Source: Bifidobacterium breve (lineage in GTDB: Bacteria; Acidobacteriota; Vicinamibacteria; Vicinamibacterales; CAVVIG01). From it: a DNA stretch of 40,552 nt. The position numbers and the translations under genes are program-made. Shown here piece after piece: positions 1 through 40,552 of the stretch (positions are counted from its first letter, which is position 1; each line of letters starts with the position of its first letter). The stretch spans positions 1 through 40,552 of the forward strand of contig CALQBJ020000006.1 of NCBI GenBank assembly GCA_943328785.2, given 5' to 3'. The notes beneath the pieces were generated by a model. That model worked only from the letters and a program-made list of their open reading frames with translations, made no database searches and was not told the DNA's origin.

Positions 1-79
1 GCACCGAGGACGCAACGAGCAGCGCGGCCACGCCGAGCCGCAGGCGCCGTCCGGACGCAGCGCGTGCGGCGATGGTCAC
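1..79 (-). CDS. Start of a secreted or membrane protein (partial, runs off window)
   Basis: A GTG start at 79 overlaps the TGA stop of the upstream histidine kinase in a GTGA arrangement, the usual sign of translational coupling. The 26 visible codons read as a positively charged start (several Arg) followed by a hydrophobic run (LGVAALLVASS), which looks like a signal peptide or first membrane helix. The rest lies outside the window, so no function can be given. Its position makes it a likely operon partner of the kinase. Confidence 0.5.
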   Translation of the reverse strand, partial: MTIAARAASGRRLRLGVAALLVASSV

Positions 80-1167
80 GCGCGCTCCGCGGTCGTCGTG
101 GCGCCGCCGGCAGCGGCGGTCACGCCGGGCCTGGGGAGCCGCACCAGGAAGCTGCTCCCCTTGCCGCGCGGGTTGGCCGCAGCGGTGATGCTGCCGCCGT
201 GCATCTCGACGATGTGCTTGCAGAGGCCGAGGCCAAGGCCGAGCCCGCCCGACGATGACGTGGCCGTGCCCTGCTCGAAGAGGTCGAAGACGTGGGGGAG
301 CACCGCTGATGCGATGCCTGGCCCGTCGTCAGCCACTTCGATGGTGATGGCCGGGCCGAGGTCGGCCACGGTGACACAGATCTCGGTCTGGGCCGGACAG
401 TACTTCGAGGCGTTGTCGATCAGGTTCGACAGGACCTGCACGAGGCGCGCCTGGTCGGCCTGCAGGGGCACCGCGTGGGGCGGCACTGACACTACGAGCG
501 CCTGCTGTTTTGCCGTCACTGCGTCGCGGCTGCCGTCGGTGGCGTGTTCGACGCAACTGCGCAGGTCGACCGGCGCGGCGTGCAGCGTGAGCCGTCCGCG
601 CGTGATGCGGCCGACGTCGAGCAGGTCGTCGACAAGACGGCGAATCTGTGCGGCCTGTCGCGACACCACGCTGATGGCTGACTGCGTGCGCGGGTCGTGG
701 TCGCGTCCCTCGAGCGTCGCGACCGCCGTGGTGATGACGCCCACCGGATTGCGCAGTTCGTGCGACAGCGTGGCGAGGAACACGTCTTTCTTGCGGTCGG
801 CGTCGCGCAATTGCTCGTTGGCCGCAGCCAGATCGCGCTCGGCGCGGCGCGCGCGGTGCCCCATGAAGATGAGGAGCCCGGACGATGTGCCGAAGGTGAG
901 CAGTGCGACGAGGTCCTGCGGTTGTGTCGCGACGACGCCGCCTTCCGGTTGGACGAACAGGTAGGCGCCGCCGACGTAGGCGAGGGCCGCCGTGACGACC
1001 GCGGGGCGCCAGCCGAGGGTGAGCACCGAGGCGGCAATGGCGACGAAGCCGGGTGCGAAGGGCTGTACCGGACCGAGCCACGGATTCAGGGCCAGACGCG
1101 CGGCCAAGGCGGCCGCGGCCAATCCGGCCGCGAAGAGGAAGTCCAGAGGCCGTTCAGTCGTGCGCAT
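76..1167 (-). CDS. Membrane histidine kinase (DUF4118-type sensor, HisKA, HATPase)
   Basis: 363 aa. Residues about 10-105 form three or four hydrophobic segments resembling the DUF4118 (KdpD-like) membrane module. A short coiled linker (about 105-128) leads to a HisKA domain with the phospho-accepting His136 in SHELRNP. The HATPase_c domain shows an N box (NLIDNASKY, Asn252), a G1 box (DDGPGIA, 280-286), an F box (FDLFEQG) and a G2 box (GLGLGLGL, 308-315), so it should be catalytically competent. No periplasmic or PAS domain is present; the signal is probably sensed in the membrane. No response regulator is visible beside it, and the next gene downstream overlaps its stop by 4 bp. A -10-like TACAAT sits at 1183-1188 on the minus strand. 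Confidence 0.9.
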   Translation of the reverse strand: MRTTERPLDFLFAAGLAAAALAARLALNPWLGPVQPFAPGFVAIAASVLTLGWRPAVVTAALAYVGGAYLFVQPEGGVVATQPQDLVALLTFGTSSGLLIFMGHRARRAERDLAAANEQLRDADRKKDVFLATLSHELRNPVGVITTAVATLEGRDHDPRTQSAISVVSRQAAQIRRLVDDLLDVGRITRGRLTLHAAPVDLRSCVEHATDGSRDAVTAKQQALVVSVPPHAVPLQADQARLVQVLSNLIDNASKYCPAQTEICVTVADLGPAITIEVADDGPGIASAVLPHVFDLFEQGTATSSSGGLGLGLGLCKHIVEMHGGSITAAANPRGKGSSFLVRLPRPGVTAAAGGATTTAERA

Positions 1168-1211
1168 CCTGTCCGTGTGGACATTGTAAGTGAAGCACGT
1201 GTCGCCTTTAG

Positions 1212-1373
1212 CACATGCGCTCGCGAAGGGGGCAGATATCGTTCGAGTCAGCGGAGCGAACGTCGGGTCAGTCCCCGATCGAGGCGCTGGTCACCGGCGC
1301 TTCGGCGAAGGGCGCCTGGGCGAGGCTGACGGCGATTCCGGCCGAAGGGAGAGTCGAGCGCGGGTTCATCTGA
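1212..1373 (+). pseudogene. Relic of an RNB-family exoribonuclease C-terminus
   Basis: The frame 1233-1373 reads SPIEALVTGASAKGAWARL, then TAIPAEGRVERGFI and stop. This resembles the S1-like tail of RNB-domain ribonucleases seen in Acidobacteria, in which an 'EA.VTGAS.KGTWVR...PPVEG' segment precedes an 'ERGFIDF' motif. Here those two parts are fused with roughly 20 residues missing. There is no start, no catalytic domain and only about 45 codons, so it cannot be functional. The match is from memory of family sequence patterns and is short, hence the low confidence. Confidence 0.35.
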
Positions 1374-1434
1374 AGCTCTACACGCAGTATGCGCCGACTG
1401 CCGGGTCGCCGACCCGCGGTCGGGGGCCATCCAG

Positions 1435-1452
1435 TAAGGACATGTCCCCTTA
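1435..1452. repeat. Near-palindrome TAAGGACATGTCCCCTTA
   Basis: The core GGACATGTCC is a perfect 10-bp palindrome; the outer TAAGG/CCTTA arms also match once a 2-base slip is allowed. It sits between two gene relics. It could be one arm of a REP-like element or an insertion scar; with one copy in view neither can be shown. Confidence 0.3.
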
Positions 1453-1566
1453 ACGTGTGGATCGATGAGCTGCGTCGCCGTCAAGAACTACCCTGCACCG
1501 TCGACCGCGACCTGGACGGGTCACCGTCGAGACGCCGCCGTCCGGGGACGCGATGCCTTGCGCTGA

Positions 1567-1767
1567 GAACGCCTTCGCGGGTCGGCTGACCTCGTGGCAG
1601 ACGAACTCGACCGGCGGCAGGCTCCCGACGCGCTGCTGGCCCTCATGTGCCTGTACGCGGCGCGCCTTCCAGCCCGCGTCAAGGCCGCTGGAGGGCTGGT
1701 CCCGCTCGATCGGCAGGGTCGCTCACGCTGGGATCGCCCGCTCATCGCGCGCGCCGAGGCGACCTGA
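1567..1767 (+). pseudogene. Relic of an ECF sigma factor C-terminus (DUF6596 type)
   Basis: The plus-strand frame from 1567 to the TGA at 1765-1767 reads LVADELDRRQAPDALLALM, then CLYAARLPARVKAAGGLVPL, then DRQGRSRWDRPLIARAEAT. This is close to the conserved middle of large ECF sigma factors with a DUF6596 extension: 'LL.DEP.EALGLLALMLLH.ARR.ARV.AAG.LVLL.DQDRSRWD..LI..G'. A TGA at 1564-1566 closes the frame upstream and the protein ends where the family should continue for over 100 residues. About 66 codons of a protein that is normally about 400 aa remain, so this is a truncated pseudogene. Confidence 0.6.
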
Positions 1768-1786
1768 CGACCACTCCTGATGGCGA

Positions 1787-2194
1787 CTACTTCGCGCGCA
1801 TGCGGTTGCCGCGCGCGTGGTGCTCGACCTCAGCGAGGCCCAGTTCCTCCATGAGCGGCGGCACGTACATGCCGAAGCGGCCGCGCAGGCCCTTCTTCTG
1901 GCCATACCATCCGCCCACGGGATTCTTCGGCGAACGGCCCCACGCCTCCACAGTGTCTGGCCTGGCTGGCTTCTGCTCGTCGGCCGAGCCCAGCTCCATC
2001 CAGTCTCCGTGAGCCGCCAGCATCGCGTGGAGGTCGTTCAGGCAACGGTAGTCGTAGTGAAGGACGGTCTTCCCCACCGTGCACACCAGCATCGCGACGC
2101 CGTCGATGGTGTCGCGGTGCATCGTAAATGCGGATGTCAGCGGCGGTGTCTTCAACTTCCACGGGTCGGCAGCAGTGCCTGTGGCTGTGGCCAT
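1787..2194 (-). CDS. Uncharacterised 135-aa protein, last gene of the ArsR operon
   Basis: 135 aa, soluble, with no signal peptide or membrane segment. Not recognised. It is rich in Trp/Tyr and Gly toward the C-terminus (a GWYGQKKGLRGRFGMYVPP stretch) and ends in a basic His/Arg tail. A GAGGA ribosome-binding site lies 8 nt before the ATG. Only 11 bp separate it from the SRPBCC gene upstream, so it should be co-transcribed with the SRPBCC, DinB, AHSA1 and ArsR genes. Proteins of such ArsR-led operons are mostly small conserved stand-alone domains; no biochemical role can be given from the sequence. Confidence 0.75.
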   Translation of the reverse strand: MATATGTAADPWKLKTPPLTSAFTMHRDTIDGVAMLVCTVGKTVLHYDYRCLNDLHAMLAAHGDWMELGSADEQKPARPDTVEAWGRSPKNPVGGWYGQKKGLRGRFGMYVPPLMEELGLAEVEHHARGNRMRAK

Positions 2195-2205
2195 GTGCGA
2201 GTCCT

Positions 2206-2655
2206 CTAGGAACGTTCGGCTTCCTTCTTCAGGTCCGCGGCGTATTGCTCGAAGACCGGCGTGAAGTCCGGCAGCGACAGGCCGATCAGGGGCAGCATGA
2301 AGCCGGTGAACACTTCTTCCATCGAAAAAGCCGTCGAGCCGCCGCCGTGTGGCGTGAGCGTATAGGTCCGGACGCCGCGGAACACAGCGTTGCCGTCACT
2401 CCACACCAGACGTCTGTGCGGGTCCAATACGTCGACCTTCACGTTGAACGTCCGCGTCGAGATCGGCACCTTGATCGTCAACTGCTCGCCGAGTGCCACG
2501 CGTCCCTCGATCTGTGTAATCGTCGAGTTCCAGCGCGGTGCATCGGCCACGTTGGTCAACAGCGACCAGATCTTCTCGGGCGTCGCCTTGACGTCGACAT
2601 CGACGCGGACTGACCGTCGGAACAGGCGCGTCACTTTCACCGCCGTCGGATTCAC
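2206..2655 (-). CDS. SRPBCC (START-like / polyketide cyclase-type) domain protein
   Basis: 149 aa, a single SRPBCC fold. The N-terminal strand and helix pattern (VRVDVDVKATPEKIWSLLTN, then W at about 42) and the C-terminal amphipathic helix are typical of stand-alone START-like proteins that bind hydrophobic ligands in a deep cavity. The start is GTG at 2655, chosen because CAGGAGG lies about 8 nt upstream; a TAG just upstream excludes a longer form. It is the fourth gene of a five-gene minus-strand operon. The ligand is unknown. Confidence 0.8.
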   Translation of the reverse strand: MNPTAVKVTRLFRRSVRVDVDVKATPEKIWSLLTNVADAPRWNSTITQIEGRVALGEQLTIKVPISTRTFNVKVDVLDPHRRLVWSDGNAVFRGVRTYTLTPHGGGSTAFSMEEVFTGFMLPLIGLSLPDFTPVFEQYAADLKKEAERS

Positions 2656-2685
2656 GTGCCTTACCTCCTGCGTGGCGAGAGTGGA

Positions 2686-3183
2686 CTACTGTCCACGGAC
2701 CAGCTCGGAGATGGCCTTGCGGCCCAGATCCTTGCGAATGGCGCCGATGCCGCCCAGGTGGTACGCCTCGTGCCACGCGAAGAAGAGCAGCGTGTCGAAG
2801 ACCTTCTTCTCATCGTGCGGACCTGACCCTGGCATGGGGGCCTCGAGCTGCGCGGTCGACATCTCGCTGACGGCTGCGCTCAGCTCGCTGTTCAACGTCG
2901 AAGAGCTCCCGAGCAATTCCGCGAGCGTAGGGTAGCTCGCTCCGTCGGTCGCCGCCGTGTGCTCGAATGACGCCGCGAACGGATTCGTCGTCGTTCGCCC
3001 CAAGACCTGCAGCATCGTGACCTTGTAGTGGCACAGATGGCCGATCGTCCACGCGATGGACGGTCCCGACCCAGCGCGCGATCGCGTCTTCGCGTCGCCG
3101 TCAGAGAGGTCCCTGACGCTCGTCGCCAGGATGCCGCCGGTCAATCCGTACTGGGCCACAATCGAACGGGCTATGGGTTCCAT
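2686..3183 (-). CDS. DinB-family four-helix-bundle protein
   Basis: 165 aa. The DinB/YfiT fold is indicated by three spaced histidines that form the metal site in this family: His49 (in TIGHLCHYK), His138 and His142 (in AWHEAYHLGG). The motif 'HE.YH.GQ/G' near the C-terminus is diagnostic. Members are metal-binding proteins, some acting as thiol S-transferases (bacillithiol or mycothiol type) and many uncharacterised. The gene lies between the AHSA1-like and SRPBCC genes with short gaps (15 and 30 bp). Co-occurrence of ArsR, AHSA1 and DinB genes is common in Acidobacteria and actinobacteria. Confidence 0.88.
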   Translation of the reverse strand: MEPIARSIVAQYGLTGGILATSVRDLSDGDAKTRSRAGSGPSIAWTIGHLCHYKVTMLQVLGRTTTNPFAASFEHTAATDGASYPTLAELLGSSSTLNSELSAAVSEMSTAQLEAPMPGSGPHDEKKVFDTLLFFAWHEAYHLGGIGAIRKDLGRKAISELVRGQ

Positions 3184-3198
3184 CAGTCATCCCTCCAT

Positions 3199-3651
3199 CT
3201 ACTGCGTTGCGGACCGGCCGCACGCCGCCACGAAGTGGGGCAGCAAGCCATCCCACCCCCGCTGGTTCTTCTCGCGGCGTGGGGGGCCGAGGTCGCCGAG
3301 GCCGTCCCATCCCGAGTGCGTGATCTCCACGCGGGTCGAGTTGGCCGAGAGCCGCACGAACGCGATGCGCACCTGCGTCGCGAGCGACCGATCGACCCCG
3401 ATGTGCCAGAGGTACGCGAGGCTGCGAGGCGGCTCCCACGTCGTGATTTCGCCCCAGTCGAACTCGACCCCGTCTGGCGTGCGCTCGAAGATCCGACCGC
3501 CCGTTCGCGGCTCGAACGTCACGGCCAGACCCGGTTGGCGCGAGACCGAGTGTGATACCGGCCACCACAACGACGTGGACGCCGTGAAGACCGCGAACGC
3601 GTGCGCGGTGTCGCACTTCACGACGACCGACAACTCCAAGGGCTCGATCAT
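3199..3651 (-). CDS. AHSA1/ATPase-activator-like SRPBCC protein
   Basis: 150 aa, with the Aha1_N/CalC-like SRPBCC pattern: an N-terminal strand with 'A..AF..FT....WWP', a 'GRIFER..DG.E...G.I..WEPPR.L.Y.W' centre, and a C-terminal helix containing 'GWDGLLPHFVAACG'. These stand-alone domains are named after the Hsp90 co-chaperone Aha1 but in bacteria usually travel with an ArsR regulator and bind unknown small ligands. The ATG overlaps the ArsR stop in an ATGA junction (3648-3651), showing tight translational coupling. Confidence 0.85.
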   Translation of the reverse strand: MIEPLELSVVVKCDTAHAFAVFTASTSLWWPVSHSVSRQPGLAVTFEPRTGGRIFERTPDGVEFDWGEITTWEPPRSLAYLWHIGVDRSLATQVRIAFVRLSANSTRVEITHSGWDGLGDLGPPRREKNQRGWDGLLPHFVAACGRSATQ

Positions 3652-3983
3652 CGCTTGCGGTCCCGCCCACGCGTGGATGTGTTCTCAGCGACCAGGCGAT
3701 AGCGAGTCAGCGCGTCGCCCCATACCGACCTGACGAATTCCCGCATCGCCTCGGCGCCGTCTGGGTGAAGTCGATACAGCCGCTTCGTGCCGTCGGCCGA
3801 ATCGACGACCAACCCGGCGTTCTTCAGGAGGCGCAGGTGTCGGGACACCGCGGGCCGGCTGATCGGCAGCGACTCCGCGATCTCGGCGACCGACTGCGGC
3901 CGCGTCTTGAGCCGCTCGACGATAGCGCGACGGTTCGGATCCCCAAGGGCGTCAAACGGATCACCTGAACGCAGCGGCTTCAT
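3648..3983 (-). CDS. ArsR-family winged-helix repressor
   Basis: 111 aa from the ATG at 3983. A winged helix runs over residues 7-75: 'DPFDALGDPNRRAIVERL', then a helix-turn-helix at about 31-55 (SVAEIAESLPISRPAVSRHL) and the wing 'DGTKRLYRL'. There is no CxC metal-binding motif in the recognition helix, so it is of the PBCV/SdpR-like non-metal class. I chose 3983 over a longer upstream frame because promoter elements lie immediately before it. It heads the operon that continues with AHSA1, DinB, SRPBCC and the 135-aa gene, and probably represses that operon, including itself. Confidence 0.88.
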   Translation of the reverse strand: MKPLRSGDPFDALGDPNRRAIVERLKTRPQSVAEIAESLPISRPAVSRHLRLLKNAGLVVDSADGTKRLYRLHPDGAEAMREFVRSVWGDALTRYRLVAENTSTRGRDRKR

Positions 3984-3991
3984 GACGGCCG

Positions 3992-4027
3992 AGTGTATCC
4001 ACTCTCTATCAGTAACGCAACTGTTAC
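3992..4027 (-). promoter_or_regulatory. Promoter and candidate operator of the ArsR operon
   Basis: On the minus strand TTGCGT (4020-4015) and TACACT (3997-3992) are separated by exactly 17 bp. The ATG follows 8 nt after the -10 box, implying a leaderless or nearly leaderless message. An inverted repeat, GTAAC and GTTAC separated by 6 bp (4012-4027), covers the -35 box and is a plausible ArsR operator. Confidence 0.6.
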
Positions 4028-4404
4028 CGATGCCCTCGCCGCGAATGGCGACTCTCGGCGCGGTCGCAGGCGGCCGCACAATCGAAGGACAGCGGACGTC
4101 CGCCGCAGTCGGAGGCGTCCCGAAGCCAATGGGTAGCCATCGCGATCGCCATCGCCGTCGTGCGGCACGGGCCTGGGGAACGGTTCCGGGATAGTTGGTT
4201 GCGAGAGCAGTTCGTCCCACGCCAGACGTTGGTCTACTCGATCGGTCTCGCGCTGTTCCTCGGCAACGGGGTCATGGTGGGTGACTGGCGTTCGGGGAAT
4301 CCGACGTTGCGACCGTCAACAATGCCCCATCCACCGGCCATACGGGTCAGCGGTCCTGCGGCCGGTATGCGTTGCCCTTTATCTCACTGGTGATACGACG
4401 AGAC
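4028..4404. other. Gap upstream of the VapBC relic
   Basis: About 380 bp without an intact gene. Apart from the transposase-like fragment at 4190-4288 I see no conserved coding or RNA signal. Its frames are short and it lies between the ArsR promoter and the toxin-antitoxin remnant, so it is probably scar DNA from earlier insertions and deletions. Confidence 0.45.
4190..4288 (+). pseudogene. Possible IS4-type transposase N-terminal fragment
   Basis: The frame reads DSWLREQFVPRQTLVYSIGL followed by ALFLGNGVMVGDW. The order 'VPR..LVYSIGLALF....' resembles the N-terminal region of IS4-group transposases ('.fvPr.lVyyvlaLaLF...sYeeV.r.L'). Only about 33 codons are recognisable, with no DDE catalytic part and no terminal repeats visible. 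Recognition is by pattern memory and could be chance. Confidence 0.3.
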
Positions 4405-4770
4405 ATGGCTGACGTCACGGTCCGGGAGTGGCGCAATGACGGCGGGCGAGTGCTGACGCGTGTCGAACGCGGGGAGTCATTGACGGTCACGCGCTATGGG
4501 CACGCCATCGCGGCCACCACAAACGAGGAACGCGCCGCACGGGCGTGTGGTCGCGCCGCGCTGGCGCTGCGGCGACGCGGGCGTGCCGTGAAGCCTCGTG
4601 CGTACGACGTCATGATCGCCGCGACCGCCCTTGCGAACGGATTGCCGTTGTACACATGCAACCCGAAAGACTTCGCGGGCATCGATGGTCTGACCGTCGT
4701 CGCCGTCCCGGTTCCAGGCGGCCATGAGCGGGAGCCGAAGGCCTCACGCAAACCGCGAGCGAAGAGGTAA
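4405..4770 (+). pseudogene. VapB-VapC deletion fusion (toxin-antitoxin remnant)
   Basis: 121 aa from the ATG at 4405. Residues 1-36 are a Phd/VapB-type antitoxin N-terminus (MADVTVREWRNDGGRVLTRV, 'RGESLTVTRYGHAIA'). Residues about 60-101 are the C-terminal end of a PIN-domain VapC toxin: 'KPRAYDVMIAATALANGLPL', 'YTCNPKDFAGIDGLTVVAV', which keeps two of the PIN acidic residues (Asp68, Asp89). The antitoxin's toxin-binding tail and the first two-thirds of VapC, with its first catalytic Asp, are missing. The two halves are in frame, so an in-frame deletion of roughly 130 codons has welded antitoxin to toxin. It is unlikely to be an active RNase. Whether it is expressed is unknown; the ribosome-binding site is weak. 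Confidence 0.65.
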
Positions 4771-4950
4771 GTGTCGTGGCGCAGTCTGTCGGACGACTGC
4801 TGCTTGAGATCTGCTTCCGAGGCGGAGGCGGTTTATACTGAGTGCGCTCGTTGTGGCGAGCCTCCGCGACAGTCGCAGTTGGCTCGAAGATCGCCGTAAG
4901 TGATCGCGGGACAGTCAGAGGTAATACACAATTCGCCACACGATTTGAGG

Positions 4951-4979
4951 TTTACGGGTCAGCCACTCGCCTGTAAACT
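4951..4979 (+). promoter_or_regulatory. Promoter of tRNA-Ser
   Basis: TTTACG (4951-4956) and TAAACT (4974-4979) are 17 bp apart, and the mature tRNA 5' end is 18 nt beyond the -10 box. The surrounding 4771-4996 stretch is otherwise featureless and more AT-rich than its neighbours. Confidence 0.5.
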
Positions 4980-4996
4980 GTTGATTCTGCAAGTGC

Positions 4997-5086
4997 GGAG
5001 AGATGTCCGAGTGGTTGAAGGAGCACGCTTGGAAAGCGTGTGTAGGGGAAACTCTACCGTGGGTTCGAATCCCACTCTCTCCGCCA
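4997..5086 (+). tRNA. tRNA-Ser (anticodon GGA)
   Basis: 90 nt including an encoded CCA (5084-5086). The acceptor stem pairs GGAGAGA (4997-5003) with TCTCTCC (5076-5082), leaving discriminator G5083. The anticodon stem CACGC/GCGTG (5024-5028 and 5036-5040) encloses the loop TTGGAAA with anticodon GGA at 5031-5033. The long variable arm (TGTAGGGG...CTCTACC) is characteristic of class II serine tRNA. The T arm has GGGTTCGAATCCC. It reads UCC and UCU codons. It borders the accessory strip, a common integration site, but I see no direct repeat of its 3' end nearby. Confidence 0.97.
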
Positions 5087-5202
5087 TCACCCGCCAAACA
5101 TCATAGAATCAGTTGCTTGCGGCCACTACAGTGGTCGTTATCCCTCTTTCTGTCCCACATTCTGGCAAGGGTGCTACGGTTGCCGGTGTTGGCGGCGGTC
5201 CA

Positions 5203-5439
5203 CTAGGCGCGACCGCCTCGGGTCGAGAGAGCCACGCGCCCTCGGGATGCCTGGTGCTTGCGTGAAGTCGCCACCGCGACTTCGCCGACAAGCGCGGGAC
5301 ACCACGTGGCAAGGGGGTGTCCTCCGGCGGGTTGCGACGGCCAGCAGAGAAGATCGCGAAACTCGTCCTGCGTCCAGGCCGCGAACTCCAGATACTTGGC
5401 CACCCAGGCGGGCCGGTTGGGCTTCGTGTGCGTCGCCAT
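5203..5439 (-). CDS. Small uncharacterised protein, possibly truncated
   Basis: 78 aa from the ATG at 5439. The start is supported by GAGGGA just upstream and by its position 7 nt after the TGA of the GIY-YIG gene, so the pair are probably translated from one message. The first 35 residues look ordered (RPAWVAKYLEFAAWTQDEFR), a Trp-rich segment like small proteins found near defence loci. The second half is of low complexity and ends in Arg/Gly, which suggests an old frameshift or truncation. Not assigned to a family. Confidence 0.45.
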   Translation of the reverse strand: MATHTKPNRPAWVAKYLEFAAWTQDEFRDLLCWPSQPAGGHPLATWCPALVGEVAVATSRKHQASRGRVALSTRGGRA

Positions 5440-5446
5440 CGTTCCC

Positions 5447-5974
5447 TCAGCCAGTCCGATTCGCAAAGGGACGCCGACCGAACTGAACGGAAAACTGTTC
5501 CAACATCGCACGCTCCACCGTGCGTGGCTCCTCGTCTGTGAGCACACGCCACGCTACGACGAGATCGGCGGCGTCCGCCAACTGCCAGATAGCCCTCCCA
5601 CCCCAGTGAGGGGCACCGGTTCCCCGTCCGTGCCGCAGATAGGCTGAAAGACGCCTGCGGAGCGTCGCCTGGTTGCCAACACCGCCCGCTTTCCCGAGGT
5701 AGAGCACGCAGGTGTTCTGCACCCACGCATCCTCCAACTCTGCGACGGGCAGCGACGGGTTACGTCCCTTGAGCATTCCGGCGTTGCTGGTTGGAAGAAA
5801 GACAGGCGGGCTCGTAGTGTCGCGCACGATGGCGTAGACGCCTGCGACGGCAGGAACTGCCGCGAGGCGCGTGTCGAGGAGCGTCGTGACGCTCATGAAC
5901 CCGCTGAACCCGGCGGTGTGGAGCGTGGCCACGGACTCGAACGTTCCGGGTGTCAGGCTGACGCCTCCATCCAC
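5447..5974 (-). CDS. GIY-YIG nuclease-fold protein
   Basis: 175 aa from a GTG at 5974 (an ATG at 5896 would give 149 aa). The GIY-YIG elements are in order: GVY (45-47), LYLG (Tyr92-Gly94), Arg106/107 in [13 protein letters not shown], Glu154 in [11 protein letters not shown] and Asn172 in PFANR, so the catalytic Arg and Glu are both present. It also has the [13 protein letters not shown] segment shared by a family of small stand-alone proteins in bacterial defence regions. The real biochemical role of that family is not established. The start region overlaps the stop of the HsdR-tail ORF upstream. Proximity to an HsdR fragment and a Fic gene suggests a remnant of a type I restriction locus. 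Confidence 0.7.
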
Positions 5975-6159
5975 TCCCCACAGAGCAACTCTGCCTGCAT
6001 CAAGACCGTCTTGACCGCCTCCTCCTGCAAGTCCGGCGGGTAACCCCACCGGTTCAGGATGCGCTTCACGAGCACCCGAACCGTCCGCCTCATCTCGGTG
6101 AACAGTTCGCGGAACCCTCCCCAGCGGGCAAGCGGCCGCGCCCAGGCGGTCCGGCACAT
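5953..6159 (-). pseudogene. HsdR C-terminal fragment (type I restriction)
   Basis: 68 codons. The stretch [20 protein letters not shown] followed by [18 protein letters not shown] matches the extreme C-terminus of type I restriction R subunits, where 'K..LRKYGYPPDKQE.A...VL.QAE.L' closes the protein. The nuclease, helicase and translocase regions are absent. It does have an ATG at 6159 with AGGA 5 nt upstream, so the stub may still be translated. It lies divergently from the Fic gene; hsdR, fic and GIY-YIG genes commonly share restriction islands, so this looks like the eroded edge of one. Confidence 0.5.
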
Positions 6160-6169
6160 CAGGTCCTAA

Positions 6170-6223
6170 AAAGAGGTAACGATTCGCCGGTAAGGGGTAA
6201 AATAAACATCCGATTACCTCTTT
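6170..6223. promoter_or_regulatory. 10-bp inverted repeat in the fic / HsdR-tail divergent promoter region
   Basis: AAAGAGGTAA (6170-6179) and TTACCTCTTT (6214-6223) are perfect inverted copies 34 bp apart. Between them lies the AT-rich GGTAAAATAA with a -10-like TAAAAT (6198-6203) for fic. The position, 18 bp before the fic start codon and 10 bp before the divergent ATG, suits an operator for a dimeric regulator acting on both directions. Confidence 0.5.
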
Positions 6224-6241
6224 GCTGCCAGGAGTGCCCTC

Positions 6242-7285
6242 ATGCCCTCACTTCAGCCGTCCTACCTGACGAGCTTGAGGTTCGACACGTCCGAGCTGAG
6301 CACCATTCGTCGCATTGGAGAGGCACGTGGACGGCAGGACCTCTTCGTGCGGCAGTTCCCAGAGCAGCTCGACACGCTCCGCACGAACGCCATCGTCGAA
6401 TCGACGGAGTCATCGAACCGCATTGAGGGCGTCGTCGCCGCGCCAGGCCGAGTCGCCGACCTCGTGGTTCGTCGCGCGGAACCGCGCACTCGCTCTGAAC
6501 AGGAAATCGCGGGCTACCGCGACGCGTTGCAGCTGATTCACGAGTCGCACGCGGACATGCGGCTCGCCCAGAACATCGTCCACCAGCTCCATCACATGCT
6601 CTACCGCTACCAGCCTGGGACTGGCGGCCGCTGGAAGAGTGCCGACAATCAGATCGTCGAGCGCGAGGCGGACGGCACGGTCGTGCGCGTCCGCTTCAAC
6701 CCGACGCCTGCTGTGGCGACGCCCCAGGCGATGGCGGACCTGAGCACCCACTACCACGACGCCATCGCTGGTTCACTTGCCGACCCGCTCGTGCTGCTGC
6801 CACTCGCGGTGCTCGACTTCCTCTGCATCCACCCGTTCGCCGACGGTAACGGCCGTGTCGGACGGTTGCTGTCGCTGCTGCTGCTGTATCACTTCGACTA
6901 CCAGGTCGGGCGCTACGTGAGCCTCGAACGCCTCATCGAGGAGTCGCGAGAGACCTACTACGAGGCGCTTGCGCGCAGTTCGCGAGCGTGGCACGAACAC
7001 ACGCACGATGCCCACCCGTGGCTCAACTACTTTTGGGGCGTGCTCATCCGCGCCTACGGGGAGTTCGAGGCGCGAGTCGAGTCACTGAAAGGGTCGAAGA
7101 CCGAGCAGGTGCAAGCTGCCGTTGCTCGTCGGCTCGGTCCTTTTGGCATCGCGGATCTCGAACACGACTGTCCTGGCGTGAGCCGCGACATGGTGCGCCA
7201 CGTCCTGCGGCAGATGCGAGCCGAGGGTCGGGTGCAGGTCGAGGGGCACGGTCGCGGCGCAAAGTGGCGCGCAGGGTCTGCCTAG
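6242..7285 (+). CDS. Fic-domain protein AMP-transferase (class II, self-inhibited)
   Basis: 347 aa. The Fic active site HPFADGNGRVGR spans residues 197-208 (His197, Asp201, Asn203, Arg208), the full HxFx(D/E)GNGRxxR motif, so AMP transfer from ATP to a protein hydroxyl is expected. An N-terminal helix carries SNRIEG (58-63), the (S/T)xxxE(G/N) inhibitory motif of class II Fic proteins; Glu62 would block ATP binding. The C-terminus (about 285-345) looks like a winged helix (FGIADLEHDCPGVSRDMVRH). The ATG has CAGGAG 7 nt upstream. This Fic_N-Fic-wHTH architecture is frequent beside type I restriction genes, in line with the HsdR and GIY-YIG pieces on the other side of the shared upstream region. 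Its target is unknown. Confidence 0.92.
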   Translation: MPSLQPSYLTSLRFDTSELSTIRRIGEARGRQDLFVRQFPEQLDTLRTNAIVESTESSNRIEGVVAAPGRVADLVVRRAEPRTRSEQEIAGYRDALQLIHESHADMRLAQNIVHQLHHMLYRYQPGTGGRWKSADNQIVEREADGTVVRVRFNPTPAVATPQAMADLSTHYHDAIAGSLADPLVLLPLAVLDFLCIHPFADGNGRVGRLLSLLLLYHFDYQVGRYVSLERLIEESRETYYEALARSSRAWHEHTHDAHPWLNYFWGVLIRAYGEFEARVESLKGSKTEQVQAAVARRLGPFGIADLEHDCPGVSRDMVRHVLRQMRAEGRVQVEGHGRGAKWRAGSA

Positions 7286-7370
7286 GCTCGCGCCCAATCG
7301 CGCCGGGCGGACGCGGGACAGCCCCGTTGCGTCGTCGACAGCGCAAGCAGTGTGAAGCGAAGGTGGCGTG

Positions 7371-8036
7371 TCACGTGAATTCCTTGCCCCCGGCGGCGCT
7401 GGTTGCGAACAGGTCGCGGAGGTCGAGCAGTTTCGACAGCGGCCGCGTCTCCGCGGGTGTGCGCGGGTCCACTCCGTGCGGCTGGAACGCGAAGACCGTC
7501 ATGCCGGCAGCGACGCCTGCCAGCATGCCCGGCAGGCTGTCCTCGATCACCGCGCAGTCTTCGGGAGCGACCCGCAGAGCGCTCGCGGCGTGCAGGAACA
7601 GGCCGGGATGCGGCTTCCAGACACCCACGTCGTAGCTGCTGAAGATGCGTCCTTCGAAGAAGGGCAGGAGCCCGGTCAGCGAGAGGCTCAACTCGATCTT
7701 CGCCATCGGGCCACTCGATGCCACGCAGATCAGGACGGACGTCGTCGACAGCGCCTGCACCAGTTCCACGGCGCCCTCGATGGCGCGCAGCCTCGAGCGA
7801 AATGCCTGCGCCGACCTGGCGCGAAAGTCCGGAACGAACGTCGCCGGCAACGGCCGGCCAAGGCGGGCTTCGAGTTCGGCGATACAGTCCGCCATCTTCC
7901 CGCCCCGGAAGGCGGTGAGCGCCTCCGGCACGGTCAGGTGCAAGCCGTGCTCGCTGACCGCCTCGACGAGCACCTCGGTCGAGAGCGTTTCACTGTCGAC
8001 GAGCGTGCCGTCGCAATCGAAGATGATGGCGTTCAT
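7371..8036 (-). CDS. HAD-IA phosphatase, YieH-like
   Basis: 221 aa. HAD motif I is IFDCDGTLVDSE with nucleophile Asp7 and Asp9; motif II is VASSGP; motif III is the Lys in VWKPHP; motif IV is VIEDSLPG. The cap is of the small helical C1 type. The layout (a FRGGKMADCI cap helix, FSSYDVGVWKPHPGLFLHAA, EDSLPGMLAGVAAGM.VFAF) follows E. coli YieH, a sugar-phosphate phosphatase reported to act on 6-phosphogluconate, closely in order and length. Substrate here is inferred only. A possible 32-codon ORF ends 5 nt before its ATG. It converges on fic. Confidence 0.88.
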   Translation of the reverse strand: MNAIIFDCDGTLVDSETLSTEVLVEAVSEHGLHLTVPEALTAFRGGKMADCIAELEARLGRPLPATFVPDFRARSAQAFRSRLRAIEGAVELVQALSTTSVLICVASSGPMAKIELSLSLTGLLPFFEGRIFSSYDVGVWKPHPGLFLHAASALRVAPEDCAVIEDSLPGMLAGVAAGMTVFAFQPHGVDPRTPAETRPLSKLLDLRDLFATSAAGGKEFT

Positions 8037-8041
8037 CGGGC

Positions 8042-8140
8042 TCAGTGCTGCACGCCGTCAGCGGCGATTCCGGTGAGGAACCCTTCGAGTTCGTGGGCCA
8101 GCCGGAAACCAATGGCGCCGCGGGGGGAGATGTTCAGCAC
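8042..8140 (-). CDS. Candidate 32-codon leaderless leader ORF of the HAD gene
   Basis: GTG at 8140 to TGA at 8042. A minus-strand TACACT (8152-8147) lies 6 nt before the GTG, which places the predicted transcription start at or beside the start codon. The stop is 5 nt before the HAD ATG, so the two could be coupled. The peptide (ISPRGAIGFRLAHELEGFL in the middle) is not recognised and could be a decayed gene end. The fixed promoter-to-start geometry is the main argument for it being translated. Confidence 0.3.
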   Translation of the reverse strand: MLNISPRGAIGFRLAHELEGFLTGIAADGVQH

Positions 8141-8146
8141 CAGCCG

Positions 8147-8170
8147 AGTGTAACGCGCGCGTGCTACACT
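8147..8170. promoter_or_regulatory. Back-to-back -10 boxes between the HAD and haem-lipoprotein genes
   Basis: AGTGTA (8147-8152) and TACACT (8165-8170) form an inverted pair around a CG-alternating core. Each is a -10-like TACACT for one direction: leftward toward the small ORF and HAD gene, rightward 10 nt before the lipoprotein ATG at 8181. No good -35 hexamer is visible for either. Confidence 0.4.
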
Positions 8171-8180
8171 CCGCGCCGCC

Positions 8181-8714
8181 ATGCGCCACCGTCTCAGCCG
8201 ACTCGCCGCGTGCATGCTCGTGTCGATTGCCGCCGCCGGGTGTGCCGGCGAATCGGCCACAGACTACAAGCCGACGTCGACCGTCCGGGAGGTGATGCGC
8301 TCCATCGTCGACCCGAGTTCGGACGCGCTGTGGGACTCCGTGGAGATTGTCGCCACCGTCGAGGGCACGGTGCACAAGATGCCGAAGAGCGACGAGGAGT
8401 GGGCCGTGCTGCGGCGCAGCGCCGTCACACTGGTCGAGGCCGGCAACCTGCTGCTCATTCCAGGCCGGCTCGTGGCACGGCCGGGTGAACCGGCGGGCGA
8501 CCCGCGGTCAGACCTAAATCCTGAGGAGATCGACACCAAGCGGCGCCAGGCCCCTGGCGCGTGGACGTTGCGTGCGCATCGCCTGCAGGATGCCGCGGCG
8601 GAGTCGCTGAAGGCCATCGATGCGAAGGACGTCACCGCCCTGCTGAATGCCGGTGAAACCCTCGATGCCGCCTGCGAGAGTTGCCACCGCGACTACTGGT
8701 ACCGAGTGCAGTGA
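8181..8714 (+). CDS. Haem-binding lipoprotein (cytochrome c'-like)
   Basis: 177 aa. The N-terminus is a lipoprotein signal ending in AAAG-Cys21. One CxxCH haem c motif, CESCH (165-169), lies 8 residues from the C-terminus, followed by RDYWYR. Helical segments before it and a C-terminal CxxCH are the arrangement of cytochrome c'/c-556-like four-helix bundles. The region 'MRSIVDPSSDALWDSV' also resembles this group. It probably sits on the periplasmic face of a membrane as an electron-transfer or small-ligand-binding protein. No Shine-Dalgarno is seen; the ATG lies 10 nt behind a TACACT box. Confidence 0.8.
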   Translation: MRHRLSRLAACMLVSIAAAGCAGESATDYKPTSTVREVMRSIVDPSSDALWDSVEIVATVEGTVHKMPKSDEEWAVLRRSAVTLVEAGNLLLIPGRLVARPGEPAGDPRSDLNPEEIDTKRRQAPGAWTLRAHRLQDAAAESLKAIDAKDVTALLNAGETLDAACESCHRDYWYRVQ

Positions 8715-8726
8715 CTCAGCGGTGCG

Positions 8727-9215
8727 TCAGTAGGCGTCGCCGATGAACGGCAACATCCGTCCGAAGTAGAGCACGCCGAACCACGCGACAATCGACAACA
8801 GACCGATGGCCTTGGCGGCCATCGACGTGTCCGCGTTCGGCCCGAGCGCCATCGTCTTCGTGCCGATGGTCATCTCGAAGAGGCCGGCATTCGCGCCGGC
8901 GACGACGAGACAGCCCACTTTCCACCACCACCCGACGTTGTGCACGTACTGCTCGGGGTGCCCGACGAAGAAGATGATGCCGGTGAGCAGGTTCAGTCCG
9001 AAGCCCGCGATCGCCACAGGCACCAGGTCGTGCGCGCCTTCGAGCGATACGCGGCGAAAGAATCCCATGAGCCGCAGGTCGAAGAAGCCAACGATGCCGA
9101 TGAGCAGCGTGAGCCCGATGAAATGCAGCGTCTCAGCAAGCGGCCAGACCCAGATACTGAAGACAATGGCCTTCGACAGGCTGGTGGCCTGCAGCCACGC
9201 AACAAGCGCATCCAT
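8727..9215 (-). CDS. DUF6644-type integral membrane protein (second copy)
   Basis: 162 aa, about four or five membrane helices. It starts MDALVAWLQATSLSKAIVFS and contains 'ETLHFIGLTLLIGIVGFFDL' and 'RLMGF', the pattern of the DUF6644 family, with conserved His in helix 2 and 'DLRL.G' after helix 3. The ATG shares one base with the stop of its upstream paralogue (TGATG). The conserved intramembrane His residues suggest haem or metal binding, but that is inference. It is the last gene of a four-gene operon. Confidence 0.78.
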   Translation of the reverse strand: MDALVAWLQATSLSKAIVFSIWVWPLAETLHFIGLTLLIGIVGFFDLRLMGFFRRVSLEGAHDLVPVAIAGFGLNLLTGIIFFVGHPEQYVHNVGWWWKVGCLVVAGANAGLFEMTIGTKTMALGPNADTSMAAKAIGLLSIVAWFGVLYFGRMLPFIGDAY

Positions 9216-9703
9216 CAGGGAACTCCGATGTACGCCATGAGGCGCCCGGCCGTGATCGCCACGCACCACAACACGGCCGACCACAGCGCCAGCCGCGTGC
9301 CGTTGGCAGGCACGACATCGGGCGCGCTCAGGTTCGCGTGGTCCAGGACGATTCGCCGGGTCGCGAACGTCACCCACAGTGCCGCGAAGATCGACAGCAG
9401 CTTCACGTAGAAGATCCACTGGCCAGACTTGTGTGCCGCATCGGCGATGAAGAGCAGGATGCCGCTCAGGGTATTCAGCGCGAACGCCCACGCCATGATC
9501 GGGAAGAGCGGGGCGAGCGCGCCGACGCGCAGCTTGCGTCCGTAGCCGAGCAGGCGCAGATCGACGACGGCACTGGCCCCGACAACGATGCCGAGGCCGA
9601 CCGTGTGCAGGGTGAGGATGGTCGGGTAGGCCCAGAGCGAGGGCGACTCGCGCACCCAGGTGGCGAGCGCCGTCGCCTCGAGCCAGGCCGTCAGATTGGT
9701 CAC
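9215..9703 (-). CDS. DUF6644-type integral membrane protein (first copy)
   Basis: 162 aa, the same length and plan as the next gene: MTNLTAWLEATALATWVRES, then 'LTLHTVGLGIVVGASAVVDL', 'RLLGY', and further helices at about 65-85, 95-115 and 135-155. The two genes are clearly a tandem duplication that has diverged, and they may form a heterodimer. Placed 22 bp downstream of the DUF6152 gene and in the same orientation. Function of the family is unknown. Confidence 0.78.
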   Translation of the reverse strand: MTNLTAWLEATALATWVRESPSLWAYPTILTLHTVGLGIVVGASAVVDLRLLGYGRKLRVGALAPLFPIMAWAFALNTLSGILLFIADAAHKSGQWIFYVKLLSIFAALWVTFATRRIVLDHANLSAPDVVPANGTRLALWSAVLWCVAITAGRLMAYIGVP

Positions 9704-9725
9704 GAGCGGTATCGGGAACGCGCCG

Positions 9726-10148
9726 TCAGCGCGGCGGCTGCTGTTCTTCCATCACGCGGCCCCCGGGCTGAATCGGGCTGCCATCGGGACGGGTCACCTT
9801 CGCGCAGCACATGCCGAACGATCCTTCGGCCCGCGACGGCTGCCCGACCACCTTCACGATGGTGCCAGGCTTCAGGGTGTCGGTGGTCCACCCGGTGCGC
9901 GTCAGGGAGGCGGCGGCCCCAAGCTCCACCTGCCACTCCACCTTCTTCCCGTTCACTTCGGATTCAAAGTAGAGGAAGGAGTGCGGGTTGCGGATCAGGA
10001 GTTTGGTAACCGGCCCCTGCGCTTCGGCGCTCTTCGTCGCATCGTAGAACGGCGCACTCGAATGATGGGCAATCACTGGCACCGTGGCCAGCGCCGCTGC
10101 CGCCACCGTGACGGCCAGCGCATACAGGACAAATCGTCGAACGTTCAT
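9726..10148 (-). CDS. Secreted DUF6152-family protein
   Basis: 140 aa from the ATG at 10148, chosen for the strong GAGGAGG just upstream. A signal peptide (about 1-27, ending PVIAHH) leads into the DUF6152 pattern: 'HHSSAPFYD', 'GPVTKLLIRNPHSFLYFE', 'W.VELG....L.R.GWT.DTLK.G', 'V.G.PSR'. Mature HH at the N-terminus and two adjacent Cys (MCCAKV) could hold metal. It is a small beta-barrel-like periplasmic protein of unknown role, very common in Acidobacteria next to PQQ and DUF6644 genes. Confidence 0.85.
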   Translation of the reverse strand: MNVRRFVLYALAVTVAAAALATVPVIAHHSSAPFYDATKSAEAQGPVTKLLIRNPHSFLYFESEVNGKKVEWQVELGAAASLTRTGWTTDTLKPGTIVKVVGQPSRAEGSFGMCCAKVTRPDGSPIQPGGRVMEEQQPPR

Positions 10149-10174
10149 TTTGGCCTCCTCGGTCGAGCGGCTGC

Positions 10175-10945
10175 TTACTTGTACTTCTGCGGCATCATGC
10201 GCACGGGCGCGCGTGAGGTTTCGGGGTCGCAGTCCCACGGAGAGATCTTGTATCCCTGACGTGCCGGGAGCCAGCGGGTCGTGTAACCGGTCGGCTTCTT
10301 CAGGAACATCGGGTCTTCGACGGTGATCGTCATCTTCAGCTCGGTCCCTTCGCGCCAGTACCGTTCGGTCACCTTCTTCAGCGTGGACGAGGGGATGCCG
10401 TTGTAGTCGTCGAAGCCGGTGATGTCGAACGCGAAGTGGTCGGTCTCGACGATGAGCGCGTTGCCGTCATAGTGTCCGACGGAGAAGCCCTGGACGCCCC
10501 AGTCGTTGTTGTTCGGCTTGCGGCCGTCGAGCCACACGGTGCGGAGTTGGTCGTCCTTCTCGTATCGAAGCAGGACGCGATCGGGCCACTGCACCAACTC
10601 CATCGAGTACGGGTCGTACTGGATGGCTGGCGACGACGCCGGCTGGCAGTCGTACTTGGGCGAGAGCGCCTCGTCGAACACCTTCTGGTAGGCGAGGGCG
10701 CGCTCGTTCAGTTCGGGAAAGTTCTCCTTGCCCCACGGAACGGTCTCGCTGTTGACCTTACGGGCACGCGGGGTGCCGTCCCAAATGCCGCTCAGGTCGG
10801 GCTCCTTGCCCGGTATCGACGAGCCCTGGGCGTGAACGCTTCCGCCCATCGGCCACACGGTCGCGGCGGTTGCCATCAGCGCCGTGCACGCGAGCGAGAG
10901 TCCAATCCGCCGACTCCGGTTCAATGCCCTGCTCTTCATCGTCAT
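10175..10945 (-). CDS. Secreted protein of unknown function, first gene of the DUF6152/DUF6644 operon
   Basis: 256 aa with a signal peptide (about 1-40, ending SVHAQG). The mature part starts 'KEPDLSGIWDGTPRAR', the 'PDLSGIW' opening shared by a large set of acidobacterial secreted proteins, and continues with a 'CQPASSPAIQYDPYSMELVQ' segment, 'DGNALIVET' and 'ERYWREGTELKMTITVEDP'. These are beta-rich proteins with no assigned activity. In many acidobacterial genomes they precede DUF6152 genes, exactly as here (27-bp gap), which points to a shared periplasmic process. Divergent from the HD-GYP regulator. Confidence 0.75.
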   Translation of the reverse strand: MTMKSRALNRSRRIGLSLACTALMATAATVWPMGGSVHAQGSSIPGKEPDLSGIWDGTPRARKVNSETVPWGKENFPELNERALAYQKVFDEALSPKYDCQPASSPAIQYDPYSMELVQWPDRVLLRYEKDDQLRTVWLDGRKPNNNDWGVQGFSVGHYDGNALIVETDHFAFDITGFDDYNGIPSSTLKKVTERYWREGTELKMTITVEDPMFLKKPTGYTTRWLPARQGYKISPWDCDPETSRAPVRMMPQKYK

Positions 10946-11105
10946 TCAGTCCCTCTGGTGTTCGGGCCGGCTGAGCGGTCCAAAGTGCCGCAAATCTTAC
11001 ATCAGGATGGCCACGCGGCGCCCTCCAGGCCCACTGTTCGCGCCGCTGCACGTGAGATCGCGTGGGGCCTCAACCCTGCGGCGGTATCAGCCGATACTCC
11101 CTGCG

Positions 11106-12146
11106 GTGGGACCTATCAGCGAAACGTTCGGCGAGCTCCTTCCCGGCCTCCGGTCGGACGAACGGGCCGCACATATCCTCGTCGTCGACGATCTGCCCGC
11201 CAACACCGGGATCCTCGAAGCGCTGTTGACGAGCGACGGCCATCGGGTCACGACGGCCGAAAACGGTGAGGACGCGCTGGCGGCGGTCGCGAAAGAGCGA
11301 CCGGATCTCGTGCTGCTCGACATCCTCATGCCAAAGATCGACGGCTACGAAGTCTGCCGCCGGCTGAAGAGCGACCCCGCCACCCGTCTCATCCCCGTGG
11401 TGCTCGTGACGGGGCTGACCGATACGGACAGCCGCATCCGCGGACTCGAGGTGGGCGCCGACGACTTCATGTCGAAGCCGTTCATCGTCCCCGAGATGCG
11501 CGCGCGCGTCGCGTCACTATTGCGGATCAAACGATATACGGACGCGCTCGACTCGGCGGAGTCGGTGATTCTGAGCCTCGCAATGACCATCGAAGCGCGC
11601 GACCGCGCCACTGAAGGTCACTGCCAGCGGCTGGCACGGTACGCCGTGGCGCTCGGCGAACGGCTCGGCATGTCGCACGAAGACCAGGACACGCTGCGCG
11701 TTGGCGGCTACCTGCACGACATCGGCAAGGTCGGCATCCCTGACCGCATCCTGCTCAAGGACGGTCAGCTCACCACCGACGAATACGACCTGATGAAGAA
11801 CCACACGATGATCGGCGACCATCTGTGCGCCGAGTTGCGGTTGCTGAAGCGGATCCGGCCGATCGTTCGCCATCATCACGAGCATCTGGATGGCAGCGGC
11901 TATCCCGACGGGCTGGCTGGCGATGCGGTGCCGCTGTTGGCGCAGGTCATGGGCATCGTTGACGTGTTCGACGCGCTCACGACGCCGCGCCCCTACAAGC
12001 CGGCGCTGTCGGTCGAGCGTGCGTGCGATGTGCTGCGCGACGAAGTGCGGCGCGGCTGGCGGCGTGGCGATCTGGTGGAGACCTTCATCGACATGCTCGT
12101 CGACCGCGGCATGCTGCCCGGAGCGGCCGAGCAGGTCTCTGCATAA
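11106..12146 (+). CDS. Response regulator with HD-GYP phosphodiesterase output (RpfG-like)
   Basis: 346 aa from the GTG at 11106 (an ATG at 11007 would add 33 unstructured residues). REC domain 22-140: acidic pair Asp28/29, phospho-acceptor Asp72 in LLDILMP, Thr102, Lys124. HD-GYP domain about 155-340: HDIGKVGIP (His204-Asp205) and HHHEHLDGSGYP (256-267), the full signature for hydrolysis of cyclic di-GMP. The enzyme probably lowers c-di-GMP when phosphorylated by a separate kinase. No kinase is adjacent; the orphan kinase at 76-1167 is the nearest. It shares its upstream region with the secreted-protein operon on the other strand. Confidence 0.92.
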   Translation: MGPISETFGELLPGLRSDERAAHILVVDDLPANTGILEALLTSDGHRVTTAENGEDALAAVAKERPDLVLLDILMPKIDGYEVCRRLKSDPATRLIPVVLVTGLTDTDSRIRGLEVGADDFMSKPFIVPEMRARVASLLRIKRYTDALDSAESVILSLAMTIEARDRATEGHCQRLARYAVALGERLGMSHEDQDTLRVGGYLHDIGKVGIPDRILLKDGQLTTDEYDLMKNHTMIGDHLCAELRLLKRIRPIVRHHHEHLDGSGYPDGLAGDAVPLLAQVMGIVDVFDALTTPRPYKPALSVERACDVLRDEVRRGWRRGDLVETFIDMLVDRGMLPGAAEQVSA

Positions 12147-12167
12147 GACCCCTCCGTCTTGCCCGTC

Positions 12168-13322
12168 CTACCAGGTGAGCGAACGCGTCTCGCCGGTCAG
12201 CGTGGTCGTGGCCGTGCCGATGAAGTCGCTGTGGCACAGCAGCCAGCGATCATTCTCGAGCACGGCGCTGACGTAGTCGATGCCGTCGGCCGTTTCCTTC
12301 TTGCCATCGGACTTGTACGTCACTTCCCAGTGCACCGTGTAGGCCGAGCAGGCGTCGGTGTTCGGCTGCTGGCGTCCCGATGGGAAGCAGCCCTGGTGGA
12401 CGAAGTTGAAGGTGGCTGGGGGCCGGCGCACGACGCGAGCCGCGGCAAAATTCTGAAGGAAGAGGCGGCGATTCTGATCCGTGTCGTTCGCCTCGTTCGT
12501 TCGCCCCTTGCCGCCGTCGCAGGTCGTCGAGAAGTTGTGCAGCACCTCGTTGGTGCTCTTCGTCGAATCCGAGAACAACAGCAGGAAGTCCGTGCCGGCG
12601 CTCAGGATCTCGTTCTGCGAGTCGTGGACGCGCACGGGGAAGCTCCCGCTGGTCGACTGCGTGTGGGTGACGCCCCCCTCGGTGAACGTCTCGGTCACCT
12701 TCAGGCCAACCGTCACCGTTGCCGGCGTTCCACCGGAGATCGAGCTCGGGATCTTCCAGGTGAGTGTCGGCCCTGACGGCGTCAGCGTGCCTGGCGCGGT
12801 CCAGTCGTAGGTGAGCGAGGCGTTCGACGTCTCGCTGTCGGTGACGGTGGCGAGCACCTGCACCGTCTCGTCGATGTCGGCAAAGCCCGACGGCTGATTA
12901 TTGCGCGAGCCAATGCTGCGGAAGGCGCTGATGACCGGTGCGCGATTCGCGCCGCTTGGGGCCACGAAGGTGAACGCGTTGGCCAGCGTGCTCGTCTTGC
13001 CGCCCGTCGTGACCGATATTTCCGCCGCACCAGCGGTGGTGCGTAGCCCGGTGACCGCCGTAATGGAGGTGCTGCCGGACACGACGACGCCGGAGGCGGG
13101 GACGCCGCCGACCGACACCGTGGCATCGCTGGCGAAACCGGTGCCGCTGATGGTGATGCTGTTGCCGCCGGTCGTGCTGCCGCTGGTGGGCGAGACCGAC
13201 GTGACCTTCAGCGCCGAACCGGTTGGCCCCGAGGGGCTGTCCGAGCCGCACGCGACGACGAGGAACGGGATGACGGCGACGAGCGCCGCTCCTACGGCAG
13301 GTCGGAGGCGAAACAGGTGCAT
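12168..13322 (-). CDS. IPT/TIG-domain lipoprotein
   Basis: 384 aa. Lipobox LVVAC with Cys25. Residues about 38-118 are an IPT/TIG immunoglobulin-like domain ('VTSVSPTSGSTTGGNSITIS', 'GTGFASDATVSVGG'). A second beta domain (about 125-235, PKD-like 'VLATVTDSETSNASLTYDW') follows, then a C-terminal globular part with four Cys (C-x..., 'TTCDGGKG', 'QGCFPSGR', 'TDACSAY', 'LLCHSD'), probably two disulfides. It is an outer-membrane-anchored surface or periplasmic binding protein; ligand unknown. The gene is 28 bp downstream of the S1/P1-like nuclease gene, and a TATAAA box 12 nt before its ATG may give it a separate promoter. Confidence 0.8.
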   Translation of the reverse strand: MHLFRLRPAVGAALVAVIPFLVVACGSDSPSGPTGSALKVTSVSPTSGSTTGGNSITISGTGFASDATVSVGGVPASGVVVSGSTSITAVTGLRTTAGAAEISVTTGGKTSTLANAFTFVAPSGANRAPVISAFRSIGSRNNQPSGFADIDETVQVLATVTDSETSNASLTYDWTAPGTLTPSGPTLTWKIPSSISGGTPATVTVGLKVTETFTEGGVTHTQSTSGSFPVRVHDSQNEILSAGTDFLLLFSDSTKSTNEVLHNFSTTCDGGKGRTNEANDTDQNRRLFLQNFAAARVVRRPPATFNFVHQGCFPSGRQQPNTDACSAYTVHWEVTYKSDGKKETADGIDYVSAVLENDRWLLCHSDFIGTATTTLTGETRSLTW

Positions 13323-13350
13323 CACGGTTCGACGTTTATAGTAGCCCGAC

Positions 13351-14358
13351 TCAGCGAGGGGCTGGCGCCGGCGGCGGCGCCGCGCCGGTCGCCGGGTTGT
13401 AGCGCGGATTCTTCGGGTTGTTCGTCTGGTCGTTCGGGTCGAAGTCCGGCTCGCCGCGCCCACTGTTCACCCAGGCGGTGTAGACCAGATCGCGCAGCAG
13501 CGTAGCCGCGCCGGCGGTCGTGGCGTACACGAGTTCGCGTCCCTCGCGGCTGTCCTTCCTCTCGAATTCCTTCCGCTGCTCAAGCTGGTAGAGCTGCTCG
13601 AAGCGCGTGTGGGCGTGGTCGACATGCGCGAGGACGGCGGCGAACGGATCGGCCACGACCGTGGGCGACGCCGGGATGCGCGCCTGGATGTCGCGTTCGT
13701 GCAGGCCGATCAGGTCGACGAACGTGTTTTCGAAGAGCCAGTGGACAGCGCCGTCGCGGGTGTAGCCCTTCGGGTTGTCGCCCACCCAGCCATCGTGCTG
13801 GACGGTGCTGTGCAGCGGCTGCGCGCCGTCCGCCACATAGTGGCTCATCCACCCGAGGTAGAACGCCGCGTCCTGCTCGATGAAGGCCGTGTCCTGGTTC
13901 TGCGTGCGCAGCGTGCGCCAGGTGCGGAACACCACCTTCAGCCGTTCGTAGCCTTCAACGACGGCGTAGGGGAGCGTGCCGGTGTAGTGGATGTTCGTGA
14001 GCGCGGCCTTCTCCGGAGCGGACGCGCGCAGCCGCAGGTGCTCGTCGTAGACCGCCAGCATGAACTCGTCGCGCGAACGCGGGACCTGCTTCAGGAACGC
14101 GAACTGCTCGGTGTACCAGACGTGGTTCGGATCCTCGGCCGCCTTGGAGAACGGTTCATACGGGCCGCGCCACGAGTCGGCGAGCACCGAGCGGTTGCCG
14201 ATCCAATCGATCTGTCGCGCCAGGAACGGCGGCACGTCGGAGGGGAGCGCGAGGATGGCCGCGCGGCTCACGACCCGGTGGCCAGTCGCGCCCCAGGCTC
14301 CGGTCCGAACTTGCAGCACAGTGGCCAGCAGCAGGACAAGAACGGTGGCCTTCTTCAT
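13351..14358 (-). CDS. Secreted S1/P1-nuclease-like (zinc phospholipase C fold) protein
   Basis: 335 aa from the ATG at 14358. Signal peptide 1-21; the mature protein begins Trp22-Gly, as required in the S1/P1 and ZnPLC families where the N-terminal Trp binds zinc. GHRVV (His27) and GWMSHYVADGAQPLH provide further zinc ligands in the family order. A HEHL-like region, 'DGAVHWLFENTFVDLI' and a His-containing helix (VLAHVDHAHTRF) complete a helical zinc hydrolase. The C-terminus is Pro/Ala-rich (PPPAPAPR). Expected activity is phosphodiester cleavage in the periplasm or outside the cell, of nucleic acid or phospholipid; which one cannot be told from sequence. Confidence 0.8.
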   Translation of the reverse strand: MKKATVLVLLLATVLQVRTGAWGATGHRVVSRAAILALPSDVPPFLARQIDWIGNRSVLADSWRGPYEPFSKAAEDPNHVWYTEQFAFLKQVPRSRDEFMLAVYDEHLRLRASAPEKAALTNIHYTGTLPYAVVEGYERLKVVFRTWRTLRTQNQDTAFIEQDAAFYLGWMSHYVADGAQPLHSTVQHDGWVGDNPKGYTRDGAVHWLFENTFVDLIGLHERDIQARIPASPTVVADPFAAVLAHVDHAHTRFEQLYQLEQRKEFERKDSREGRELVYATTAGAATLLRDLVYTAWVNSGRGEPDFDPNDQTNNPKNPRYNPATGAAPPPAPAPR

Positions 14359-14681
14359 GGTCCCGATTGTCGCTCGGATTGTGTGCAAACCACCCGTCCC
14401 GGCCGGCTCGACGATGCGATCGTCGTCGCCATGAAGGTCAGCGCGACCGACAGCCCCGTGTGCCGCATCGAGGAAGAAGAGCGGCTGACGCGGAAGCACA
14501 TCGATCGCTGGGCGGAGGAGTGCCTGGCAATCCTGTCAGAAGCGCTGGCGTGTTCGCGGATGATGGCTGAAGATGTCCGCCGACAGCAAGCGCAACGGAC
14601 CTGCCTGACCTGCTTCGCCCCACACCACGCCAGGCCAGCAGCCGCACCAGATTCGTGCTTAGCGATTCACGATTCGCAATT
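14359..14681. other. Gap between the cyclase and S1/P1-like genes
   Basis: 323 bp. At the left edge a minus-strand GACAAT lies 7 nt before the nuclease ATG and may be its -10 box. A plus-strand frame from 14431 has a plausible helical start (ERLTRKHIDRWAEECLAILS) but runs antisense into the cyclase gene without a stop until 14853, so I do not call it. No RNA or repeat is seen. Confidence 0.4.
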
Positions 14682-15653
14682 TCAGAACGTGGCAATCGGG
14701 TTCAGCGGGAACCCCGTCCCACCCAGAACCGGCACGGCCGCGGCGGTGAGCAGGAACTCCCAGCGCTTGCGCGCGGCGGCTTCCTTGGCGACTGCCTCGA
14801 GGTCCATCACATCGATGAGCGGCAATCCCATCGCCACGATCGCCACCTGGTGAATCGGACGCGGGCTTCCCTGGACGCCTGACGGCTGCACGTCGGTGAC
14901 GGCGTCATTGCCAAGCAGCGCCACATCGCGCTCCTTCAGCCACGGCAGCACTGACGCGTGGAAGCCGCCGGCGTTCGCCGCGACATTCCAGGCGCCCGTC
15001 TCGGCGCGTTGCGCCCATCGCCCGGTGCGCAGGAAGAGCGCGTCGCCGCTGCGGATCTTCAGGCCGGCGAACTTCTCCCAGGCTTCGAGGTCCGCGACCG
15101 TGACGGCTGTGCCTGGGTCGAGGTAGGGCACTTTCTTCAGCAGCGGCATGTCGACGAGGATGCCGCGCGTCATGATGCCGCTCTTCTGGTTTTCGATGCC
15201 GTTCTGTGGGCAGCCGACGCCTTCCTTGATGTTCGAGCGGTCGAAGCCGTTGTAGATCTTTCCCTGGAACGAGTAGTGGCAGAGTGCGTCGATGTGGGTG
15301 ATAACCGAGCCGTGGTACCAGATGGTGTACTGGTCCATGGCGTGCCCGGCGGCGTCGAGCGTCATCGCCTGTCCAATCGGACGCGGGCTGTCGGGTGCCG
15401 GCACCTTGTCGATGGTATGGGCCAGCGACACAGACACCCCGTCCTTCACCAGTTTCAGCGCCGCTTTCGCCACGGCCGGCGTCATCAGGTTCAGGGTGCC
15501 GCGCTGGTCGTCCTTCCCCCAGCGGCTCCAATTCGACAGGTCGGACATCCATTTATCGACCTGTTCCACCGTCAAACCGGCCTGCTGCGCGGTCAGCGAC
15601 GGCGTCAGTGAGAGGGCGACGAGCAACGCTGCGACATATCGAGACTTTCGCAC
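14682..15653 (-). CDS. Secreted cyclase-family (kynurenine formamidase-like) hydrolase
   Basis: 323 aa from the GTG at 15653. I chose this over an ATG at 15683 because AAGGAGG stands 5 nt before the GTG, while the ATG overlaps an AGGTAAAATG box that looks like the -10 element. Signal peptide about 1-23 (LTAQQ). The metal site of the cyclase family is present: His114, His120, Asp122 and His126 in WYHGSVITHIDALCH. Members hydrolyse amide or lactone bonds with a Zn or Mn ion (for example kynurenine formamidase, isatin hydrolase); the substrate here is unknown. Divergent from the PQQ-like gene with only about 50 bp between coding starts, so the two are probably co-regulated. Confidence 0.85.
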   Translation of the reverse strand: MRKSRYVAALLVALSLTPSLTAQQAGLTVEQVDKWMSDLSNWSRWGKDDQRGTLNLMTPAVAKAALKLVKDGVSVSLAHTIDKVPAPDSPRPIGQAMTLDAAGHAMDQYTIWYHGSVITHIDALCHYSFQGKIYNGFDRSNIKEGVGCPQNGIENQKSGIMTRGILVDMPLLKKVPYLDPGTAVTVADLEAWEKFAGLKIRSGDALFLRTGRWAQRAETGAWNVAANAGGFHASVLPWLKERDVALLGNDAVTDVQPSGVQGSPRPIHQVAIVAMGLPLIDVMDLEAVAKEAAARKRWEFLLTAAAVPVLGGTGFPLNPIATF

Positions 15654-15703
15654 GGGGGCCTCCTTGGGGATAATGGGGCGCATTTTACCTGCGGAGGAAT
15701 TGA

Positions 15704-17326
15704 ATGAATGTTTTCGGTTTCCGTCGGGTCGCTGCGGCGATCCTGACGATGGCGGGGGTGGCGGCGCCGTTGTCCGCCCAGAGCATCACGGACGCGGATC
15801 TCGCGAAGGGGCTGTCGGATCCCACACGTTGGCTGGTGGTGTCCGGAACCTATGACGGACAGCGCCTGAGCCCGCTCACCCAGATCACACCGGCGAACGT
15901 GAGCCAACTGGCTCCGCAGTGGACGTTCCAGGCTGGTGTGACCGGGCAGTTCGAGGCCACGCCGGTGGTCCTGAACGGCATCCTCTACGTCACCGGTCCC
16001 CAGAACCACGCGTGGGCCATCGACGGCCGCACGGGCAAGCAGATCTGGCACTACCAGCGGCTGCTGCCGGCGGGCCTGAAGGTCTGCTGCGGCCCGGTCA
16101 ACCGCGGCTTCGCCATCTACGGCAACAAGCTGTTCATGACGACGCTCGACGCGCACCTGCTCGCGATGGACCCGAAGGACGGCAAGATCCTGTGGGACGT
16201 TGAACTCGCAGACTTCAAGCTGGGCTACGCCAGCACCGTCGCGCCGCTCATCGTCAAGGGCAAGCTGATTGTCGGCATGGCCGGCGGTGAGTACGCCAAC
16301 CGCGGGTTCATCGACTCGTACGACCCAGAAACCGGCAAGCGCAACTGGCGCTTCTGGACCATTCCTGCTCCCGGTGAACCTGGCAGCGAGACGTGGCCGG
16401 TGGACGTGCTCGAGCGCGGCGGTTCGCCGACGTGGGTCACCGGCACCTACGACGCCGACCTCAACACGGTCTACTGGGGCACTGGCAACCCGAACCCCGA
16501 CTGGGACGGCGACAGCCGTCCGGGCGACAACCTCTACGCGGCCTCGGTCGTGGCGCTCGACCCGGACACGGGCAAGCTGAAGTGGCACTTCCAGTACACG
16601 CCGCACGACACGCACGACTGGGACGCGAACCAGACGCCGGTGCTGGCCGACCTGACGATCAATGGTCAGCCGCGTAAGGTGCTGATGCAGGCGAACCGCA
16701 ACGGCTTCCTCTACGTGCTCGACCGCACCAACGGCAAGTTCATCAACGCCTGGCAGTTCGGCAATCAGAACTGGGCGTCGGGCTTCACGCCGGCGGGTCG
16801 TCCGATCGAAATCCCCGGCCACGTGCCGACGGCTGCGGGCACCGAGACCTGCCCGGACTGGTACGGCAACACGAACTTCATGCCGCCGTCGTTCGACAAG
16901 CAGCGTGGCCTGTTCTTTCTCACGGTTCGTGAGACGTGCGCGAAGTTCATCAAGAAGGACACGCCGGACGCCAACGTCGGCGACCGCACGATGGGCGGCA
17001 CTGTGGCTCCCGTCGGCACCCGCACCGGCGCGCTGCGCGCCATCGATCCGCTGACCGGACAGCGCAAGTGGGAAGTGAAGTACGAGGGACCGGGTTGGGC
17101 GGGTGTGCTCGCGACGGCGAGCGGCATCGTGTTCAGTTCCGACCACGACGGCACGTTCATGGCCGTCGACTCGTCGACCGGCACGGTGCTCTATACCTAC
17201 GAGACCGGCGGCAACGTCTTCGGGCCGCCGACCACCTACATGATCGACGGCCGGCAGTGGGTGTTCCTGCCCTCCGGCCTGACTGCGACGGCGTTCGCGC
17301 TGCCGCAGGCTGCGACCGCCCGCTAG
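15704..17326 (+). CDS. Secreted PQQ-dependent alcohol dehydrogenase-like beta-propeller
   Basis: 540 aa with signal peptide 1-25 (PLSAQS). Eight-bladed propeller repeats are visible ('W.FQ.G....A.PVV..G.LYVTG', 'A.DG.TGK.IW', 'AMDPKDGKILW', 'SYDPETGKRNW', 'ALDPDTGKLKW', 'AIDPLTGQRKW'). PQQ-site features: adjacent Cys128-Cys129, Glu84, Glu196 in GGEY, Asn262 in GTGNPNP, and HDTHDWD with catalytic Asp305 and an extra Asp307. Asp at the +2 position is the residue that separates lanthanide-dependent (XoxF/ExaF-type) from calcium enzymes. No cytochrome c domain is fused. GCGGAGGAA precedes the ATG. It probably oxidises an alcohol in the periplasm. Confidence 0.88.
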   Translation: MNVFGFRRVAAAILTMAGVAAPLSAQSITDADLAKGLSDPTRWLVVSGTYDGQRLSPLTQITPANVSQLAPQWTFQAGVTGQFEATPVVLNGILYVTGPQNHAWAIDGRTGKQIWHYQRLLPAGLKVCCGPVNRGFAIYGNKLFMTTLDAHLLAMDPKDGKILWDVELADFKLGYASTVAPLIVKGKLIVGMAGGEYANRGFIDSYDPETGKRNWRFWTIPAPGEPGSETWPVDVLERGGSPTWVTGTYDADLNTVYWGTGNPNPDWDGDSRPGDNLYAASVVALDPDTGKLKWHFQYTPHDTHDWDANQTPVLADLTINGQPRKVLMQANRNGFLYVLDRTNGKFINAWQFGNQNWASGFTPAGRPIEIPGHVPTAAGTETCPDWYGNTNFMPPSFDKQRGLFFLTVRETCAKFIKKDTPDANVGDRTMGGTVAPVGTRTGALRAIDPLTGQRKWEVKYEGPGWAGVLATASGIVFSSDHDGTFMAVDSSTGTVLYTYETGGNVFGPPTTYMIDGRQWVFLPSGLTATAFALPQAATAR

Positions 17327-17338
17327 TTATCCCCCGAC

Positions 17339-17370
17339 GTGTGAGGGCCGGCTCGTGCCGGCTCTCACAC
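17339..17370 (+). terminator. Terminator hairpin after the PQQ dehydrogenase gene
   Basis: GTGTGAGGGCCGGC pairs with GCCGGCTCTCACAC around a TCGT loop: a 14-bp stem with one G-T wobble, 12 nt after the stop. The T-run is short (CATTTCG), so it may act with Rho or as an mRNA-stabilising end. Confidence 0.65.
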
Positions 17371-17500
17371 CCGCATTTCGCTCCCCTTCCTGCCGCACCG
17401 TCTTCTCGCCGACAGAACGCCGCGGGCCATGGCTCCGCCGCCGAGAGTCGAGCGTCACCCCTGCGGCAAGTGATACATTAAAGAGGCAGCAGGAGGCATC

Positions 17501-17713
17501 GTGGCAAATCGGACAAGACCCACGCTCGAGAAGCGTGCCAAAGAGCGTGCGCGACAGGACAAGCGGAAGCAGAAGGATGAGCGCCGTTTGACGGCGAAGG
17601 TGACGAAGACGAATTCGCCGCGTGGCGAAGGCGAGGAAGATCCCGATATTGCCGGCATCGTGCCCGGCCCGCAGCCGATCCCGTGGGACGACGAGGAAGA
17701 AGAAGTCGTGTGA
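17501..17713 (+). CDS. Small charged conserved protein
   Basis: 70 aa from a GTG at 17501 with GGAGG about 6 nt upstream, which fixes the start. The first half is strongly basic and helical (LEKRAKERARQDKRKQKDER), the second half strongly acidic (PDIAGIVPGPQPIPWDDEEE). Small proteins opening 'MANRTR.TL.KR.KE.ARQ.K' recur in Acidobacteria and are uncharacterised; a nucleic-acid- or ribosome-binding role is a guess from charge. A TACATT box lies about 30 nt upstream. Confidence 0.75.
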   Translation: MANRTRPTLEKRAKERARQDKRKQKDERRLTAKVTKTNSPRGEGEEDPDIAGIVPGPQPIPWDDEEEEVV

Positions 17714-17740
17714 GGCGAGGGGCTGGCGCAGCCAGCCGTG

Positions 17741-17774
17741 GCGCAACCACAGGCGTAGCGCAACCACAGGCGTA
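17741..17774. repeat. Tandem 17-bp repeat, two copies
   Basis: GCGCAACCACAGGCGTA occurs twice head to tail without mismatch, and a third partial copy (GCGCC) follows. It lies about 30 bp after the small charged protein, in a non-coding gap. Repeat number may vary between strains. Confidence 0.85.
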
Positions 17775-17910
17775 GCGCCATCATCGTTCCTGTCGAACCA
17801 ACCTTCGTGACCGAGTCGGGCGTCATGCGCGCTACCGGCCGTCACCCGTGAGCTCGAAACCCTACATCACACCGCCACACGTCGTGTGCGGTCCATTGTC
17901 TTGAAGGTGC

Positions 17911-17931
17911 GCCGCGCGCGAGCCGCGCGGC
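17911..17931 (-). terminator. GC-rich hairpin downstream of uspA-like gene
   Basis: GCCGCGCG and CGCGCGGC pair perfectly around a 5-nt loop (CGAGC), 60 bp past the stop of the minus-strand universal stress gene. No U-tract on either strand, so termination strength is uncertain. Confidence 0.35.
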
Positions 17932-17990
17932 GTCCTGATAGCGGCGAATCCGCGCGGGCGTGGCTGGCTGAGGCCTGGGCTGGCGTCGAG

Positions 17991-18413
17991 TTACTGCGCG
18001 CGGAGCAGCAGCACCGGGATCTTCACGAGGTGCCGCACCTTCGTGACGGTCGTGCCGAACAGCACATCCGCGATGAAGCGGTGGCCGTGCGTCGACATCG
18101 CAATCAGGTCGACGTGCGCCTCTTCCGCGACACGTATCAGTTCATCGGCCGGGTCGCCCTTGGCGAGCTGGACGGTGACCGTCAGTCCTTCCGCCACCAT
18201 CTCCGATCCCACCTGTTCGAGATAGGCACGGTCTGCCTTCATCTCTTCCGATTCACGCAGGTTCAGTTGGTCGAAGTGCCGTGCGGCCCAGCCGTCGGCC
18301 ACATGCACCAGCAGCAGTTCCGCCCCGGTGAGATGGGCGAGTTCCCGTGCGTGCGCGAGGATCGTCGCGTCGGCGGGGGAGTGTTCGAGGGCAACGAGGA
18401 TGCGGCGATACAT
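17991..18413 (-). CDS. Universal stress protein (UspA family)
   Basis: 140 aa, one Usp domain. It opens MYRRILVALEHSPADATILA, contains 'GAELLLVHVADG' and the ATP-binding type motif 'DLIAMSTHGHRFIADVLFG' followed by 'TTVTKVRHLVKIPVLLLR', close to the G-2x-G-9x-G(S/T) nucleotide-binding signature. It lies 11 bp after the mntH stop and is surely co-transcribed; NRAMP-Usp pairs recur in bacteria, suggesting the Usp modulates or protects during metal stress. Confidence 0.9.
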   Translation of the reverse strand: MYRRILVALEHSPADATILAHARELAHLTGAELLLVHVADGWAARHFDQLNLRESEEMKADRAYLEQVGSEMVAEGLTVTVQLAKGDPADELIRVAEEAHVDLIAMSTHGHRFIADVLFGTTVTKVRHLVKIPVLLLRAQ

Positions 18414-18424
18414 CGGCGCCGATT

Positions 18425-19777
18425 CTACACGCCGAAGAAGGTCTGGTAGAGCAGCCAGACGTTCAATGCGGCAATAACCACGGCCACGGTCCAGGCGAGC
18501 AGCTTCACCCAGAGCGGGTTGACGAACGCGCCCATCTTGGCCGGGTTGCTGGTGAACGACACCAGCGGGAAGACCGCGAAGGGCAGCTGCAGGCTGAGGA
18601 TGACCTGGCTGAGGATGAGCAGCGGGCCGGTGCCGCGCTCGCCGTAGAGCACCGTGACGATGATGGCGGGGATGATGGCGATGAGCCGCGTGATGAGACG
18701 GCGCAGCCACGGGCGGAGCCGGAGGTTGATGAACCCCTCCATCACGATCTGGCCGGCCAGGGTGCCCGTCAGCGTGGCGTTCTGCCCCGAGCAGAGCAGC
18801 GCCACCGCAAACAGCACACCCGCCATCGTCGTGCCGAGCAGCGGCGACAGGAGCTGGTAGGCGTCGGAGATGTCGGCGACATCCTGGTGGCCGGTGCCGT
18901 GGAAGGTGGCGGCCGCCATGATGAGGATGGCGGCATTGATGAAGAGCGCCGACATCAGCGCCACCGCGGAATCGATGGAGGCGAAGCGGATCGCTTCGGC
19001 TTTGCTCTCGTGGGTGTCGAGATACTTGCGTGTCTGCACGATGGACGAGTGCAGGTAGAGGTTGTGCGGCATCACCGTGGCGCCGAGGATGCCGATGGCG
19101 ATGTAGAGCATCTGCGGGTTGGTGAGAATCTCGGCGCGCGGGATGAAGCCGCTGGCGACCGCCCCGAGGTCCGGTTGCGCGAACCACAGTTCCACCGCGA
19201 ACGACCCGGCAATGGCCAGGATGAGGCCGATGACGAGCGCTTCGACGTAGCGGAAGCCTCGGTGCTGCAGGTAGAGCACGATGAGCACGTCGAGTGCGGT
19301 GAGACACACCCCCCACACCAGCGGCAGCCCGAACAGCAGGTTCAGGGCGATGGCGGCGCCCACCACCTCGGCGAGGTCACAGGCGGCGATGGCAATTTCA
19401 CAGAGCAGCCAGAGGCCGATGGTGGTGGTGCGCGAGTAACTGTCGCGGCAGGCCTGGGCGAGGTCGCGGCCGCTGGCGATGCCAAGCCTGGCAGACAGCG
19501 CCTGCAGCAGGATCGCCATCAGGTTGGAGATCATGACCACGCTGAGCAGCGTGTAGCCGAAGCGGGCGCCGCCGGCGATGTCGGTGGCCCAGTTGCCGGG
19601 GTCCATGTAGCCGACCGCGACCAGATAGCCCGGTCCGGCGAAGGCCATCATCTTGCGCCAGAAGCCGGCACCGTGCGGAATGGGCACGGAGCCGTGCACC
19701 TCGGGCAGGCTCTTCATCGGCGGCGCACTGCGCCATCCCGATGGTCCGGACGACGCGTTCTTGGAATCAGGCGACAT
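18425..19777 (-). CDS. mntH: NRAMP-family Mn(II)/Fe(II) transporter
   Basis: 450 aa, eleven predicted membrane helices. The metal-binding signature of helix 1, DPGNWATD (in [20 protein letters not shown]), and of helix 6, [12 protein letters not shown] with the MPH motif, are both intact, so proton-coupled uptake of divalent metal, chiefly manganese, is expected. The first 35 residues are hydrophilic and may be partly untranslated. The ATG lies inside a palindromic operator, giving a leader of about 7 nt or less; the next in-frame ATG (19717) has no ribosome-binding site. Operon partner: the Usp gene downstream. Confidence 0.92.
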
Positions 19778-19795
19778 TTTGACGAGTCAAAATGT
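19774..19795. promoter_or_regulatory. Perfect 22-bp palindromic operator at mntH (MntR/DtxR-like)
   Basis: Arms ACATTTTGAC and GTCAAAATGT are exact reverse complements around a central GA. The site covers most of the -10 box, the expected transcription start and the ATG. Its size, symmetry and position suit a metal-dependent DtxR/MntR-type repressor that shuts off mntH when manganese is plentiful. No such regulator gene is in the window. Confidence 0.75.
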
Positions 19796-19819
19796 AGATT
19801 GGGCTACGCCGAAAGTCAA
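19791..19819 (-). promoter_or_regulatory. Sigma-70 promoter of mntH-usp
   Basis: TTGACT (19819-19814), 17-bp spacer, TACATT (19796-19791) on the minus strand. The -10 box is inside the palindrome, so repressor binding and polymerase binding would be exclusive. Confidence 0.75.
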
Positions 19820-19965
19820 CGGCTTCCTGCTGGGTCGTGCGGGTAGTTGGGACCCGGCGGGAAGTTGGTTCGCGCGACTTCGGCCGGCTCGCGGCCGGGT
19901 TGACGCGTTTTGCCGCGTGAATCGAGGCCGTGTGGGGTGGCATCGGCCCTGCCTCAGCTTTGGGC

Positions 19966-20199
19966 ATGCGAGGAGCAGAGAGCCAGGGCAGGCGGAGCCT
20001 GCTGATCGACGACGCCGCGGTGTTACTGGGAGTGTCGCGGAGAACGATCTACTACAGGATTCGTGAAGGACGGCTTGAGACCGTGCGGACGCTCGGCGGC
20101 TCGCAACGGGTGCTGCTCGGGTCGATCGAGCAACTGCTGCGTCAGCGACGGCGACTGCCAGACCTGGCGGGTATTGGCGCGTTCGAGCCGGGGCTATAG
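19966..20199 (+). CDS. Small MerR-like/excisionase-type helix-turn-helix protein
   Basis: 77 aa from the ATG at 19966. Residues 10-60 are a compact winged helix: SLLIDDAAVLLGVSRRTIYY, then RIREGRLETVRTLGGSQRVL. This is the HTH_17/BldC-like fold that binds repeated DNA sites. There is no effector domain. The gene converges on the sigma-54 activator and the two coding regions overlap by 6 bp (20194-20199). It faces away from mntH. Target unknown; possible regulator of either neighbour. Confidence 0.75.
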   Translation: MRGAESQGRRSLLIDDAAVLLGVSRRTIYYRIREGRLETVRTLGGSQRVLLGSIEQLLRQRRRLPDLAGIGAFEPGL

Positions 20200-22884
20200 A
20201 CCGAGTCGCTGGCGTTTCAGGTACAGGCCCTTGCGCGAGATGCCGAGGGCCTTGGCGGCGGCTTCGACCTTGCCGTCGTTCTGACTCAGGGCGAGCTTGA
20301 TCATCTCGCGCTCGAGGGTGGCGACCGCGTGGTCGAGGCTGTCGGTGAGCGGGACGTTCAGTTCGAGTCCGCGCTCGCGGCGGCGCAACTGCTCGGTCTC
20401 CTCGCGCATCGCTTTCGGCAGGTGGTCGAGGGTCAGCGTGGCGTCAGTTTCCGCGGTGGCGACCATGCGGTTGAGCTCGTTGCTCAGTTGCCGGATGTTT
20501 CCCGGCCATGGGTAGACCACCAGGTGTTCCATCAGGTCGTCGGCGACGCGGATGCGTCCCTTGCCGAGTTCGTGGGACCACTTCAGGGCGAAGTGCTGGG
20601 CGAGCGGCGGAATCTCCTCGCGCCGTTCGCGCAGCGGCGGCAGTTCGAGCGGGATGACATTGAGGCGGTAGTACAGGTCCTCGCGGAAGCGTCCTTCCTG
20701 GACGAGCTTCTTCAGGTTCGCGTTGGTGGCGGCGACGATGCGGACGGTGACGCAGAAGGGGACGGTTTCACCTAGCGGGTTGATTTCGCCGGACTCGAGG
20801 AAGCGCAGCAGCTTGGGCTGCAGGTCGAGTCCGAGTTCGCCGACTTCATCGAGGAACAGTGTGCCGTCCTTGGCGGCCCTGATGAGGCCGGGGTTGTCGC
20901 GGTCGGCGCCAGTGAAGGCGCCCCGCTTGAAGCCAAACAGGTGGCTCTCGAGCAGTTCGCGCGGCACGGCCGTGCAGTTGAACGGAACGAACGGCTTCTT
21001 CGAGCGCTGGGAGTAGCGATGCACGGCGCGCGCGAGCACTTCCTTGCCGGTGCCACTTTCGCCGGTGATGAGCACCGTCACGTTGGTGGGCGCCACCTTG
21101 CGCGCATAGAGCATCACTTCGCGCATCTTGCCGGCCACCACGGAGTCGTCGTCTTCAGCGGGCAGCTCGTCGATGGGCCACAGCGTGAGTCGCTCTTCGC
21201 GTTCGAGGCGTGCGCGTTCGAGTTCCTGGCCAGCGGTGATGACGAAACCGGCGCTGTTCACGGCCGCGTGTGATTCGATGTCAGGGAGCGGCTGCAGCTG
21301 GAGCTCGATGTTGCGCCCGCGTGCGACGCCGACGATAAACGTCCGGACGTCGGCTGGCGCGGTTACCGCGCCCCAGGCCGCGAGCAACTCCTCGCGGTCG
21401 TCGGCATCTCGAGCAACTGCGCGCGCCGAGACGACGCAGTTGGCGTGTTGCAGGACGGAGACGAGGCTCGTCGCCGTGACTTCGGGGCGACTGGCGTGCA
21501 TCAGGAGAGAGGCGAAGCTCTGAAATTGCTGAGCATTGCTAATTGGGCCCAGCGTCAGAGCGGCCGGCACTGGCTTAGATGGACTGACGAGCTCCGCTGC
21601 GCAGCCCAGAGTCGAGTAGATACTTGCAGCACGAGAGAGGTTGTGACCGTCTACCGTCGGACCGGCAGCCGTTGCGAGTAAAGATGCGCCGATCGCCATC
21701 TCGTAGTGGGCAATGTGGCTTGGCGAGTTGTCTCCACGCAGCAGCGTGGCGAGCATATTCAGAAAACCAATAGACGCCTTGGCGCCAGACATTACAGCGG
21801 CGGCCTCGGCACACCGTGCGTAAGTCAACGCTTCGAGAGAACGGTCGCCAAGTTGGCGCGCGATTGTTAGCAGTTCTTCCGCTCTTGTTAGCGCCTCCAC
21901 CCACTGCTGTTGCTTCATTAGCAGCTCAACGCGCGTGAGGAGTGCGTACCTGCTTGAGTAGAGCAGTCGACCTGTGGGCGTTGAGATGTTCGCTTCAATG
22001 CGTTCGAGTAGAGAGTTAGCCTCCTCCCACGCGCCTTGGGCTAGATGAGTTCTTGCGAGGCTGTCCAAGCTGCCATTCGCGTGTTCCCCTGACGGCGAAA
22101 GCAGCTTATACGATTGTTGCAGCAACTCCTCGGCTGCGCGGTAGTCGCCTTTGAGATAGTGCAGATTGCCGAGGTTCGCGTATGCCGCTCTGAGGATAGC
22201 GGCGGCGCCGCTTTCCTGAGCCAAGTCGATGGCTCTTCGTGCGTGCTTCATTCCGCTGATAACATCAAACTGCAGGATCGCCAAGGCAGTCAGCGTGTTC
22301 TCCGACAGAGCATCCAACCAGATGTTGTCGCCGCTCTTCAGGAGACTCTGACCCAGAGCCGTATGGCGTCTCGCCATAGCCAGCAGACCGCGTTTGGCTT
22401 CAATCTCTCCAAGGAAAATATGTAGTCCGGCGCTGACCACGGGATCGCCCAGACGGAGAATGCTCTGCCTGGCCTCCTGCAGCAGTCGGCCAGAAGCCGG
22501 ACTCGGCGAATGCCCGGACACGCTGACGAGAAGGCGAAGCTGAGTCCATGCAGTGCGTCTGGCATCGCCAGCGTCACGTGAGGCGTCGATAGACGCCAGG
22601 AAGTGATCGGTAGCGGCTTCTGGCTGTCCTTTCTCCCATAGGAGCAAGCCCAGACAGAATTGGCTGACGCCCTTCTGGTCCGCACTGAGCGACTTGCTAC
22701 TTAGTAGTCGACGCGCGAGATTCTCAGCTTCCGAGTACCTGCCAAGTCGCTCAAGAAGTTCGAGCCGAAGCGTCTCGGCTTGAAGGGTGCGAGTCTTGAA
22801 GCTCGGCAGACTGTTCAGCTCAGCGTCAGCCGCCTTGAACCTACCTTGGGAAATCAGCGACTGCGTCTTTAGAAGTTCGTCCAT
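20194..22884 (-). CDS. Sigma-54 activator with N-terminal TPR sensor domain
   Basis: 896 aa. Residues about 1-480 are helical repeats of TPR type ('AAYANLGNLHYLKGDYRAAEEL', 'LARTHLAQGAWEEANSLLERI'), where most activators have a receiver or PAS domain. A short linker leads to the AAA+ domain: Walker A GESGTGKE (about 608), GAFTGA (about 653; the loop that contacts sigma-54), Walker B TLFLDEVGEL, the RFREDLYYRLNV sensor and the PWPGNIRQL motif. The C-terminal 40 residues are a Fis-type helix-turn-helix (AAAKALGISRKGLYLKRQRL). AAGGGGG precedes the ATG. GC content falls near residue 455: the AAA+ part is high-GC, the TPR part clearly lower. It is last in the row behind the HD-GYP and subtilase genes and probably activates them. 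Confidence 0.92.
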   Translation of the reverse strand: MDELLKTQSLISQGRFKAADAELNSLPSFKTRTLQAETLRLELLERLGRYSEAENLARRLLSSKSLSADQKGVSQFCLGLLLWEKGQPEAATDHFLASIDASRDAGDARRTAWTQLRLLVSVSGHSPSPASGRLLQEARQSILRLGDPVVSAGLHIFLGEIEAKRGLLAMARRHTALGQSLLKSGDNIWLDALSENTLTALAILQFDVISGMKHARRAIDLAQESGAAAILRAAYANLGNLHYLKGDYRAAEELLQQSYKLLSPSGEHANGSLDSLARTHLAQGAWEEANSLLERIEANISTPTGRLLYSSRYALLTRVELLMKQQQWVEALTRAEELLTIARQLGDRSLEALTYARCAEAAAVMSGAKASIGFLNMLATLLRGDNSPSHIAHYEMAIGASLLATAAGPTVDGHNLSRAASIYSTLGCAAELVSPSKPVPAALTLGPISNAQQFQSFASLLMHASRPEVTATSLVSVLQHANCVVSARAVARDADDREELLAAWGAVTAPADVRTFIVGVARGRNIELQLQPLPDIESHAAVNSAGFVITAGQELERARLEREERLTLWPIDELPAEDDDSVVAGKMREVMLYARKVAPTNVTVLITGESGTGKEVLARAVHRYSQRSKKPFVPFNCTAVPRELLESHLFGFKRGAFTGADRDNPGLIRAAKDGTLFLDEVGELGLDLQPKLLRFLESGEINPLGETVPFCVTVRIVAATNANLKKLVQEGRFREDLYYRLNVIPLELPPLRERREEIPPLAQHFALKWSHELGKGRIRVADDLMEHLVVYPWPGNIRQLSNELNRMVATAETDATLTLDHLPKAMREETEQLRRRERGLELNVPLTDSLDHAVATLEREMIKLALSQNDGKVEAAAKALGISRKGLYLKRQRLGL

Positions 22885-23006
22885 GCTCGCCCCCTTGGTC
22901 GACTGTCGAGCCGATTGTTACCGAAGCGCGACAGCTCCAGAGCGAGATTTCCGACGGCTTTTCGATTCTCTGTGCAAAGGCGAAGGCTGGGCGAAGAATG
23001 CGAGTG

Positions 23007-25352
23007 TTAGTGGACGCGGTGGTGGGAGCCGTGAAACTGGGGTGCGAGGTCGCGGATGTCGCCTGGCAGCAAGTCGGACAGGGCAGCGGAGTCACTGGGG
23101 GCCATGATGACGTCGACGGCCACCTCGAGCCTGACGCCTTCTCCGGAGCGTTCGAGATCCCAGACCGCCTTTCGCAGGTGGCGAGCTAGAGCTCGAACAT
23201 CTTTGGCCTCGCCGCTTGCGAGGAGAGCCACAAACTCCTCGTCACGGTTGCGAACAAGTAGATCGCCTACCGAGAGGGACTCACGTATCAGTGCCCCCAC
23301 GCGAGCCACGAGGGATTCAGCCGAGTCTTCGCCCACCTGACGCTGTATGTCAGACCAATTGAGCATCTCGATGCAGAGGACCGATGACACGGGGGCCAGC
23401 GCATCAACCGGTGGCCGAGTGGCCTGCTCCCGAGTTGGCGAGAGGTTCCGTTGATGCGCAAGCCGAGTCGCGAAGAGTCTGCCGATGGTCTCCAGGCGCG
23501 CACGGTCGGCTTCACTAAACGGAGCTTCCCGATATACGGAGAGAACTCCGAGCAGGTCACGCCCACCCAAGACGGGAACCGACAGCGTGTTGTTCAGTGA
23601 AACGCCAGGGCGCCGAGCGTAGTCGCCGAGATCCAGCGCCGGATCGCTGTTAAGGATGGTGCGTCTATTGGCGCCAACCCAGCCGCTGAGACGCTCGCCG
23701 AGGCCGATGGTAAGCGCATTCAGGTGGATGGAGCCCTGTGGCGACGTGGAAGCCACCACGAGATGATCATCAATCGCGTCGTAGGCAAACAGTATGGCAA
23801 GGTCTGCGTTGAGCAGATTACAGACCTGCGACCCAAGCACCACGGCGTCAGACAACGCGTGATCATGGAGTGCCAGTTCGGTCTCGACGGGAAGCCCGCC
23901 GTCCGTCTCTTGGACTTGGGCATTGTCGGCGGTAGCCAAGGGCTCCCGTCCACTCACGCTTGAGCTGGTTATCTCCGTCAATGCCCCCTTCGACAACGTG
24001 CTGTTAGTCGGACCCTCAGGCGCAATCTCGCGATGGACTCGTATAAAAGTGTCGACCACCAAGGGATCGTACATCGAGCCGCGCCGCTCGATGAGGATGT
24101 CCAAAGCCTCCTGGTCGCTTAGCTTAGGGCGATAGGGCCTGTCCGAAGTCAGCGCATCGAAGCAATCGACAACCGAGAGAATTCGCGCGCCGATCGGGAT
24201 GTCCGTTCCTCGGATTCCCGTTGGATATCCTGAGCCATCCCAGTTCTCGTGATGGTGTCTGACGATCGGAACCACCGGATATGGAAAGTCGATTGCCGAG
24301 AGAATGTCGGCGCCGACCCCGGCGTGAAGCTTCATCTTCTCAAACTCAGCGGGAGTAAGCGTCCCGGGCTTGTTCAAGATGTGCTCGGGGACGGCGAGCT
24401 TTCCCATGTCATGGAGAAGCGCCGCTGCCTCAATCGCCTTAAGTAGTTGGTCGTCCGTCACGCCGACGTGTTTGGCGAGTCCGACGGCATAGATCTGAAC
24501 GCGGCGGATATGCCCATGGGTGATCTGATCTTTGGCGTCGATTGCCATCGCCAGTGTCTCGATGGTCGACAGGTAAAGGCGGTTTAGCTCAGACAGATGG
24601 TTGTAGCTGTCTTCAGCGCGTCCCATCGCCGTTCTGAAAGTCAGGTACGACACCACGAGCAGCGGCACGATGACCGCCAGCGTGCTGAGGTCGAGTCGCT
24701 GTGTGTAGGTGACGATCAGTGCTGCCACGGAGGCGCCACTGAAGTAGTTGACGGACAACCAAGCGAAGTTCTTCCACCAAATCTGGACGGCAGAGCGTCG
24801 TGTTTCGAGGCCAACCGCGACTGCGACTAGCCAACTGTTGAATAGAAAGTAGGCAGCCGTGAAGGCAAGCAATGGGACAAACAGCCGTGGGAGCGGGGTA
24901 AAGACCTCGCTATAGGGATGAATTCCGGAGAGCAAGTAAAAGCACGATCCAGCCGTCCAGATAGCGACGGACGGAGCGGCCAGGTTGAAGGCCATCCTGT
25001 ACAGTGGACGACCCTGAGGCTTCATCCAGAGAAGGATAACTAGGCACTCGAGCAGTACCGTGACGGTGCCTGCCTCTGCTCCGAATAGCAGAACGGAGGC
25101 GAAGACGAATGCCTCGGAGACGGAGATATAGGCGTTGATGGAAGGGACCTTAACCGAGAACGATCCTGTCAGGATCGTCAGACCGGCCAAAAGGAGCCAT
25201 TCCGACCCGATCGGGCGAATGAATAGTTGATGGACCGAGAGTCCTAGGACCAGCGCGCCAATTGCCACGACGCCGCTGACATATATGCGGACTGTCGGTC
25301 TGAGGCTAAGAAAGTGTTCCATGTGAGCCGCGAACAAAACGCTCCGGCTCAT
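23007..25352 (-). CDS. Membrane HD-GYP phosphodiesterase with GAF and degenerate GGDEF domains
   Basis: 781 aa. Residues 20-240 carry about seven membrane helices, a MASE-type sensor module. The HD-GYP domain (about 260-440) has HDMGKLAVP (His314-Asp315) and HHHENWDGSGYP (366-377), all residues for c-di-GMP hydrolysis. A GAF domain follows (about 500-650, 'GLGERLSGWVGANRRTILNS', 'LSVPVLGGRDLLGVLSVYRE'). The last 110 residues have GGDEF-domain flanks (GDLLVR....EEFVALLASG) but the signature is NRDEEF, so it cannot make c-di-GMP; it may bind GTP or be structural. An ATG at 25322 is an alternative start. The start lies 11 nt after a 9-codon ORF, and the gene is 122 bp ahead of the sigma-54 activator. 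Confidence 0.9.
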   Translation of the reverse strand: MSRSVLFAAHMEHFLSLRPTVRIYVSGVVAIGALVLGLSVHQLFIRPIGSEWLLLAGLTILTGSFSVKVPSINAYISVSEAFVFASVLLFGAEAGTVTVLLECLVILLWMKPQGRPLYRMAFNLAAPSVAIWTAGSCFYLLSGIHPYSEVFTPLPRLFVPLLAFTAAYFLFNSWLVAVAVGLETRRSAVQIWWKNFAWLSVNYFSGASVAALIVTYTQRLDLSTLAVIVPLLVVSYLTFRTAMGRAEDSYNHLSELNRLYLSTIETLAMAIDAKDQITHGHIRRVQIYAVGLAKHVGVTDDQLLKAIEAAALLHDMGKLAVPEHILNKPGTLTPAEFEKMKLHAGVGADILSAIDFPYPVVPIVRHHHENWDGSGYPTGIRGTDIPIGARILSVVDCFDALTSDRPYRPKLSDQEALDILIERRGSMYDPLVVDTFIRVHREIAPEGPTNSTLSKGALTEITSSSVSGREPLATADNAQVQETDGGLPVETELALHDHALSDAVVLGSQVCNLLNADLAILFAYDAIDDHLVVASTSPQGSIHLNALTIGLGERLSGWVGANRRTILNSDPALDLGDYARRPGVSLNNTLSVPVLGGRDLLGVLSVYREAPFSEADRARLETIGRLFATRLAHQRNLSPTREQATRPPVDALAPVSSVLCIEMLNWSDIQRQVGEDSAESLVARVGALIRESLSVGDLLVRNRDEEFVALLASGEAKDVRALARHLRKAVWDLERSGEGVRLEVAVDVIMAPSDSAALSDLLPGDIRDLAPQFHGSHHRVH

Positions 25353-25363
25353 CCCTTATCGGC

Positions 25364-25393
25364 TCAATCGCCCCAGATGATTACGTTCAGCAT
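25364..25393 (-). CDS. Nine-codon ORF MLNVIIWGD, matching the subtilase repeat
   Basis: ATG at 25393 to TGA at 25364-25366. The peptide MLNVIIWGD contains the same N-x-I-I-W-G-D/S core as the 13 repeats at the end of the subtilase just upstream (51 bp away), but it is in its own reading frame with its own start and stop. A very strong double purine tract (GAAGGAGTTGAAGG) lies directly before the ATG. Its stop is 11 nt from the HD-GYP ATG, so it may couple translation of that gene. It could be a stand-alone peptide, a leader, or the leftover last repeat of a formerly longer subtilase. The last is possible, but a frame-independent start with this ribosome-binding site argues for translation. 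Confidence 0.5.
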   Translation of the reverse strand: MLNVIIWGD

Positions 25394-25443
25394 TCCTTCA
25401 ACTCCTTCGAAGGCGAGCGAATGGGCCCGCATAAGGGTTCCCT

Positions 25444-27204
25444 CTAGCTTCCCCAGATGATCGTTTCTGCGAGCCCACCTCCCCAGATGATGGTCGAGCC
25501 CAAGACGGAACCGCCCCAAACGATGGTGTTGCCCACGACGTTGCTACCCCAGATAATGGTGTCGGCCCCAGTCCCCCAAGCGATGGTGCTGCCCCAGATG
25601 ATGGTGTCAGCCGAACCCCAAATGATGGTCTCTGCCGCGGCGCCCCAGATGATGGTGTTGCCCCAGATGATCGTGTCTGCGCTGGATCCCCAAACGATTG
25701 TGCTGCCCCAGATGATGGTGTCAGCCGAACCCCAGATGATGGTGTTGCCACGTAGTGCCGCGTTGCCCCAGATGATGGTGCTGCTCGAAGCAATTGACTG
25801 CCGCCTGCGACCCGCTGGGTTTAGAAAGGCGATGCCGCTCGCTCGGGTCGCCTCTCCCGCAACGACGTTCTCGCTGAACGCGTCCTTCGGCATCGCTGCG
25901 AATCGAGCCGCAGCGACGCTGTTGAGCGCCCCCGCGCCCGCGGTCACAAGCCCTTCGCCGTGGATCGGCGAACTCGTGAGCTGGAGAGCCACCTTAACGG
26001 CCGAAGGCGTCAGCCGCGGTTTCTCATCCAGCAGCAGCGCCACCGCACCACTCGTCACCCCCGCCGCCATGCTCGTGCCAGACAGCGCCATGTAGGCGTC
26101 CGCGCCCGCGCCGGCCACGTGCCGCTCCGGATACTGCGTCGCCAGGTAGGAACCCGCCGCCTCGGCCGACACCAGCCGGCTGCCCGGCGCCACCAGGTCC
26201 GGCTTGATCACCAGGTCGAACAGCGTCGGCCCCTTCGAGCTGTACTTCGCCACGGTGTCGTCAGACCGCTTCGCGGTGGCGTGCATGTCGACAGCACCAA
26301 CCGTCAGCGCCGCCGGGTCGTTACCGGGCGACGTCACGCTGCCGAACACCAGCGCACCCTCCGGCGTCACGCCGTAGTTGCCGGCCGCCGCCACCACCAC
26401 CAGCCCCGCCGAGACCGCGCGCTCCACGGCTTCGCACAGCGGGTCGTCCTTGTACGACTGCACCACCGGTGCGCCGAGCGACAGGTTGATGATGCGGATG
26501 TTGAACGCGGCGCGGTGCTCGATGGCCCAGTCAATGGCGTCGACTACGTCGCTCGCCCGCCCCGCACCCTGCGCGTTCAGCACGCGAAGATTGATCAGCC
26601 GCGCCGCCGGTGCCACACCGCGGTAGTCGGCGGTGTCCGCCCCGGTGCCCGCGCCGCCGGCAATCAACGCGCCCACGTGGGTGCCGTGACCGTAGGCATC
26701 GGAGCCGTCGCCCCCAGTGAAGTCCTTCGTGTAGACGACACGGTTGGCGAGGGCGGCGTGACGCCGGTCGATGCCCGAATCGATCAGGGCGACGCCAATG
26801 CCCGCACCGGACAGCGGCCTGACGTTCGCCACACCAGCCCAGACCTGGTCAGCGCCGATGCTCTCGGTGACGAGGCTGGATGACCGCACCGCGACGTCGG
26901 CGGACAGGTGGTCGACCGATACGTCCTGCGACAGCGCGTCCAGTTGGCCGGCGTTCACGTCGAGCACGGCGCCCGATTTCAAGTAGCGGCGCACCCGCAG
27001 GCTGTAACGGCGCGCGAGCGCGTCGACCTCGGTGCGGTTGCCATGCACGATCACATCGATCGACTGGGAACCCGCGGCCAGCGTCCGCTCCAGATCCGCG
27101 CCAAGCCGCGCCCGGTGCGCGGCCTCGGCCGGTGCGCAGAGCCAGGTCGTAGACGCGAGCGTCAAGGCCAGGGCAGAACGCCTGACGAATCGAAAGCTAG
27201 CCAT
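25444..27204 (-). CDS. Secreted S8 subtilisin-like protease with C-terminal T-I-I-W-G repeats
   Basis: 586 aa from the ATG at 27204 (GGAG 8 nt upstream; an ATG at 27255 would put 17 residues before the signal peptide). Signal peptide about 1-29. A prodomain (about 45-105, I9/fervidolysin-like) precedes the S8 domain: Asp142 (ALIDSGID), His173 (YGHGTHVGAL), Asn276 (AAAGNYG) and Ser378 (LSGTSMAAG), the complete catalytic set. Residues 476-586 consist of 13 copies of [DNES]-T-I-[IVA]-W-G-[SNATG] with short Ala/Gly/Val spacers. Such tails might stack as beta strands, anchor the enzyme, or be cut out as peptides; none is established. First gene after a sigma-54 promoter candidate and head of the row that ends in the sigma-54 activator. 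Confidence 0.92.
   Translation of the reverse strand: MASFRFVRRSALALTLASTTWLCAPAEAAHRARLGADLERTLAAGSQSIDVIVHGNRTEVDALARRYSLRVRRYLKSGAVLDVNAGQLDALSQDVSVDHLSADVAVRSSSLVTESIGADQVWAGVANVRPLSGAGIGVALIDSGIDRRHAALANRVVYTKDFTGGDGSDAYGHGTHVGALIAGGAGTGADTADYRGVAPAARLINLRVLNAQGAGRASDVVDAIDWAIEHRAAFNIRIINLSLGAPVVQSYKDDPLCEAVERAVSAGLVVVAAAGNYGVTPEGALVFGSVTSPGNDPAALTVGAVDMHATAKRSDDTVAKYSSKGPTLFDLVIKPDLVAPGSRLVSAEAAGSYLATQYPERHVAGAGADAYMALSGTSMAAGVTSGAVALLLDEKPRLTPSAVKVALQLTSSPIHGEGLVTAGAGALNSVAAARFAAMPKDAFSENVVAGEATRASGIAFLNPAGRRRQSIASSSTIIWGNAALRGNTIIWGSADTIIWGSTIVWGSSADTIIWGNTIIWGAAAETIIWGSADTIIWGSTIAWGTGADTIIWGSNVVGNTIVWGGSVLGSTIIWGGGLAETIIWGS
25447..25786 (-). repeat. Coding repeat array, 13 copies of a CCCCAGATGATGGTG-like unit
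   Basis: Seen on the plus strand as variants of CCCCAGATGATGGTG at irregular spacing of 15-36 bp. All copies keep the subtilase reading frame, and third positions vary (GATGAT, GATAAT, AACGAT, AGCGAT), so the array is under protein-level selection. The irregular spacing rules out CRISPR. Confidence 0.9.
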
Positions 27205-27343
27205 CGAATGCTCCAGTGAACTCACGAAATGCGTTACGCGACGTCGGGGTCCCATGTCTCCGCGCTGTTCGTTCGCCTGGGTTCGACCGATAACCAGAAC
27301 GCCAGAAAAGCAGCGCGCGAGAAATTTCCGACACGGTATACAA

Positions 27344-27360
27344 ACGCACGGGCGGTGCCA
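27344..27360 (-). promoter_or_regulatory. Sigma-54 (-24/-12) promoter candidate for the subtilase operon
   Basis: The minus strand reads TGGCACCGCCCGTGCGT. Against the consensus TGGCACG-N4-TTGCW, the -24 half matches at six of seven positions, the -12 half retains TGC, and GG and GC are exactly 10 bp apart. Transcription would start near 27334, giving a leader of about 130 nt. A gene for a sigma-54 activator in the same cluster makes the assignment more likely. Confidence 0.55.
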
Positions 27361-27681
27361 CGGCGACGTGGCGGCGCTGAATCGCAGCTAAGCCGCGTGT
27401 TATCAGCGCGTTAGCTGGTGAGGCCTGGGACGGGCGCAGCGGCGGGTGTTGGTGCGTGTCGGACAAGCGCTTGGCCGTGCCCGCACGGGCGTCGCTGTTT
27501 CTGCTACTTTGCACGGAAAAACGCTTGCAGGCCGATTTGTGGCGAGGTTTTTGTCTGGCCAATCGGTTGGCCGCAGGGCCTGTTCTTGGCCTCGCATCGG
27601 AGTTCGACGCGTGGCAGTCACCGCGAACCGCGCCCGTCCGCACTTGCGCCGCAGTCATTCGAGCCGCCTGCGGGTCGGTCA

Positions 27682-27687
27682 TACAAT
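27682..27687 (+). promoter_or_regulatory. -10 box of the HOGA/AGXT/mtgA operon
   Basis: TACAAT lies 6 nt before the ATG at 27694, so the message is expected to begin at or beside the start codon. No Shine-Dalgarno sequence and no clear -35 hexamer are seen. Confidence 0.5.
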
Positions 27688-27693
27688 GTGGCC

Positions 27694-28515
27694 ATGCGAC
27701 TGACCGGCGTGCTTGCCCCGCTGCCGACTCCGTTCGACGAGTCGGGCGCACTCGATGTCACACAACTCCGCGCGGCCCTCCCGCGCTGGGTGGTTAGTCC
27801 GCTCACCGGCTTCGTGGTCCTCGGTACCAACGGCGACGCCGGCCTGTTGAACGAACGTGAGGCCGACACGGTGATCGCCGAGACGCGGGCGGGCGTGCCT
27901 GCCGGCCGGACGCTGCTGGCCGGAACCGCCCGCGAGTCGACCCGCGAAGCCATTGCCGCCGCTGTCCGCGCCGCGGAGCTTGGTGCCGACGCCGTGCTGG
28001 TGCGCACGCCCTGCTTCTTCAAGTCGCAGATGACGCCGGCCGCGTTCGAACGCCATTACCTGGCCATCGCCGACGCCTCCCCCGTTCCCGTGCTGCTGTA
28101 CAACTTCACCGCGGCCACCGGGGTCAACCTTCTGCCAGAGACGGTCGGTCGCCTCGCCGCCCACCCCAAGATCGTCGGCATCAAGGAGTCGGGCAGCGAG
28201 TTCGCCCAGATCGCCCAGATCGCCGACCTCGTCGCCGTGGCGCCGCCAGGATTCACGGTCCTCGCCGGTTCGGCCTCGACGCTGCAGGCCGCGTGGTCGG
28301 CCGGCGTGTCGGGCGCAATCGTCGCGCTCGGTGGTTTGCTACCAGAGGCGTGGGTCCGCCTGTTCGAACTGATGCGCGACGGCAAGCACCAGGCGGCGCT
28401 GCTGCTCTTGGGCATCGACGCCGGATATCCACGCCTGCCGCTGGCGCCCGCTCCTAACTCGGCCGTCGACGCCCTACACGCGGCCCTTCACGCGTTCGAG
28501 GACGTATTCGCATGA
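27694..28515 (+). CDS. DHDPS-family class I aldolase, 4-hydroxy-2-oxoglutarate aldolase-like
   Basis: 273 aa, a full (beta/alpha)8 barrel of the DapA/NAL family. Schiff-base Lys164 in IVGIKESG and Tyr136 in LLYNF are present, with GTNGDAG (44-50) as the phosphate/carboxylate loop. The segment 'LLYNFTAATGVNL' and 'HPKIVGIKESGSEFAQI' resembles the mitochondrial 4-hydroxy-2-oxoglutarate aldolase HOGA1 ('YYNVPANTGVDL', 'HPNIVGIKDSGGD') more than DapA. The next gene, overlapping by 4 bp, is an AGXT-like aminotransferase, so a reaction yielding pyruvate and glyoxylate fits. A DapA role cannot be fully excluded from sequence. Confidence 0.78.
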   Translation: MRLTGVLAPLPTPFDESGALDVTQLRAALPRWVVSPLTGFVVLGTNGDAGLLNEREADTVIAETRAGVPAGRTLLAGTARESTREAIAAAVRAAELGADAVLVRTPCFFKSQMTPAAFERHYLAIADASPVPVLLYNFTAATGVNLLPETVGRLAAHPKIVGIKESGSEFAQIAQIADLVAVAPPGFTVLAGSASTLQAAWSAGVSGAIVALGGLLPEAWVRLFELMRDGKHQAALLLLGIDAGYPRLPLAPAPNSAVDALHAALHAFEDVFA

Positions 28516-29657
28516 GCCTGTTGCCCGACGTCGACCGCATCCTGCTCGGCCCCGGCCCGAGCCTCACCGCTCCGCGCGTCATGCGCGCCATGGCGGCCCC
28601 CACGCTCAGCCACCTCGACCCGCTCATGCTGGCGCTGCTCGACGATGTGCGGGCGAGGTTGATGCGTGTGTTCCGCGCGCCGGAAGGGTCGTTCGCCTTC
28701 GCCGTGTCGGGCACCGGCACCGCCGGCATGGAAGCGACGGTGGCGAACCTGGTCGAACCGGGCAAGCGGGTGCTGGTGATCGTGTCGGGCTACTTCGGCG
28801 ACCGCCTCGCGCAAATGTGCGAGCGCTACGGTGCCCACGTCACGCGCCTCGATGTGGCGTGGGGACGTGCCTGCGACCCGGCTGCCCTGCGGACGGCACT
28901 TGCCGCCGGCCCGGCCGACATCGTCGCGATGGTGCACGCCGAAACCTCGACCGGTGCGCTCAATCCCGTGCGTGAGCTCGCGGCTGTCGCCCGCGAGCAC
29001 GACGCGCTGGTGCTGGTTGATGCGGTGACCTCACTCGGCGGGCACCCGCTCGAGATTGGCGCGTGGGGCATCGACGCCTGCTACAGCTGCACGCAGAAGT
29101 GCCTCGGGGCGCCGTCGGGCCTGGCGCCGGTCGTCTTCGGGCCGCGCGCGCTCCAGCGCCGCGTAAAGTGCCGCAGCTTCTACTTCGACCTGCAACTGCT
29201 CGAAGACTACTGGGTGCGCCGCAAGTACCACCACACCATGTCGTCCACCCTGGTCTACGCCCTCGATGAAGCGCTGGCGATTGTCGAGGAAGAGGGGCTC
29301 GAGGCGCGGTGGGCACGCCATCAGCAGAACCATCTCGCGCTGGTCGACGCGCTGCAGCCGCTCGGGCTGTCGGTGCTGCCGCCGGAAGGTGAGCGTCTGT
29401 GGACCCTGAACGCCGTGCGCGTCCCGGACGGCGTCGACGAAGCTGCGGTGCGCAAGCACCTGCTCGACACCTTCAACATGGAGATCGGCGCCGGACTCGG
29501 GCCGCTGGCCGGCAAGGTGTGGCGTGTCGGCCTGATGGGCGCAAGCTCCTCGCCTCGCCTCGTCCTGCTGCTGGTGGCCGCGCTCCAGGCGGCGCTGGCG
29601 CACAGGGAGAGACGCGTCGTCGGTGAGACCGGCTCACGTCCACAGGTGGCGGAATGA
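28512..29657 (+). CDS. Class V aminotransferase, alanine/serine-glyoxylate aminotransferase-like
   Basis: 381 aa, fold type I PLP enzyme. LLGPGPS near the N-terminus, SGTGTAGMEA (66-75, phosphate cup), Asp170 in LVDAVTSLGG (pairs with the pyridine nitrogen) and Lys196 in SCTQKCLGAPSG (Schiff base) follow the AGXT/SGAT order closely. It would move an amino group from alanine or serine to glyoxylate, giving glycine. ATGA overlap with the aldolase stop and a further ATGA overlap with mtgA downstream show a tightly coupled three-gene unit. Confidence 0.88.
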   Translation: MSLLPDVDRILLGPGPSLTAPRVMRAMAAPTLSHLDPLMLALLDDVRARLMRVFRAPEGSFAFAVSGTGTAGMEATVANLVEPGKRVLVIVSGYFGDRLAQMCERYGAHVTRLDVAWGRACDPAALRTALAAGPADIVAMVHAETSTGALNPVRELAAVAREHDALVLVDAVTSLGGHPLEIGAWGIDACYSCTQKCLGAPSGLAPVVFGPRALQRRVKCRSFYFDLQLLEDYWVRRKYHHTMSSTLVYALDEALAIVEEEGLEARWARHQQNHLALVDALQPLGLSVLPPEGERLWTLNAVRVPDGVDEAAVRKHLLDTFNMEIGAGLGPLAGKVWRVGLMGASSSPRLVLLLVAALQAALAHRERRVVGETGSRPQVAE

Positions 29658-30406
29658 GCAGGCGGCTCGGGCGCTGGGCGCTCGGCGCAGCGGCGATCGT
29701 CTTCGGCTGCGTGGGGTACGCGTACCTGACGCTGCCCGACGTGCGTGTGCTCGCCACCGAGAACCCAACGTCCACCGCGTTCACCGAACTGCGGGCCCGT
29801 GAGGCGCGCGCCGACGGCAAGACGCCGAAGCAGGTGCAGACGTGGATCGCCTATCGCCGGATCTCGCCGGCGCTCACGCGAGCGGTGCTGGTTGCCGAGG
29901 ATGCGGCGTTCTGGCAGCACGACGGCGTCGACTACGACGAACTGCAGAAGTCGGTCGAAGTCGACTGGGCGCGCGGGCAGTTGACGCGCGGCGCCAGCAC
30001 CATCACGCAGCAACTGGCGAAGAACCTCTATCTCTCGCCCTCGAAGAATCCGCTGCGGAAGTTCCGCGAGCTGATCATCGCGAGGCGGCTCGAAGCCGAG
30101 CTCTCCAAGCAGCGGATCTTCGAGCTCTATCTCAACGTCATCGAGTGGGGCGACGGCATCTACGGCGCCGACGCCGCGGCGCAGGCGTACTTCCATAAGT
30201 CGGCCGCAGCCCTTGGTCGAAGCGAAGCCGCACTCATGGCCGGCGCGATCATCAACCCGCGCGTGATGAACCCACTGAAGCCGACTCGCCGGCTCAACCG
30301 CCGGCAGCAGATCATCCTTGGTCGTATGGGTGAGGTGACGCCGCCAGTGGCGCGTGCCTCAGCTGACGATCTCGCCGAAGACGAGCGTCGGGACGAGCAG
30401 AAGTAG
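29654..30406 (+). CDS. mtgA: Monofunctional peptidoglycan glycosyltransferase
   Basis: 250 aa. One N-terminal membrane helix (about 8-26), then a GT51 domain: catalytic Glu82 in VLVAEDAAFWQHDG, the second motif RGASTITQQLAKNLYLS, and KFRELIIARRLE with ELYLNVIEWGDGIYG. No transpeptidase domain. It polymerises lipid II into glycan chains on the outer face of the inner membrane. Its place at the end of a glyoxylate-type operon is unexpected, and coupling is by a 4-bp overlap. The C-terminus is highly charged (DDLAEDERRDEQK). Confidence 0.93.
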   Translation: MSRRLGRWALGAAAIVFGCVGYAYLTLPDVRVLATENPTSTAFTELRAREARADGKTPKQVQTWIAYRRISPALTRAVLVAEDAAFWQHDGVDYDELQKSVEVDWARGQLTRGASTITQQLAKNLYLSPSKNPLRKFRELIIARRLEAELSKQRIFELYLNVIEWGDGIYGADAAAQAYFHKSAAALGRSEAALMAGAIINPRVMNPLKPTRRLNRRQQIILGRMGEVTPPVARASADDLAEDERRDEQK

Positions 30407-30429
30407 GCCCAACGCGAGCCTTGCTCAGC

Positions 30430-30458
30430 TTGACGCTGTCAGGAACGGTCGCTACCGT
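30430..30458 (+). promoter_or_regulatory. Promoter of the interrupted zinc-peptidase gene
   Basis: TTGACG (30430-30435), 17 bp, TACCGT (30453-30458), 18 nt before the ATG. An apparently normal promoter in front of an interrupted gene suggests the stop codon is recent. Confidence 0.4.
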
Positions 30459-30476
30459 GGAAGTCCGGGCGCGCCC

Positions 30477-31304
30477 ATGATCAACTACACCGACCGGCTG
30501 ACGTTACTCATGCGGGACATCGTGTCGCGTGTGCCGGCTCTGTCGTTCATCGACATGGACGCCGTGCTGCTGTTCGCGCGCTTCGGCCGGCTGCGCACCG
30601 ACGGCGCCTTCGCCACCTGCCACTCCCTTCGTCTTCCAGCCAGCGAACCCGGGTACTACTTCTGGCGTGACCGCATCAGCGGACAGATCACGAGGCGCTC
30701 CGATTGGTTCGTCACGAAATCGCCCATCGTGTCGATCAACGGGCGGCGCATGAACTACCTGATCTCGTTCGCGCTGCCGCGCTTCTGCGACTAGTCGCTG
30801 GATTGCTCGAGGAAGGAACGCTTCTACAGGCGGTCCAGCGACGCGTGGGTCGCCAAGCTCGACACGGTCGTGCACGAGCTCTATCACATCGATCCAGAGC
30901 AGAACGGCATCCGCCGCGTCGAGCGGTCCGACGGCACCTACGCCGCGCACTGTCACGGGCCCGCCTTCTTCGAGCGGGTGGCAGACATGGTGACGGCGTA
31001 CCTTGACACGCGCCCGGAGCCATCCGCCTACGACTTCCTCCAACACGATTTCGCGACGTTGACCGCCGCGCACGCCGGTGTGACAGCGACAAGCTTCCGG
31101 AGTTTTCCGTCGTATCCGCAGCGCTACATCGAGCGGTTGCCGGAGCAACCTCCCAGCGACGCCTCTCTTGCTGCGATTGACGTCGACCCGTGGAAGACGC
31201 GCCGAGTGCGTGCGCACTACACGGAAGCGGACCTGCACGTTCGGCAGTTCATGCTCGACACCTCCCGCCGCTGGCCAACGCTCCGCGCGGAGCGCGCCGC
31301 CTAG
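30477..31304 (+). pseudogene. HExxH zinc-peptidase-like gene interrupted by one in-frame TAG
   Basis: The same frame runs from the ATG at 30477 through a single TAG (30792-30794) to the stop at 31304, about 274 codons. Before the stop: '...RRMNYLISFALPRFCD'; after it: 'SLDCSRKERFYRRSSDAWVA', 'KLDTVVHELYHIDPEQNGIR'. HELYH is an HExxH zinc motif and lies after the stop, so the upstream product alone would lack the active site. The second part could start at GTG 30870, which would begin one residue before the motif. CAG to TAG by a single transition is the simplest cause. No frameshift and no other damage is visible. The C-terminal part overlaps the convergent NlpC/P60 gene by 4 bp. Confidence 0.7.
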
Positions 31305-31879
31305 TCGGTCTCGACCCGGCGAATGCCCAGGAGTCGCTGCGACCAGTAGGGCAGCGTCAGCGACTCCACCCGCACCACACCGCGTGAGCTTGGTGCATGG
31401 ATGAACGCGTCCCCGCCGAGTGCAATCCCCACATGCGACGCGCCAGGCGCCGTCGTCGAGAAGAAGATGAGGTCGCCGGGGCGCTGCTGACCTGCGGGTA
31501 CGATGGTGCCGAGCCGGAACTGTTCGCGTGTCTCGCGAGGGAGCGCGGTGCCAGCATGGTTGAAGACGTACTGCGTGAACCCGCTGCAGTCGAACCCGCG
31601 CGGGTCCGACCCGCCGTTTCTGTAGGGCGTGCCGCGGAGTTCGAGGGCGGCGCGCACCACACGGTCGGCAGCCATCGGCGTTGCCGCGACGTCTGGCGCG
31701 TCGGCCTGGCGAGGCGCTGCGGCCCCGGGCGCCACCGGAGGCGCCGCGGCCGGCACCTTGGATGAGCCCGGCATCGGGAAGGGGCGCGGCGCCACCCCGC
31801 CTGACGCGCACGCCGTCGCCAATACGCACAGAGCGATCGCCCCAAGAAGGGCAGTGGCTTCCTGACTGCGGCCTGACAT
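31301..31879 (-). CDS. NlpC/P60 lipoprotein endopeptidase
   Basis: 192 aa from the ATG at 31879. Lipobox LATAC (Cys24), then a Pro/Ala-rich linker (about 25-70) and an NlpC/P60 domain: nucleophile Cys98 in RGFDCSGFTQYVF, His149 in ASHVGIALG and His161 in AFIHAPS form the Cys-His-His triad. It should cut cell-wall peptides (gamma-Glu-DAP type bonds) from the membrane surface. TACAAT on the minus strand (31891-31886) is 7 nt before the ATG, another leaderless arrangement. Confidence 0.92.
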   Translation of the reverse strand: MSGRSQEATALLGAIALCVLATACASGGVAPRPFPMPGSSKVPAAAPPVAPGAAAPRQADAPDVAATPMAADRVVRAALELRGTPYRNGGSDPRGFDCSGFTQYVFNHAGTALPRETREQFRLGTIVPAGQQRPGDLIFFSTTAPGASHVGIALGGDAFIHAPSSRGVVRVESLTLPYWSQRLLGIRRVETD

Positions 31880-31961
31880 CCTGGCGATTGTACCGGGAAG
31901 CCCGCTGGCGCGTACAGCCGCTAAATGCCTGCAATGGAATGTGTTTACAGGCGTCACAGCC

Positions 31962-31990
31962 TTGACACCACGATATCGGTCGGGCAGAAT
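31962..31990 (+). promoter_or_regulatory. Promoter of the HNH endonuclease gene
   Basis: Perfect -35 TTGACA (31962-31967), 17-bp spacer, CAGAAT (31985-31990). The leader is about 45 nt and includes GAGGAAGGCGGAG. Confidence 0.55.
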
Positions 31991-32040
31991 TCTTCTACGA
32001 GATCGGGCCACGAGGAAGGCGGAGTCGAGACGAAGCGGTT

Positions 32041-32574
32041 ATGGAACAGACGCTTCTCCTGAACGCGTCGTATGAACCCCTCAAGATCGTCGACTGGCAG
32101 AAGGCGGTAACGCTCTGGTGCCAGCAGAAGGTCGAGGTTATCTCTGTGTACGACAGAGAGATCAGGGGTGTGTCCATCAGCTTCAAGCTGCCCTCGGTGA
32201 TCCGCTTGCTGCGCTACATCACGGTGAAGCGCCGGTTCGACTACGTACCGTTCTCTCGCGCCAACATCTACGCGCGCGACGATCATCGCTGCCAGTACTG
32301 CGGCGAACTCTTCCCGACCATCGAACTCACCTTCGATCACGTCGTGCCGATCGCGCAAGGCGGCCGCAAGGATTGGGAGAACATCGTCTCGTGCTGCGTG
32401 CAGTGCAACCGGAGCAAGGGCGGCCGCACGCCGGCGCAGGCCGGCATGCAGTTGCTGCGCGTACCAAAGCGGCCGGACTCCACCCCAGCCATCCGGATTA
32501 GAGTAGGTCTGCGCAACGCGCCAGACAGTTGGCGCGATTACCTTTATTGGAATGCCGAACTGGACGACACCTAG
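32041..32574 (+). CDS. Stand-alone HNH endonuclease
   Basis: 177 aa. A conserved N-terminal part (EQTLLLNASYEPLKIVDWQK) precedes the HNH fold: zinc pairs Cys84/Cys87 (RCQYCGE) and Cys119/Cys122 (SCCVQCN), catalytic Asp99-His100 in FDHVVPIAQGG, Asn114 in ENIVS and Lys126. The same arrangement is found as a single-copy gene in many bacterial phyla, not tied to phage or introns, so a housekeeping DNA-processing role is more likely than homing. Flanked by unrelated genes. Confidence 0.9.
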   Translation: MEQTLLLNASYEPLKIVDWQKAVTLWCQQKVEVISVYDREIRGVSISFKLPSVIRLLRYITVKRRFDYVPFSRANIYARDDHRCQYCGELFPTIELTFDHVVPIAQGGRKDWENIVSCCVQCNRSKGGRTPAQAGMQLLRVPKRPDSTPAIRIRVGLRNAPDSWRDYLYWNAELDDT

Positions 32575-32613
32575 TGCGTAGCGCCGCACCGGCATCGTCG
32601 GTTCTCCCACGCG

Positions 32614-33612
32614 ATGCCTAGCCCCAGAATCTCCTCAATCACGCCGTCACACGCCATCGCGGGCGGACGCATCAACCTCCACGGCTCGCACTTCGCCGTG
32701 GGCCCGACGCTGCCAGCCGTTCACATTGGGACCGCCGCGGCGCGCGTGGTCTTTGCCGCGCACGACGAACTCGGCCTCATCGTGCCGAACACCGAGGCCG
32801 GCCCGCTGCCGGTGCGCGTGGACGGCGCCGACGGCGCCTGCATGGTCGAGGTCGGTGTGCCGATGGCGGCCGGCCTTCACCAGGTGGACAACCCGGCGTT
32901 CGACGCGTTCGGGAATCTGTTCGTCACCTACAGCGGCAGCCGCGGGCAGCAGGTCCCGATCTCCATCTTCAAGGTGACGCCAACTGGCACGCGCGAGAGC
33001 TTCTCGTCGGCCGTGACCAATCCCACCAGCATGGCGTTCTCGCCTGATGGGACGCTCTACGTGTCGAGCCGGTTCGAGGGCGCGGTCTATCGCCTGACTG
33101 ACGATGGGAATGCGGAGGTGTTCGCGTCGGACCTGGGCATTGCCTGTGGGCTGGCGTTCGCGCCGGACGGCACCCTGTTCGTCGGCGATCGCTCCGGCAC
33201 CGTATTCGCGGTGGCGCGCAACGGCATCGCCCGGAGGCTGGCCACCGTGCCGGCCAGCATCGCGGCATTTCACCTGGCGCTTGGTCCCGACGGCCTCTAC
33301 GTCGCCGCTCCGACACTGTCGGCCAGCGACGTCATCTACCGCGTTTCCTTCACGGGCGAGGTGTCGGTCTTCCACGCTGGGTTCGGCCGGCCGCAGGGGC
33401 TCGCCTTCGCTCCGGACGGAACGCTCCACGTCGTGGAAGCACTGGCGGGCGTCAGCGGTCTGTATCGTGTGCCGGCCGCTGGCGCGCCCGAACTGCTGGT
33501 CAGCGGACCGAAGTTGGTGGGCGTCGCGTTCGATCCCTCGGGCGACTTCGTGCTGTGTTCGTCCGATACCGCCTATCGATTCGCGTCGCCACTGCACGCC
33601 CACACCCTTTAG
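32614..33612 (+). CDS. IPT-domain plus SMP-30/NHL-type beta-propeller protein
   Basis: 332 aa with no signal peptide. Residues 1-85 are an IPT/TIG domain ('PRISSITPSHAIAGGRINLH', 'GSHF'), and 90-325 contain five or six NHL/SMP-30-like blades ('NPTSMAFSPDGTLYVSSRFE', 'GLAFAPDGTLFVGDRSGTVF', 'RPQGLAFAPDGTLHVVEALA'). Without the acidic metal site of gluconolactonase it is probably a binding rather than catalytic propeller. A cytoplasmic IPT-propeller fusion is unusual because both folds are commonly extracytoplasmic. It ends 18 bp before the APC permease and is co-directional. Confidence 0.78.
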   Translation: MPSPRISSITPSHAIAGGRINLHGSHFAVGPTLPAVHIGTAAARVVFAAHDELGLIVPNTEAGPLPVRVDGADGACMVEVGVPMAAGLHQVDNPAFDAFGNLFVTYSGSRGQQVPISIFKVTPTGTRESFSSAVTNPTSMAFSPDGTLYVSSRFEGAVYRLTDDGNAEVFASDLGIACGLAFAPDGTLFVGDRSGTVFAVARNGIARRLATVPASIAAFHLALGPDGLYVAAPTLSASDVIYRVSFTGEVSVFHAGFGRPQGLAFAPDGTLHVVEALAGVSGLYRVPAAGAPELLVSGPKLVGVAFDPSGDFVLCSSDTAYRFASPLHAHTL

Positions 33613-33630
33613 AGACAATCCGGCCCTGCT

Positions 33631-35130
33631 ATGTCGCAGTTGCTGCAGCGCAAGCCGATCGCCGCCCTTGTGCCAGAAACGGAAGGGCACTCCGGCCTGA
33701 AACGCGTGATGGGCGCCGGCGACCTCGTGATGCTGGCGATTGGCGCTGTCATTGGCGCCGGTATCTTCTCCTCGATCGGCACGGCGGCGGCGGGCGAGAC
33801 GCTGCCGACCGGTGAGATCGTCCGCTACGGTGCGGGTCCGGCACTCGTCCTCTCCTTCATCCTGCTCGGACTGGTCTGCGGCCTCGCGGCGCTGTGTTAC
33901 GCCGAACTGGCCGCGATGATTCCGCAGGCGGGCAGTGCCTATGCCTACTCGTACGCGACGCTCGGCGAGTTGGTTGCCTGGATCATCGGCTGGGACCTGA
34001 TCCTCGAATATGCGGTCGGCAACATCGCGGTCGCGATTGCGTGGAGCGGCTATTTCAATTCGCTGCTCACCGGCGTCGGCGTCCACCTGCCCGACTTCCT
34101 GACGCACGGCTACCGCACGGCGCTCCTCAGCTCCGACCCTGCCGTCCACGCGCTGCTGCAGACCTCGCCGCATGTGGCCGGCATTCCGATTCTGCTGAAC
34201 GTGCCGGCGTTTGCGATCGTGATACTGGTCACGTGGCTGCTCTACATCGGCGTGCAGGAGAGTGTCCGCGTCAACAACATCATGGTGGTGGTGAAGCTGA
34301 TTGTGCTCGGCGTGTTCGTCGCCGTGGGCGCTGTGCACATCGACACCGCCAACTTCGTCCCGTTCGCACCGAACGGCTGGCGCGGCATCCATCAAGGCGC
34401 GGCGATCGTCTTCTTTGCCTACATCGGCTTCGACGCCATCTCGACGGCGGCTGAAGAAACGAAGAACCCGCAGCGCAACATGCCGATCGGTATCCTCGCC
34501 GGGCTGGCCATCTGCACGCTCATCTATGTTGTGGTCGGCCTCGTCGCGACGGGCCTCGTACCGTATCAGCAGCTGAAGGCGGCCGACCCGCTCGCGCAGG
34601 CGCTGCAACTGGCCGGACTCGCCACCGCCGGCTGGTTCGTCTCCCTCGGCGCCGTCGTGTCGCTCACGGCGGTGCTGCTGGTGTTCCAGTACGGTCAGCC
34701 GCGCATCTTCTTCTCGATGGCGCGCGACGGTCTGCTTCCGGCCTGGGCATCCAGGATCCACCCGAAGTATCGCACCCCGCACATCACGACCGTCGTCACC
34801 GGCATTGCGGTGGCGGTTGCTGCGCTCGTGCTGGACGAGAACGAGATCTACGACCTCACGAACATCGGCACCCTGTCGGCTTTTGCCATCGTCTGTGTCG
34901 GTGTCTACGTCCTCCGGAGGACCGAACCCGACCGCGTGCGTCCGTTCCGCGTGCCGTTCCTGCCGTTCGTGTCGCTGGCCGGCGCCGCCGCCTGCGTCTA
35001 CATCATGTTCGGGCTGCCGACGCATGCGTGGGAACGCTTCGGCATCTGGCTGGTGATCGGCCTCGCCATCTACATCGGCTACGGCTATCGGCACAGCCGT
35101 CTGCGAGCGGAGAACCGTACCGCAGGCTGA
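33631..35130 (+). CDS. APC-family amino acid permease (cationic amino acid transporter type)
   Basis: 499 aa, about 12-14 helices. The family signature appears in helix 1 ([20 protein letters not shown], 'GTAAAGE') with the unwound GAGIF substrate loop, and '[20 protein letters not shown]' in helix 6 to loop 6, the consensus 'FFAYIGFD....AEE.KNPQR.MP.GI'. Closest in layout to the CAT/YfnA subgroup with an extra C-terminal pair of helices. It exchanges or imports amino acids with protons; the exact substrate is not predictable. Confidence 0.9.
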
Positions 35131-35210
35131 GCTGACGCACGGGCTGCTGCCGCGGCCGCGGGTGTAGAATCAGGGTTTCGGCAATCCCGCATTTTCCCGG
35201 CAGAGGCAGC

Positions 35211-38015
35211 ATGGCGCACGACTGGATCGCGGTTCGCGGCGCGCGTGTCCATAACCTGAAGAACGTCGACGTCGACCTGCCGAGGCACAAGCTGGTGGTC
35301 ATCACCGGCATCTCGGGTTCGGGCAAGTCGTCGCTCGCGTTCGACACCATCTACGCCGAAGGGCAGCGACGCTACGTCGAGTCGCTGTCCGCGTATGCCC
35401 GCCAGTTTCTCGAGCAGATGGAGAAGCCAGACGTCGACCTGATCGACGGCCTCTCTCCCGCCATCTCGATCGAACAGAAGACCACCGGCTCGAACCCGCG
35501 CTCGACCGTCGGGACCGTCACGGAAATCTACGACTACCTGCGTCTGCTCTTCGCGAGCATCGGCGTCCCGCACTGCCCGAACTGCGGCAAGGAAATCTCC
35601 AGCCAGTCGCTCGAGCGCATCGTCGACATGGTGATGCTCTACCCGCAGGACTCCCGTATCAACGTGCTGGCGCCGATCGTCCGCGGCCGCAAGGGGGAGT
35701 TCAAGAAGGAGCTGGCGCACCTGCGCGGGCGTGGCTTCACCAAGGCGCGCATCGACGGCCAGTTCAGGGCGCTCGAGGACGACATCGCGCTTGACCGGCG
35801 GCGCAACCACACGATCGAGGTGGTCGTGGATCGCCTCATCGTGCGCGGCGGCGTGGAGCGGCGGCTGACCGAGTCGGTTGAGACCGCCCTGAAACTCGCC
35901 GAGGACGTCGTCGTCATCAACGCGTTCGAGCAGGGCGACCGGCTGTTCTCCCGCCGGCTGGCCTGCGTCGATTGCGGCATCAGCGTGCCCGAGATGACGC
36001 CGCGCGCCTTCTCGTTCAACTCGCCGCACGGCGCGTGCCCGGACTGCCAGGGGCTCGGCGCGAACATCGACTTCGACCCGCACCGCCTGGTGCCGGACGA
36101 ATCGGTGGCGCTGGCCGACGGCGCGATCCTGCCGTGGGCCAAGGGCGACCGGAAGCTGGTGCGCGAGGCCCTGCAGTCGCTGCACAAGGACTTCGGGATC
36201 GACCTGTCGCTGCCGTTCGGCAAGCTGCCGAAGAAGCTGCGCGACCTCATGATGTCGGGCACGCCGAAGGGCGCGCCGGTGAAGTTCGAAGGGCTGCTGC
36301 CGAACCTGCGCCGCCGCTACGAGGACGGCACCTGGGCGGAACAGGTGGAGCTCGAACCGTACCGCGCGATGCGGCCCTGCATCACCTGCGGCGGCCGGCG
36401 GCTGCGGCCGGAGAGCCTCGGGGTGCGGGTGAAGGGGCACAACATCGCGGACTATGTTGAGCTATCGATCTCCGACGCACTCATCGCGTTCGAGACGCTG
36501 CGGCTCACCGACCGTGAGGCGATCATCGCCGAGCGGATCCTGCGCGAGATCCAGGACCGTGTGCGGTTCCTGCACGACGTCGGCGTCGGCTATCTCACCC
36601 TCGGACGCAGCGCCGCCACGTTGTCGGGCGGCGAAGGGCAGCGCATCCGCCTCGCGACGCAGATCGGCGCGAACCTCACGGGTGTGCTCTACGTGCTCGA
36701 CGAGCCGTCGATCGGTCTGCACCAGCGTGACAACCGCAAGCTGCTGAACACGCTGGCGCGACTGCGCGACCTCGGCAACACCGTGATCGTCGTCGAACAC
36801 GACGAGGAGACCATCCGCAGCGCCGACTGGGTGATCGACCTTGGGCCCGGCGCTGGTGAGCACGGCGGGCAGGTGATTTTCCAGGGGACCGCTGCGGCGT
36901 TGATGGAGGACCCGACCTCGATCACGGGCGCGTACCTGACCGGGGCACGGTCGATTCCGACGCCAGCGTCGCGCCGGACGCCCCGTGGCGAGATTGTCAT
37001 CCGCGGGGCGCGCGAGAACAACCTCAAGAACATCGACGTGCGGTTTCCGCTGGGCGTGTTCACCGCGGTCACCGGCGTCAGCGGCTCGGGCAAGTCGACA
37101 CTCGTCAACGACATCCTCTATCGCTCACTCGCGCGGACCATCTACCGTGCGGCCGACGAGCCTGGCGCGCACGACCGCATCGAGGGGATAGCACTGGTCG
37201 ACAAGGTCATCGAGATCGACCAGTCGCCGATCGGACGAACGCCGCGCTCGAACCCCGCCACCTACACCGGGCTGTTCACGTTCATCCGCGACCTGTTCGC
37301 GATGATGCCCGAGGCCAAGCAGCGCGGCTTCAAGCCGGGGCGCTTCTCGTTCAACGTGAAGGGCGGCCGGTGCGAGGGGTGCCAGGGCGACGGCGTCATG
37401 GCCATCGAAATGCACTTCCTGCCGAACGTCTATGTGACGTGCGAACAGTGCAAGGGACGGCGCTACAACCGCGAGACACTCGACATCACCTATCGCGGCA
37501 TGTCGATCGCCGACGTGCTGGAGCTGACGGTCGATCAGGCGCTCCCGCTGCTCGAGAACTTCCCGGCCATCGCCGTCAAGCTGCGCACGCTCCAGGCGGT
37601 CGGCCTCGGCTATGTCGCGCTTGGCCAGTCGGCCACGACCCTGTCGGGCGGCGAGGCGCAGCGGGTGAAGCTGTCGAAGGAACTGTCGCGCCGCGGCACC
37701 GGCAGCACGCTCTACATCCTCGACGAGCCAACCACCGGCCTGCACTTCGAAGACACCAAGAAGCTGCTGGACGTCCTCAGCCGGCTGGTCGATCAGGGGA
37801 ACACGGTGGTGGTCATCGAGCACAACCTCGACGTCATCCGCACCGCTGACCACGTCATCGACCTGGGACCGGAGGGGGGCTCCGGCGGCGGGCGCATCAT
37901 CGCGGAGGGGGCTCCGGAGGCGGTCGCGAAGCACGAGGCTTCGGCCACGGGCCGATACCTCGCAGAGCTGCTCTCAGCGCAGGCCGGGCAGCCGCTGCGC
38001 AGTCAGGCCGGCTGA
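35211..38015 (+). CDS. uvrA: Excinuclease ABC subunit A
   Basis: 934 aa, full length (E. coli 940). Two ABC ATPase halves: Walker [10 protein letters not shown] (33-41) and GVSGSGKST (about 623-631), two signature motifs ([26 protein letters not shown]) and two D/H loops. Zinc-finger pairs CPNCGKE, CVDCG..., CPDCQG and [10 protein letters not shown] / [10 protein letters not shown] place all UvrA zinc modules. It recognises bulky DNA damage as a dimer and loads UvrB. GAGGCAG precedes the ATG, and a TAGAAT box (35165-35170) is about 40 nt upstream. Monocistronic as far as seen. Confidence 0.98.
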
Positions 38016-38053
38016 GCCGTGTGGTAGGATTGCCACGCTTTGCGCGCCTGATG

Positions 38054-38100
38054 CTGTGGTCGATGGACCACAGTGTGATGTTGGCAGAAGGCGAACATCA
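38054..38100 (+). promoter_or_regulatory. Two successive hairpins between uvrA and lpxC
   Basis: Hairpin one: CTGTGGTC and GACCACAG, perfect 8-bp stem, GATG loop (38054-38073). Hairpin two: TGATGTT and AACATCA, 7-bp stem with an 11-nt loop (38076-38082 and 38094-38100). There is no U-tract after either. They could end uvrA transcription or be a structured leader for lpxC, whose ATG is about 98 nt further on. Confidence 0.45.
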
Positions 38101-38197
38101 CGGCGAAAGTGCTGATAAACATTCGATGATTCACACGATGACCAGGCCTGTCGCGTGACCGCGCGTCAGGCATCGCGTTTGCTCAAGGGGTCTGTGC

Positions 38198-39133
38198 ATG
38201 TCGCCGCTCGCTGAGAGACCCATGGACACACAGCGCACCCTCCGTCGTGCCATTTCCTGCGTAGGAATTGGCCTGCATTCCGGCAACAAGGTTCAGCTGT
38301 CGCTGAAGCCGGCCCCGGTCGACTTCGGCATTCGCTTCCGGCGGACCGACCTGGGCGACCACGAGGTGCCCGCCAACGTGCAGCACCTGGGCGGCATCCA
38401 GCTCGCGACGGCGCTGTCGCGCAATGCGGTCTCGGTCGAGACGGTGGAGCATCTGCTGGCGGCCCTGGTCAGCATGCGCATCGACAACGTGCTCATCGAG
38501 CTCAACTCTCCTGAAGTGCCAATCATGGACGGCAGCGCGGCCCCGTTCGTGTACCTCATTCAGGAAGCGGGCATCAAGCCGCAGGCGGCGGCGCGGAAGT
38601 ACCTGAAGATCGTCCGCCCCATCGCCCTGTCACGCGGCGACAAACGGATCGCGCTCTATCCGTCCGACCACTTCGACGTCACCTACAGCATCAGCTTCGA
38701 CCATCCGCTGCTGCGCCATCAGGCGCGCACGCTGCGCATCACCGAGGAAAGCTTCATCGAGGAGATTGCGCCGGCCCGCACCTTCACGTTCCTGAAGGAC
38801 GTGGAGATGCTGCGGCAGAACGGACTGGCCCTGGGCGGGTCACTCGACAACGCGATCGTGCTCGGTGAAACCGGCGTGCTGAACAACGCGCTGCGGTTCG
38901 AGGACGAGTTCGTGCGGCACAAGATTCTTGACGCCATCGGCGATCTGGCGCTGGTGGGATATCCGGTGGTTGGCCACCTGGTCGCGCATCGCGCGGGCCA
39001 TGCGCTGCACACCGAGTTCGCCGCGAAGATTCTGGAAGAGACCGACTGCTGGCAGCTCGTGGACAGCCTGATGGACGCGAGCGTCCCGGCGTCGGACGCT
39101 GTCACCGCCGCCGTTCCCAGCCTCGCCAACTAG
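38198..39133 (+). CDS. lpxC: UDP-3-O-acyl-GlcNAc deacetylase
   Basis: 311 aa. Zinc ligands His85 (VETVEHLLAAL), His241 and Asp245 (RHKILDAIGDLALVG), catalytic Glu81 and His268 (AHRAGHALH). Length and two-domain layout match LpxC. It removes the acetyl group from UDP-3-O-acyl-N-acetylglucosamine, the first committed step of lipid A, so the organism has an LPS-type outer membrane. Start at 38198 is supported by AAGGGG 7 nt upstream; an ATG at 38222 is less well served. Unlike the common arrangement it is not next to lpxA, lpxD or fabZ here. Confidence 0.96.
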   Translation: MSPLAERPMDTQRTLRRAISCVGIGLHSGNKVQLSLKPAPVDFGIRFRRTDLGDHEVPANVQHLGGIQLATALSRNAVSVETVEHLLAALVSMRIDNVLIELNSPEVPIMDGSAAPFVYLIQEAGIKPQAAARKYLKIVRPIALSRGDKRIALYPSDHFDVTYSISFDHPLLRHQARTLRITEESFIEEIAPARTFTFLKDVEMLRQNGLALGGSLDNAIVLGETGVLNNALRFEDEFVRHKILDAIGDLALVGYPVVGHLVAHRAGHALHTEFAAKILEETDCWQLVDSLMDASVPASDAVTAAVPSLAN

Positions 39134-39177
39134 GCGCATCGACGCCGGCCGGATTCTCCCGACCGGTCAGCCGATGC

Positions 39178-40536
39178 TCAGAGCACCCACAACGGCTGCG
39201 CCGTTGTGGCCGACCCGCACTTCTCGAACCACTCCACGCCTTCACTCACCAGATCGAACTTCAGCAGATACCGCCCTGGGTCCGGCAGTTCCTTGAGCCT
39301 GACATCGAGTTCGGTGACACCACCGCCTTCGAGTGGGCGCGGCAGGTCAGCGCGGGCGAAGTCGAGGTTGATCAGGGAGCCGTCCTGACGGCAGAGCTGT
39401 GCACCGAGGCGGACCAACCGGCGCCCCTGCGCGCCATCGTTCGGGAAGGCGCGCTGGCTCAAGTTGCGGACGCGAGCGCGCACGGTCAGCGGACGCTTCC
39501 GCGCACCGATGAGCGGCAGGCCGAAGAGCGACTTCACCTCGATGAGTGCACGCGGTGTAGCGCCGGGGATGGCGTTGCCAAGATTGCTGTCGTCCCAGGT
39601 CTCGCGGCGGATCGTCTCGTACTCGGGCGTGCCCGGCACGAACCGGCGTGAGTACGCGTCTTCCGGGTGATCGGTGATCTCCCAGCACAGGCGGTCGACG
39701 CCAATCTCCTGGGCTAGTTGCCGGGCCTGCGCCATCTCCTCGTCGCTATCGTTCCACTTGAAGAGGATGTAGCGCCAGTTCAGGTACGGCAGATCACGTC
39801 CGGCCTTGCGCTTCTCGTCGGCCATCGCCCTGAGGTTGCGCATCGCCACGTCCAGCTTGCCGCGCTGGCGGTACTGCTCGTAGCTCGCCTGTGTCGCGCC
39901 GTCGATCGAGAACGTCACTTCATCGATGCCGGAGTGAACCAGCCGCCGTGCCTGCTCCTCGGACAGCGCGAGTCCGTTGGTGCTGGTGTAGAGGTAGATG
40001 TGCGGGAAGTTCGCCTTGATGTACTCGCACATCTCGACGGCCCGCTTGTGCAGGAACGCCTCGCCGTAGTTGAAGAAGTCGATGCGGCCGAGCGACGGAC
40101 CGGCGTCGTCGAGCACGCGCTTGAACAGCTCGAAGTCGAGCATGCCGGCCTGGCGCGTGCGGGTGATGCCGGTTTCCGGCGCGCAGCAGGCCTGGGCGCA
40201 CGAGATGTTGCAGGCGGCCGTGCACTCGATGTACAGCCGGTTGGGATACGGACCGGCGTCCACCGGGCGCACGACGGGCACCTGGTCCTTCTTGAGCGGC
40301 AACTTCAGGGCGCAGTCGCCGCAGAACTTCGAGCCGCCGTCATTCAGGTCGGCGCGTAGCGCCGTGATCACCGGTCCGGTCCACACGTCGCGAACGGACC
40401 CGGTGCGGGCATCTCCCAGCACGCGCTTGCCGTAGGGGTCGGCGCAGCCGCAGACGAAGCGGCCGTCGCACAGCATGACCATGATCTGCCACGGCCAGGT
40501 GCACTGGAACCGTGTGGCGAGGTAGTTTAGGGACAC
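39178..40536 (-). CDS. Radical SAM protein with N-terminal SPASM-like cluster and atypical core cysteines
   Basis: 452 aa from a GTG at 40536 (GAGGAAG 8 nt upstream). Residues 12-80 have a SPASM-like pattern: Cys23, Cys29, Cys31 in MLCDGRFVCGCADP, 'GSVRDVWTGPVITALRADL', then FCGDC (Cys72, Cys75). The radical SAM core starts at 100: LYIECTAACNISCAQACC, with Cys105, 109, 113, 117 and 118 spaced CX3CX3CX3CC rather than CX3CX2C. Core features that follow are 'RIDFFNYGEAFLHKRAVE' (GGE-like), 'TSTNGLALSEEQARRLVHSG' and 'VTFSIDGATQASYEQYR' (SIDG). Residues about 345-452 are a beta-sandwich ('LTVRARVRNLSQRAFPNDG', 'GRYLLKFDLVSEGVEWFEKC') like the C-terminal domains of cell-surface glycan enzymes. Substrate unknown. 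Confidence 0.85.
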   Translation of the reverse strand: MSLNYLATRFQCTWPWQIMVMLCDGRFVCGCADPYGKRVLGDARTGSVRDVWTGPVITALRADLNDGGSKFCGDCALKLPLKKDQVPVVRPVDAGPYPNRLYIECTAACNISCAQACCAPETGITRTRQAGMLDFELFKRVLDDAGPSLGRIDFFNYGEAFLHKRAVEMCEYIKANFPHIYLYTSTNGLALSEEQARRLVHSGIDEVTFSIDGATQASYEQYRQRGKLDVAMRNLRAMADEKRKAGRDLPYLNWRYILFKWNDSDEEMAQARQLAQEIGVDRLCWEITDHPEDAYSRRFVPGTPEYETIRRETWDDSNLGNAIPGATPRALIEVKSLFGLPLIGARKRPLTVRARVRNLSQRAFPNDGAQGRRLVRLGAQLCRQDGSLINLDFARADLPRPLEGGGVTELDVRLKELPDPGRYLLKFDLVSEGVEWFEKCGSATTAQPLWVL

Positions 40537-40552
40537 GCGGCTACTTCCTCGC

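Follow-up and report, generated by a model that had tools for sequence, protein, structure and literature searches.

Leader and coupling open reading frames (ORFs) of the TnaC and ErmCL type are very short, carry a strong ribosome-binding site (RBS) and lie just upstream of a gene that has none, and MccA of microcin C comes from a 7-codon gene that makes a peptide product. To our knowledge, the phylum Acidobacteriota, to which the DNA described here belongs, has almost no known cell-to-cell signalling. In the Firmicutes, the peptides of the LCP class are 8 to 10 amino acids long, and their ORFs have an RBS and lie next to the gene for a TPR regulator and, in Streptococcus pyogenes, also that for a secreted protease (PMC10518010). 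In SIP/RopB of S. pyogenes the leaderless peptide has 8 residues and is joined by a TPR regulator and a secreted protease (PMC10518010).

The window analysed here, a stretch of 40,552 nucleotides, contains a short ORF that resembles the LCP genes in outline. The members of its family at the main locus have 7 to 9 codons and neither a leader nor secretion or processing signals, a Shine-Dalgarno match of at least 4 nt precedes the ORF in 32 of the 36 aligned loci (compared with 17% of random ATG or GTG codons), the core of the peptide is aliphatic and aromatic, and the genes for a TPR-containing transcription regulator and, as in S. pyogenes, a secreted protease lie close by. The system differs from the LCPs in that its TPR domain is fused to a sigma54 AAA+ activator rather than to a RopB-type DNA-binding domain, and the regulator is not of the RopB/Rgg-homologous RRNPPA type, with an HTH and a C-terminal TPR domain. 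It also differs in its phylum, in the presence of HD-GYP and oligopeptide importer genes in the locus, and in the repetition of the core motif in the tail of the protease. These sequence comparisons are best read as pointing to a system that would work like LCP/RopB but is not a member of the LCP class and has a regulator that is not a RopB homolog.

The ORF lies on the minus strand (25393..25364) and reads CGAAGGAGTTGAAGGA ATG CTG AAC GTA ATC ATC TGG GGC GAT TGA, encoding MLNVIIWGD. Upstream is the gene for a secreted subtilase (Peptidase_S8; 25444..27255, minus strand), whose stop codon (25446..25444) is 50 nt from the ORF start and in a different frame. Downstream, also on the minus strand (23007..25352), is the gene for an HD-GYP c-di-GMP phosphodiesterase-like protein with a membrane N-terminus, an HD_5 domain, a GAF domain and a degenerate GGDEF domain. 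Its first possible ATG (25352) is 11 nt beyond the end of the ORF, and a likelier one (25322) is 41 nt beyond it; the latter aligns with the starts of orthologs and is probably the one used. A Shine-Dalgarno site, AGGAG (25402..25406, minus strand), is located 8 nt 5' of the ORF start. The preliminary description of this DNA had placed the ORF correctly and had noted that gene finders miss a gene of nine codons, which is the case, but the double RBS that it proposed is reduced to one well-spaced site, since the second element, GAAGGA, touches the start codon. The genome from which the window comes has a single copy of the ORF. From the peptide-level constraint, the Shine-Dalgarno site and stop codon belonging to the ORF itself, and the conserved gene order, all set out below, we infer that a free peptide is encoded; the ORF is very probably a genuine ultrashort gene for a leaderless peptide of 9 residues.

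Relatives of the window were collected in two ways. An unbiased set was obtained by searching for the HD-GYP gene in 60 relatives, with no peptide pattern used to choose loci, and consists of 17 loci from other genomes in which a repeat-tailed subtilase lies directly upstream of HD-GYP. An ORF of the same kind, with 7 to 9 codons, was found in 13 of these 17 orthologous gaps, with the peptides MVAVIIWGD, MKTLIVWGE, MSRLIIWED, (V)RTLIVWGN, MKTIFVWD, MKRIIVWD, MQKIIVWD, MRIIAWGS, MAKLIIWGE, (V)RTLIIWGE, MSRLIIWGE, MHPIIVWN and MSIVVWG; the other four gaps (L023 to L026) have no short ORF. Pattern searches of 193 genomes of the class gave matches in 31 for the 9-codon pattern and in 5 for an 8-codon W-D/N pattern, and both patterns, when reversed, gave none. 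Two of the 9-codon matches (one in G070, and the second of those in G123) were set aside as chance, having TGG where the stop was expected. Additional matches to I[IV]WG[DNE]-stop were likewise rejected: L107, L109 and L111 are C-termini of subtilases, L108 resembles a partial one, and L110 and L112 are chance. Taken together, the pattern matches, the divergent forms from the unbiased set and one further genome (G184) amount to about 39 of the 193 genomes with a member, spread over six family-level groups and nearly always with one copy each. Pattern searches of 396 genomes of the phylum revealed no family member outside the class, only one chance match without the context. The taxonomic placing of members rests on loci named Acidobacteria (one of them "gp6") and on kinship codes. 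The ORFs nearly always have the same neighbors, the secreted protease on one side and the signalling genes on the other, and on a quick tree of the HD-GYP proteins the short ORF is grouped along deep branches and was seldom lost or gained.

The family consensus is M-x-x-L-I-[IV]-W-G-[D/E]-stop, and 29 of the 36 loci have exactly nine codons. In these, residue 4 is L, V or I, residue 5 is I, residue 6 is I or V, residue 7 is W, residue 8 is G (E in one case) and residue 9 is E or D (N in one case), although for the copies found by pattern the search required I, W and G, so that their invariance is partly built in. The pattern did not require freedom at third codon positions, a Shine-Dalgarno site, the position of the ORF or its start. 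The synonymous codons vary widely, with Leu encoded by CTA, CTG, CTC, CTT, TTG or TTA and Ile by ATC, ATT or ATA, and so do the codons for the last residue (GAA, GAG, GAC or GAT) and the stops (TAA, TAG or TGA). Among 21 pairs of loci that have the same peptide and differing DNA, 47 of the 49 differences fall at third codon positions and 2 at first positions. Column identity is 0.75 to 0.85 in codons 4 to 8, compared with 0.26, the level expected by chance, in the flanks.

The end of the ORF in the window is overlapped by a putative sigma-28-like promoter (25356-25383), which consists of a putative -35 element, TAAT (25380..25383, minus strand), and a putative -10 element, GCCGATAA (25356..25363, minus strand), directly 3' of the ORF stop and probably serving HD-GYP. 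The arrangement TAAT-N15/16-(G)CCGATA is found in 13 of the 29 nine-codon loci, the window having the form TAAT-N16-GCCGATA; in all 13, the last base of codon 4 and codon 5 make up TAAT, which lies 16-17 nt before CCGATA, and the (G)CCGATA box comes after the stop. The third base of codon 4 is A in 13/13 loci with the -10 box and in 2/16 without it (Fisher p = 1.8e-6, a value that ignores shared ancestry). FliA-family sigma factors are present in the genome, although the assignment to sigma-28 is tentative, since the full pattern occurs at only 3 sites in the genome compared with 1 for the control. If it is right, HD-GYP transcription could begin just past the ORF. One relative (L066) has a CCGATAA box on both sides of its short ORF. 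The box, the bias at codon 4 and the FliA-type factors might be taken to mean that the ORF is not a gene and that the DNA is kept because it holds this promoter, but that view is contradicted for half of the loci: the 16 nine-codon loci without the -10 box keep the peptide while their synonymous codons vary freely, identity falls to 0.26 past the stop in the loci that lack the box (19, with all ORF lengths included), and the Shine-Dalgarno sites are conserved. We regard a promoter without a gene as very improbable.

The C-terminal tail of the subtilase (25447..25791, minus strand) consists of 13 units of the form (T)I-x-W-G. The ORF shares I-I-W-G with the tail and lies in a separate frame, as the preliminary description had noted. 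The residue after I-x-W-G is D in none of the 13 units, unlike in the short ORF. An AF2 prediction for the tail, a repeat with a shallow alignment, gave a pLDDT near 25, no secondary structure and no confident fold, and the literature offered nothing on the tail repeat strings. Tails in relatives, such as those of L015, L036, L079 and L098, are built of tandem hexa- to decapeptide repeats around one Trp, homogenised within species and different between species. The tail repeats drift from locus to locus, whereas the peptide stays LI[IV]WG[DE]: such peptides are found beside tails of IFWGQ (L033), ILWSD (L036), IIWSD (L093), IAWSD (L079) and TVWGD (L080), and in L020 the peptide MHPIIVWN lies beside a tail of IIWTD. 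This constancy next to tails that change to other repeat types refutes the suggestion, also made in the preliminary description, that the ORF is a remnant of a longer tail. In the relatives, the site proved not to be an uninterrupted extension of the subtilase frame, and the start and RBS turned out to be conserved, the Shine-Dalgarno site in 32 of the 36 loci. The I-I-W-G common to ORF and tail is what a chance ORF or a decayed tail end has in its favor, and against it stand the different frame, the conservation in six family-level groups, the ORF's own Shine-Dalgarno site and stop, and the lack of dependence on the local repeat type. An origin of this kind appears exceedingly improbable.

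In the main locus the ORF is always directly upstream of HD-GYP, and HD-GYP itself has a Shine-Dalgarno match of at least 4 nt in only 7 of 36 loci. This scarcity is why a translated leader ranks second among the readings: ribosomes loaded at the Shine-Dalgarno site of the ORF would terminate and then start again at HD-GYP, 20 to 80 nt downstream, or would stall on the nascent LIIWG, in either case acting only in cis. As in TnaC and ErmCL, an ORF with a strong RBS precedes an RBS-poor gene, and in some loci a hairpin lies between them; that of the window, GAGCCG...CGGCTC (25323..25351, minus strand), is located between the promoter-like element and the likely start of HD-GYP. In several loci the ATG of HD-GYP is closely preceded by a stable hairpin, with z of -2 or lower in 9 of 36, but many others lack it and the mean z is -1.15, so that we rejected a conserved attenuator hairpin, and an Rfam scan of the region gave no match. 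The absence of a conserved RNA structure sets the locus apart from TnaC and ErmCL, as does the promoter-like element inside the ORF in many loci, which would start HD-GYP transcripts downstream of the ORF. The peptide, moreover, is fixed, although coupling does not call for particular amino acids; the distance from ORF to HD-GYP varies; W lies 1 to 3 codons before the stop (WG*, WD*, WGD*), so that the register is not fixed; and the likeness of the peptide to the tail motif is left unexplained. The translation-coupling role raised in the preliminary description is favored by the constant position before HD-GYP, the scarcity of Shine-Dalgarno sites at HD-GYP and the hairpins of several loci, and disfavored by the other points, and we consider it unlikely, although a serious candidate.

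Two genomes carry copies outside the main locus, and, as these copies have no HD-GYP, they argue against a role only as its leader. In one (L092; G022:C283, minus strand 2700-1), an HTH gene is followed by MSRVRRLIIWGD, MNVKTQIKAGSDGDTIVWGN, an HlyD gene and the gene for a C39-peptidase ABC transporter. The two short genes are of the IxWG[DN] type, with 12 and 20 codons, and the cassette is divergent from SBP_bac_5 and permease genes. This contig has no subtilase and no HD-GYP, and its gene content makes a peptide export cassette possible. The other (L106; G184:C1219) has two tandem 8-codon genes, 86 nt apart, which encode MKRIIWGD in both cases but use different codons. Between the twins lies a CCGATA box, and a transposase-like ORF lies upstream.

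Such copies suggest that the peptide could be an exported product, bacteriocin- or RiPP-like, or else a free subunit associating with the tail repeats of the subtilase. The export genes of L092 and the twin genes of L106 are consistent with this, and the peptide core equals one tail unit in most loci; like MccA, the family offers ultrashort genes for a peptide, one of them beside an exporter. However, linkage to an exporter is seen in one genome only, and the HlyD homologs of L092 in family f19 have no IxWG ORF beside them. The conserved neighborhood differs from that of MccA in lacking an MccB-like modifying enzyme, no modifying enzyme being found among the conserved genes (subtilase, HD-GYP, TPR-sigma54, HTH and importer), and the peptide does not track the changes in the tail. 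An exported product or tail partner therefore seems to us quite unlikely. Formation of a W-x-D cyclophane by a radical-SAM enzyme was considered and rejected, with no such gene among the conserved neighbors.

The remaining neighbors are consistent with a regulatory ligand. The subtilase, the ORF, HD-GYP and a TPR-sigma54 activator (20194..22884, minus strand) occur together in all short-ORF loci with enough flank, and many loci have an HTH gene upstream of the subtilase; its counterpart in the window, encoding a small HTH_17-like protein (19930..20199, plus strand), lies in relatives directly upstream of the subtilase. In seven loci (L033, L034, L038 and L096 to L099) divergent genes for SBP_bac_5 and two permeases, an oligopeptide ABC importer, lie upstream of the subtilase, where the window and its congener have a gene of the DHDPS family instead. 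Sigma54 promoters are no more frequent in the window than expected by chance, and a literature search gave nothing on a subtilase with HD-GYP in Acidobacteria.

The activator, our candidate for the peptide receptor, has an N-terminal TPR region, a sigma54 AAA+ domain and a Fis-type HTH, in that order. An AF2 model of the TPR region (residues 1 to 560) has a mean pLDDT of 87.7, and its best fold match (VIA-align) is Rap with pheromone (Z 28.2, 348 residues, 4.8 A). MalT domain III is level with Rap (Z 27.7), RapF, NprR, AimR and PlcR follow, and APC/C subunits are also listed. TPR superhelices resemble one another, and Rap is equalled in score by MalT and the APC/C subunits; the predicted fold thus appears as near to the peptide-receptor TPRs as to anything, though it is a common one. 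By sequence, the nearest solved chains in the PDB are Pins/LGN and designed TPRs, which are generic TPRs, and there was no RRNPPA chain among the matches.

Because the anatomy of the locus is the same in outline as that of the published LCP system, we rank first, tentatively and at somewhat less than an even chance, a leaderless peptide ligand of the TPR-sigma54 activator. The 3' end of the subtilase mRNA would most likely be the source of the peptide, which, either without leaving the cell or once released and taken up again, would serve as a ligand for the activator's TPR domain (the activator gene is two genes further along), thereby linking the secreted protease to c-di-GMP and to sigma54-controlled genes. 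The signal-peptide role put forward in the preliminary description is consequently the best supported of its proposals, through conservation at the level of the peptide, the presence of a TPR-sigma54 regulator and an oligopeptide importer in the locus, and the LCP precedent, although we only infer that the peptide is translated, released, taken up and bound, and likewise which genes it regulates. Against a ligand are the position of HD-GYP, which, rather than the TPR gene, directly adjoins the ORF and whose frequent lack of a Shine-Dalgarno site fits coupling; the importer, which is not adjacent in the genus of the window; the lack of a linked exporter in most loci; and the near-invariance of the peptide core across an order, a departure both from the LCPs and from species-specific pheromone codes. 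A fuller scheme, which we find somewhat doubtful, would make the peptide a Gram-negative-type leaderless signal of 8 or 9 residues read by the TPR-sigma54 protein, with the subtilase displaying a dozen copies of the motif as a decoy, reservoir or sensor and the oligopeptide importer serving re-uptake.

Genes this short are invisible to annotation, and the case for this one, built on conservation, codon usage and gene order, is unusually clear. Should the peptide bind the TPR-sigma54 regulator, the logic of RopB and the LCPs would exist outside the Firmicutes, in another class of regulator; should it be a leader instead, a c-di-GMP enzyme would be under the control of a conserved switch that works through the nascent peptide. 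Whichever reading holds, the conserved short gene offers a starting point for explaining the W-G repeat tails of these subtilases.
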